In this document: positions 1 through 46,512 of the stretch, piece after piece | Layout: the number at the start of each line of letters is the position of its first letter | Position numbering within the stretch: the stretch's first letter is position 1 | Assembly: GCA_023248155.1 (NCBI GenBank) | Contig: JAHFFE010000006.1 | Location: 1-46,512 of the forward strand | DNA length: 46,512 nucleotides | Direction of reading: 5' to 3' | Origin: Candidatus Omnitrophota bacterium | GTDB lineage: Bacteria > Omnitrophota > Gorgyraeia > 1-14-0-20-64-10 | The notes under the pieces: generated by a model | Seen by the model: only the letters and a program-made list of their open reading frames with translations | Told to the model about the DNA's origin: nothing | The model's database searches: none | Made by a program: the position numbers and the translations under genes

Positions 1-2
1 AG

Positions 3-722
3 GTTGATCGCGCCGCGGCGCAGGCGCAGCTTCAGAAGGCCATTCAGGAAGTCAGAAATTCTCTGGATCAATTTGAATCCCTTAAGGTTTTGGAAGCTTA
101 CGGGTTCATAATTCCTTCGTTTGGAGTGGCCGCTGCCGCGAATGACGCACGCCCGCTCGCCGAGAAAATCGGTTTTCCGATTGTGATGAAAATACTTTCG
201 CCGGATATTCTCCACAAGGTCGATGTGGGCGGCGTCCGATTAAACATTAAGACGCCCGACGAAGTTGATAAGGCCTTCGAAGAAATACTGCGCATGGTTT
301 CTCAGAAACGGCCGGATGCCCGGGTGCAAGGCGTGTTAATCCAGAAAATGGTTTCTCCGGGAACGGAAATGATTTTGGGAATGAAGCGCGACAAGCAGTT
401 TGGCCCGCTGCTGATGTTTGGGCTCGGCGGCATCTATGTCGAAGTGTTGAAAGATGTGACGTTTCGCCTGGCGCCGATCCGCGAATTAGGGGCCCGGCAT
501 ATGGTCGAGTCGATTCGCGCTCACCGGATTCTCGAAGGGTTCCGCGGCGAATCGCCGGCAGATATTCCAAAGTTGATCGAGTGCATCGAGCGGCTCTCTC
601 AGCTTGTGGTGGAAATGGATGAAATCGAAGAGCTGGATATTAATCCTCTGATTGTTTATTCTGAAAGGCAGGGGGCTGTTGTGGCCGATGCCCGCATCCT
701 GCTCAGAAAGGAATCCGCATGA
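3..722 (+). CDS. ADP-forming acetyl/acyl-CoA synthetase, ATP-grasp (beta-like) portion, 5' truncated by window edge
   Basis: Frame is open from base 3 (VDRAAAQAQLQKAIQEVRNSLDQFESLKVLEAYGFIIPSFGVA...); ATP-grasp_5-like motifs FPIVMKILSPDILHKVDVGGVRLNI, LIQKMVSPGTEMILGMKRDKQFGPLLMFGLGGIYVEVLKDV, DINPLIV. The track's start at 90 is an internal TTG. Confidence 0.85.
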   Translation, partial: VDRAAAQAQLQKAIQEVRNSLDQFESLKVLEAYGFIIPSFGVAAAANDARPLAEKIGFPIVMKILSPDILHKVDVGGVRLNIKTPDEVDKAFEEILRMVSQKRPDARVQGVLIQKMVSPGTEMILGMKRDKQFGPLLMFGLGGIYVEVLKDVTFRLAPIRELGARHMVESIRAHRILEGFRGESPADIPKLIECIERLSQLVVEMDEIEELDINPLIVYSERQGAVVADARILLRKESA

Positions 723-1723
723 AGGCCGTATTTTTTGAAACAGCTCCGTGGGAACGGAAATTTCTGACCCAGGCGTTGAAAAAATCCGGATTAAAAATTC
801 AATTCGTTTCCGAACCGCTTCACGAAAGCACTGTCTCTGCGGCTCGGGACGCAGACATCATTTCAGTTTTCATTTATTCGCAGGTCAATCGAGCCCTTCT
901 GGCAAAACTCAAAAAGGTTCGTCTCATTGCAACGCGATCCACCGGCTTTGACCACATCGACCTTCGAGTTTGCAAGACCCGAAAAATTGCGGTTTCCAAC
1001 GTTCCTTCTTATGGAGAGAATACTGTTGCTGAGCATACCTTTGCGCTGATTCTCGCCCTATCGCGCAACCTTCACAAGGCCTATGTTCGAACCACCAAAG
1101 GGGATTTTTCTCTGGAAGGGTTGCAGGGGTTTGACCTGAAAGGAAAAACCATTGGTGTCGTGGGGGCAGGGAAAATTGGTTTGCACGTCATTAAAATGGC
1201 CAAAGGGTTTGGCATGAATGTTTTGGCTTATGATGTGCGGCAGAATTCATTTTTAAGTGAAGTTCTGGATTTTGAGTATGTTTCGATGCCGGAACTGCTG
1301 CGCCAATCCGACATTGTCAGTCTTCATGTGCCGTATGCGCCGGACTCCCATCACATGATCAACCGAAAAACTTTTTCGCACATGAAGCGCGGTGCCTTGT
1401 TGATCAATACGGCCCGCGGGGGGTTGGTGGATACGGATGCTCTGGTTTGGGCTTTGGATCAAAAGATTATTTCCGGGGCTGGTCTGGATGTTCTTGAAGG
1501 GGAAGAGTTAATTAAAGAGGAAGGCCAGCTTGTGAAGAAAGATTTCTCGAAGAAGAAATTAGCGACACTTCTTAAAAATCATATTCTTTTGCATCATGAG
1601 AATGTGGTCATTACTCCTCACATTGCGTTTGACAGCCGGGAGGCCCTCCAGAGGATTCTGGAAACGACTGCCGGAAATATCCAAAGATTTTTAGAGAACA
1701 ATCCGGTCAACCTTGTTAATTAA
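719..1723 (+). CDS. D-2-hydroxyacid dehydrogenase (D-lactate dehydrogenase-like)
   Basis: Rossmann motif GVVGAGKIGLHVIKMAKGFGM, NTARGGLVDTDAL, ENVVITPHIAFDSREA; overlaps upstream stop. Confidence 0.9.
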   Translation: MKAVFFETAPWERKFLTQALKKSGLKIQFVSEPLHESTVSAARDADIISVFIYSQVNRALLAKLKKVRLIATRSTGFDHIDLRVCKTRKIAVSNVPSYGENTVAEHTFALILALSRNLHKAYVRTTKGDFSLEGLQGFDLKGKTIGVVGAGKIGLHVIKMAKGFGMNVLAYDVRQNSFLSEVLDFEYVSMPELLRQSDIVSLHVPYAPDSHHMINRKTFSHMKRGALLINTARGGLVDTDALVWALDQKIISGAGLDVLEGEELIKEEGQLVKKDFSKKKLATLLKNHILLHHENVVITPHIAFDSREALQRILETTAGNIQRFLENNPVNLVN

Positions 1724-1785
1724 CCCTCTGTCGTCGCCCGCTTGATGGGAGTAAAATAAAGTAGTGAAAAAGTGAGGAGAATGCG

Positions 1786-2331
1786 ATGAAGAAAATAATT
1801 CTGATGTTAACGATGCTGCTTTCTGTTTTTTCTACAGGTGTTGTTCACGCGAATGAAGGCAAGGAAGAATGCAAGATGCCTCCTCCGTATGTGGGTTCGG
1901 CTGAGTTCGAGAAGATCAAGTCATTGGCAGGGACATGGGAGGGCGATAATGTGATGTCTCCCGATGGAAAAATGAAGGTGATCTACGAAGTCACCTCGAA
2001 CGGCAGCGCGGTGCTGGAGCGGCTGGGTCCCGGCACGCCGTCGGAGATGGTATCGGTCTACCACGATGAAAATGGCAAGCTGGTGATGACGCACTACTGC
2101 GCGATCGGCAACCAGCCCAAGTTGAAGCTGGCAGCTTCTTCGGCTGATAAAATCACCATGGTTTTTGCCAAGGGCAACCTGATTAACCCGAAAAAAGAAA
2201 ATCATATGCATTCGCTGGAGATCACTTTTCTCGGAGCCGACCAGATGAAGCAGGAATGGACCGGTTATATGAACGGCAAGCTGTTGCCTCCCACCGTTTT
2301 TACGCTGACGCGCGTGAAGGAATCCACTTAG
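1786..2331 (+). CDS. secreted protein, DUF1579-like (lipocalin-like) domain
   Basis: Signal peptide MKKIILMLTMLLSVFSTGVVHA; IKSLAGTWEGDNVMSPDGK... pattern; SD gaggaga upstream. Confidence 0.6.
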   Translation: MKKIILMLTMLLSVFSTGVVHANEGKEECKMPPPYVGSAEFEKIKSLAGTWEGDNVMSPDGKMKVIYEVTSNGSAVLERLGPGTPSEMVSVYHDENGKLVMTHYCAIGNQPKLKLAASSADKITMVFAKGNLINPKKENHMHSLEITFLGADQMKQEWTGYMNGKLLPPTVFTLTRVKEST

Positions 2332-2340
2332 GGAGGATGA

Positions 2341-2667
2341 ATGGAAGAGATTATTTATAAAATTAAAGCCGATTTTTTGAGGACCCTGAGCCATCCGGTC
2401 CGCCTGAAAGTGATTGAAATCCTCAAGGGCGGCGAGCAAAGCGTCGGCAGCCTGGTTAAGAAAACAGGAGTGGAGCAATCCAGTCTGTCCCGGCATCTGA
2501 TTGCCTTAAGAGACGCCGGAGTTCTCAAGTCCCGGCAGGAGAGGACCATGGTCTTTTATGCTATCAAAGATCACGACATCTTCTTGATTTTGCGTCCGAT
2601 TGCCGTTATGCTCCGGAAGAAGTTCAGGGAATCGGAACAGATTCTCTCCACGCTCGGCAAAGAATAA
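2341..2667 (+). CDS. ArsR-family winged-helix transcriptional regulator
   Basis: LRTLSHPVRLKVIEILKGGEQSVGSLVKKTGVEQSSLSRHLIALRDAGVLKSRQERTMVFYAI, a typical ArsR HTH. Confidence 0.9.
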   Translation: MEEIIYKIKADFLRTLSHPVRLKVIEILKGGEQSVGSLVKKTGVEQSSLSRHLIALRDAGVLKSRQERTMVFYAIKDHDIFLILRPIAVMLRKKFRESEQILSTLGKE

Positions 2668-2672
2668 TCTTC

Positions 2673-3032
2673 TTGTGTTCTCTTCCGCTATTTTTGCTCA
2701 TCGTTTTTTCCGCACAGATTGTTTCCGCAAATGAAAATGCACCGGTTATTTCGCAGGAAGAATTCCTGTCCAACGGACCTCTGGATGTGACTGCCGATAC
2801 GGAAGTAGATGTGATTGATCAGGAGCTTGCTTCGACAACGGGCTTGGGGATTGATCTCGGTGAAAATACCACTGTGGCCGAATCTGAACTTGACAGCGAA
2901 CTCGGCACCGGCGATGCGCCACCAGGCAGCGAGATCGAAACAGGTCTTCAGGCAGACGTCGAGGGGATCGGAGCAGGAGAAGACCTTGCCTCCGATCCCG
3001 CCGACGGACTTTCAAGCGTACCCGGTCTTTAG
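2673..3032 (+). CDS. hypothetical secreted, extremely acidic small protein
   Basis: ORF with TTG start and signal-peptide-like N terminus (LPLFLLIVFSAQIVSA); mature part has no K, R or H. Confidence 0.5.
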   Translation: MCSLPLFLLIVFSAQIVSANENAPVISQEEFLSNGPLDVTADTEVDVIDQELASTTGLGIDLGENTTVAESELDSELGTGDAPPGSEIETGLQADVEGIGAGEDLASDPADGLSSVPGL

Positions 3033-3040
3033 AAGCTATT

Positions 3041-3868
3041 TTAGAACCGGAAAGTGATGCTAACCCCTCCGCCATAGTCAGGGCTTCCATCACTCAAGCC
3101 AACCAGTGCGTAGCCGTTGAGGCCGGTACTGGGTGTTAATTTGTAAACCCCCGACATCACCGCTTCCAATGGAGCGTCGGAACCGGATTCAATCGGTGTA
3201 CCGCCTTCCAGGGACAGGTAACCGGTGAATTGTTCAGTCAGCGGATAGCCCATTCCTAACGCGTAATCCAAACGGGTCGATTTAATGCTTGATCCATCGG
3301 GTTTATCGCGCAGAACGAGCTCCAGATTTATGAACGTAATCAGCGAACCGAACAGTTTTGTGAATTCAGGTCCGAAACCCACATCCACATGACCGGTACC
3401 CAACCCGTCATCTTCACTGGCCGTCGGAATCTTGATTCGGCCCATCAGATCAACGGAAGGCTGCGCGCCAGTCTCTGTCAGCCAATAATATTTTCCTTTG
3501 AGCTGAATATCGCCGATCCCGTCGGCTTCGTCTGGGATTCCTCCCTGAACCGGCCGGCTTTCTCCGACAGTGGTACTATTCCCGTTTCGGAACAGGTAGG
3601 GAATAGTGACACCGAGTTCTCCTTTACTCGCACGATACTTGATCGTTTCATACAATTCCGTGATGGTGGTGTCAGTGTCCGTACCATAATCACCGGTCGT
3701 TACTGACACACCGGAATCGGAAATCCATCCCCCTTGTTGATTCAACGGAATCGTTTCTTCTTCTTCCACAGTGGCTTCTTGCGCCAATGCTTCTGAAGAA
3801 ACAAATCCTGCCAGCATCATTGCGAGAATAAAAGACAACCCCCCTCTAATCAGCGTAGTCGTTTTCAT
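3041..3868 (-). CDS. outer-membrane beta-barrel-like protein (phenol-degradation MetA-pathway/transporter-like)
   Basis: Signal peptide ending SEALAQ; amphipathic strands; DGIGDIQLKGKYYW; C-terminal ...GGGVSITFRF ends in Phe as in barrels. Confidence 0.6.
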   Translation of the reverse strand: MKTTTLIRGGLSFILAMMLAGFVSSEALAQEATVEEEETIPLNQQGGWISDSGVSVTTGDYGTDTDTTITELYETIKYRASKGELGVTIPYLFRNGNSTTVGESRPVQGGIPDEADGIGDIQLKGKYYWLTETGAQPSVDLMGRIKIPTASEDDGLGTGHVDVGFGPEFTKLFGSLITFINLELVLRDKPDGSSIKSTRLDYALGMGYPLTEQFTGYLSLEGGTPIESGSDAPLEAVMSGVYKLTPSTGLNGYALVGLSDGSPDYGGGVSITFRF

Positions 3869-3871
3869 CGC

Positions 3872-4456
3872 TTATTTTCCCGATCGACCTGAATTTGCAT
3901 GTTCCGGTCGTTCAGGCCGGTTTGGTCGTTCAGGCCGGTTTGGGCGTTCAGTCCGTTCGGGTCGGCCGGAACGCTCAACCTTTTCCATCTTCTCCATCTT
4001 TTTAGTGCGTTCGGGGCGCTCAGATTGGAATTCTTTCCGGGCGGCTTTCGTTTCACTAATCACCGGACCCAGTTTAAATCCGAGATCCTTCGAAATTCTA
4101 CCCCAGCCCTCTCCTCCATCGCGCATTGTCTCTACTTTCTGAAGCGCGTCCGCAGAGGTCGGATAGGTTGCCGGATCGGTTTTGGCAAGCCGGTTGGCCA
4201 TCGATAATCCGATTGTGATTTCTCCCCATCCTTGTCCCTTGCTGCGCAGATCCTGAACGGTGGCGGGGGGTACATTAAACTGCTTAGCCACCGCATCCAC
4301 ACGCTCCGTCTCTGTTGCAGGTTTTGTTTCGTCGATTTCCGTCTGCTCTTCCTGTAATTCTTTCTCATCGGTTTCTTCAGTGGCCGCCCATATTTTCGCG
4401 GCGGGAGCAAGGCCCAACAGACCTGCCAGTAGCAATAACAACATTTTTTTCTTCAT
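3872..4456 (-). CDS. secreted protein with two GWG(E/R)I motifs and an Arg/Pro/Glu-rich tandem-repeat C terminus
   Basis: ATG at 4456 preceded by aggaggaa; signal peptide MKKKMLLLLLAGLLGLAPAAKIWA; RPERTERPNRPERPNRPERPEH tail. Confidence 0.7.
   Translation of the reverse strand: MKKKMLLLLLAGLLGLAPAAKIWAATEETDEKELQEEQTEIDETKPATETERVDAVAKQFNVPPATVQDLRSKGQGWGEITIGLSMANRLAKTDPATYPTSADALQKVETMRDGGEGWGRISKDLGFKLGPVISETKAARKEFQSERPERTKKMEKMEKVERSGRPERTERPNRPERPNRPERPEHANSGRSGK
3904..3956. repeat. 18-bp tandem repeat (ggtcgttcaggccggttt), ~3 copies with divergence
   Basis: Two near-perfect copies and a degenerate third at the 3' end of the 3872-4456 gene; encodes the 6-aa unit RPERPN. Confidence 0.8.
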
Positions 4457-4569
4457 GGTATTTCCTCCTGTTTGTTTATAACTTACAGAATAGGAATAAC
4501 AGCGGCATGAATTTTCCGTTACAAAATGGTTATGGAACAAGTAAAATACGGGAAGAGAAGGAGAACGCG

Positions 4570-5106
4570 ATGAAGAAAGATGATTTCCCGGATGCCATCG
4601 GCTCCGAGGTTGAATCGCTTACGCAGGAGCTGCTGCTTGATCAGCGCGAGCATATTGACCGGTACATCGTCATCGCCGATACGAAAGCCGCTTTTTTGAT
4701 CGGTTTGTTGAGCGCCGTAATTCTCGCGCTTTACCAAAGCTCGGCGCTGAAGCAGTTGCTGGTTCCCCTGAGCGAATGGGGTTTCTCCCAAGGGCTGCTT
4801 GTCATGGCGCTTTTGTCGCTGGCGGCCAGCGTCCTTTTATCGATTTTTGTGGTTCGGCCGCGCCTTTTCAACACCGTGGAACGGGGGTTGATTCCATGGC
4901 TTGGCGTGAGTTCTTTTCCGGATCGGGCAGAGTATCTGAAGTGTTTGGGGGCAGCAACTCGCGGCCAATTAATGGAAGAGCTGGCCGGCAATGTCTATGA
5001 CCTTTCGAACATCGCCCGCAGGAAATATTACTGGCTCGGCTGGTCTTTCCGCATGACCGCGATCGCTCTCGTCACCAGCGGTTTGGCCTACTTGTTGAAG
5101 TTCTAA
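4570..5106 (+). CDS. membrane protein resembling the Pycsar effector domain (DUF5706-like)
   Basis: YIVIADTKAAFLIGLLSAVILALY (D-x-KA followed by TM), second TM, ...LMEELAGNVYDLSNIARRKYYWLGWSFRMTAIALV; ATG at 4570 with SD aaggaga. Confidence 0.6.
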   Translation: MKKDDFPDAIGSEVESLTQELLLDQREHIDRYIVIADTKAAFLIGLLSAVILALYQSSALKQLLVPLSEWGFSQGLLVMALLSLAASVLLSIFVVRPRLFNTVERGLIPWLGVSSFPDRAEYLKCLGAATRGQLMEELAGNVYDLSNIARRKYYWLGWSFRMTAIALVTSGLAYLLKF

Positions 5107-5119
5107 TTAGCGCATTCTT

Positions 5120-6433
5120 ATGAAGCGTTCAGAACTTAAAAAAGTTTCCCAGGAACTCTTTCATCACCGGTATGGGATGACGCTGTTTATTTTTCTATCG
5201 GCGGCCGCTGTAACCGGTGTCGCCTGCGTGTTATTTATGTGGGCATTTGAGTTTGTTCTTCAACACCGTCTTGATTTTCAGCACATCGGCTGGCTTTGCT
5301 GGATCACCACTCCGTTGCTTTTTCTGTTCTCTGTCTGGCTTATCCGCAGGTTCGCTCCCTGCGCTGAGGGCACCGGAATTCCTCAAACTATCTTTGCAGC
5401 CGAACATCTTACCGAGACCACGAAGCCGGTTGTTCATCCGCTGGTTTCCATGAAAACAATGAGCATTAAAGTGATAGCGCTCCTGATCGGTCTTTGGGCC
5501 GGCGCTTCGACCGGAAGGGAAGGGCCGACCGTTCATGTGGCCGCCTGCCTTTTCTTCGGCATCGTGTTTTTTCTGCGGCGCTGGACCAAAATTTCTCTCG
5601 ATTTGCGCTCTGCGGTCGTCGCGGGGGGCGCAGCCGGTCTGGCCGCGGCATTCAATACCCCATTGGCCGGAGTAACGTTTGCCATCGAAGAACTTTCCAC
5701 AGATTATTTCTCGACGATCAAGGATTTTGTGTTAATGGCCATCATTGTTGCCGGCATCGCCGCTCAGTTTTTGACCGGAGAATACACTTATTTCGGCCGG
5801 CTGACCGATTCTTCACATTTGCCCTTGTCCGCCATTTTGCTGGTGGGCGTGTTGGCCGGAGCTGCGGGCGTTTTCTTTACGACGGTGTTGATGGAAGGGA
5901 AACGGTTTTTAAACCGTTTCTCCCAAGGCAAGCGCTGGTACCTTTTACCGATCGTCTTGTCTCTTGGAGTTTTGTTGATTGCCGCCGTTTCTCAAATGGA
6001 TGTTTTAGGCCCCGGCAATAAAGCCGCTCAGATTTTAGTAGAGGGGCAGTATGCAAGCTGGGTTTTGAGTTTTCCTGTGTTGAAGATGGCGGCTACTTTG
6101 CTGACCTACTGGTCGGGAGTCGCCGGAGGGATTTTTGCGCCCTGTCTTTCGATGGGATCCTGTTTGGGCGCCGATATCGGCCACTGGATGAATATTTCGG
6201 TTGCCGCCTGCGCGCTGGTCGGAATGGCGGCCTTTCTTTCGGGCGCTATTCAGGCTCCAATCACCGCGTTCGTGATCATCTTTGAAATGTCCGGCCATCA
6301 TCAAATGCTGCTTCCAATCATGCTCGCTTCTTTAATTGCTTATATGACAGCACGGATTCTGGGCGCCAAGCATTTCTATCAGGCGCTGGCTTCCTCCTAC
6401 GAAAATTTGCTCGAGCCGGCTAAAGGGCCATGA
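5120..6433 (+). CDS. clcA: ClC-family voltage-gated chloride channel / H+:Cl- antiporter
   Basis: GREGPTVHVA, AAGLAAAFNTPLAGVTFAIEEL, SGVAGGIFAPCLSMG; multiple TM segments. Confidence 0.92.
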   Translation: MKRSELKKVSQELFHHRYGMTLFIFLSAAAVTGVACVLFMWAFEFVLQHRLDFQHIGWLCWITTPLLFLFSVWLIRRFAPCAEGTGIPQTIFAAEHLTETTKPVVHPLVSMKTMSIKVIALLIGLWAGASTGREGPTVHVAACLFFGIVFFLRRWTKISLDLRSAVVAGGAAGLAAAFNTPLAGVTFAIEELSTDYFSTIKDFVLMAIIVAGIAAQFLTGEYTYFGRLTDSSHLPLSAILLVGVLAGAAGVFFTTVLMEGKRFLNRFSQGKRWYLLPIVLSLGVLLIAAVSQMDVLGPGNKAAQILVEGQYASWVLSFPVLKMAATLLTYWSGVAGGIFAPCLSMGSCLGADIGHWMNISVAACALVGMAAFLSGAIQAPITAFVIIFEMSGHHQMLLPIMLASLIAYMTARILGAKHFYQALASSYENLLEPAKGP

Positions 6434-6801
6434 CGATTCCGGTTCTTTTGAATGTTGCCGCGTCGCTGACAATTCTTTGCCTGTTTGGCACGCTGGCGAT
6501 ACAGTTCTCAGGGATAGCCCCGGCGTTGGCACCGTTTTTTCGTATTGGACTTTTTGTGGCCGGTAACGCCTGGCTTGCTCTGGCCCTGCGGCAGATTACG
6601 GATTCTACGGTGTTTTTATGGCTCATCCCGCTTATTTCCTGTTTGGCTTTTCTGATCCCCAATCTGCTCAAAAAAATCCAGCGGTGGCAGGAAGATTTGC
6701 AGCTGAAAAAGAAAGGCGACTGGCGGTGTCCCTCCTGCGGGAAAGAGAATGAAAAAATCGCGCCGGTCTGTTACTATTGTCAGGGATGGCGAAAAAAATA
6801 A
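6430..6801 (+). CDS. hypothetical membrane protein with C-terminal zinc ribbon
   Basis: Hydrophobic N-terminal half, C-terminal CPSCGKENEKIAPVCYYC. Confidence 0.6.
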   Translation: MTIPVLLNVAASLTILCLFGTLAIQFSGIAPALAPFFRIGLFVAGNAWLALALRQITDSTVFLWLIPLISCLAFLIPNLLKKIQRWQEDLQLKKKGDWRCPSCGKENEKIAPVCYYCQGWRKK

Positions 6802-7820
6802 TAACGTTTCTTCTTTTAACCGCGATGACCGGCGGGTGCGTCACAAATCCGCAGACATTCTCCCCGGCGTGGTGGTGCCGCGGCGCAAATCAGCAGACTA
6901 TCTTGAGTGTTCCGCTGCGTCCGGTCCGTTTCGTCCGGGTCGAGCGCCAGCGGTGGGAGACGCCCGACGGCGATTTTATTGATGTTGATTGGCTGCCCGG
7001 CGCGCCCGGTACGCCGATTTTGATCGTACTGCACGGTCTGGAAGGTTCATCCCGTTCGCGTTATGCGCTCAGCATGCTCGCGGCGGCCGAGAATGAAGGG
7101 TGGCGCGGTCTCGCCATCAATTACCGCGGTTGCAGCGGAGAACCGAACCGGCTGCTGCGATCGTACCACGGCGGCGAGACTTCCGATTTAACCTGGGTTG
7201 TCCAAAAAATCTCTGCCGAGAACCCCGGCAGTCCGATCGTGCTGGTTGGGGCCTCGCTGGGCGCGAACATTTTGTTGAAGTACCTCGGTGAACAGGGCGA
7301 CAACCTTCCGTTGTCGGTACGGGGCGGTGTGGCGATTTCTGCACCGTTTGATTTGGCCCGCTCGGCCGAAGCATTGGAACATGGGTTTGCCCGTATGTAC
7401 ATGAATCGGCTCGTGAAAAGCATGAAGGCGAAGGCCAAAATTAAATTAAAGATGTTCCCCGGTTCCTTTGACGAGAAAAAGCTCGACGCTGTCAAAACAT
7501 TGACCGACATCGACAACCTGGTGACCGGGCCGATCCATGGTTTTCGCGACGCGGCCGACTACCGGAGCCATTCCAGCTCGATCAAGTTCCTCGGCGGGAT
7601 CCGCCGGCCGGTCCTGTTAATCAGCGCGAAGGATGACCCGTTTTTCCCCGGAGAATATCTGCCGGTGGCTGAGGTGGCCGCCAATCATTTCCTGACCGCT
7701 GAGTTTACGGACCACGGCGGCCATGTCGGCTTTTTAACCGGGTGGGTGCCCGGCTGGCCCGGTTCCTGGATCGAGCAGAGGACGATTCTCTTTCTTAAAA
7801 AGTCTATTCAGCCGTGTTAA
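6786..7820 (+). CDS. alpha/beta-fold hydrolase, YheT family, with lipoprotein-like N terminus
   Basis: MAKKIITFLLLTAMTGGC lipobox; LIVLHGLEGSSRSRY, NYRGCSGEPNRLLRSYHGGET, LVGASLGANILLKYLGE. Confidence 0.85.
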   Translation: MAKKIITFLLLTAMTGGCVTNPQTFSPAWWCRGANQQTILSVPLRPVRFVRVERQRWETPDGDFIDVDWLPGAPGTPILIVLHGLEGSSRSRYALSMLAAAENEGWRGLAINYRGCSGEPNRLLRSYHGGETSDLTWVVQKISAENPGSPIVLVGASLGANILLKYLGEQGDNLPLSVRGGVAISAPFDLARSAEALEHGFARMYMNRLVKSMKAKAKIKLKMFPGSFDEKKLDAVKTLTDIDNLVTGPIHGFRDAADYRSHSSSIKFLGGIRRPVLLISAKDDPFFPGEYLPVAEVAANHFLTAEFTDHGGHVGFLTGWVPGWPGSWIEQRTILFLKKSIQPC

Positions 7821-7823
7821 GAT
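7815..7823 (+). promoter_or_regulatory. extended -10 element (TGT-TAAGAT) upstream of desaturase
   Basis: TGTTAAGAT; ATG begins 10 nt after the -10; no evident SD. Confidence 0.35.
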
Positions 7824-7832
7824 AGTTTTATT

Positions 7833-8735
7833 ATGCAACTTTTAAGAAAGAATCAGGGCGAGGAATTCCCCCAGTTTATATTGAAATGGCCCACGCTCGT
7901 CGGCATCACCGCAATGCATCTTGGACTGATCTTTGCCCCGATGACATTCAGCTGGCCGGCCTTCACGGTTTTTCTGGTGCTCGGCTGGGTTACTCTCGGA
8001 CTGGGCGTTACGCTGGGCTACCATCGGCTGTTGACCCACCGGAGTTTCAAGGCGGCGAAAGGTCTCGAGTATTTCCTCAGCCTGTGCGGCGCGCTGGCCG
8101 CGCAGGGAGGGCCGATGAAATGGGTTGCTACTCACCGTATGCATCACGCTTTCTCTGATCGCCCGCAGGATCCGCACAGTCCGACGCGCGGTTTTTGGTG
8201 GGCGCATATGGGATGGCTGCTGGCTTATGACGAGATACTCGACCACCCGACCGAACACTGGCGCTATGCGCCTGAAATCGCCAACGACCCGGTACACCGT
8301 TTTATCAGTCAGAAGAACCTCATTCTCCAAGTGGCGCTCGGCTCTCTTCTTTTTCTTTGGGGCGGGTGGTCTTTCGTGATTTGGGGCATCTTCGTCCGGA
8401 TTGTTTTCAACTGGCACTGCACCTGGCTGGTTAACTCTGTTTGTCACATCTGGGGCTATCAGAATTACGAGACAGGAGAGCGATCGAGAAATAATCCCTT
8501 CCTCGCGCTATTGACCTACGGCGATGGTTGGCACAACAACCACCATGCTTACCCGACATCGGCCGCTCACGGCCTCCGTTGGTGGGAGTTTGACACGACC
8601 TATCTGACGATCCGTTGCTTCGCCATTGTCGGACTGGTCGGCAAAGTGGTTCTTCCGCGAGGCAACCCCACAAAACTCCCTCCGCTGAAATCACTCCTGC
8701 AGATGCAGGAAAGTGATCAAGCGGTACTCGTTTAG
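7833..8735 (+). CDS. acyl-CoA/fatty-acid delta-9-type desaturase
   Basis: Three His boxes: HRLLTHRSF, HRMHHAFSD, HNNHHAYP. Confidence 0.92.
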   Translation: MQLLRKNQGEEFPQFILKWPTLVGITAMHLGLIFAPMTFSWPAFTVFLVLGWVTLGLGVTLGYHRLLTHRSFKAAKGLEYFLSLCGALAAQGGPMKWVATHRMHHAFSDRPQDPHSPTRGFWWAHMGWLLAYDEILDHPTEHWRYAPEIANDPVHRFISQKNLILQVALGSLLFLWGGWSFVIWGIFVRIVFNWHCTWLVNSVCHIWGYQNYETGERSRNNPFLALLTYGDGWHNNHHAYPTSAAHGLRWWEFDTTYLTIRCFAIVGLVGKVVLPRGNPTKLPPLKSLLQMQESDQAVLV

Positions 8736-8750
8736 ATCCGTACAACCCGG

Positions 8751-9389
8751 TTATTTCTGAAACTTATCCGGGAACTGTTTTACAATCCCGTTGGTTAGCA
8801 CATCCGCCACCATCAGCATATGTTCATGGCCTTTGTCATACGCGGCAATATCCGCAGTCCATTTTTTCTTGAGACGTGAAACCACTTCGTCCGTGGTAAA
8901 GCTTAGATGCATGGTGAAGGCCTCGGCCAAAATCTTTTTAGGCCAATGAGGGTTCGCGTTGCTGAGAAATGCGGCAAGCTCCTCGGCATTGTCAGCCCAT
9001 TTTTTGTTGGCCTGATTTAACGCCTCGTTGTCTCCTGCCTTGGCTGCTTTTACGACTTCCGTGGCCACGACGATATGGTCTTTCAACAGGGAAGTCAGCT
9101 TGGTGCCGGCTTCAGCTCCGTAGTACGGCTTAATGGCATCTCCGAGATCAGTCTGATTTCGTAGCAGCCGCTCGGTCACCGCATCGACATCTTCCAAGCC
9201 CGCCAGTTCGCTGATAATGTAGTTGCGGGTATAGGTGATGTGGTCTTCCCACAGTTTGCGCATGTTCATTCGCAGCTCTACCTCGCTTTTGCTGCTCATC
9301 GAGTCGGGCATATGCGCGGCATTGGAGATGCCGGAAATTCCCATAACGCCACTGATGAACAGGGCGGCTATCCAAAGTAATTTTTTCAT
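8751..9389 (-). CDS. hypothetical secreted alpha-helical protein
   Basis: Signal peptide MKKLLWIAALFISGVMGISGISNA; SD aggagagatc; helical sequence. Confidence 0.65.
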   Translation of the reverse strand: MKKLLWIAALFISGVMGISGISNAAHMPDSMSSKSEVELRMNMRKLWEDHITYTRNYIISELAGLEDVDAVTERLLRNQTDLGDAIKPYYGAEAGTKLTSLLKDHIVVATEVVKAAKAGDNEALNQANKKWADNAEELAAFLSNANPHWPKKILAEAFTMHLSFTTDEVVSRLKKKWTADIAAYDKGHEHMLMVADVLTNGIVKQFPDKFQK

Positions 9390-9539
9390 CGTGATCTCTC
9401 CTCAATTTTGTACCAGTACTTTACTCGACCCCCATAACGTCGATGTGAATTCCGGATGACGAATTCGTAATTTCAAATTCATCTGTTCTTCATGATCAAA
9501 AGTCATACTCATCATGTTGAGATCTGAGGAGGGAAAAAG

Positions 9540-10172
9540 ATGCCATTCACATTAGCAGCACTTCCGTATGCACAGGACGCGTTGGAGCCGGTGATTTCTG
9601 CGAAGACGCTGAGTTACCATTACGGCAAACATCATAAAGGGTATGTCGACAAGCTTAACGAGCGGGTGGCTGAAACGCGTTATGCCGCCATGAAGCTGGA
9701 AGAAATAGTGGTGAAAACAGCCGGCAGTGCCGATAAGTCGGACATTTTCAATAACGCGGCGCAGGTCTGGAACCACGATTTCTACTGGAACAGTCTTTCG
9801 CCCAAGGGCGGAGGAGAACCTCCGGGAGATTTAGGCCGGAAAATTGAGAAACAATTCGGCAGTTATGAAGAGTTTCTCGATGAATTTGCCAAGGCCGGCA
9901 TCGGCTGTTTCGGCAGCGGGTGGGCCTGGCTGGTGGAAAGCCGCGGCGTGCTCAAAATTACCAAGACAGCCAATGCCGAAAATCCTTTGTCTGAAAAACA
10001 GGGAAAGACGCTGCTCGCGCTGGATGTCTGGGAGCATGCCTATTATCTGGATTATCAAAACAAGCGCGACGATTATTTAAAAACAGTTTTGAACAAGCTG
10101 TTGAACTGGGATTTTGCCCGGATGAATCTGTCTGAAACAACCAAAAGGAGATCAGTCCATGTGGAAATTTAA
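9540..10172 (+). CDS. sodB: Fe/Mn superoxide dismutase
   Basis: YHYGKHHKGYVDKLN, NNAAQVWNHDFYWNSL, GSGWAWLV, DVWEHAYYLDYQN. Confidence 0.93.
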   Translation: MPFTLAALPYAQDALEPVISAKTLSYHYGKHHKGYVDKLNERVAETRYAAMKLEEIVVKTAGSADKSDIFNNAAQVWNHDFYWNSLSPKGGGEPPGDLGRKIEKQFGSYEEFLDEFAKAGIGCFGSGWAWLVESRGVLKITKTANAENPLSEKQGKTLLALDVWEHAYYLDYQNKRDDYLKTVLNKLLNWDFARMNLSETTKRRSVHVEI

Positions 10173-10839
10173 ATCGATTGTGATGGGGGTTTTGAGTGTT
10201 TTTCTGCTGGGTGGTTTGGCGCAGGCGCAGGAAATGAATACGCGGCATGTGTCAGGGGAAGTTGCCTGGGTAGACGTCAATCTCGGCAAGCTGCAGTTGA
10301 GAGAGGAGAGCCTGGCGGGATATGACGCAACTCCCGATTACCGCATCAATCAACAGGCCACTAATGTGACCGATCCTTCGGATACGAAATTTTTCGTGCT
10401 GGAGGATTTGCGGCCCGGTCAGAAGGTCGGGATCGACTTTGAGTACCAGCAGGCCGATACTCAAACGGAGAAACTGGCCCGAAAGGTCGTAATCGAGTAC
10501 AATCCGCCGCCGCTGGAGCTCGCGGTGGGCACGGTGGAGTTGATTGATGTCAACGCGGGCACGCTGGTTCTAAACGATGAACCGCCGATCGTCGGAGCCG
10601 ACAATCATTCCTATTATTTCTTCGATTATAGGGAGATTGTCGTTATGAGAAGCCCCAATCCGGAACCGATCCGGCTCGAATTACGGCGCGGCGATCCGAT
10701 CAAAGTGGAATTTATCCGCAGAGACGGGAAGAAGTGGCTGCGCAGTATCACGGTTTATCCGGGCATTGCGGAGCTGACGAAGAAAACGACCACGGTAACA
10801 ACCACGACAAGTACGACCACGACAGGTATGACTTCTTAA
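10159..10839 (+). CDS. hypothetical secreted protein with Thr-rich C terminus
   Basis: Signal peptide VLSVFLLGGLAQA; C-terminal TKKTTTVTTTTSTTTTGMTS. Confidence 0.6.
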   Translation: MWKFKSIVMGVLSVFLLGGLAQAQEMNTRHVSGEVAWVDVNLGKLQLREESLAGYDATPDYRINQQATNVTDPSDTKFFVLEDLRPGQKVGIDFEYQQADTQTEKLARKVVIEYNPPPLELAVGTVELIDVNAGTLVLNDEPPIVGADNHSYYFFDYREIVVMRSPNPEPIRLELRRGDPIKVEFIRRDGKKWLRSITVYPGIAELTKKTTTVTTTTSTTTTGMTS

Positions 10840-10855
10840 AAAGGAGGGAATATCG

Positions 10856-11122
10856 ATGGAACCTACGGGAGAATTGCGCAGTTGGATATGGTTTTTGTTT
10901 ATCGGTGGGATCGTCGGATGGTTGGCCGGAGTCCTTGTGAAAGGCCGCGGTTTTGGGGTTCTGGGCGATATCGCTGTGGGGGTGGTGGGAGCCTTATTCG
11001 GGGCATGGCTCTCGCGGGCGACCGGACTGTATGCGTACGGTTCGTTTGCCGGTTTCATCACAGCGCTGATTGGCGCAGTGATTTTGGTTGCGATTACTCG
11101 CGTATTTCGGATAACGCCTTAA
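10856..11122 (+). CDS. GlsB/YeaQ/YmgE-family (transglycosylase-associated) stress membrane protein
   Basis: IGGIVGWLAGVLVKGRGFGVLGDIAVGVVGALFGAWL...GSFAGFITALIGAVILVAITR. Confidence 0.88.
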   Translation: MEPTGELRSWIWFLFIGGIVGWLAGVLVKGRGFGVLGDIAVGVVGALFGAWLSRATGLYAYGSFAGFITALIGAVILVAITRVFRITP

Positions 11123-11149
11123 GTGTGTTGCCTTAAAACAACAAGGAGA

Positions 11150-11512
11150 ATGGTCATGAATCCAACTACGGGTACTGCCGGCAATGTGCGGTTAATTACG
11201 AAGGAGGAGCTCAATCGCAAGCTGCAGGCCGGCGAGGCTGTACAGGTTGTGAATGTGCTCGATCCACAATATTACAACCTCGGGTTCATCAAGGGATCCA
11301 AAAGAATACCCTTGGAAGAACTCGATGCCCGGCTGGGCGAGTTGGATCGCGCTAAAGAGGTTGTCACTTACTGCGCGGGTCGCGACTGCTCTGCCTCGAA
11401 GAAGGCGGCAGAGAAACTTGCGCATCGGGGATTCAACGTGTCGGCCTATGAAGGCGGCATCAAAGAATGGAAAGAGTCCAGTCTGCCCGTAGAGCAAAAC
11501 GCGGCGGCATAG
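11150..11512 (+). CDS. rhodanese-like domain protein
   Basis: NVLDPQYYNLGFIKGSKRIPLEELDARLGELDRAKEVVTYCAGRDCSASKKAAEKL; ATG at 11150 or 11156 after aaggag. Confidence 0.88.
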   Translation: MVMNPTTGTAGNVRLITKEELNRKLQAGEAVQVVNVLDPQYYNLGFIKGSKRIPLEELDARLGELDRAKEVVTYCAGRDCSASKKAAEKLAHRGFNVSAYEGGIKEWKESSLPVEQNAAA

Positions 11513-11520
11513 AAAAGAGA

Positions 11521-11558
11521 CCGGGCCGGTGCCGATTTTTCTTGCGGCGCTGGCCTGG
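11521..11558 (+). terminator. intergenic hairpin (terminator or attenuator-like)
   Basis: ccgggccggtgccg / cggcgctggcctgg pair over ~14 bp including G-U pairs with a 10-nt loop; followed by pyrimidine-rich ttcttt, not a clean U-tract. Confidence 0.4.
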
Positions 11559-11599
11559 ACTTCTTTCCAATGGATGAACTATGGGAGGACATAAGTCTG

Positions 11600-11893
11600 A
11601 TGACATTGACGCTGATGGCAATAGGGATGGTCATCATGGCGGGGACGCTCATGCTTATCGCCGGCCTGATGATCTGGATGGCTATTCGGGTGGCTAAGGT
11701 GTCCGCAGAGATTGAAGAACTAGTAACGTATACTCGCACGACCGTTGTCCGAATTGACGGCATTGCCCGGACTGTCGAGGCGGGAACTCAACTGGTTCGG
11801 CAGACGCTGACACCTTCATTGGTGCGGTTTGGCGCGCTTGTCACCGGAGTGAAAAAAGGATTTGAGATTTTTCTTAATGGAACCTCATCATAA
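11600..11893 (+). CDS. small membrane protein (DUF948-like)
   Basis: MTLTLMAIGMVIMAGTLMLIAGLMIWMAIRVAKVSAEIEELVTYTRTTV; gggagg SD upstream. Confidence 0.55.
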   Translation: MTLTLMAIGMVIMAGTLMLIAGLMIWMAIRVAKVSAEIEELVTYTRTTVVRIDGIARTVEAGTQLVRQTLTPSLVRFGALVTGVKKGFEIFLNGTSS

Positions 11894-11899
11894 GGAGAA

Positions 11900-12145
11900 A
11901 TGAAAATGGCTGACTCTCAAAAATTATTGATGGCGTTTGCGTGCGGCGCAGTGGCGGGCGGCGCGGTGGCGTTTTTGATGGCGCCGGAAAAAGGCGAAGT
12001 GACTCGTAAGCGGTTGAAGGAAGGCGCTCAGGGACTGTTGAAGCGCGGGCAGTCGCTGGCCGGGCATATTCGCGGCGCGGCAGAAGAGGCGATCACAACA
12101 GCTTCGGATAATGTGGCTGACGGAGCTAAAGCACATCGGCGATAA
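11900..12145 (+). CDS. YtxH-domain-like protein
   Basis: LLMAFACGAVAGGAVAFLMAPEKGEVTRKRLKEGAQGL, the APxxGxxtR pattern of the YtxH family. Confidence 0.75.
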   Translation: MKMADSQKLLMAFACGAVAGGAVAFLMAPEKGEVTRKRLKEGAQGLLKRGQSLAGHIRGAAEEAITTASDNVADGAKAHRR

Positions 12146-12170
12146 CCATTGCTTCTAAAACACAATGTAA

Positions 12171-12199
12171 GGGGTACGACCATTGTCGTACCCCTTTTT
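12171..12199 (+). terminator. rho-independent terminator
   Basis: Perfect 10-bp stem ggggtacgac-catt-gtcgtacccc followed by ttttt. Confidence 0.93.
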
Positions 12200-12277
12200 G
12201 CCGGGGATTTACCCGATAGAAGATTATGGGATACGATATATAAAGCGGTGGAGACCGTGAACTGAAAGGGGGCTGGA

Positions 12278-12691
12278 ATGGGAATAAATAAAATGCGGCT
12301 GAGAATAGTTGGGATGTTCTTGTTGGCCATTTTCCTGTTTGCGTTTCCTGTTTCTGTAGGCGCGGCCGGCAAAGCCGGTTCCCGGGAAGCAGTGCGCAAG
12401 ACCCTGCTTCCACAGACGGCCGAAGAGCATCGCGCCATGGCGAAGAGTTATCGGGCGAAGGCGATTACTTATAAGCAAGAGGCGGAAGATCATCGGCAGA
12501 TGTGCGAAGAATATAAATTCGAGGTGGCCATTCCCAGCAATACCAATACCACAGGCGGGACGGGCCCTTCGCTGATGGAAATGCAGAAAAAATGCGAGCG
12601 CTATTCAGAAGACAGCACGGACCTTGTCGATAATGCACTGGAACTCGCGGCATACCATGAGGCGCAGGCAGACGCGCTGAGCGGCCAATAA
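12278..12691 (+). CDS. hypothetical secreted protein
   Basis: Signal peptide MFLLAIFLFAFPVSVGAAG; helical; SD-like purine run upstream. Confidence 0.55.
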   Translation: MGINKMRLRIVGMFLLAIFLFAFPVSVGAAGKAGSREAVRKTLLPQTAEEHRAMAKSYRAKAITYKQEAEDHRQMCEEYKFEVAIPSNTNTTGGTGPSLMEMQKKCERYSEDSTDLVDNALELAAYHEAQADALSGQ

Positions 12692-12703
12692 ACAGGAGCG
12701 GTC

Positions 12704-13096
12704 ATGAAAAAAATTGTGAAAATGTTTCAGATTTTTGTTTGTTCTGTTTTGATTGTTCAGTTGACCGGCTGCGGAACCTTGATCCATCCCGAGCGCAGAG
12801 GACAACGAAGCGGAAAAATTGATGCCGGCATTGCGATTTTGGACGGAATCGGCCTGTTGTTTTTCATCATTCCGGGGCTGATTGCGTTTGCCATCGATTT
12901 TTCTACCGGAGCGATTTATCTGCCGGGGACCCAGATAGCCAAGTTTGATCCGAAGACCGCAACTGCTCAGGATATTGAAGGGATTATCCTGAAGGAAACC
13001 GGATATGCGGTGAAGCTCAACGATGATAAAACGCAGGTTACGCGGTTGGCGTCTGTTCAGGAGGCAAGGATCCGCCTCGCGTCGAATAAAAAATAG
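12704..13096 (+). CDS. hypothetical lipoprotein
   Basis: Lipobox VLIVQLTGCGTLIHPERRG; hydrophobic segment LFFIIPGLIAFAIDFSTGAIYLPG. Confidence 0.65.
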   Translation: MKKIVKMFQIFVCSVLIVQLTGCGTLIHPERRGQRSGKIDAGIAILDGIGLLFFIIPGLIAFAIDFSTGAIYLPGTQIAKFDPKTATAQDIEGIILKETGYAVKLNDDKTQVTRLASVQEARIRLASNKK

Positions 13097-13102
13097 CAGC
13101 GG

Positions 13103-13111
13103 TGTTATAAT
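13103..13111 (+). promoter_or_regulatory. extended -10 promoter TGT-TATAAT
   Basis: Consensus TATAAT at 13106-13111; GTG start at 13118, where the TSS would be expected. Confidence 0.5.
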
Positions 13112-13117
13112 AGGCCG

Positions 13118-14623
13118 GTGGAGAACGACGCGAAGGCATTAGTTGAACTGATGGAAGCAATCGCGGCCGACCGCGGTTTACTGGCGGAACTGCCCGAAGA
13201 TCTGAAAATCCGTTTATTGACGGCGGCGGGGAAGGCCGCACTTCCTGTTTTGGAGGACCGCAAATTATTATGGAGAGCGTTGCGGCGCAAGCGGCAGCAA
13301 CAGCGCGGTAAAGAGCGGGCAGCCCACCAAAAACAGCTCGATAAGACCGGCATTCGCAAACAGCGCCTGCGGTTAACCTATCCGACGCCGCTGCTGGAAG
13401 CGGCAATTCCCTCGAGTTCTGACGAACACCGGATCGAAGCTCCCATTGAACTAAAAGAATCGCAGCCCTGCTACATCTGTAAAAAACATTATCAGCAGGT
13501 CCATTTTTTTTACGATATGCTTTGCCCGGAATGCGCCGAGTTTAACTGGCAGAAACGCCATCAGACGGCCGATTTGTCCGGGCGCGTTGCGCTGGTGACC
13601 GGCGCCCGCGTAAAGATCGGCTACCAGGCGGCGCTTCTGCTGCTGCGCGCCGGCGCGACGGTGATTTCCGTGACGCGGTTCCCTAAAGACGCGGTGGCGC
13701 GCTATGCCAAAGAACCCGATTTTGATCAGTGGGGGAACCGTTTACAAGTTTACGGCCTTGACCTGCGGCATACGCCCAGCGTTGAAATTTTCGCCGCGCA
13801 TTTAAAGACCGCGTACGACCGCCTCGATTTTATTCTGAATAATGCCTGCCAAACGGTGCGCCGTCCGCCCGATTTTTACCGCCATTTAATCGAGGGTGAA
13901 ACCGGTTTGCTGGAATTGTTGCCGTCGGCCGCCGGTAAATTATTGGAAAATCATGAAGTGCTCCGCTCGCATGGCCAGGTGCTGACGCGTGCATCGCGCA
14001 ATCGCACCGTATCCGAATTGCCTGATTCGGCACAGTTGTCGCAGGTTCCGTTGTTGGAAGGCGAAGGCCAGCGTGATCATCAATTATTTCCTGCGGGACA
14101 GCTTGATTCTGATTTGCAGCAGATTGATCTGCGCAAGGTAAACAGCTGGCGTTTGCCGCTGGCCGAAGTATCGGCCACGGAACTGCTCGAAGTGCATCTG
14201 GTGAACGCGGTGGCGCCGTTTGTTTTGAACGCGCGGTTGAAGCCGCTGATGATGCGGCATCCGGCGCGCGACAAGCATATTGTGAATGTCTCGGCGATGG
14301 AAGGACAGTTTTACCGCGCCTGTAAAACCGACAAACATCCGCACACGAACATGGCCAAGGCATCGCTGAATATGATGACGCGCACCTCGGCCGAGGACTA
14401 CATCAAAGACGGTATTCATATGAACAGCGTTGATACCGGCTGGATTACCGACGAAGATCCGATCGAATTGGCCGAGCGCAAGCGTGAGACGCACGGGTTT
14501 AATCCGCCGCTGGATTATGTTGATGCCGCAGCGCGGATTTGCGATCCGATCTTTGCGGGATTTATCACCGGCCAGCATGGATGGGGCCAGTTCCTGAAGG
14601 ATTACCGGCCGACGCAGTGGTAG
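13118..14623 (+). CDS. atypical short-chain dehydrogenase/reductase with N-terminal zinc-ribbon-like extension
   Basis: CYICKKHYQQVHFFYDMLCPEC, then GRVALVTGARVKIGYQAALLLLRAGATV, LDFILNNAC, NVSAMEGQFY...HPHTNMAKASLNMMT. Confidence 0.75.
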   Translation: MENDAKALVELMEAIAADRGLLAELPEDLKIRLLTAAGKAALPVLEDRKLLWRALRRKRQQQRGKERAAHQKQLDKTGIRKQRLRLTYPTPLLEAAIPSSSDEHRIEAPIELKESQPCYICKKHYQQVHFFYDMLCPECAEFNWQKRHQTADLSGRVALVTGARVKIGYQAALLLLRAGATVISVTRFPKDAVARYAKEPDFDQWGNRLQVYGLDLRHTPSVEIFAAHLKTAYDRLDFILNNACQTVRRPPDFYRHLIEGETGLLELLPSAAGKLLENHEVLRSHGQVLTRASRNRTVSELPDSAQLSQVPLLEGEGQRDHQLFPAGQLDSDLQQIDLRKVNSWRLPLAEVSATELLEVHLVNAVAPFVLNARLKPLMMRHPARDKHIVNVSAMEGQFYRACKTDKHPHTNMAKASLNMMTRTSAEDYIKDGIHMNSVDTGWITDEDPIELAERKRETHGFNPPLDYVDAAARICDPIFAGFITGQHGWGQFLKDYRPTQW

Positions 14624-15564
14624 AGCTAAAGAGCGGCCTGGAAGCGGCAGTTCAGAAGCGGGAACCGCTGAAACAGTACGCCAATGCATTGCGATTGGTG
14701 AATGGCGCGGGCGATGGTCTCAGCGGATTGATCCTCGAGCAGTATGACCGCCATTGTGTCGCGCAGATTTTCAGTTCCCGCTGGCTCTCCGACAAAAAAG
14801 TTCTCATCGATTTTGTAAAAACCCAATTAGGCGCCCGTTATTTTGTTGTCAAAGACCGCACGCAGTCTCCCGCCTCAAACCCCGACGCATTTAAAACCAG
14901 CGTATGGATTGAGTCGGACTCATCGCAAACGGTGGTTAAAGAACATGGCCTGAAATTTGGTGTCGATTTAAACGACACGCTCAACACCGGATTGTTTCTC
15001 GATATGCGGCTGAACCGGAAAATTGTCGGTGCGCTGGCGCGTAAACGGAAAGTATTGAACTGTTTCGCTTATACCTGCTCTTTTGGCGTGGCCTGCCGGG
15101 CCGGAGGGGCGGCCAGCGTGGTGAATGTTGATGTCAGCGCCAAAAGCCTGGCACGCGGTAAACTAAACTATGAACTGAATAAGATTACTCCCGAAAAAAA
15201 CGAATTGATCCGCGCCGACGCTGTTGAATATCTGAAACGGGCCAATGAAAAAGAGAACAAGTTCGATCTGATTATTCTCGATCCGCCCTCGTTCGCGCGG
15301 TTTAACGGGAAGACTTTCCGTATCCAGAAAGATTTTGAACCGTTGATGGCGATGGCCGTTAAAGCGCTCAACCCGGGCGGGTTTCTGTTCGCGGCGACCA
15401 ATTTTAACGGGTTATCGCACCAGCAGTTGGAAAATAGTGTTCGTAAAGCGTCAGCGGGGCGTGCAATTAAAGAAGTTCAGCGGCTGGAGCAGGACAAAGA
15501 CTTCGTCGGCAGCGGATGGAGTCCCGAAAGCACTCTGGCCGCGTTACTGGTGAAATTGGAATGA
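14617..15564 (+). CDS. class I SAM-dependent methyltransferase, RlmI/RlmK-like (23S rRNA m5C MTase family)
   Basis: LRLVNGAGDGLSGLILEQYDRH, GVDLNDTLNTGLFLDMRLNR, VLNCFAYTCSFGVAC, FDLIILDPPSFAR; probable GTG start at 14617 overlapping the SDR. Confidence 0.85.
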   Translation: MVELKSGLEAAVQKREPLKQYANALRLVNGAGDGLSGLILEQYDRHCVAQIFSSRWLSDKKVLIDFVKTQLGARYFVVKDRTQSPASNPDAFKTSVWIESDSSQTVVKEHGLKFGVDLNDTLNTGLFLDMRLNRKIVGALARKRKVLNCFAYTCSFGVACRAGGAASVVNVDVSAKSLARGKLNYELNKITPEKNELIRADAVEYLKRANEKENKFDLIILDPPSFARFNGKTFRIQKDFEPLMAMAVKALNPGGFLFAATNFNGLSHQQLENSVRKASAGRAIKEVQRLEQDKDFVGSGWSPESTLAALLVKLE

Positions 15565-15920
15565 TTCGCACATCTGCGCGCTGGATCATTGCCGTGTTGT
15601 TTTTGTTTACAGGTTTTTCTCATTTCCTGAAACCCGATTTATTTCTCAAGATTGTTCCGCCGATGCTGTCGTTTCCGTTGGCGCTGGTTTACATCAGTGG
15701 ATTTCTTGAGTTGACCGGAGCAATGGGGTTGTTGATTCCCCGATTTCGGAAAATAGCAGCGTACGGACTGGTAGCACTGCTGGTCGCTGTTTTACCGGCG
15801 AATATCTATATGGCGATGGCGCATATTCCGTTTGGGAACTTTATGGATCAGCCGCTGTATCACTGGATCCGGATTCCGTTTCAGGGGGTATTGATTGCCT
15901 GGGTTCTCTGGGTTTCCTGA
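15561..15920 (+). CDS. DoxX-like membrane protein
   Basis: RWIIAVLFLFTGFSHFLKPDLFLKIVPP...YISGFLELTGAMGLLIPRFRKIAAYGL; ATG overlaps upstream stop. Confidence 0.8.
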   Translation: MIRTSARWIIAVLFLFTGFSHFLKPDLFLKIVPPMLSFPLALVYISGFLELTGAMGLLIPRFRKIAAYGLVALLVAVLPANIYMAMAHIPFGNFMDQPLYHWIRIPFQGVLIAWVLWVS

Positions 15921-15948
15921 ATTGGTTTGGAATCCGTTCTCGTTGGGG

Positions 15949-15954
15949 TATGAT
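15949..15954 (+). promoter_or_regulatory. -10 element TATGAT, near-leaderless spacing to livK-like gene
   Basis: ATG begins 7 nt after the hexamer; no SD. Confidence 0.35.
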
Positions 15955-15960
15955 AGAACC

Positions 15961-17085
15961 ATGAAAAAATTATTTTTATTCTTGTTTGTGGTTGCGTCCA
16001 TGGCCGGTTGTGGAAAATCGGAGCCGGTGATTAAGGTAGGGTTCGTTGCTCCGTTAACCGGTGATCAGGCCGCGCATGGCTTGGATATGAAGCAGGGCGC
16101 CGAGCTGGCGCTGGAAGATGCGCTCAAAGTGGGGCCGATTGTTCCGGGCTATACGATTGAGTTGCTTGCGCTTGACGACGCGCGCAATCCGGCGCAGGCG
16201 GTTTCGGCGGCCAAGCGGCTCGCTGCCGACCCCGATGTGTTAGCGGTGATCGGGCATTTGAATTCCAGTTGTACCAAGCCGGCTTCGGCGATCTACCACG
16301 AAGCACGCATGCTGCACGTGAGTCCTGTTTCTTCCAATCCCGATATTTCCCGCCAGGGTTTTGACACCTTCTACCGTATTTGTCCCACCGATGATTTGCA
16401 GGGTCCTGCGGCGGCCGGTTTCGCGATGAAGAAGCTGGGCGCCAAAAAGATTTTTGTACTTGATGATTTAACCACCTACGGCCGCGGTCTGTCGAACGAG
16501 TTTGAACAGTCGGCCAAAAAAATGGGCGCTGAGATTCTCGGGCATGAAGGGATTACGCAGGGCGAAAAAGATTTCTCGCCGGTGCTTACGAAAATCAAGG
16601 GGCTTCAGCCGGACCTGATTTTCTTTGCCGGCATGTATCCGGAAGGCGCGTTGTTGATTCAGCAGCGCGCGAAACTGGGGATCACCGCGAAATTTCTGGG
16701 CGGCGACGGGCTGTACGAGCAGTCGTTGATCCAGCTGGCGACGCCGCAGGCGGCCGAGGGTGTTTATCTGACGGCGCTGGGTGGCGATGTGCGCCTGCTG
16801 CCGTCGGCCCAGGCATTTATTCAAGCGTACGAGAAAAAATATGGGCACCTGGGCGCCTACTCCTCGTATATGTACGAGGCGACCCGCCTGGTGTTGGAGA
16901 TGATTCGGACGGCCGGCGTAAAAGACCGCGCCGCGGTGCTGGAAGCGATGAAAAAGCTTAAAGAATATCCAGGTATTCTGGGTACGCATACCTTTGATGA
17001 AAAAGGGGATACCCGCCTGAGAACTATTGGAATTTATACCGTATCGGAAGGTAAGTTTAAATTCGTCGAAGCTGTCAATCCGTAA
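15961..17085 (+). CDS. livK: branched-chain amino acid ABC transporter substrate-binding protein
   Basis: Lipobox VVASMAGCGKS; IKVGFVAPLTGDQAAHGLDMKQGAELALEDA; PDLIFFAGMYPEGALLIQQ. Confidence 0.9.
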   Translation: MKKLFLFLFVVASMAGCGKSEPVIKVGFVAPLTGDQAAHGLDMKQGAELALEDALKVGPIVPGYTIELLALDDARNPAQAVSAAKRLAADPDVLAVIGHLNSSCTKPASAIYHEARMLHVSPVSSNPDISRQGFDTFYRICPTDDLQGPAAAGFAMKKLGAKKIFVLDDLTTYGRGLSNEFEQSAKKMGAEILGHEGITQGEKDFSPVLTKIKGLQPDLIFFAGMYPEGALLIQQRAKLGITAKFLGGDGLYEQSLIQLATPQAAEGVYLTALGGDVRLLPSAQAFIQAYEKKYGHLGAYSSYMYEATRLVLEMIRTAGVKDRAAVLEAMKKLKEYPGILGTHTFDEKGDTRLRTIGIYTVSEGKFKFVEAVNP

Positions 17086-17263
17086 AGCTGCAACAAACTT
17101 TAATTTCAGTTAATAAATAATAAATATTTAGCTAAGGCCTTTTTATTGTGTATACTTCCATTGTAATTAGATTATCTATATTAAATGTATAGATTGATGT
17201 CGTGATTAGTAAGTGCAAAAGTTGATAGGTCCTCATAGTTATTATTAACGTGGGGGCACTGAG

Positions 17264-18880
17264 ATGAAGAAGCTGATAAACCATTTAAGATTGTCTTTTG
17301 ATTGCCGGATATGGGTGATAATTTTCCTGCTTGTTTCCGGGATTTGTCCTGTTTCCGTAATTGCCGAAGATAAGATAGAGGAAAAGAACGGTCGTGTAAC
17401 ACTCAATGTCCAGAACACCGATATTGTCCTAGTTCTGGATGCTTTTTCCCAACAGACGGGTATGAGCATTGTGATCGGAAAAGATGTAACCGGAACAGTC
17501 ACTTCTCGGTTGAAGGATGTCGAGTGGGATAAGGCGCTCGATGCTGTTTTGAAGGCCAACGGTTTTGGATATGAGCGGTCGGGAAATATTATTACGGTAC
17601 TGCCCATTGATAAGATGCAGGATTTAAACTCCACCCAGCCGCTGCGTTCGCAGGTATTTAAGCTTCGTTACCGGGATGCCGGTGATATTAAGCCGGTGAT
17701 TGCGGCTCAGCTTTCTCCGAGAGGAAAATTGGAATCGGTGGAAGAAACCGGACAGAAGGGTTGGGATTTTGGTTCTTTCGGGTCCGCCGGCTCAGCGGCC
17801 CAGAGCGGCAGCAGCGGATCCGCCGCTGCTTCTGGCGGTCGTTCTCATAAAGGCACAGGAGAACGGCGTTCACGATCAAAGACCTTGGTGGTGACCGATA
17901 CTCCGGCTGCGCTGGACCGAGTTGAGGCGATCATCGCTTCCCTCGATATTCCTCCCCAGCAGGTGATGATTACGGCCCGTTTCATGGAGGTCAATCGGAA
18001 CCGGCTCAAAGATATAGGGCTGGATGTTGCCACCGGCGCGAACGGAACCAGTACCGCCGCGGTAGAAGCAGTTTCAGTGAACAAAAATGGTGCCGGAGAA
18101 ACTCAATTTTCAGCCGGCGCGCAAAGTTTGGGAGGGTTGGCTGCTCCGGCTGCGTTCAACGCGCTTGCTTCGGGGATCACGAAAACAAATCCGTACAATA
18201 CAGGCTTAAGTTTGCTTTTCCGAAAACTTTCCGGTTCTCAGTTCGAGGTAGTCATGCACGCTTTGGAGGAAGATGTGCATGCCAATGTTCTCTCCGCTCC
18301 CTCCATCGTGACGCTCGATAACCAGGAAGCCAATATCCTGGTCGGTACGCAGTTTCCGATACTGACCTCCAGCGTGGCCGGAACGAGCGATACCACGACA
18401 GTGACTTCGCTCGACTATTACCAGGATATCGGCGTTCAGCTTCGGGTGGTTCCGCAGATTGCCGGCGACGACCGAATCAATATGATTATTCATCCGGCCG
18501 TAACTTCTTTTAGCAGCACGTTGTCCTCTCGAAGTCCCGAAGGAACTACGCTTTCGGAATATCCGATTCTCGTCACGCGCGAGGCAGAAACTCAAATTCT
18601 GATGAAGAACGGCGAGACCGTCGTCATCGGCGGACTGATCAAGGATGTTAAAACAAAGGGGGTTCATCAAGTTCCGGGTTTAGGATCTGTTCCGGTTTTG
18701 GGATGGCTGTTCCGGCGTACGACTGATGATGTTGAGAAGATTGAACTGCTCATCTTTATCACAGCGGAAATTGTTGGCGAACAGCAGTCGGCCGCCCAGG
18801 TTCCGGTTTTCGAGCCGAAGGAACCCGGACCCCAGACCAACATTGAGTGGCGGCCAAAAAAGAAGGATGAGCCGCAATGA
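17264..18880 (+). CDS. secretin (PilQ/GspD/MshL-type) with STN-like N-terminal domain
   Basis: VTLNVQNTDIVLVLDAFSQQTGMSIVIGKDVTG; secretin core VLSAPSIVTLDNQEANILVGTQFPI, VGVQLRVVPQI-like, ETVVIGGLIKD...VPGLGSVPVLGWLFR. Confidence 0.9.
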   Translation: MKKLINHLRLSFDCRIWVIIFLLVSGICPVSVIAEDKIEEKNGRVTLNVQNTDIVLVLDAFSQQTGMSIVIGKDVTGTVTSRLKDVEWDKALDAVLKANGFGYERSGNIITVLPIDKMQDLNSTQPLRSQVFKLRYRDAGDIKPVIAAQLSPRGKLESVEETGQKGWDFGSFGSAGSAAQSGSSGSAAASGGRSHKGTGERRSRSKTLVVTDTPAALDRVEAIIASLDIPPQQVMITARFMEVNRNRLKDIGLDVATGANGTSTAAVEAVSVNKNGAGETQFSAGAQSLGGLAAPAAFNALASGITKTNPYNTGLSLLFRKLSGSQFEVVMHALEEDVHANVLSAPSIVTLDNQEANILVGTQFPILTSSVAGTSDTTTVTSLDYYQDIGVQLRVVPQIAGDDRINMIIHPAVTSFSSTLSSRSPEGTTLSEYPILVTREAETQILMKNGETVVIGGLIKDVKTKGVHQVPGLGSVPVLGWLFRRTTDDVEKIELLIFITAEIVGEQQSAAQVPVFEPKEPGPQTNIEWRPKKKDEPQ

Positions 18881-20622
18881 AGGAACAATCGCTGAAGCAT
18901 GAAGGATTGATTGGAGAGGCGCTCCTCAGAGAGGGGATACTCACCGCCGAACAGATCGAACAACTTTTAAATTCTCAGCCGGCGCATAAACAGCGCCTCG
19001 TGGAAATGGCAGTCGAGAAAGGGATGCTAACCGAAGAACAGCAGTCCCGATTCCTGGCCAAATATTTTCGCCTTCCGTATGTCGCGTTGCCCGAACATGA
19101 AAAGCTGGACAGTACCCTGACTGATCTGATTCCGGAAGATCTGGCGCGCCGGTACGAGGTGGTTATTATAGGAAAGGAGCCGGGGCTGGTGACGCTGGCG
19201 ATGGCCGATCCTGTGGATATTCGCGCGGTGGATGCGGTACGCCTGGCAACCAATTGCCGGATTCGGAAAGTGGTTGCCGGCCGAATAGCGATTCTCCGGA
19301 TGATTGATCGTTCTTATCATGCCTCTGCCCGGATTGCGCAGTCCATCAACCGTCTTCTGGAAGATGAGGTGGCCGCGCATGATTCGATAGAAACAGCGAC
19401 ACCGGTGGATCGGCTTAAGCTCGAAGCGGAAGTTGCCCCGGTCGTTCAATTCGTTAATTTGCTGTTGATGCAGGCGGTTCGCGAGCGTGCCAGCGACATC
19501 CATGTTGAGCCGGAGGAATCGTCTGTTTCGGTGCGCCTGCGCGTGGATGGACAGCTGAGAGAATTGTCGTCGGCTCCTCCGCAGCATATGTTCCACGCCA
19601 TCGTCAACCGAATCAAACTGTTGGCTAATCTTGATATCGCCGAACGCCGGCTTCCGCAAGACGGGCATTTTAGTTTTACCGTATTCAATAAAACGGTCGA
19701 TGTGCGGCTCTCCTGTTTGCCGACGATCTACGGCGAAAAACTGGTTTTGAGAATACTCGACCGCAGCGCCGTTCTTCTGGATTTAAAAACGCTCGGATTT
19801 GAACCCGAGATGCTCAAGACTTTCAGAAAGGTGTTGGATCTTCCGCATGGCTTGATTATTCTGACAGGACCGACCGGCGCCGGAAAGACCACGACATTGT
19901 ATGCGGCCTTAAACACGATCCGGACTTCCACCAAGAACATCGTGACGGTGGAGGATCCGGTGGAATATCAAATAGGGAAGATCATTCAAGTTCAAACCAA
20001 AGCGGATATTGGATTCACTTTTGCGGCGGGATTGCGGTCGATTCTTCGGCAGGATCCGGACGTGATCATGGTCGGTGAAATCCGTGATCTGGAAACCGCC
20101 GAGATCTGCATCCGATCTTCCTTGACGGGCCACCTGGTTCTTTCCACGCTGCATACCAACGATTCGGTTTCGGCGATCAGCCGTTTAATGGATATGGGAA
20201 TCGATTCGTATTTGCTGACGGCGACTCTTTCGCTGGTCATGGCACAGCGGCTGGTCCGGAAGATTTGCGAGGAGTGTGCAGCTCCCTGGGAGCCGCCGGA
20301 GGAGCTGCTGCGGCGTGTTCAGAAATTAGAGGGCACGCCCGAGTCTCCCTGGATTTTTCGGCGAGGGAAGGGATGTCCGCAATGTCAGGGAACCGGTTAT
20401 TTGGGACGGATCGCCATTTATGAGCAGTTCGTGCTGACGGAGTCTATTAAACGGTTATTGGCGGATGGCGCGAAGATGCATCAAATTAAAAAGCAGGCCC
20501 AGCAGGAAGGTCTTCAAACTCTTTTGCAGAGCGCCCTCCACAAGGTTCGCGATGGAGTGACCACGCTGGATGAGGCGTTCAGCGTTTGTTCCACGCAGTC
20601 TGAAATGGAGGAGGTCTATTGA
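18877..20622 (+). CDS. PilB/GspE-type assembly ATPase
   Basis: GLIILTGPTGAGKTTTLYAALN, VTVEDPVEYQI, LRQDPDVIMVGEIRDLETAE, LTGHLVLSTLHTNDS; CEEC...CPQC zinc motif. Confidence 0.95.
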   Translation: MKEQSLKHEGLIGEALLREGILTAEQIEQLLNSQPAHKQRLVEMAVEKGMLTEEQQSRFLAKYFRLPYVALPEHEKLDSTLTDLIPEDLARRYEVVIIGKEPGLVTLAMADPVDIRAVDAVRLATNCRIRKVVAGRIAILRMIDRSYHASARIAQSINRLLEDEVAAHDSIETATPVDRLKLEAEVAPVVQFVNLLLMQAVRERASDIHVEPEESSVSVRLRVDGQLRELSSAPPQHMFHAIVNRIKLLANLDIAERRLPQDGHFSFTVFNKTVDVRLSCLPTIYGEKLVLRILDRSAVLLDLKTLGFEPEMLKTFRKVLDLPHGLIILTGPTGAGKTTTLYAALNTIRTSTKNIVTVEDPVEYQIGKIIQVQTKADIGFTFAAGLRSILRQDPDVIMVGEIRDLETAEICIRSSLTGHLVLSTLHTNDSVSAISRLMDMGIDSYLLTATLSLVMAQRLVRKICEECAAPWEPPEELLRRVQKLEGTPESPWIFRRGKGCPQCQGTGYLGRIAIYEQFVLTESIKRLLADGAKMHQIKKQAQQEGLQTLLQSALHKVRDGVTTLDEAFSVCSTQSEMEEVY

Positions 20623-20623
20623 G

Positions 20624-21880
20624 ATGCCAGCCTCCGCGATGCTTAAGTTTGCTTATGTCTCCCGGGATTCCCGCGGGCGTCGCGTAACGGCGATTGCCGA
20701 AGCCCAAACCCGTCAGGATTTGCTTTCTCAGCTGCGTACGCGCGGTTTGACCGTAGTCGATCTGCAAGAAATGAACGCATCGGTTCCAGTGTCGTCAGAT
20801 TCCACCCAGCGTCTCAAATCGAGATTCTCGTTTCGTCATAGACGAGTGAGCGCCGGAGAAATGGCGATCTTCTGGCAGCAGTTTTCCACGATGATCTCGG
20901 CGGGTTTGCCGGTGGTCTCCGGTTTGGAATCGATCGCGGAGGAACTTGAAAACCCGGAATTTCAGCGGATTCTAAAAGAGATTGTCTCGAATATGTGGAA
21001 CGGCAGTAACCTCTCGCAAAGCATTGTCCGGTACCCGAAAATTTTCTCCCCGATGGTGGTGGGATTAATCACCGCGGCAGAGGAAAGCGGTTCTTTGCCG
21101 GAAGTGGCCAAACAGCTGGCTCTTTTTTTGGAGAACCGTGATCGCTTACTGCGAAAAGTTCAGGCGGCGCTGACCTATCCCGGTTTCTTGGCCGGTTTTT
21201 TTGGGACAGTGATGGTGGTGGCGAATTTCTGGATCATCCCCAAGTTTCGGGATATTTACGGCGGTTTCAATGCCAAACTTCCATGGCTGACAGAAGCGGT
21301 TTTCGCCATGAACGCTTTCGTGCTGGCCCATTTCCTTTGGATTACGCTGGGTTTGGCGGCCTTGGTTTTCGTGCTGGTGCTCTGGTTCAAGCGGCCTGCC
21401 GGTCGTGCGCTCGTTGACAAAGTCAGCTTGAAGCTGCCGCTTTTCGGGAAGGTGCTGCAGTTGACGGCGATCGCGCGATTTTGCCGCTCATTGGCGGTTC
21501 TGGTGCGAGGCGGTATCGCGATCAACCGCGCGCTGGAACTGGCGCAAGAAACCTCGGGTAACACGCTGGTCACGCAGGCAATTCGGGAATCGCGCGATGA
21601 CATTTTGAAGGGAAGCAAAATCGCCGAGAGCTTCAAAAAGCAAAAAATTTTCCCGCCGATGCTGGTCCGAATGGTTTCGGTCGGTGAAGAGACGGGAAAC
21701 TTGAATGAGATGCTGGAGCGGGTGGCTGATTTTTACGAGACCCGCGTGGAATCGACACTGGCCATGATCAATACACTTTTGGAGCCGATCATGATTGTTC
21801 TGATCGGTGGGTTTGTTTTGATTTTTGTCCTCGCGCTCTATATGCCGATCTTCGGATTGGCTATGACGGCGAGGGGATAA
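20624..21880 (+). CDS. PilC/GspF-type inner-membrane assembly protein
   Basis: ISAGLPVVSGLESIAEE, GLITAAEESGSLPEVAKQLALFLE, PMLVRMVSVGEETGNLNEML. Confidence 0.93.
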   Translation: MPASAMLKFAYVSRDSRGRRVTAIAEAQTRQDLLSQLRTRGLTVVDLQEMNASVPVSSDSTQRLKSRFSFRHRRVSAGEMAIFWQQFSTMISAGLPVVSGLESIAEELENPEFQRILKEIVSNMWNGSNLSQSIVRYPKIFSPMVVGLITAAEESGSLPEVAKQLALFLENRDRLLRKVQAALTYPGFLAGFFGTVMVVANFWIIPKFRDIYGGFNAKLPWLTEAVFAMNAFVLAHFLWITLGLAALVFVLVLWFKRPAGRALVDKVSLKLPLFGKVLQLTAIARFCRSLAVLVRGGIAINRALELAQETSGNTLVTQAIRESRDDILKGSKIAESFKKQKIFPPMLVRMVSVGEETGNLNEMLERVADFYETRVESTLAMINTLLEPIMIVLIGGFVLIFVLALYMPIFGLAMTARG

Positions 21881-21906
21881 ACCAGGTGAAAACGGAGGAA
21901 AATCAG

Positions 21907-22365
21907 ATGTTAAGACATAACAGAAAACAATCAGCGTTCACGCTGATCGAGTTGTTGGTGGTGGTGATTATTGTTGCGGTGTTGGCGGCGGTTGGCATTC
22001 CGCTGATGAGCGGCAACATTGAAAGAGCCAGGGCCTCGGAAGCAGAATCGGGCCTGGGCACCCTTCGAACTGCGATGCGGACGAAGGTAGCCGAGACCAA
22101 CGGAGTGCTGCCGGCCTTGGCAGGTGTGGCACCCGATGCCGCCGGTATCGGAATCAATGCCGCTGATCTGGATGGGCGGTTTTTCAATACCGTTGCCTAT
22201 ACGGTTACGGCGACCGGTGGGGATGGTACGTATTGTGTTGCGGTCGATGGCGCCAATAGCACGGCACCGCAAGCCGCTCAGGTTGCCACTCTCCAGCGTT
22301 CGATGGATGAGCAAGGCAACATTTACGATGACGCAGCCTGCGCTGGCACCGTCTTAAACCCATAA
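21907..22365 (+). CDS. type IV pilin/pseudopilin (class III signal)
   Basis: QSAFTLIELLVVVIIVAVLAAVGIPLM; SD ggaggaaa before ATG 21907. Confidence 0.9.
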   Translation: MLRHNRKQSAFTLIELLVVVIIVAVLAAVGIPLMSGNIERARASEAESGLGTLRTAMRTKVAETNGVLPALAGVAPDAAGIGINAADLDGRFFNTVAYTVTATGGDGTYCVAVDGANSTAPQAAQVATLQRSMDEQGNIYDDAACAGTVLNP

Positions 22366-22375
22366 GGGTATAGCG

Positions 22376-22876
22376 GTGTCGTGGTGTGCGGGTAGAAAAA
22401 ATCGCCAGGATCGAGGCGTCAGTTTGGTCGAGGTACTGATCGCCATCCTGGTGATAGCGGTGGCTGCCATCGCTGCTCTGAGTTATTTCTCCTCGGGCCT
22501 GGGTGGAATAGGCCGCGAGGGTAACCGCCGTGCCGCGCTTGAACGCGCGCGGGAACGGATGGAGCAGTTGATGGCAGCCGATGTCAACGCTTTGGAGCCA
22601 CCGGATACGGCCGTGCATTGGCTCCGATGCGCGGGATCTCCCTGCGTCTGGACATTGTCCGACACGGCGCCGTCTCCTTCGGAGACGGTATCGGTGGACG
22701 ATTTGCCGGCTCAGAAAATTGAAACTACGGTGCAATGGGTGGATGACCCCGCTGCTCAGACGGCCGAAAATAATAGGGACGTTCTGGAGTTTGGGGTAAA
22801 GGTTTGGTTTACTCCGAATGGTGGGAGCGATGATGATTTTAACCGTGTTCATCTCCGGACATTGCGTTCCCCGTAA
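22376..22876 (+). CDS. minor pilin, PilV/GspI-like
   Basis: GVSLVEVLIAILVIAVAAIAALSYF prepilin signal; position in operon. Confidence 0.8.
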   Translation: MSWCAGRKNRQDRGVSLVEVLIAILVIAVAAIAALSYFSSGLGGIGREGNRRAALERARERMEQLMAADVNALEPPDTAVHWLRCAGSPCVWTLSDTAPSPSETVSVDDLPAQKIETTVQWVDDPAAQTAENNRDVLEFGVKVWFTPNGGSDDDFNRVHLRTLRSP

Positions 22877-23372
22877 ACGGTGGTCCTCGGGGGTGACGCT
22901 GGTGGAGTTTTTGGTGGCGTTCCTGATTGCCGGGATCGCCCTCTTTGGCCTGGCCATACCGTTTTTTTCGGAGAGATCATTCTGGAGACAGGGGGACCGG
23001 CAGGTCGAGGCGCAGCGCGACGCCCAGGTGGGTCTGAGGGCCATGGCGCGCAGCGCGCGCACGAGCAGCGGGCATAACCTGGCCGTCGGCGCCAGCGCCA
23101 ACTCCATTACATTCAATGTACTTTGTCCCAACGGCGTGACTTTTGGTACGCGGCGGTTTACGGGAACTCCGGGCGGCAGCGGACAGTTTCAGATGACGGA
23201 CAGCTGTTCGGGGAGGACGACTACCTTTATTGACGGAAATCGCAGTGAAGTAACGGCCTTTCAGGTAACGGCGGTTACCAGCCAGTTGGTGCGTGTTCAG
23301 ATACAGGTTACGCAGAAAGGAGAGAAAAATGAGCTCCTGGAAACGGAAATCTATCTGCGCAACGCGGCATAA
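22830..23372 (+). CDS. minor pilin, PilW/GspJ-like
   Basis: SGVTLVEFLVAFLIAGIALFGLAIPFF prepilin signal; overlaps previous CDS. Confidence 0.75.
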   Translation: MMILTVFISGHCVPRKRWSSGVTLVEFLVAFLIAGIALFGLAIPFFSERSFWRQGDRQVEAQRDAQVGLRAMARSARTSSGHNLAVGASANSITFNVLCPNGVTFGTRRFTGTPGGSGQFQMTDSCSGRTTTFIDGNRSEVTAFQVTAVTSQLVRVQIQVTQKGEKNELLETEIYLRNAA

Positions 23373-24660
23373 CGGGCAGCAGGGATTCGTCCTTCCGCTC
23401 GCGGTCATTCTGGTCGTATTGCTGGCTGTCAGCGGGATTAGTTTCATGCAGATTGATTTTCAAGAAAAACGGATGGCCATGAATGAAACAGATAATCATG
23501 GAGCGTTCTACCTGGCCAATGCCGGTATCGCGCGGGCCCGTGAAACTCTGAAAATGCCGGGCAGCGATTGGACTTCTGTTTTAAGCGATAATCCACCCGC
23601 TCCGTACGCCAAGGATCCCGCTTCGCCTCCGAATCCGCTGCTTTGTCCGGATCCTTCCCGCGGGTGCGTCATCCTGCCTTTTCAGACTACGGCGGGAAAT
23701 CCGGTCATTGCCCATAATGGCGATCCGGTCAACGCTCAAGATCAAAAATTTCCATTCGACGATACGTTTGATGACGGGGAATACACGGTGCGGGCATTTA
23801 ATAATGAGCCGGGAACCGTGGATACCGATCAGCGGTTGACGGTTCGAGCGCTGGGGACGATCCGCGGCGAACAGAAACTGCTGCAATTGAAACTGATGGT
23901 TGATTCCAATCTTAATCTGATGAACTGCCAGGGCCAGCCGGGGGATCCCTGTCCGAACAGTGAAGTTGGAAATTCCGTAGAGATCGAATTTTCGCCGGGC
24001 AAAGAACCGGCCGCTACTCCAACATTGCCGGCCATGAATCCTCCGTTGAGCGATCCAGATAATTTTTTCAGGGACCCGGCTCATTTAACCCCGTTGACCT
24101 TCACGAACATACAGATTTTATCAGGGGATATTACATTAACCATCAGTCCGAATTCCAAAAAACCAGCAGAGGTCAAACTTCAGAACAACAGTTACTATCG
24201 GACCAATGGAAATATTTCCATTAAAGATACGGCATCCAGTTCAAACGGAAACAGTCAGGTCGTTATTTTCAGTACAGGGGGTAATGTGGAGATGAAGTCA
24301 GGGACGCTGACGGATACGATCCTGATTGGGGTCGGCTCCGTTTCATTACAGGGGAATTCAATTCTCAAAGCGCCGCTGCCTTATCCGGCAGTTATCGCCG
24401 GGGCGAGCGTGGGTGGGGACAACGGTGTCACCGTCTACGGCACTATTTATTCGGAGGGAGTGATCGACCTGCGGCCGATTTCCGTGCATGGTGTTTTAAT
24501 TGGTGATTCGATTACCTTGCAGGGGAGCGGTTATTTTACGGACGATGGAAATCCTGCCTACTACGCGCTGATGCCGGGATTTGATTATCCCAACGAACTT
24601 AAAACGATGATCCCTGTGCCGGGGCCGGATTCCTGGCAAGAGATCGAGGTGGACTCATGA
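23329..24660 (+). CDS. PilX-like minor pilus assembly protein
   Basis: QQGFVLPLAVILVVLLAVSGISFMQIDFQEKRMAMNETD; SD aaaggagag; repetitive beta-like C-terminal region. Confidence 0.75.
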   Translation: MSSWKRKSICATRHNGQQGFVLPLAVILVVLLAVSGISFMQIDFQEKRMAMNETDNHGAFYLANAGIARARETLKMPGSDWTSVLSDNPPAPYAKDPASPPNPLLCPDPSRGCVILPFQTTAGNPVIAHNGDPVNAQDQKFPFDDTFDDGEYTVRAFNNEPGTVDTDQRLTVRALGTIRGEQKLLQLKLMVDSNLNLMNCQGQPGDPCPNSEVGNSVEIEFSPGKEPAATPTLPAMNPPLSDPDNFFRDPAHLTPLTFTNIQILSGDITLTISPNSKKPAEVKLQNNSYYRTNGNISIKDTASSSNGNSQVVIFSTGGNVEMKSGTLTDTILIGVGSVSLQGNSILKAPLPYPAVIAGASVGGDNGVTVYGTIYSEGVIDLRPISVHGVLIGDSITLQGSGYFTDDGNPAYYALMPGFDYPNELKTMIPVPGPDSWQEIEVDS

Positions 24661-25571
24661 ACCCATTCACCTCTTCTCAGGTAGTGGGAGTTGACCTGGG
24701 TTCTGCCGCCGTCAAAGTGGTTCAGGCGGCACGCATCGATGGCCGTCTGATTCTGCGATCCTGCGCGGTTGGGAAAATAGAGGCTGAAGCCGATGTTGTC
24801 TCCGTGTTAAAGCGGCTGTTGACCGAGGCGGGAATCACGGCCACTCAGGCGGCGCTGGGTCTGTCCTCGTCGGAAGTGGTTGTGAAACCGTTTCAGTGTC
24901 CTCCGATGCCGAAAAAAGAAATAATCGCCGCGATCCGCCTCGAGGCAGAATCGGCGATCCTCAGTTGTCATTCAATGCAGGATATGGCCATCGATTGGCA
25001 GATGCTTCCATCCGTTTCGAAGGAATCGCTGCGCGGCGTTTTGGCGGTGGTTCCGAAGACGGTGTTGGCAAATCCCATGCAGATCGCGAAGTCCGCGGGA
25101 CTTAAACCGGTGGTGATCGATGTCGAAGGGCTTGCTCTCTGGAACGCCTATTGGGCCTTGACGGGGAACCGGGATTCCCAATTAAAGACGCTGCTTTTAA
25201 TCAATGTGGGGGCCGGAAAAACCAATCTGGTGATCGCACGAGGGGCCGACGAACTTGTGCTGGTCCGGAATTTTCAGATGAGCGCCGAAGTCCCGGCTTC
25301 CAATCGGCATCAGGAATGGCTCGACGAGGTATCGGATTCTCTGGGATATGCTTCCAGTGCGGGGTTGCAGGGTGTGGACGCCGCGGTACTTACCGGCGGC
25401 GGCGCGAATGAAAACCTTGTTGCTTCATTAAAAGCAACCCTTTCGGTTCCGGTGACTCTCTGGAATCCATTCCAGCAACTGCTCCGGAAAGGGCAGGCGG
25501 CCCAGATTGAGGAAGCGGCGGGGCCGTTGTTTTCCGTTGCGATCGGACTGGCCTTGAGGAGGTTAGCGTGA
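24657..25571 (+). CDS. pilM: PilM-like actin-fold pilus assembly ATPase
   Basis: VVGVDLGSAAVKVVQAAR, MPKKEIIAAIRLEAESAI, LLINVGAGKTNLVIARG, AVLTGGGANENL. Confidence 0.88.
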   Translation: MNPFTSSQVVGVDLGSAAVKVVQAARIDGRLILRSCAVGKIEAEADVVSVLKRLLTEAGITATQAALGLSSSEVVVKPFQCPPMPKKEIIAAIRLEAESAILSCHSMQDMAIDWQMLPSVSKESLRGVLAVVPKTVLANPMQIAKSAGLKPVVIDVEGLALWNAYWALTGNRDSQLKTLLLINVGAGKTNLVIARGADELVLVRNFQMSAEVPASNRHQEWLDEVSDSLGYASSAGLQGVDAAVLTGGGANENLVASLKATLSVPVTLWNPFQQLLRKGQAAQIEEAAGPLFSVAIGLALRRLA

Positions 25572-26179
25572 TGAACGGCCGATTAATTCATCGCGAAGGG
25601 TTCGCCATCAATTTCATCCGGCGGGAGAGTCATCCCACCGGGATACGGCTTGTTTCTGCCTATGCCGTCATTGGTTATCTGACCGTCAGTACTCTGCTCG
25701 CAATCGGATTGATCGTTATCTCGGCAATTTTTGTTATTCAATCCCACCAGCTGCAGGCGGATCTTCGAAGCCGCTTGCCGAATCCGGCCGCGCTGGCTCT
25801 GTTCAAGAAAGAAATGCGGGAGTTGGACCATCAGATGGTTTCAGAACTGGGTCAATTCAATACCATTGCCAACCTGAAAAAACAGCGTTTCCTGGTCGGA
25901 GAAAAGCTGACCGCTTTAGGAAAAACTTTGCCGGCCAAGACATGGGTGGTGCAGATATCCGGACAGAGGATGGCGCGGTCCATTGATCTGCAGGCAGCGT
26001 ACCTGCTCGATTCCGGAACCGCTTACAAGGTTCCAGCGAATCAATGGGTGCAAGCGCTGCGTGACGAGCCTCTGTTTAATCAAGGGTTGAAGGCTGTTGA
26101 GAGCAGTTCTTCTTCCCGGAAGAGGCAGGGAGACAGCGAGCTCCTTCTCTTTAATCTCTCAGCGGATTGGGAACCGTGA
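25568..26179 (+). CDS. PilN-like pilus assembly protein
   Basis: Position after pilM; single N-terminal TM and coiled region. Confidence 0.7.
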   Translation: MMNGRLIHREGFAINFIRRESHPTGIRLVSAYAVIGYLTVSTLLAIGLIVISAIFVIQSHQLQADLRSRLPNPAALALFKKEMRELDHQMVSELGQFNTIANLKKQRFLVGEKLTALGKTLPAKTWVVQISGQRMARSIDLQAAYLLDSGTAYKVPANQWVQALRDEPLFNQGLKAVESSSSSRKRQGDSELLLFNLSADWEP

Positions 26180-27111
26180 TGAAAAAATTTAACGATTGTT
26201 TAAAACTGATGCTGATCCCGCTGGCGCTGAACCTGGTTTTATGGCAGGTACTTTACATCCCCCGCCGGGTCATTTTGCGGGACTGGCGGCAGGCCGGTAT
26301 TTTGTTGGAGAAAAAACCGAAGATTGAAGCGCTGTTGAAGGAAAGCCGCGAGGTCAGGGTTTCCTGGGAGCCAACACGGTTTTCCCAAAAAGATTCATCG
26401 GCGGTGATAGAGGCCATCCAACAGCTGGCGGGCCGTTATGATCTTTATATTCACAAACTGCAGACGCAAGAATCGTCACCGGGCCGGAAAGCAAAACCGG
26501 CGGCCGCGAGCAAAAATGCTTCCCCGAAAATCAAAGGTTTCTCGACGATGTCGGTCAGTTTGGACCTGCGGGGGAGTTTCAGCAAGATGGTTTGCTGGAT
26601 AAGCGATTTGGAGTCTCAGTATGGTTTTCAGATTGATTCATGGCAGATAATCGGTCCCAGTGAGTCGGGCCAGCCCACACAGATGACCGTTCAAGTGACG
26701 GCTTTTTTGATTGCAGGCACGGGGCGGATACCGCCGCCTGCCCAGGCCTCTTTGGAGGATATTGAGCGGACGACCCGGCAGCTTTCTCAGGCGGTAAAAT
26801 TCTGCCGTGCTCAAGAGAAGAAGTTCGATGAAAATTCGGCTGTTTTCCGCCGCGATCCGATGCAATCATTCTTGAATTCTAAAGGGCAGCCGATTGTTTC
26901 ACCGGTAGTCCGCGAGGGTTTTTGGATTCAGGGCATTATCTGGTCCGATACGCACCCGTTGGTGGCGGCGGGCGATCAGCTCTTCTCCCAAGGGGATGTT
27001 GTCGGCCCTTATAAAATTATTGAGATTTATCCCGATCGGGTGGTTGTTCAGAAAGGAGATCAACAAGAAACCATTTCTTTGGATCGCTGGACCGAAGAAA
27101 AAGAGAATTAA
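26179..27111 (+). CDS. PilO-like protein with C-terminal PilP/GspC-like segment
   Basis: N-terminal TM plus coiled region; C terminus FWIQGIIWSDTHPLVAAGDQLFSQGDVVGPYKIIEIYPDRVVVQKGDQQETISLD resembles PilP/GspC HR domains. Confidence 0.65.
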   Translation: MKKFNDCLKLMLIPLALNLVLWQVLYIPRRVILRDWRQAGILLEKKPKIEALLKESREVRVSWEPTRFSQKDSSAVIEAIQQLAGRYDLYIHKLQTQESSPGRKAKPAAASKNASPKIKGFSTMSVSLDLRGSFSKMVCWISDLESQYGFQIDSWQIIGPSESGQPTQMTVQVTAFLIAGTGRIPPPAQASLEDIERTTRQLSQAVKFCRAQEKKFDENSAVFRRDPMQSFLNSKGQPIVSPVVREGFWIQGIIWSDTHPLVAAGDQLFSQGDVVGPYKIIEIYPDRVVVQKGDQQETISLDRWTEEKEN

Positions 27112-27117
27112 TTGCGG

Positions 27118-27123
27118 TATTAT
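27118..27123 (+). promoter_or_regulatory. -10 element TATTAT with ATG 8 nt downstream (livH)
   Basis: ttgcggtattatagatagaATG; no SD. Confidence 0.3.
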
Positions 27124-27130
27124 AGATAGA

Positions 27131-28045
27131 ATGACCGGCGAACAACTTTTCCTGCAGCAGCTCCTCAACGGCCTGACGATCGGCGCGGTTTACGCGTTAA
27201 TCGCTCTGGGCTACACGATGGTGTACGGAATTATCCAGCTGGTCAATTTCGCGCATGGCGAAATTTTTATGATCGGCGCCTACTTCGGGCTTTCGCTGTT
27301 CGCCTGTTTTGCGGCGCAGGCCGGCGCTGCGATTTCAATCGGCGTCTTGGCGCTGGGATTAATCGTGGCCGCCGCCGGTTCGGCACTGCTCGGTTTTTGC
27401 ATCGACCGTTCGGCCTATCGTCCGTTGCGCAAAGCCCCCAAATTGTCCGCGCTGATTACCGCCATTGGCGTTTCATTCGTTTTGCAAAATACCGTAATGC
27501 TGATTTATGGCGCGCAGGACCGGTATGTTCCGTCGTTGGCCGCCGCTGGATCGATGGATTGGATGGGCGTTCACTGGACCGCCATGCAGGGATTGATTTT
27601 CGCGGTCAGTTTATTTCTGATGATTGGACTGCAGTGGGTAGTTTACCGGACGCCGCTGGGGCGCAGTATGCGCGCCGTCGCGCAGGATCCGCTGGCCGCG
27701 CAGTTGATGGGAATTTCGGTTGATCGCGTGATTGCGATTACTTTTTTGATCGGCTCGGGCCTGGCCGGCGTGGGCGGCGTCTTGTTCGGCGTTTATTACT
27801 CGACGATCAATTTTCACGACGGCTATTTGACCGGATTAAAAGCGTTCACGGCCGCGGTGCTGGGCGGCATCGGCAATATCCCGGGCGCGATGGTCGGCGG
27901 GCTTCTGCTCGGTCTGCTGGAAGGATTGGGCGCGGGGTACCTTTCGTCGCAGTGGAAAAATGTGATTGCGTTCGGCGTGCTGGTGCTGGTGTTGTTGATC
28001 CGTCCGCGCGGGTTATTGGGGGAGCGCGTTGGCGATCGTGCTTGA
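27131..28045 (+). CDS. livH: branched-chain amino acid ABC transporter permease
   Basis: LLNGLTIGAVYALIALGYTMVYGIIQLVNFAHGEIFMIGAY; AVAQDPLAAQLMGISVDRVI. Confidence 0.95.
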   Translation: MTGEQLFLQQLLNGLTIGAVYALIALGYTMVYGIIQLVNFAHGEIFMIGAYFGLSLFACFAAQAGAAISIGVLALGLIVAAAGSALLGFCIDRSAYRPLRKAPKLSALITAIGVSFVLQNTVMLIYGAQDRYVPSLAAAGSMDWMGVHWTAMQGLIFAVSLFLMIGLQWVVYRTPLGRSMRAVAQDPLAAQLMGISVDRVIAITFLIGSGLAGVGGVLFGVYYSTINFHDGYLTGLKAFTAAVLGGIGNIPGAMVGGLLLGLLEGLGAGYLSSQWKNVIAFGVLVLVLLIRPRGLLGERVGDRA

Positions 28046-28049
28046 TTAT

Positions 28050-28172
28050 AGTCTGATGAAAAAAGGGCATTCACTGTGTTGCGCGCCGCGCTCTCTTGTG
28101 CGGCGTATAGACAACATACGCCTCCGCGGTCGCTTGCGCGCGCCTTGCGTCTGCCGCTTTTTTGATCAGACT
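28050..28172. repeat. structured intergenic element with 16-bp terminal inverted repeat (15/16) and internal hairpins
   Basis: agtctgatgaaaaaag (28050-28065) vs cttttttgatcagact (28157-28172); inner ggcgtat-agacaac-atacgcc (28102-28122) and cgccgc/gcggcg. Confidence 0.7.
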
Positions 28173-28207
28173 TCATCTGAATTTTCCAGCAAGAGGAATT
28201 ATTTTCA

Positions 28208-29149
28208 GTGAAAAAGCAGCGGCGCGACTGGATGCCGTGGACATTTCTGATTTTGGCCGTTCTTCCGTTTTTTCCGTTTAATTCCTACCAGATTGATGTG
28301 ATGGCCAATGCCGCGCTCTACGCGCTGCTGGCGCTGGGCCTCAATGTGATCGTCGGATTTGCCGGACTTTTGCATTTGGGGTATGCCGCGTTTTTCGCGA
28401 TCGGCGCTTATGCCTGCGCGTTTCTGAATTTAAACCTCGGTTATCCATTTTGGATTTGTTTGCCCGTCAGCGCCGCGGTTGCCGGGGCGGCGGCCGTATT
28501 GCTGGGGCTTCCGGTGATTCGCGTGCGCGGCGATTATCTGGCCATCGTCACGCTCGGTTTCGGCGAAATTGTCCGGATCGTCGTAACGAATCTTGAGCCA
28601 TGGACCGGCGGCCCGAACGGACTCATGGGCATTGGCCACCCGATGATCGGCCGTTTTAATTTCGGCGTCGATTCGCGTCCGTATTACTGGCTGCTCACGG
28701 CGTTGCTGGCGCTGACGGCCTGGATCTGTTCGCGCCTGCGCCGTTCGCGGATCGGGCTGGCCTGGGCCGCGATGAAAGAGGATGAGCTGGCCGCCGGATG
28801 TCTGGGCATGGATACGACGCGTCTTAAATTAATGGCGCTGGGCGTGGGCGGCGCCGTCGCCGGCATGGCCGGCTCTGTTTTTGCCGCCAAACAGGGGACC
28901 GTCACGCCCGACAGTTTTGATTTCATCGTTTCGGTGATGATTCTGTCGATGGTGATTCTAGGCGGGTTGGGTTCCGTGCGCGGCGCGATCGTCGGCGCCG
29001 TGATTTTGTCGATTACGCCGGAACTGCTGCGCGAGTTTGCCGTTTACCGGATGTTGATTTTCGGATTATTGATGATCGTTTTAATGCGCGTCCGCCCGCA
29101 GGGACTGTTTGGCGCCTCCTCTCTAAAAAGGGTGCTCCATGCCCGATGA
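28208..29149 (+). CDS. livM: branched-chain amino acid ABC transporter permease
   Basis: LLALGLNVIVGFAGLLHLGYAAFFAIGAYA; GDYLAIVTLGFGEIVRIVV; GGLGSVRGAIVGA. Confidence 0.95.
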   Translation: MKKQRRDWMPWTFLILAVLPFFPFNSYQIDVMANAALYALLALGLNVIVGFAGLLHLGYAAFFAIGAYACAFLNLNLGYPFWICLPVSAAVAGAAAVLLGLPVIRVRGDYLAIVTLGFGEIVRIVVTNLEPWTGGPNGLMGIGHPMIGRFNFGVDSRPYYWLLTALLALTAWICSRLRRSRIGLAWAAMKEDELAAGCLGMDTTRLKLMALGVGGAVAGMAGSVFAAKQGTVTPDSFDFIVSVMILSMVILGGLGSVRGAIVGAVILSITPELLREFAVYRMLIFGLLMIVLMRVRPQGLFGASSLKRVLHAR

Positions 29150-29927
29150 ATCTCTGCTCGATTTAAAAGCGGTTACGAAACGGTTCGGCGGCGTGACGGC
29201 GCTTTCTTCGGTTTCATTCGAAGTCAGCAAAGGAAAAATCGTCAGCGTGATCGGTCCCAACGGTGCCGGAAAAACCACGCTGTTTAACTGCATCAGCGGC
29301 GTGCTCCGTCCCGAAGAAGGGCAGATTGGTTTTGGGCTCAAGAAAACGCGCGATTCATTGGTCGGCTGCGCGCCGCACGAGATCGCGCGCATGGGCATTG
29401 CGCGCACATTTCAGAATATCCGGTTGTTCGGCCAGCAGACCGTGCTTGAAAATATTTTGACCGGAACCTATGTGCGCACCGAAGCGGGACTTCTCGACGC
29501 GGTCTGGCCCTGGACGCGCCGCGCGCATCAGGAATCGCACTGGGCGATGGACAAAGCGATGCGGTTGATGGAACGGCTTGAGATTGACGCGCTGGCCGAC
29601 CGGCCCGCGAAAGCGCTGTCGTACGGTCAGCAGCGCCGCGTTGAACTGGCGCGCGCGCTGGCGTCGGACCCGGAGATGCTGCTGCTCGATGAGCCGGCCG
29701 CCGGATTAACGGTGCATGAACGGCAGGCGCTGATGGATTTTCTGCGCGCGCTGCGGCAGGAAGGGCTGACCATTTTATTGATTGAGCATGACATGAAAGT
29801 AGTAATGCCGGTCTCCGACTGGGTGGTTGTGCTCGATCACGGCGCGAAAATCGCCGAAGGAACTCCCGACGCGGTCCAGCGCCATCCGCAGGTGATCGAG
29901 GCCTATCTCGGAGTGGCCGCGCTGTGA
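29139..29927 (+). CDS. livG: branched-chain amino acid ABC transporter ATP-binding protein
   Basis: GPNGAGKTTLFNCISG, IARTFQNIRLF, LSYGQQRRVELARALASDPEMLLLDEPAAGL. Confidence 0.95.
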   Translation: MPDESLLDLKAVTKRFGGVTALSSVSFEVSKGKIVSVIGPNGAGKTTLFNCISGVLRPEEGQIGFGLKKTRDSLVGCAPHEIARMGIARTFQNIRLFGQQTVLENILTGTYVRTEAGLLDAVWPWTRRAHQESHWAMDKAMRLMERLEIDALADRPAKALSYGQQRRVELARALASDPEMLLLDEPAAGLTVHERQALMDFLRALRQEGLTILLIEHDMKVVMPVSDWVVVLDHGAKIAEGTPDAVQRHPQVIEAYLGVAAL

Positions 29928-30634
29928 TGCTGTTGTCGGCCGAAAAAATTCATGCTTGTTACGGCGCCGTCGAGGTGCTCAAGGGAATTTCGTTCGATGT
30001 TTCGGCCGGAGAAATTGTCGCGTTGATCGGGGCCAATGGCGCCGGGAAAAGCACGACGCTGATGGCGGTCTCCGGCATTGTGCCGGTCAATTCCGGCAAG
30101 ATCAAATTCAACGGCGAACCGATTCAGGCGCTCTCGACGCAAAAACGGGTTGGCCTGGGCATTACGCAGGTGCCCGAAGGCCGCCGCATTTTTCCGCAGC
30201 TGACTGTTCTTGAAAATTTAGAGATCGGCGCTTCGCTGCGAACCGATAAGGCTGAAATTGCGCGCGACATGGAACGGGCTTTTTCGATTTTTCCGGTTTT
30301 AAAACAGCGCCGCGGCCAGCTGGGCGGCACGCTGTCCGGCGGTGAGCAGCAGATGCTGGCCGTGGCGCGCGGATTAATGGCCCGGCCCAAATTGCTGCTG
30401 CTGGATGAACCGTCGCTCGGTCTGGCGCCGAAAGCGGTCGCCGCGTTGTTTGAGGTGATCCGCGAAATTCCGAAAAACGGCATTGCCGTTTTGCTCGTCG
30501 AGCAGAACGCTTATCAGGCGCTTTCGATCGCGCACCGCGCCTATGTTCTGGAGACAGGCACCATTTCATTGCAGGGGTCGTCGGCCGAATTGCGGCAGAA
30601 TCCCGGCGTCAAGAAAGCCTATCTGGGCGGTTAA
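29927..30634 (+). CDS. livF: branched-chain amino acid ABC transporter ATP-binding protein
   Basis: GANGAGKSTTLMAVSG, QVPEGRRIFPQLTVLENLEIGA, LSGGEQQMLAVARGLMARPKLLLLDEPSLGLAP. Confidence 0.95.
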   Translation: MLLSAEKIHACYGAVEVLKGISFDVSAGEIVALIGANGAGKSTTLMAVSGIVPVNSGKIKFNGEPIQALSTQKRVGLGITQVPEGRRIFPQLTVLENLEIGASLRTDKAEIARDMERAFSIFPVLKQRRGQLGGTLSGGEQQMLAVARGLMARPKLLLLDEPSLGLAPKAVAALFEVIREIPKNGIAVLLVEQNAYQALSIAHRAYVLETGTISLQGSSAELRQNPGVKKAYLGG

Positions 30635-30644
30635 AGGAGAGACC

Positions 30645-31181
30645 ATGCGATTTTTGTTCCGGTTGCTGGTGTTGGCGATTCTGGTGGCGGCCGCCGCGTT
30701 GTTTTGGAGCGTGCGTACTTATTCAGTGCTGGCCCGCGAACAGAAAATCGCAGCAGTCCGCTGCGTGGAGCGCCGCGCGAATGGAACGTATCTGCTGGAA
30801 GTGACGCCGGCGCGCGATGGTGTTTCCGGCACGGGGAAGGTTTACATTTTACGCGGTGATCAATGGATGATCGGCGGCGATCTGTTAAAATGGAAGCCAT
30901 GGGTGTTGGTGCTGGGCGCCCGTCCCCTCTATAAATTGACGCGCCTGGAATCGCGCTACTTAAATGCCGACGATGAAGTTCAAAAACCGCGCTCGGTGAT
31001 TGAGCTCAACGGCGGTTCGTCGCGCTTGTGGCAGTGGCTGCATCAACAGGGAATCCGTTTGCCGTTTGTCGACGCGGTCTATGGAAACGCCGCGTTTGTG
31101 ATGGCCGAGCCGGGCAGGGAATGGGGCGTTTATGTATCGGACAGCGGTTTCTGGATTCGTCCGATTGGGAGGAAACGATGA
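30645..31181 (+). CDS. hypothetical membrane-anchored protein
   Basis: MRFLFRLLVLAILVAAAALFWSVRTYSVL; SD aaaggagag at proper spacing. Confidence 0.65.
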   Translation: MRFLFRLLVLAILVAAAALFWSVRTYSVLAREQKIAAVRCVERRANGTYLLEVTPARDGVSGTGKVYILRGDQWMIGGDLLKWKPWVLVLGARPLYKLTRLESRYLNADDEVQKPRSVIELNGGSSRLWQWLHQQGIRLPFVDAVYGNAAFVMAEPGREWGVYVSDSGFWIRPIGRKR

Positions 31182-32338
31182 AAAGCCGGATACGAGGGTT
31201 GTTGGCGGTTTGCCTGATCGGATCGATCGCGCTAGTTTACGCGGGAATGAATTTTTGGGCTGCTCCCCGGCTGATGAACCGCTTGAAAGCAAATTTGCCT
31301 TTTCCAGTCGAGGCGGCCCAGGTTAGGTGGGCGTGGCCGATCGGGATATGCCTGAACGATGTTCGTGTTCCCGATCCGGCCCAGGAACAGCCGTTTATCG
31401 TCGAAATTAAACGGTTGGTTGTCCGGCTGCCGGTCTGGGCTGTTTTTTCGCGGCCTCTGCCTATTTCTTTGGAGGCGGATTCCCCTCATTTCAAGCTGAC
31501 CAGCCGCAACATCGGTCTGATGAGCAGTTATGTCCGGCTTTCACGCACCGATTGGCTCGAGGTTTCGACCGACGAATTATCCGAGGAGGAAGCCGAGGGA
31601 GCTGGCGCTCCCCAGAGGGAAACCCAGCCGCTTCCATCGATGCTTCCGATTGAAATTAAATTCAAAGAAGGAGTGCTCGAAGCGCTGGATGAAAACATCC
31701 AGTCGGGTAAGCCGATTTTTATCCTTCGGCATTTAAACGTGAGTACCTCCATTGAACCGACGCTGCCGCATCTGACAGTGCGCGTGAAGGGAACCGGTTT
31801 TTTTGAAACGGAGAAAGGGGAACGGATCGGCCTTTTTGATTCCGATCTGTTCACGCGCATGCAGGACGGATACATGAAAGGGTTCCTCCGTTTGCGGCAC
31901 GAGCGGCTGGGTGATTTCCGGAACTTGTACACCTACGCGCCCCGGCCGATTTTGATCGAAGGGGGAATCGCCGACACGCGGATTGAATTTGAAGTGGAAA
32001 ACCACAACCACCTTCGGATGACCGCCCGCTGTACGGTGCAGAATCTGGATATGACCGGCCAGGTGGGGGATGTTTCCTGGGCTCAGATCATGCACGCGGT
32101 GGAGGATGACCAGCGGCGTTACACCTGGCAGTTCACCGTTGATGGGAATGTGCAAGATCCGAAATTCGATCCGCACGATCGGGTGTTGAGCGAGGTGGAG
32201 TGGAAGATGAAGGAAGAGGCCTCGTTAAAAGGGCTCAAAATCAAAGAGCAAATGTTTTTCTACGCGGATACGCCCTCTTCCTTCGAAGATTCAACCTCTT
32301 CTTTCCAAGACGTTCCCGAGGCAATTCCTCCCTCTTAA
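31178..32338 (+). CDS. AsmA/DUF748-like membrane-anchored protein
   Basis: N-terminal TM; FPVEAAQVRWAWPIGICLNDVRVPDPAQEQPFIVEIKRLVVRLPVWAVF pattern; overlaps upstream stop. Confidence 0.55.
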   Translation: MKSRIRGLLAVCLIGSIALVYAGMNFWAAPRLMNRLKANLPFPVEAAQVRWAWPIGICLNDVRVPDPAQEQPFIVEIKRLVVRLPVWAVFSRPLPISLEADSPHFKLTSRNIGLMSSYVRLSRTDWLEVSTDELSEEEAEGAGAPQRETQPLPSMLPIEIKFKEGVLEALDENIQSGKPIFILRHLNVSTSIEPTLPHLTVRVKGTGFFETEKGERIGLFDSDLFTRMQDGYMKGFLRLRHERLGDFRNLYTYAPRPILIEGGIADTRIEFEVENHNHLRMTARCTVQNLDMTGQVGDVSWAQIMHAVEDDQRRYTWQFTVDGNVQDPKFDPHDRVLSEVEWKMKEEASLKGLKIKEQMFFYADTPSSFEDSTSSFQDVPEAIPPS

Positions 32339-32350
32339 TGGATGGTTTTC

Positions 32351-32359
32351 TGATATAAT
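32351..32359 (+). promoter_or_regulatory. extended -10 promoter TGA-TATAAT of pur operon
   Basis: Consensus TATAAT at 32354-32359 with TGN; purB ATG at 32372; leader of only a few nt, no SD. Confidence 0.5.
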
Positions 32360-32371
32360 AATCTTCTTCCG

Positions 32372-33667
32372 ATGATTTCTCGATACACGCCTCCCAACAT
32401 GGGAAAAATTTGGACGCAGGAAGCTCGCTTCCGCTGGATGTTGGAAGTGGAGCTTCTGGCGTGCGATTCCCTTGCATCCCAGGGGCGGATTCCCAAATCC
32501 GCTTCAGCTCGCATCCGCCGCCGCGCGCAACTGAATTTAGCCCGCATTGACGAGCGCGAAAAGAAAACCAAACATGATGTCGTCGCTTTTTTGGGCGAGT
32601 TGGCTTCGCATATTGGTTCCGATGCTCAGTATCTGCACTTAGGCCTAACTTCCAGCGATGTTTTAGACACCGCCACCGCCGTTCAGTTAAAACAATCGGC
32701 CACATTACTGTTGAGCGATTTGGCCGGGTTGAAAGCGGTCGTGAAGAAGCTGGCTCTGAAATATCGCGACACATTATGCATGGGCCGCACGCACGGTGTG
32801 CATGCCGAACCGACCACGCTGGGATTAAAGCTGGCCTTTTTCTACGCGGAACTGCTGCGCGCCGAAGAACTTCTGGCCCATGCCCGCAAAAAAGTGGCTG
32901 TCGGAAAAATATCGGGCGCGGTGGGAACCTACGCGCATCTCGATCCGTCGGTGGAAAAATATATCTGTTCCAAGCTGGGCATCACGCCTGCGCCGATTTC
33001 AACGCAGGTGGTTCCGCGCGACGGCTACGCCGGGTTTCTCTCGGCGCTGGCGATTGTCGGCGGCATGCTGGAACGGATGGCTATTGAGATCCGGCATCTG
33101 CAGAAAACGGAGACCGGCGAACTCGAGGAGCCGTTCGAGGAAGGGCAGACCGGTTCTTCGGCGATGCCGCACAAGCGCAATCCGGTTTCATGCGAACGGG
33201 TGACCGGGTTAAGCCGCCTGCTGCGCGGATACGCCGGCACGGCGCTCGAGAATATCGCACTCTGGCACGAGCGTGACATTTCGCATTCTTCGGTTGAGCG
33301 CGTCATTCTACCGGACGCGACGATCGCGCTGGACTTTATGATTCTGGAAATGACCCGCATTCTGAAAGGGCTTCGCGTTGATCCGAAACGGATGCGCCAG
33401 AACCTTGAAATGTCGAAGGGGCTTTTCTGTTCCGAATCGGTTTTGCTGGCGCTGATGAAAACCGGCCTGGTGCGCCCCGATGCCTACAAAATCGTCCAGC
33501 GCAACGCGATGGCCGCCTGGGCTAAAAAATCTGATTTTCAGGCGATGCTTTCGGCCGATCCTGAAGTGAAGAAGCGTTTGTCTCCCGTCGTTCTTAAAGC
33601 TTGTTTTGATTTGAAAAAGCATCTGCGGCATGTTCCATTCGTCTACCGAAGGCTCGGTTTGAAATGA
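32372..33667 (+). CDS. purB: adenylosuccinate lyase
   Basis: GSSAMPHKRNPVSCE signature; GLTSSDVLDTATAVQLKQ; MGRTHGVHAEPTTLGLK. Confidence 0.96.
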   Translation: MISRYTPPNMGKIWTQEARFRWMLEVELLACDSLASQGRIPKSASARIRRRAQLNLARIDEREKKTKHDVVAFLGELASHIGSDAQYLHLGLTSSDVLDTATAVQLKQSATLLLSDLAGLKAVVKKLALKYRDTLCMGRTHGVHAEPTTLGLKLAFFYAELLRAEELLAHARKKVAVGKISGAVGTYAHLDPSVEKYICSKLGITPAPISTQVVPRDGYAGFLSALAIVGGMLERMAIEIRHLQKTETGELEEPFEEGQTGSSAMPHKRNPVSCERVTGLSRLLRGYAGTALENIALWHERDISHSSVERVILPDATIALDFMILEMTRILKGLRVDPKRMRQNLEMSKGLFCSESVLLALMKTGLVRPDAYKIVQRNAMAAWAKKSDFQAMLSADPEVKKRLSPVVLKACFDLKKHLRHVPFVYRRLGLK

Positions 33668-36558
33668 CCTCGACGGCGTCGGTGACCGGCTGGCGCTTTT
33701 CGGTCCGTTTGAAAGAGGAATTCCGCGATGGGGAAGCGCAGGGTCTTCTTTCCGATCTGGCCGATCTTGATATTGCCGGCGTCAATAAAATCTCCATTGC
33801 CCGTGTTTATTACCTGCAGGGTGATTTGTCTTCCGATGCGTTGTCCCGAATTGAACGATTGATTTCCGATCCGGTCACTGAATTATGCGCCGCCGAGCCG
33901 CTGTCCGGCGGCGAGAAACCGCCGGCCGCGATTACCGTCGAGGTTGCTTATCGTCCCGGCGTGCGCGATCCGGTCGAGGATTCACTCAAAAAAGGGGCCG
34001 CTGATCTGGGTGTTACCGGAATTCAGGCGGTTCGCACCGCGAAGGAATATATTTTTTCAGGAACAGTTTCCGCGCAGGCGCTGGAACGGCTGACCTATAA
34101 ATTACTGGTGAATGCCACGGTTCAGCAGGTGGTGACGCCGGCGGTGCGCGAGAAAATTTTCTGGGTTCCTCCGGCCGTTGCCGCGACGGTCGAGACGGTT
34201 CCGCTTCTGAAAGCCGACGATGCGCAGCTGCAGCAGATCAGCACGCGCTGCCAGCTTTCGCTGAATCTCGATGAAATGAAAACAATCCAGGCCTATTTTC
34301 AAAAAGCAGCGTGCGATCCGCGGCTGATTGAACTGGAAACGATCGCGCAAACTTGGTCCGAGCACTGCAAGCACAAGACGCTGCGCGGCAATATCGTTTA
34401 TACGGAAGTGGCCGGCGGCAAATCAAGCCAGCGCACCATCAACAACCTTTTGAAAGAGACGATTGTCCGCGCGACCGAAGAACTGAACAAGCCCTGGTGC
34501 ATCTCGGTATTTGAGGACAATTCCGGCGTGGTGGCGTTCGATGAAAAATATCATGCCTGTTTCAAAGTGGAGACGCACAACCATCCGTCGGCGCTGGAAC
34601 CGTTCGGCGGCGCCTCGACCGGAGTGGGCGGCGTGATCCGCGATATCCTCGGAACGGGACTGGGCGCCAAACCGATTGCTTCGACTGATATTTTTTGTTT
34701 CGCGCGGCCCGATTATCCGAAAGAGCAGGTTCCTCAAGGGGTTCTGCATCCGCGCCGCGTGATCAAGGGCGTGGTGGCCGGCGTTAAAGATTACGGCAAC
34801 AAAATGGGAATCCCGACGGTGAACGGCGCCGTGTTATTCGACGACCGCTTCATCGGCAACCCGCTGGTTTATTGCGGCAACGTCGGACTGCTGCCGGTCG
34901 ACAAGGTCAAGAAAACGGTTTCGCCCGGAATGGCTGTGGTCGTTGCCGGCGGACGGACCGGTCGGGACGGCGTGCATGGCGCGACTTTTTCCTCAGTGAC
35001 TTTGCACGCGGAATCGGAAGTGGTTTCTTCGACGGCTGTGCAGATCGGCGACCCGATTACCGAAAAGAATTTGACCGACGCGCTTTTGGAAGCGCGCGAT
35101 GCCGGGCTGTATTCTTCCGTGACCGATTGCGGCGCGGGCGGTTTGTCGAGCGCCGTCGGTGAAATGGGTGAAATCTGCGGCGCGCGCGTCGACCTGGAAA
35201 AAGTGCCTTTGAAATATGCGGGACTCAACCCGACCGAGATCTGGATTTCCGAATCGCAGGAGCGCGTGGTGTTCGCCGTTGAAGCCGGCAAGCTCGCTGC
35301 GTTGCTGGCGCTGTTTCAGCGCCGCGGCGTGATGGCCGCCGAGATCGGCCGATTTACCGGAACCGGCAACCTGGAACTGTTTTATCAGGGCGAGAAGGTC
35401 GGCGATCTGCGCATGGAATTTATGCACCACGGCGTTCCGCAGTTGGCGCGGCCCGCCGCATGGACCGCTCCGAAACCGGCCGAGCCGAAACTGCAGCCGC
35501 GAACCGATTACACCGATATTTTATTAAAATTGTTATCACGCTGGGACAGCTGCAGCAAGGAATGGATCGTGCGCCAGTACGATCATGAAGTGCAGGGCGG
35601 CTCGGTGATCAAGCCGATCGGCCTCGGGCCTTCCGACGCGGCGGTGATTCGTCCGCGGTTGAGTTCGAATAAAGGATTGGCTCTGGCCAACGGCATTAAT
35701 TTCCGTTATGGCGATTTGGATCCATACTGGATGGCGGTACTGGCCGTCGATGAAGTGGCGCGGCAGGTGGCCGCTGTCGGCGGATCATTGGACCGGCTCG
35801 CGATTCTCGATAATTTCTGCTGGGGTGATCCGACGCGCAGTGAAGTGCTCGGGTCGCTGGTGCGCGCCTCGCTGGGCTGCTACGACGCGGCCAAGGCCTA
35901 CGGCACGCCGTTTATTTCCGGCAAGGACAGTTTGTACAACGCCTATCGCGTCGGCGACAAAGCGATTCAGATTCCGGGCACGCTGTTAATTTCCGGCATG
36001 GCGCTGGTGGAGGATTGTGTCAAAACTATTTCGATGGATGCCAAGAAAGCCGGCAATCAATTGTATCTGCTCGGTTTGACGCGCAAGGAATTGGGCGGGT
36101 CCGCTTATCACGCGGTATTGAACGCCGAGGGCGGACAGGTTCCGACCGTTGATCTGAAACAGGCGCCGGCGGCGCTGCGCGCTTTTTCGAAAGCGGTTAC
36201 GGCCGGACAGGTGGTTTCCGCGCATGATTGTTCCGAAGGCGGCATGGCGATGGCCGCCGCGGAGATGGCATTTTCCGGGAACCTCGGCATCGTGATTGAG
36301 TTATCCAAAGTTCCGGCCGACACCAAAGAAACCGACGCGCTTCTTTTCTCGGAATCGGCCACGCGGCTGTTGGCCGAGGTTGCGCCCGATCAGTGCGCCG
36401 CGTTTGAAAAAACGATGAGCGGTTTTCCGGTGGCGGCGATCGGTGAATTTCAAACGACCGAAGATCTTGTTATTCATGATGCACAGGGCCGCGAAGTGGT
36501 GCGCGCCTCCGTCGGGCAGCTTCGCGCCGCCTGGCAGGAACCGTTCAAGGACTGGTAA
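33664..36558 (+). CDS. purL: phosphoribosylformylglycinamidine synthase, PurS-like domain fused to PurL
   Basis: TWSEHCKHKTLRG, FKVETHNHPSALEPFGGASTGVGGVIRDILG, TDCGAGGLSSAVGEMGE; N-terminal duplicated PurS-like region; no glutaminase domain. Confidence 0.95.
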   Translation: MTSTASVTGWRFSVRLKEEFRDGEAQGLLSDLADLDIAGVNKISIARVYYLQGDLSSDALSRIERLISDPVTELCAAEPLSGGEKPPAAITVEVAYRPGVRDPVEDSLKKGAADLGVTGIQAVRTAKEYIFSGTVSAQALERLTYKLLVNATVQQVVTPAVREKIFWVPPAVAATVETVPLLKADDAQLQQISTRCQLSLNLDEMKTIQAYFQKAACDPRLIELETIAQTWSEHCKHKTLRGNIVYTEVAGGKSSQRTINNLLKETIVRATEELNKPWCISVFEDNSGVVAFDEKYHACFKVETHNHPSALEPFGGASTGVGGVIRDILGTGLGAKPIASTDIFCFARPDYPKEQVPQGVLHPRRVIKGVVAGVKDYGNKMGIPTVNGAVLFDDRFIGNPLVYCGNVGLLPVDKVKKTVSPGMAVVVAGGRTGRDGVHGATFSSVTLHAESEVVSSTAVQIGDPITEKNLTDALLEARDAGLYSSVTDCGAGGLSSAVGEMGEICGARVDLEKVPLKYAGLNPTEIWISESQERVVFAVEAGKLAALLALFQRRGVMAAEIGRFTGTGNLELFYQGEKVGDLRMEFMHHGVPQLARPAAWTAPKPAEPKLQPRTDYTDILLKLLSRWDSCSKEWIVRQYDHEVQGGSVIKPIGLGPSDAAVIRPRLSSNKGLALANGINFRYGDLDPYWMAVLAVDEVARQVAAVGGSLDRLAILDNFCWGDPTRSEVLGSLVRASLGCYDAAKAYGTPFISGKDSLYNAYRVGDKAIQIPGTLLISGMALVEDCVKTISMDAKKAGNQLYLLGLTRKELGGSAYHAVLNAEGGQVPTVDLKQAPAALRAFSKAVTAGQVVSAHDCSEGGMAMAAAEMAFSGNLGIVIELSKVPADTKETDALLFSESATRLLAEVAPDQCAAFEKTMSGFPVAAIGEFQTTEDLVIHDAQGREVVRASVGQLRAAWQEPFKDW

Positions 36559-37344
36559 ATGGCTGAAGTCCGCGTTGCGATTTTAAAAGCGCCCGGTACC
36601 AATTGCGATATGGAAACCGCGCATGCGTTTACGCTGGCCGGCGCCCGTCCCGAAACGGTCTGGATCGAAGATTTAAAAGCGGGATCGAAGAAACTGAATG
36701 ATTATCAGATCCTGGCGGTTCCGGGCGGATTCAGTTACGGCGATGACCTGGGCGCGGGCCGTTTGATGGCCAGCGAACTTCAACACCGTTTGCAGGACAC
36801 GCTGGGTCCGTTTCTCGACAAGGAAAAACTGGTGATCGGCATCTGCAACGGATTTCAGACGCTGGTCAAGGCCGGCATTCTCCCGAGCGGAAAACTGGGC
36901 GTCGAGCAGGAAGTGACGCTGACCGGCAATGATTCCGCGAAATTCGAGGACCGCTGGATTTATTTGAAGTCGGAGTTCAATGTCTGCATCTGGACGCAGG
37001 GAATGGAGGATCTGTTCGAGCTTCCGGTCGCTCATGCCGAGGGAAAATTCGTTCCCAAGGACGCGACGGTGCTGGAACAGCTTCTCGGTTTTGGACAGAT
37101 TGTATTTCAGTATTGCGATGCCGACGGATTGGAGGCCGGCTATCCGGCCAATCCGAACGGGTCGATGGCGAGCATCGCCGGCATCTGCGATCCGAGCGGA
37201 AGGGTGTTCGGGCTGATGCCGCATCCGGAACGGCATCTTTCTGCATTGCAGCATCCTCGGCGCGGGCGCGAGGGAAGATCCGGGGACGGCGCGGGGCTTC
37301 AGATTTTTAAAAATGGCGTACGATGGGCGGAGAAACATTCATGA
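36559..37344 (+). CDS. purQ: phosphoribosylformylglycinamidine synthase glutaminase subunit
   Basis: VAILKAPGTNCDMETAHAF, VPGGFSYGDDLGAGRL, IGICNGFQTLVKAGILP, GLMPHPERH. Confidence 0.95.
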   Translation: MAEVRVAILKAPGTNCDMETAHAFTLAGARPETVWIEDLKAGSKKLNDYQILAVPGGFSYGDDLGAGRLMASELQHRLQDTLGPFLDKEKLVIGICNGFQTLVKAGILPSGKLGVEQEVTLTGNDSAKFEDRWIYLKSEFNVCIWTQGMEDLFELPVAHAEGKFVPKDATVLEQLLGFGQIVFQYCDADGLEAGYPANPNGSMASIAGICDPSGRVFGLMPHPERHLSALQHPRRGREGRSGDGAGLQIFKNGVRWAEKHS

Positions 37345-38783
37345 GCGATGAGCTGAAAGAATATTGCGGGTTATTCGGCATTTACGGCCACCCCGACGCC
37401 GCCCAGTTATCTTATTTGGGATTGTTTTCGCTGCAGCATCGCGGCGAAGAATCGGCCGGCATCGTGGTGACGGACGGACAGATTTTGTCCAAGCATATCG
37501 GCATGGGCCTGGTCGAAGATGTGTTCAAGCCGTCCGATCTGGAGCGCATGAAAGGATACGCGGCGATCGGCCATACCCGTTATTCGACGACCGGGTCCAG
37601 CATGCTGCGTAACGCGCAGCCGCTGCAGGTCGATTATTCGCGCGGTTCGATTGCGGTCGCGCATAACGGCAATTTGATTAATGCGCATCTGCTGCGCGAC
37701 GAACTTGAAGCGCACGGCTCTATTTTTCAGACGACGATCGACTCGGAAGTGATTCTGCATCTGCTGGCCAACCCCCGTTACGCGCGGTTTGAAGAAGCGC
37801 TGGTCGATACGATCACGCGCATCAAGGGCGCTTTCTCAATCGTCTTTTTGCGCGAGGATGAACTGATCGGCGTGCGTGATCCCAACGGTTTTCGCCCGCT
37901 TTGCCTGGGTCTTCTCGACGGCGCGTATGTGCTGGCATCGGAAACCTGCGCGCTCGATATGCTCAAGGCCGAATTTGTCCGTGAAATCGAGCCGGGCGAG
38001 ATTGTGATCATCGGCAAAAAGGGCATTCGTTCTTTGCATCCGTTCCCGCCGACGAATCCGTCGCACTGCATTTTTGAACATGTTTATTTCGCGCGGCCCG
38101 ATTCGGTCATCTTCGGCGATTCGGTTCACCTGGTCCGTCAGAAACTGGGCCGCCAGCTGGCCCGCGAACATCCGGTCGACGCCGATCTGGTCATTCCGGT
38201 TCCCGATTCCGGCAACTCGGCCGCGCTCGGTTATTCGCTCGAGTCGGGCATTCCGTTTGAGTTCGGGTTCATGCGCAACCATTATGTCGGCCGCACCTTC
38301 ATTCAGCCGACGCAGCAGTCGCGCGAATTTCAGGCGCGCGTGAAATTTAATCCGGTTTCTGCGGCGCTCAAGGGCAAGCGCGTCATTGTCGTCGATGATT
38401 CGATCGTGCGGGGAACCACCTGCAAGACCCGTTTAAAAAGCATTCGCGATGCCGGGGCCAAAGAAATTCATATGCGGGTTTCCTGCCCGCCGATTATGTA
38501 TCCCTGTTTTTACGGAATTGATTTTCCGACGAAAAAAGAACTGATTTCCTGCACGCATACACTCGAGGAGATCCGCCAGTTTTTGGAGGTGGATACGCTC
38601 GGATTTATTTCGCTGGAGGGCATGCTCAGCGCCGTGAACGGCAAGAAGGCGAATTACTGCACCGCCTGCTACTCCGGAAAATATCCTCTGCCGTTCGGCC
38701 CCGAAGCGAACAAATATATTCTTGAGCGGAAATTCTCAGGTGAGGCGCATCCGGTCTCTGCGGAGACTCCCAAAAAACCATGA
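37341..38783 (+). CDS. purF: amidophosphoribosyltransferase
   Basis: CGLFGIYGHPDAAQLSYLGLFSLQHRGEESAGI; VIVVDDSIVRGTTCKTRLKSIRDAGAKE. Confidence 0.96.
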   Translation: MSDELKEYCGLFGIYGHPDAAQLSYLGLFSLQHRGEESAGIVVTDGQILSKHIGMGLVEDVFKPSDLERMKGYAAIGHTRYSTTGSSMLRNAQPLQVDYSRGSIAVAHNGNLINAHLLRDELEAHGSIFQTTIDSEVILHLLANPRYARFEEALVDTITRIKGAFSIVFLREDELIGVRDPNGFRPLCLGLLDGAYVLASETCALDMLKAEFVREIEPGEIVIIGKKGIRSLHPFPPTNPSHCIFEHVYFARPDSVIFGDSVHLVRQKLGRQLAREHPVDADLVIPVPDSGNSAALGYSLESGIPFEFGFMRNHYVGRTFIQPTQQSREFQARVKFNPVSAALKGKRVIVVDDSIVRGTTCKTRLKSIRDAGAKEIHMRVSCPPIMYPCFYGIDFPTKKELISCTHTLEEIRQFLEVDTLGFISLEGMLSAVNGKKANYCTACYSGKYPLPFGPEANKYILERKFSGEAHPVSAETPKKP

Positions 38784-39784
38784 AGCAGTCGCTTACCTAT
38801 AAGAAGGCCGGCGTCGATGTGAAGGGCGCCCATTCGTTCGTGCAGGGGCTCGAACCGCTGGCGCGCATGACGCGCCGCGCCGGGTTGCTGCGCGGCATCG
38901 GCGGTTTCGGCGGACTGTTTGATTTAAAACCGTCGGCGGCAGGCCGTTCGGTAATGGTTGCTTCGGCCGACGGCGTCGGCACAAAAATTCTGCTGGCGCG
39001 CCGCGTCGGCTGGTACGAGCCGCTGGGCACCGACCTGGTCGCGATGAATGTGAATGATATTCTCTGCGTCGGCGCCGAGCCGCTCTTTTTTCTCGACTAT
39101 ATCGCTTCCGGAAAGCTGGATCCGCGCGTCATGATGCAGGTAATGCGCGGCATCGTGCGCGGCTGCGTTGAATCACACTGCGTTCTGCTGGGCGGTGAGA
39201 CGGCGCAGATGGCGCTGATGTACAAACCGGGTGAATTTGACCTGGGCGGTTTCACGGTCGGCATCGTCGGCCGCAACAAGATTATTTCCGGGCAGTCGAT
39301 CCGTCCCGGCGATGTAGTGTTGGGCCTGCCTTCGAGCGGTATTCATTCCAATGGCTATACGCTGGTGCAAAAAGCGCTGCCGGTTGCGCGGCAGAAACAG
39401 TGGGGCCGCGAACTGCTGGCGCCCACCCGTATTTATGTCCGTCCGGTGCTGGATCTGTTGCGCAAGAAAACGCCGCTGCATGGCATTGCGCATATCACGG
39501 GCGGTTCATTCCAGGAAAAACTAAAGCGAATTCTTCCTGAGGGAACGACCGCGCATCTGCGCAGAAACGCCTGGCCGGTGCTTCCGGTTTTCAAGAAAAT
39601 TCAGGCCGAGGGTGTTTCGGCCGATGAAATGTACCGCACATTTAATATGGGAATCGGTATGACGCTGGCGTTGCCGCCGAAGGCTGTTGCCGGTGTGCAG
39701 CGGCTGCTCAAGAAACAGTCGACGCCCAGCTGGGTGATCGGAGAAATTGTCCGCGGCAAGCGCGGCGTGGAGTGGGTGAAGTGA
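38780..39784 (+). CDS. purM: phosphoribosylformylglycinamidine cyclo-ligase
   Basis: SADGVGTKILLARRVG, DLVAMNVNDILCVGAEPLFFLDYIA, LLGGETAQM, GLPSSGIHSNGYTL. Confidence 0.96.
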   Translation: MKQSLTYKKAGVDVKGAHSFVQGLEPLARMTRRAGLLRGIGGFGGLFDLKPSAAGRSVMVASADGVGTKILLARRVGWYEPLGTDLVAMNVNDILCVGAEPLFFLDYIASGKLDPRVMMQVMRGIVRGCVESHCVLLGGETAQMALMYKPGEFDLGGFTVGIVGRNKIISGQSIRPGDVVLGLPSSGIHSNGYTLVQKALPVARQKQWGRELLAPTRIYVRPVLDLLRKKTPLHGIAHITGGSFQEKLKRILPEGTTAHLRRNAWPVLPVFKKIQAEGVSADEMYRTFNMGIGMTLALPPKAVAGVQRLLKKQSTPSWVIGEIVRGKRGVEWVK

Positions 39785-41070
39785 GAATTCTTGTGATCGG
39801 GGCGGGCGGGCGCGAACATGCGCTGGTCTGGAAACTGGCGAAAAGTCCGCTCGTGACAAAAATCTTCGCCGCGCCCGGCAACGCCGGCATGGCGTCGATG
39901 GCTGAACCGATTCCGCTGAAAGCCGATCAGATTGTCGATCTGGCTAATTTTGCCGTTGATTCGAAAGTGGATCTGACGGTGGTCGGTCCGGAACTTCCGT
40001 TGGTGAAGGGGATCGTGGATCATTTCCGCCAGAAGGGACTGGCGATATTCGGCCCGACGGCGGCTGCCGCGCAGCTGGAAGGGTCAAAAGTTTTTTCGAA
40101 AGAACGGATGCTGCGCTACGGCGTTCCGACGGCCGCCGCAAAAATTTTTTCACGGTATGACCTGGCCGTTGATTATTTAAAGACGGTCCCTGTGCCGGTG
40201 GTTGTGAAGGCCGACGGCCTGGCCGCCGGCAAAGGCGTGATTGTCGCGGCTTCTCGCGAAGAAGCGCTGCGTGCCGTTGAATCAATCATGCAAAATCGCA
40301 TTTTTGGTGAGGCCGGCGCTTCGGTAGTCATTGAAGAATGTTTGCAGGGTGAAGAGGTTTCGGTGTTGGCCGTGGTGGACGGCGTTCATTGCGCACTGCT
40401 GCCTTCTGCGCAGGACCACAAGCGCGCTTACGATAATGATGAGGGGCCGAATACCGGCGGCATGGGCGCTTATTCACCGGTTCCGGCTGTTTCCGATGCG
40501 TTGATGGAACAGATTCGTACCACCGTTTTTGAGCCGATGATCAGCGGTATGAATCGCGACGCGACGCCGTTTACCGGTATTTTATACGCCGGCATCATGC
40601 TGACGGCGCAGGGGCCGAAAGTATTGGAATTCAACACGCGATTCGGCGATCCCGAAGCGCAGGCGCTTCTGCCGCGCCTGAAAACCGATCTGGTTGAAAT
40701 TATCCTGGCCGCGATCGATGGGAAAATTAATCAGATTTCGATTGAGTGGGACAGCCGTCCGGCCGCCTGCGTGGTGCTGACTTCCAAAGGATATCCGGGC
40801 ACGTACGAAATGGGCCGTCCGATTCAGGGACTGTCCGATGCGCATGATTGTCCCGACGCGTGGGTGTTTCACGCCGGGACTTCGCGTGAAGGCGGGAAAT
40901 ATTTTACGTCGGGCGGCCGCGTGCTGAATGTGGTCGGCATGGGAGCTACGCTGGAAGCGGCCATTGAAAAAGCATACGAGGCCGCCGACAAAATCCAGTA
41001 TGAAGGCAAACAGTTCCGCCGCGATATCGGTGCCCGCGCGTTGAAACGAAAAACAGGCGTTAAGGTTTAA
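39781..41070 (+). CDS. purD: phosphoribosylamine-glycine ligase
   Basis: RILVIGAGGREHALVWKL, VVKADGLAAGKGVIVA, NTGGMGAYSPVP, EFNTRFGDPEAQALLPRL; GTG start overlaps purM stop. Confidence 0.96.
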   Translation: MRILVIGAGGREHALVWKLAKSPLVTKIFAAPGNAGMASMAEPIPLKADQIVDLANFAVDSKVDLTVVGPELPLVKGIVDHFRQKGLAIFGPTAAAAQLEGSKVFSKERMLRYGVPTAAAKIFSRYDLAVDYLKTVPVPVVVKADGLAAGKGVIVAASREEALRAVESIMQNRIFGEAGASVVIEECLQGEEVSVLAVVDGVHCALLPSAQDHKRAYDNDEGPNTGGMGAYSPVPAVSDALMEQIRTTVFEPMISGMNRDATPFTGILYAGIMLTAQGPKVLEFNTRFGDPEAQALLPRLKTDLVEIILAAIDGKINQISIEWDSRPAACVVLTSKGYPGTYEMGRPIQGLSDAHDCPDAWVFHAGTSREGGKYFTSGGRVLNVVGMGATLEAAIEKAYEAADKIQYEGKQFRRDIGARALKRKTGVKV

Positions 41071-41072
41071 CC

Positions 41073-41693
41073 GTGGGCATGACGACTCGAACACGAATTC
41101 TTTCGGTCGATCCGGTTCATCCCGATCCCGAATTGATTCGCGAAGCGGCCGCCTGCGTGAAGCGCGGCGGGTTGGTGGCATTCCCGACGGAGACGGTCTA
41201 CGGCATTGCCGCGAACTTAAATGATCCGCAGGCGATTCAGGAACTGTATTTTGTAAAGCAGCGGCCGTTTGAAAAACAGGTGACGATTCATCTGGCTGAT
41301 TCTGCCGGTGTTGCTTCGTACGGCGTGCGCATTCCGCCGCTGGCCCGGCAATTGATGGACCGGTTCTGGCCGGGGCCGTTAACGATTGTTTTACCGCGTT
41401 CCGACGGATCGACGCTTGGTTTTCGCGTGCCGAACCATCCGGTGGCGCTGGCGCTTCTGGCGGCTGCTGCCGTTCCAGTGGTGGCGCCCTCGGCCAATTT
41501 AAGCGGCCAGCCGGCGCCCTCGACGGCTCAGGAAGTGCTGCGCGATTTGCAGGATAAAATTGATTTTGTGATCGACGCCGGTCCGACGGCCATCGGCGTC
41601 AGTTCCACGGTGGTTGATTTTAGCGGTGAAGTTCCCCGTATTTTGCGGGAAGGAGCCCGGCTGGAAGAAATTCAGAAGGCTTTATTGGAATAG
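41073..41693 (+). CDS. L-threonylcarbamoyladenylate synthase (Sua5/YciO/YrdC)
   Basis: KRGGLVAFPTETVYGIAANLND, FVKQRPFEKQ, PVVAPSANLSGQPAPSTAQEV, SSTVVDF. Confidence 0.92.
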   Translation: MGMTTRTRILSVDPVHPDPELIREAAACVKRGGLVAFPTETVYGIAANLNDPQAIQELYFVKQRPFEKQVTIHLADSAGVASYGVRIPPLARQLMDRFWPGPLTIVLPRSDGSTLGFRVPNHPVALALLAAAAVPVVAPSANLSGQPAPSTAQEVLRDLQDKIDFVIDAGPTAIGVSSTVVDFSGEVPRILREGARLEEIQKALLE

Positions 41694-41709
41694 GAGAAGT
41701 AGAAGAAGC

Positions 41710-42186
41710 ATGGTGAAGAAGAAGATTTTGTTTGTTTGCACCGGCAACAGCTGCCGTTCCGTTATGGCGGAAGGTCTGCTGCAGGATTTACTGAATAAGC
41801 GCGGCCATAACGATGTACAGGTGCTTTCGGCCGGAACGAACACCTTTAACGGCATGCCTCCGTCGGCGGAAACGGTCGCGGTCATGAAAGAAAACAGCAT
41901 CGATATTGCGCGCCATGTCGGCCAGCAGTTAACGACACTGCTGATTGAACGCGCCGATCTGATTTTTTGCATGGAAGAGTTTCACATGAAACAGATTCTG
42001 GACGCAGTGCCGGAAGCCAAGCCGAAAGTTTTTCTGCTCAACGCGTTTGAGAATCCCACGGCGCGCCATCGGGAGATTCCTGATCCGATCGGCCGTTCCG
42101 CGAAAGTCTATCAGGTTTGCCGCGATGTAATTCTGGAAGCGGTCACGCGTGTCGCCGACTGGATCGAAAAACATCAAGGAGAATGA
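41710..42186 (+). CDS. low-molecular-weight protein phosphatase (PTP/YwlE-like)
   Basis: ILFVCTGNSCRSVMAEGLL (CX5R loop), EIPDPIG general-acid region. Confidence 0.88.
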   Translation: MVKKKILFVCTGNSCRSVMAEGLLQDLLNKRGHNDVQVLSAGTNTFNGMPPSAETVAVMKENSIDIARHVGQQLTTLLIERADLIFCMEEFHMKQILDAVPEAKPKVFLLNAFENPTARHREIPDPIGRSAKVYQVCRDVILEAVTRVADWIEKHQGE

Positions 42187-42190
42187 CCGG

Positions 42191-42643
42191 GTGAATATTG
42201 CGATTGGCGCCGATCATGGCGGCGTTGAACTCAAGGCAGTGCTGGTCAAGAAACTTAAATCACTGAAACACACCGTTTCCGACAAAGGCGCTTTTTCGAC
42301 GGACTCCTGCGATTATCCGGTGATCGGCGCGGCAGTGGCCCGCGCGCTCTCGTCGGGCAAAGTCAGCCGCGGTGTTTTACTCTGCCGCAGCGGCGCCGGC
42401 ATGGCGATCGTCGCCAATAAATTTCCGAAAGTACGCGCCGTGGTTTGCCAGTCGGTTGAGACGGCACGGCTCTGCCGCCAGCATAACGACGCGAACCTGC
42501 TGGTGCTCAGCGCCGATGTGACTTCACCGGCCGCGGCAACGGCCATTTTAAAGACCTGGCTTGAAACTCCATTTGAAGGCGGCCGTCACGCGCGCCGTGT
42601 TCGTCAGATCCGCGACATTGAAAAGGAAATTCTCCATGTATGA
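42191..42643 (+). CDS. rpiB: ribose 5-phosphate isomerase B
   Basis: [67 protein letters not shown]. Confidence 0.93.
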
Positions 42644-43886
42644 CCATTTGAAGCAGTCGGACCCGGAAATTTATCAGTCGATGGTGAGCGAAGCCCGGCG
42701 TCAGCAGGGACATCTCGAATTGATCGCCAGCGAAAACTTCACTTCAATCGCGGTGATGGAAGCCATGGGTTCCGTGATGACCAACAAATACGCGGAAGGG
42801 TATCCGGGCGCGCGCTGGTACGGCGGCTGTCAGTTTGTCGATCAGGCCGAGACGCTGGCGATTGAGCGGGCCAAGGCGCTGTTCGGCGCCGACCATGCCA
42901 ATGTCCAGCCGCATTCCGGATCGCAGGCCAACATGGCTGTCTATTTTTCAGTGCTGGAACCTGGCGATTCAATCATGACGATGGATTTAAGCCACGGCGG
43001 TCATTTGACGCACGGCCATCCCAAGAATTTCTCGGGCCGTCTGTTTAAAGTAATTCCGTACGGCGTCAGTAAAAAAGATGAACGGATTGATTACGACGAG
43101 CTTGAAGCGCTCGCCAAGGCGAACAAACCGAAGATGATCGTCGCCGGTTATTCGGCCTATCCGCGCCAGCTCGATTTCGCGCGGTTCCGCAAGATTGCCG
43201 ATGAAGTCGGCGCGTTGTTGATGGTCGACATGGCCCATTTCGCGGGGCTGGTGGCCGCCGGCGTTCATCCGTCGCCGGTACCGCATGCCGATTTCGTGAC
43301 GACCACTACGCACAAGACATTGCGCGGTCCGCGCGGCGGCATGATTTTGTGTAAAAAAGATTTCGCCAAGAAACTCGACTCGCAGATTTTCCCCGGCATG
43401 CAGGGCGGTCCGCTGATGCACATCATCGCGGCCAAGGCGGTGGCGTTTAAAGAGGCGATGACGCCGGCATTCAAGGACTATCAGCGCCAGATCGTCACCA
43501 ACGCGAAAGCGATGGCTGAAACATTACAGGGCAAGGGTTGGCGTATCGTCTCGGGCGGCACCGACAACCATTTAATGTTGGTTGATATGGCGGCCCGCGG
43601 TTTAACCGGCAAGCAGGCCTCCTCGATCCTGGATCTTGCGCGCATCACCGTCAATAAAAACAGCATTCCGTTTGATACGACTTCACCCTCTGTTTCCGGC
43701 GGTATCCGTTTGGGCACGCCGGCTGTTACGACGCGCGGCATGAAAGAGCCGGAGATGCGCACCATCGCGCAGTTGATCGACCGCGTTCTTACAGCGCCCG
43801 ATGATGCCGCTGCGGCTGCGAAAGTGGCCGAAGAAGTCGAACAGCTGACGAAGGAATTTCCACTTTACCCGGACTTAAAGATTTGA
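42636..43886 (+). CDS. glyA: serine hydroxymethyltransferase
   Basis: [55 protein letters not shown]. Confidence 0.97.
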
Positions 43887-44344
43887 AGTGTCCTTACTGC
43901 GGTAACGGTGAAGACAAAGTCATCGACTCGCGCGAAGCGTCCGATGGCGGTGCGATTCGCCGCCGCCGGGAATGCCTTAAGTGCGAACGCCGTACTACGA
44001 CCTACGAACGGGTAGAGCAGATCCCGATCCTCGTCGTCAAACGCGACGGCCGCCGTGAATCGTTCGACCGTAAAAAACTGCTCAACGGTATCATGAAAGC
44101 CTGTGAGAAACGGCCCGTATCGCTGGAGCAAATCGAAGAACTGATCGATCAGGTCGAGCGGGAAATCGCGCAGGAATTCGACCGTGAAGTTGCTTCTGTT
44201 GAGATCGGCGAGCGCGTGATGCGCCACTTGCATGAACTCGATGAAGTGGCTTATGTCCGGTTCGCGTCGGTCTACCGTTCATTCAAAGACATCAGCCAGT
44301 TCATGGGTGAACTGCGCGACCTGCTGAAGAAGAAGCAGCCCTGA
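43883..44344 (+). CDS. nrdR: transcriptional repressor NrdR
   Basis: [43 protein letters not shown] plus ATP-cone; TTG start overlaps glyA stop. Confidence 0.96.
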
Positions 44345-44345
44345 T
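44313..44345 (+). repeat. nrdR 3' end, copy 1 of imperfect direct repeat flanking the cassette
   Basis: tgcgcgacctgctgaagaagaagcagccctgat; 28/33 identical to 46425-46457. Confidence 0.75.
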
Positions 44346-44583
44346 TTACTGGGTCTATGTTCTGGAAAGTGCAAAAGGCGGTTTCCGGTACATCGGCTCA
44401 ACGCATGATGTTGAGCACCGTCTCGACCGGCACAACTCCGGACACTATCCGCCCACCAAAGAACACCGCCCCTGGAAAGTAATTTATAAGGAAGAACATC
44501 CCACCCGCAGTTCTGCCAACCGCAGGGAAGAGTTCTTAAAAACCGGCCGCGGGAAAGACGCCTTGAAGCGTCTGAAAATCTGA
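44341..44583 (+). CDS. GIY-YIG-type small endonuclease, absent from ORF track (no ATG/GTG/TTG start)
   Basis: Frame reads (L)[79 protein letters not shown]; the codons between the upstream in-frame TGA (44308) and TAC TGG include no canonical start. Confidence 0.8.
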
Positions 44584-44627
44584 ATTGTATTACAAAGAAC
44601 TACAATGTATGTTATGCTTAAAGCATA
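44584..44627. promoter_or_regulatory. promoter/operator region of the toxin-antitoxin operon
   Basis: Inverted repeat ATTGTA(44584)...TACAAT(44606) and palindrome TATGCTT-A-AAGCATA (44613-44627); candidate -35 TTGTAT and -10 TATGTT spaced 17 nt; SD aggag at 44627. Confidence 0.6.
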
Positions 44628-44642
44628 GGAGATATTGCCAAC

Positions 44643-44861
44643 ATGGTTAAGCCCGTATCTGTTCGATTGTCCACTCAGTTAATGCACAGGCTGGAGCGTG
44701 TATCAATAACGGTAGACCGCCCTCGGTCGTATTTAATCCGCAAAGCGGTGGAAAGCTATTTGCAGGAGTATGCTGAATATCAGACTGCCATGAATCGTCT
44801 GAAGGATAAGGATGACAAAATCGTTTCCAGTATGCAGATGAGGAAACGGCTTGGCATCTAA
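44643..44861 (+). CDS. ribbon-helix-helix (CopG/RelB-like) antitoxin
   Basis: KPVSVRLSTQLMHRLERVSITVDRPRSYLIRKAVESYLQEYAEYQTAM. Confidence 0.85.
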   Translation: MVKPVSVRLSTQLMHRLERVSITVDRPRSYLIRKAVESYLQEYAEYQTAMNRLKDKDDKIVSSMQMRKRLGI

Positions 44862-45102
44862 TGTTTTTTATAAGGCCTCGGTCGAGAAAGATTTAAAGAA
44901 ACTTGACAAGCCAACTGCGGCTAAGCTTCTCCAGAAACTGGAAGCGGTTCTTTCTGAAAAACCAAACACGGGGGAGCCGCTCAGCGGAGAGTTTAAGGGA
45001 TTGTTCAAATACCGTATTGGGGATTATCGAATCTTGTACGCTAAGATACCCGAAGGTATTCTGATTGTGAGAATTGGCCATCGCCGCGAGATTTACCGCT
45101 AA
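44851..45102 (+). CDS. RelE/ParE-family toxin
   Basis: FYKASVEKDLKKLDKPTAAKLLQKLEAVL...GEPLSGEFKGLFKYRIGDYRILYAKIPEGILIVRIGHRREIYR; overlaps antitoxin. Confidence 0.88.
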   Translation: MASNVFYKASVEKDLKKLDKPTAAKLLQKLEAVLSEKPNTGEPLSGEFKGLFKYRIGDYRILYAKIPEGILIVRIGHRREIYR

Positions 45103-46440
45103 ATGCCGAAAAATAAGATGAAGTTGAAGAAGCAAATGCCGTTGGACGATATCGAGTTGACGCCCCAGTTTCTCCAGGCGCTGGAGCTGATGGAAAAAAC
45201 AGACAAATGTTTGTTTATCACCGGAAAAGCGGGAACGGGCAAGTCGACACTGCTGAGATACTTCCGGTCAAAAACAAAGAAGAATGTTGTTGTCGTCGCG
45301 CCCACCGGAATAGCGGCCATCAATGTGGAAGGGCAGACGCTGCATTCATTCTTCAAGTTTCCGCCGAGATTTGTCCAGAAAGAAGATATCCGCCGCATCT
45401 CAAAGAACAAGAAATTGATCGAATGCCTGGACACGCTGATTATCGATGAGGTGTCGATGGTGCGGGCTGACCTGATGGATGGCGTTGATCACGCGTTGCG
45501 GGTTAATCGCGGGCAGCCCGATTTTCCGTTTGGTGGGGTGCAGGTGATCTTGTTCGGAGATCTTTTTCAGCTGCCGCCGATTGTGGATCGCGACATGGCG
45601 GAGATTTTCGAGCGGCGCTACGAAAGCCCGTACTTCTTTTCCTCCCGGGTTATTCAGGAAATTCAATTGGACTGTTTAGAGTTGACGAAGATTTACCGGC
45701 AAAGCGAAGCGGAGTTTATTGGCCTGCTTAATAAAATTCGCGATAAGGAATACGACGAGTGCGATCTGAATAAGCTGAACGAAAGAGTTGTATCGGCAGA
45801 CGACAGCGGCGGGGAAGATGAAATTGTTCTTACGACAACCAATCAGCGCGCCGGTGAAATCAATCAAGACCGATTGAACGCGCTGCCTGCTTCAGATGTT
45901 CAGTACGGCGCCAATGTAACCGGCAAGTTCGATGAATCCGCCTATCCGAACGACTCCTTGTTAATCTTGAAGAAGGGCGCCCAGGTGATGATGATCAAGA
46001 ATGATCCCAATAAGCGATGGGTTAACGGGAGCATCGGCCATATTCAGGATTTGTCGGAGCGGTCAATCACGGTGTCGATCGATGGCAAGAGCCATGATGT
46101 CCCAAAGTCGACATGGGAAAAGATCGCGTATCTATACGATGAAGAAACCGGGCGAATTGAATCAAAGGCGGTCGGCACTTTTGAGCAATATCCTCTGAAG
46201 TTAGCGTGGGCCATTACCATCCATAAGAGCCAGGGAAAGACTTTTGACAAGGTGATTGTTGAGCTGGGCAGTGGAGCCTTCGCGCATGGGCAGCTTTATG
46301 TGGCATTAAGCCGCTGTTCCTCTTTTGCCGGGTTGAAGTTGAAACGGCCGATTACGGCAAGAGATGTTGTATTTGATGATCGGATTCTGGAATTTCGGAC
46401 GCATTGGACATCCATGGCGGGTGATGCGCGACCTGCTTAA
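45103..46440 (+). CDS. PIF1/RRM3-like superfamily 1 helicase
   Basis: CLFITGKAGTGKSTLLRYF, VVAPTGIAAINVEGQTLHSFFKFPP, LIIDEVSMVRADLMDGVD, LFGDLFQLPPI, WAITIHKSQGKTFDKV, LYVALSRCSSFAGLKL. Confidence 0.92.
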   Translation: MPKNKMKLKKQMPLDDIELTPQFLQALELMEKTDKCLFITGKAGTGKSTLLRYFRSKTKKNVVVVAPTGIAAINVEGQTLHSFFKFPPRFVQKEDIRRISKNKKLIECLDTLIIDEVSMVRADLMDGVDHALRVNRGQPDFPFGGVQVILFGDLFQLPPIVDRDMAEIFERRYESPYFFSSRVIQEIQLDCLELTKIYRQSEAEFIGLLNKIRDKEYDECDLNKLNERVVSADDSGGEDEIVLTTTNQRAGEINQDRLNALPASDVQYGANVTGKFDESAYPNDSLLILKKGAQVMMIKNDPNKRWVNGSIGHIQDLSERSITVSIDGKSHDVPKSTWEKIAYLYDEETGRIESKAVGTFEQYPLKLAWAITIHKSQGKTFDKVIVELGSGAFAHGQLYVALSRCSSFAGLKLKRPITARDVVFDDRILEFRTHWTSMAGDARPA

Positions 46441-46457
46441 AAAGAAACAACACTGAT
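46425..46457 (+). repeat. nrdR 3'-end echo, copy 2
   Basis: tgcgcgacctgcttaaaaagaaacaacactgat; in the nrdR frame encodes (M)RDLLKKKQH*. Confidence 0.75.
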
Positions 46458-46512
46458 ATTTTTACTCCGAAGCGAATCCTGATCGTTGGCCATTCCAACA
46501 TTGGCGATGTTT
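46425..46512 (+). CDS. N-terminal fragment of an ORF running off the window, possibly glycosyltransferase family 9-like
   Basis: Open frame ...TDIFTPKRILIVGHSNIGDV; RILIVxxSNIGDV resembles GT9 heptosyltransferase N termini; no canonical start visible; fragment too short for certainty. Confidence 0.3.

Follow-up and report, generated by a model that had tools for sequence, protein, structure and literature searches.

Integrative elements of the kind of e14 and phage 21, which occupy icd, restore the 3′ end of the gene that they enter. A gene end is found on both sides of such elements, one of them in the intact gene. The locus described here has the same arrangement. It lies in a 46,512-nt stretch of DNA from a Candidatus Omnitrophota bacterium (contig JAHFFE010000006.1, hereafter the window), next to the gene nrdR. 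In contrast to e14- or phage 21-type elements, it contains no integrase, its repeat is imperfect and its cargo is not a known unit.

Other described systems come close in different respects. In homology-facilitated illegitimate recombination (HFIR), one joint is homologous and the other illegitimate, a microhomology of 3–10 bp being usual (PMC3240628). At the T6SS loci of V. cholerae and at Rhs/CDI loci, a new module enters beside a conserved anchor, and the old gene end is pushed downstream (PMC5361080). The Seg proteins of T-even phages are free-standing GIY-YIG homing endonucleases encoded between host genes, beside their target; flank co-conversion accompanies their spread, and SegB of phage T4 lies in a tRNA cluster (PMC2988022).

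By analogy, the intronless homing of the phage T4 Seg enzymes would be the closest known precedent. As for these enzymes, the GIY-YIG domain of the window (PF01541) is found in a separate gene next to its putative target, in this case overlapping the nrdR stop codon, and, as for free-standing GIY-YIG homing endonucleases in general, its presence at the same site is patchy and empty sites are known. Unlike the Seg enzymes, it is a predicted nuclease with a single small GIY-YIG domain, encoded by a bacterial chromosome. A further difference is that one gene end is left as a scar, as after one-sided repair, and that the sites are the ends of nrdR and of tRNA genes. With HFIR, the locus would share the pairing of a homologous with an illegitimate joint: a candidate right joint is located at the lost helicase stop codon, with GGGTGA common to both sides, whereas a left joint would be visible only with donor and recipient at hand. 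It differs in that its main trace is not a deletion but a repeat, the preserved tail of what would be the recipient's gene, and in its link with a nuclease. Like the V. cholerae T6SS, Rhs and CDI loci, it carries a displaced gene end downstream of a module beside a conserved anchor; unlike them, it has a housekeeping regulator as its anchor, is no effector locus and retains only 33–39 bp of the displaced end.

The nrdR Tail and Its Displaced Copy

Positions 44313–44345 and 46425–46457 are identical at 28 of 33 bases, including an exact 13-mer. These values, given in the initial annotation, were all reproduced, and both copies indeed read as the nrdR-frame C terminus followed by a stop. With a 2-nt gap, the match grows to 44305–44345 against 46419–46457 (GGGTGA--TGCGCG...TGAT). 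The first copy completes the intact nrdR, and the outer edge of the repeat is the edge of the gene (Table 1). A chance match was rejected: the gapped alignment of the tails has a score of 45, compared to 26 at most for shuffled sequences, and five runs of Markov null models gave no pair at 28/33 or better. In the whole 1.9-Mb genome, in which nrdR is single copy, the pattern with up to three mismatches occurs in two places only, which are the two copies of the nrdR tail. The window holds one other same-strand pair of at least 28/33, a local tandem (3905/3923); positions 3905–3955 repeat themselves there at an 18-bp offset with 30/33 identities. The second copy (the echo) is absent from all nrdR loci of relatives compared, and no nrdR tail was found in viral contigs (IMG/VR).

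Table 1. Features of the nrdR locus, in window coordinates.
Feature	Position	Strand	Remark
nrdR, intact	43883..44344	+	GC3 0.66, similar to neighbour genes
nrdR 3′ end, repeat copy 1 (GGGTGAACTGCGCGACCTGCTGAAGAAGAAGCAGCCCTGAT)	44305..44345	+	inside intact nrdR
Small GIY-YIG nuclease gene, 79–80 aa	44341..44583	+	Pfam PF01541, E = 6e-17
Perfect palindrome TATGCTTAAAGCATA	44613..44627	.	5′ of the RHH gene; sequence seen, function inferred
RHH antitoxin-like gene	44643..44861	+	Pfam RHH_3/RHH_1
ParE-type toxin-like gene	44851..45102	+	Pfam PF05016, E = 2e-15
PIF1-like helicase gene	45103..46440	+	Pfam; natural stop lost, final ~6 codons lie within the echo
Displaced nrdR 3′ end (echo)	46419..46457	+	ungapped core 46425–46457
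GT9 glycosyltransferase gene, first codons (IFTPKRILIVGHSNIGDVF)	46458..46512	+	continues beyond N10 gap to scaffold position 47452

In the assembly, the window forms the first contig of a scaffold of 89 kb, and ten N follow it (46513–46522). That the contig stops 55 bp past the echo would suit an assembly artefact caused by mixed strains, as 55 is a common largest k-mer of SPAdes. Yet the longest exact match between the two copies, 13 bases, is too short to mislead an assembler, and the parts of GT9 before and after the gap align with a single subfamily, from which they fall short by about a dozen residues at the gap; such an artefact is hardly credible. As a separate observation, the contig end at 46512, exactly 55 bp past the last base of the echo, could be a k-mer graph branch point at which a cargo-less strain joins.

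The Genes between the Copies and the Right Joint

The two copies bracket genes for a GIY-YIG nuclease, an antitoxin, a toxin and a helicase, an order already read in the initial annotation and now confirmed by Pfam. The only possible starts of the GIY-YIG gene are CTG at 44341, which aligns with the Met of the ortholog in the related genome G008, and ATT at 44344. The stop codon of the ParE gene, TAA, abuts the ATG of the helicase gene, and the RHH, ParE and helicase genes look like one operon; the palindrome TATGCTTAAAGCATA is a candidate operator of this toxin-antitoxin operon. On the right, the ATT at 46458, one base after the stop of the echo, aligns with the start region of GT9 relatives. 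The GT9 and GIY-YIG genes each begin right after an nrdR stop, and neither has an ATG, GTG or TTG start (ATT for the former; CTG or ATT for the latter).

The helicase frame runs into the echo out of the nrdR frame and ends with GDARPA and a stop, as had been noted. For helicases of relatives in the class, the matches end at query residues 431–442, with stop codons soon after. They stop near the start of the echo and do not contain it, contrary to the possibility that the echo belongs to a conserved PIF1 C terminus. Since the helicase stop is gone here and the frame enters the echo, the joint is placed at about 46418–46424. The GGGTGA common to both sides could be a microhomology at this junction.

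Descent of the Echo

The echo is closest to the nrdR of its own genome (28/33, compared to at most 22/33 for the tail of any relative) and hence comes from this lineage or a close one. Its origin from a coding nrdR terminus had been argued from the synonymy of the changes. Descent from the nrdR 3′ end stands; the argument itself is weak. At least four of five changes being synonymous has P = 0.03 under random changes but, as all five mismatches are G/C to A/T, P = 0.32 if only changes of this type are considered. Judging by these few differences, a displaced recipient allele and a decayed copy are both possible.

The same base changes are expected of a decaying non-coding copy, and they would fit a local duplication, in which template switching, as part of repair or of the insertion of a gene in this lineage, gave rise to a second nrdR tail that then drifted to A/T with no second allele involved. 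The single-copy state of nrdR agrees with this. However, a separate event is needed to place the cargo between the copies, and the GIY-linked scars found elsewhere (see below) are left unexplained, which makes this origin decidedly unlikely.

The echo was also compared with GIY-YIG gene ends. A displaced GIY 3′ end was rejected as its source and is a weak lead only (score of 22 vs. 45 for nrdR), the GIY tail ranking eighth among 525 ORF tails of the family, a list that includes the self match and nrdR. The 3′ end of the G008 GIY-YIG gene (L013:10775–10831; ALLKKQH and stop) resembles the echo (LLKKKQH and stop), possibly by chance.

The nrdR–maf Junction in Related Genomes

The nearest named relatives of the window genome are Omnitrophota MAGs. 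The order purD-sua5-lmwptp-rpiB-glyA-nrdR is conserved across the family. In G001, G006 and G007, nrdR directly adjoins maf, in convergent orientation, and the site is empty; in G005, G008, G004 and G002, other, unrelated genes lie beside nrdR or maf. Being empty in three relatives and filled with unrelated genes in others, the nrdR–maf junction is a variable spot. In the window genome (G000), it is occupied by two pieces of foreign DNA, namely the GIY-RHH-ParE-helicase segment and the GT9 gene. In L013/L182, L014, L015 and L017/L183, the junction contains, among others, an ABC-F-like gene, an ATPase and unknown ORFs (names given by inspection).

The proposal of a ~2.1-kb insertion cassette is borne out as far as the insertion goes, by the three genomes in which nrdR and maf are joined; these empty sites also contradict a shared nrdR-GIY-YIG-TA-helicase order in all relatives. 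The genes do not form a travelling unit, and no relative was found in which nrdR directly precedes the gene starting at ~46458. Extension of the right flank past 46512 led through the N10 to the rest of GT9, a gene absent from the nrdR–maf junctions of the relatives.

A GIY-YIG gene beside nrdR is found in G000 and G008 but not in G001, G006 or G007. G008 belongs to another genus; its ortholog is 81% identical, begins with ATG and lies less than 200 bp after nrdR, with no nrdR scar at the locus. G006, which lacks the gene, is the probable sister of G008, with a tree support of only 66. No difference in history between the left and right flanks was seen in a comparison by identity only. No mosaic GC signal was detected in nrdR, and the identity of its 3′ end between G000 and G008 is not raised, at a divergence too high for judging co-conversion.

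An Insert without Integrase

The insert encodes only the GIY-YIG, RHH, ParE and PIF1 helicase proteins; no recombinase, integrase or transposase was found in it, in agreement with the initial annotation. The genome, rated 98.5% complete, has two tyrosine recombinases only, of 307 and 312 aa, on another contig; by length and by inspection of their sequences, both look like XerC/XerD. Relatives of the helicase are present in 83 of 292 genomes of the class, and none of the 29 helicase loci read has a GIY, RHH, ParE or nrdR gene beside it. The cassette as a unit was rejected, as there is neither co-location of its genes nor a repeat around the helicases at these loci, and the same cassette with matching terminal repeats was not found elsewhere. 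A phage or plasmid origin of the helicase was likewise set aside: homologs exist there, all below 60% identity, and are uninformative.

An integrase-type element that has its attachment site at the 3′ end of nrdR and depends on a recombinase encoded elsewhere, acting in trans, would account for the gene-end direct repeats flanking a 2.1-kb segment, for a repeat whose outer edge coincides with that of the gene and for the varying nrdR–maf content among relatives. It is very improbable, given that the insert has no recombinase and the nearly complete genome only XerC/XerD-like tyrosine recombinases, that no relative has the repeat, that the genes are not co-mobile elsewhere and that the tail is absent from IMG/VR. 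The integrative-element reading is partly supported, namely as an insertion with one gene end whole and the other displaced; its form as an integrase element is not supported.

A Proposed One-Sided Import beside a GIY-YIG Gene

The explanation that we prefer, with about an even chance of being right, is that one-sided recombination displaced the 3′ end of the recipient's own nrdR, which is now seen as the echo, with the GIY-YIG nuclease as the likely trigger. Donor and recipient, the direction of transfer, the cutting and the end-joining are what we infer. The donor DNA would have come from a related cell and carried an nrdR end, then the GIY-YIG gene and the RHH-ParE-helicase operon, with no homology beyond. 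The left joint would have formed by homologous recombination within nrdR, and the right one by an illegitimate event ~33–39 bp before the recipient nrdR stop, right at the helicase's own stop. This would have yielded a complete nrdR, followed by the cargo and then by the residual nrdR tail in front of GT9, the recipient's downstream gene; the recipient's nrdR allele would have ended in CTTAAAAAGAAACAACACTGA, with GT9 as the very next gene. As a free-standing homing endonuclease, the GIY-YIG protein may have cut a nuclease-free nrdR near its end. Repair would copy the nuclease from the donor by homology on the side of the target gene only, the other end being joined without homology, and a fragment of the recipient gene, reaching from the cut to the gene edge, would remain on the far side of the nuclease.

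The import itself is favoured by a repeat that is unique and far above chance, by the loss of the helicase stop at the junction and by the variability of nrdR–maf; a role of the nuclease as trigger is suggested by the scars of similar kind beside related GIY-YIG genes at tRNA loci (see below). The genome also has the competence gene ComEC, which equally suits the same one-sided import (HFIR) after a random break in natural transformation or conjugation, with the GIY-YIG gene as a mere passenger. The product matches described HFIR (PMC3240628), and the displaced gene ends and orphan genes of V. cholerae T6SS and Rhs loci are explained in this way (PMC5361080). Nonetheless, HFIR normally deletes recipient DNA of similar size, and a random break leaves unexplained why a nuclease abuts an intact gene end here and at 15 tRNA loci, 13 of them with a scar on the far side; a passenger role is unlikely.

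Several observations stand against import triggered by the nuclease. No donor and no recipient genome (nrdR–GT9 without cargo) was found. The nrdR–GIY locus has no palindromic hairpins like those of the tRNA loci and has 1.8 kb of extra cargo. The G008 locus is scarless, and nrdR shows neither mosaic GC nor raised 3′ identity to G008. To our knowledge, none of the small GIY-YIG proteins with a single domain like this one is a proven homing enzyme.

GIY-YIG Relatives at tRNA Genes

Relatives of the GIY-YIG protein are present in 20 genomes of the class at E ≤ 1e-15, its own included, and none was found in viral contigs. In 15 of 25 orientable loci, an intact tRNA gene (Pro, His, Ser, Asn, Glu, Ala or Arg) adjoins the GIY-YIG gene, mostly within 25 bp; around helicase or GT9 genes, taken as controls, any tRNA was present in 4 of 45 loci. 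In 13 of the 15 (L131, L186, L188–L190, L193–L196, L198 and L200–L202), the 5′ part of this tRNA recurs as a copy on the far side of the nuclease, with scores above all 100 shuffles. The copies begin at nt 1 and end at nt 11–47, the best ones near the anticodon (L131 nt 40, L190 nt 39, L186 nt 47, L194 nt 46). As a rule, one or two strong hairpins break them up, and at several loci, the start codon of the nuclease follows 1–18 nt after the copy. At some loci, the tRNA contains the stop codon of the GIY gene. The nrdR-linked proteins group among the tRNA-linked ones in a tree with weak support. A limited literature search revealed no published description of this pattern.

Under one-sided homing, a nuclease upstream of a tRNA gene would leave the tRNA 5′ piece upstream, and a nuclease downstream of nrdR would leave the nrdR 3′ tail downstream. 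The tRNA pieces are the mirror image of the nrdR tail that would be expected of a nuclease upstream rather than downstream of its target. A broader reading, possible rather than probable, is that a family of chromosomal GIY-YIG mobile elements enters gene ends in Omnitrophota and spreads through intronless homing that is one-sided, the nuclease being attached to the intact end and the recipient fragment left on the far side; the window would hold a protein-gene case in which a toxin-antitoxin-helicase operon was brought along. The pattern at tRNA genes is of greater interest than the nrdR locus and opens the idea to testing.

If this is true, a minimal nuclease of ~80 aa would account for the integrase-free entry of small accessory segments into tRNA genes and the ends of housekeeping genes in an uncultured phylum, and for the survival of these genes. 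It would also give a testable role to the many annotated small GIY-YIG genes that still lack an explanation. The signature (an intact gene, a nuclease and, beyond the nuclease, a gene-end scar) lends itself to searches throughout bacteria.

Additional copies of a tRNA piece with hairpins, without a nuclease, were observed near the intact tRNA in L202, L195, L203 and L188. They look like non-autonomous palindromic insertions. In L203, a hairpin is apparently inserted at the anticodon of a tRNA-Ser-like gene.
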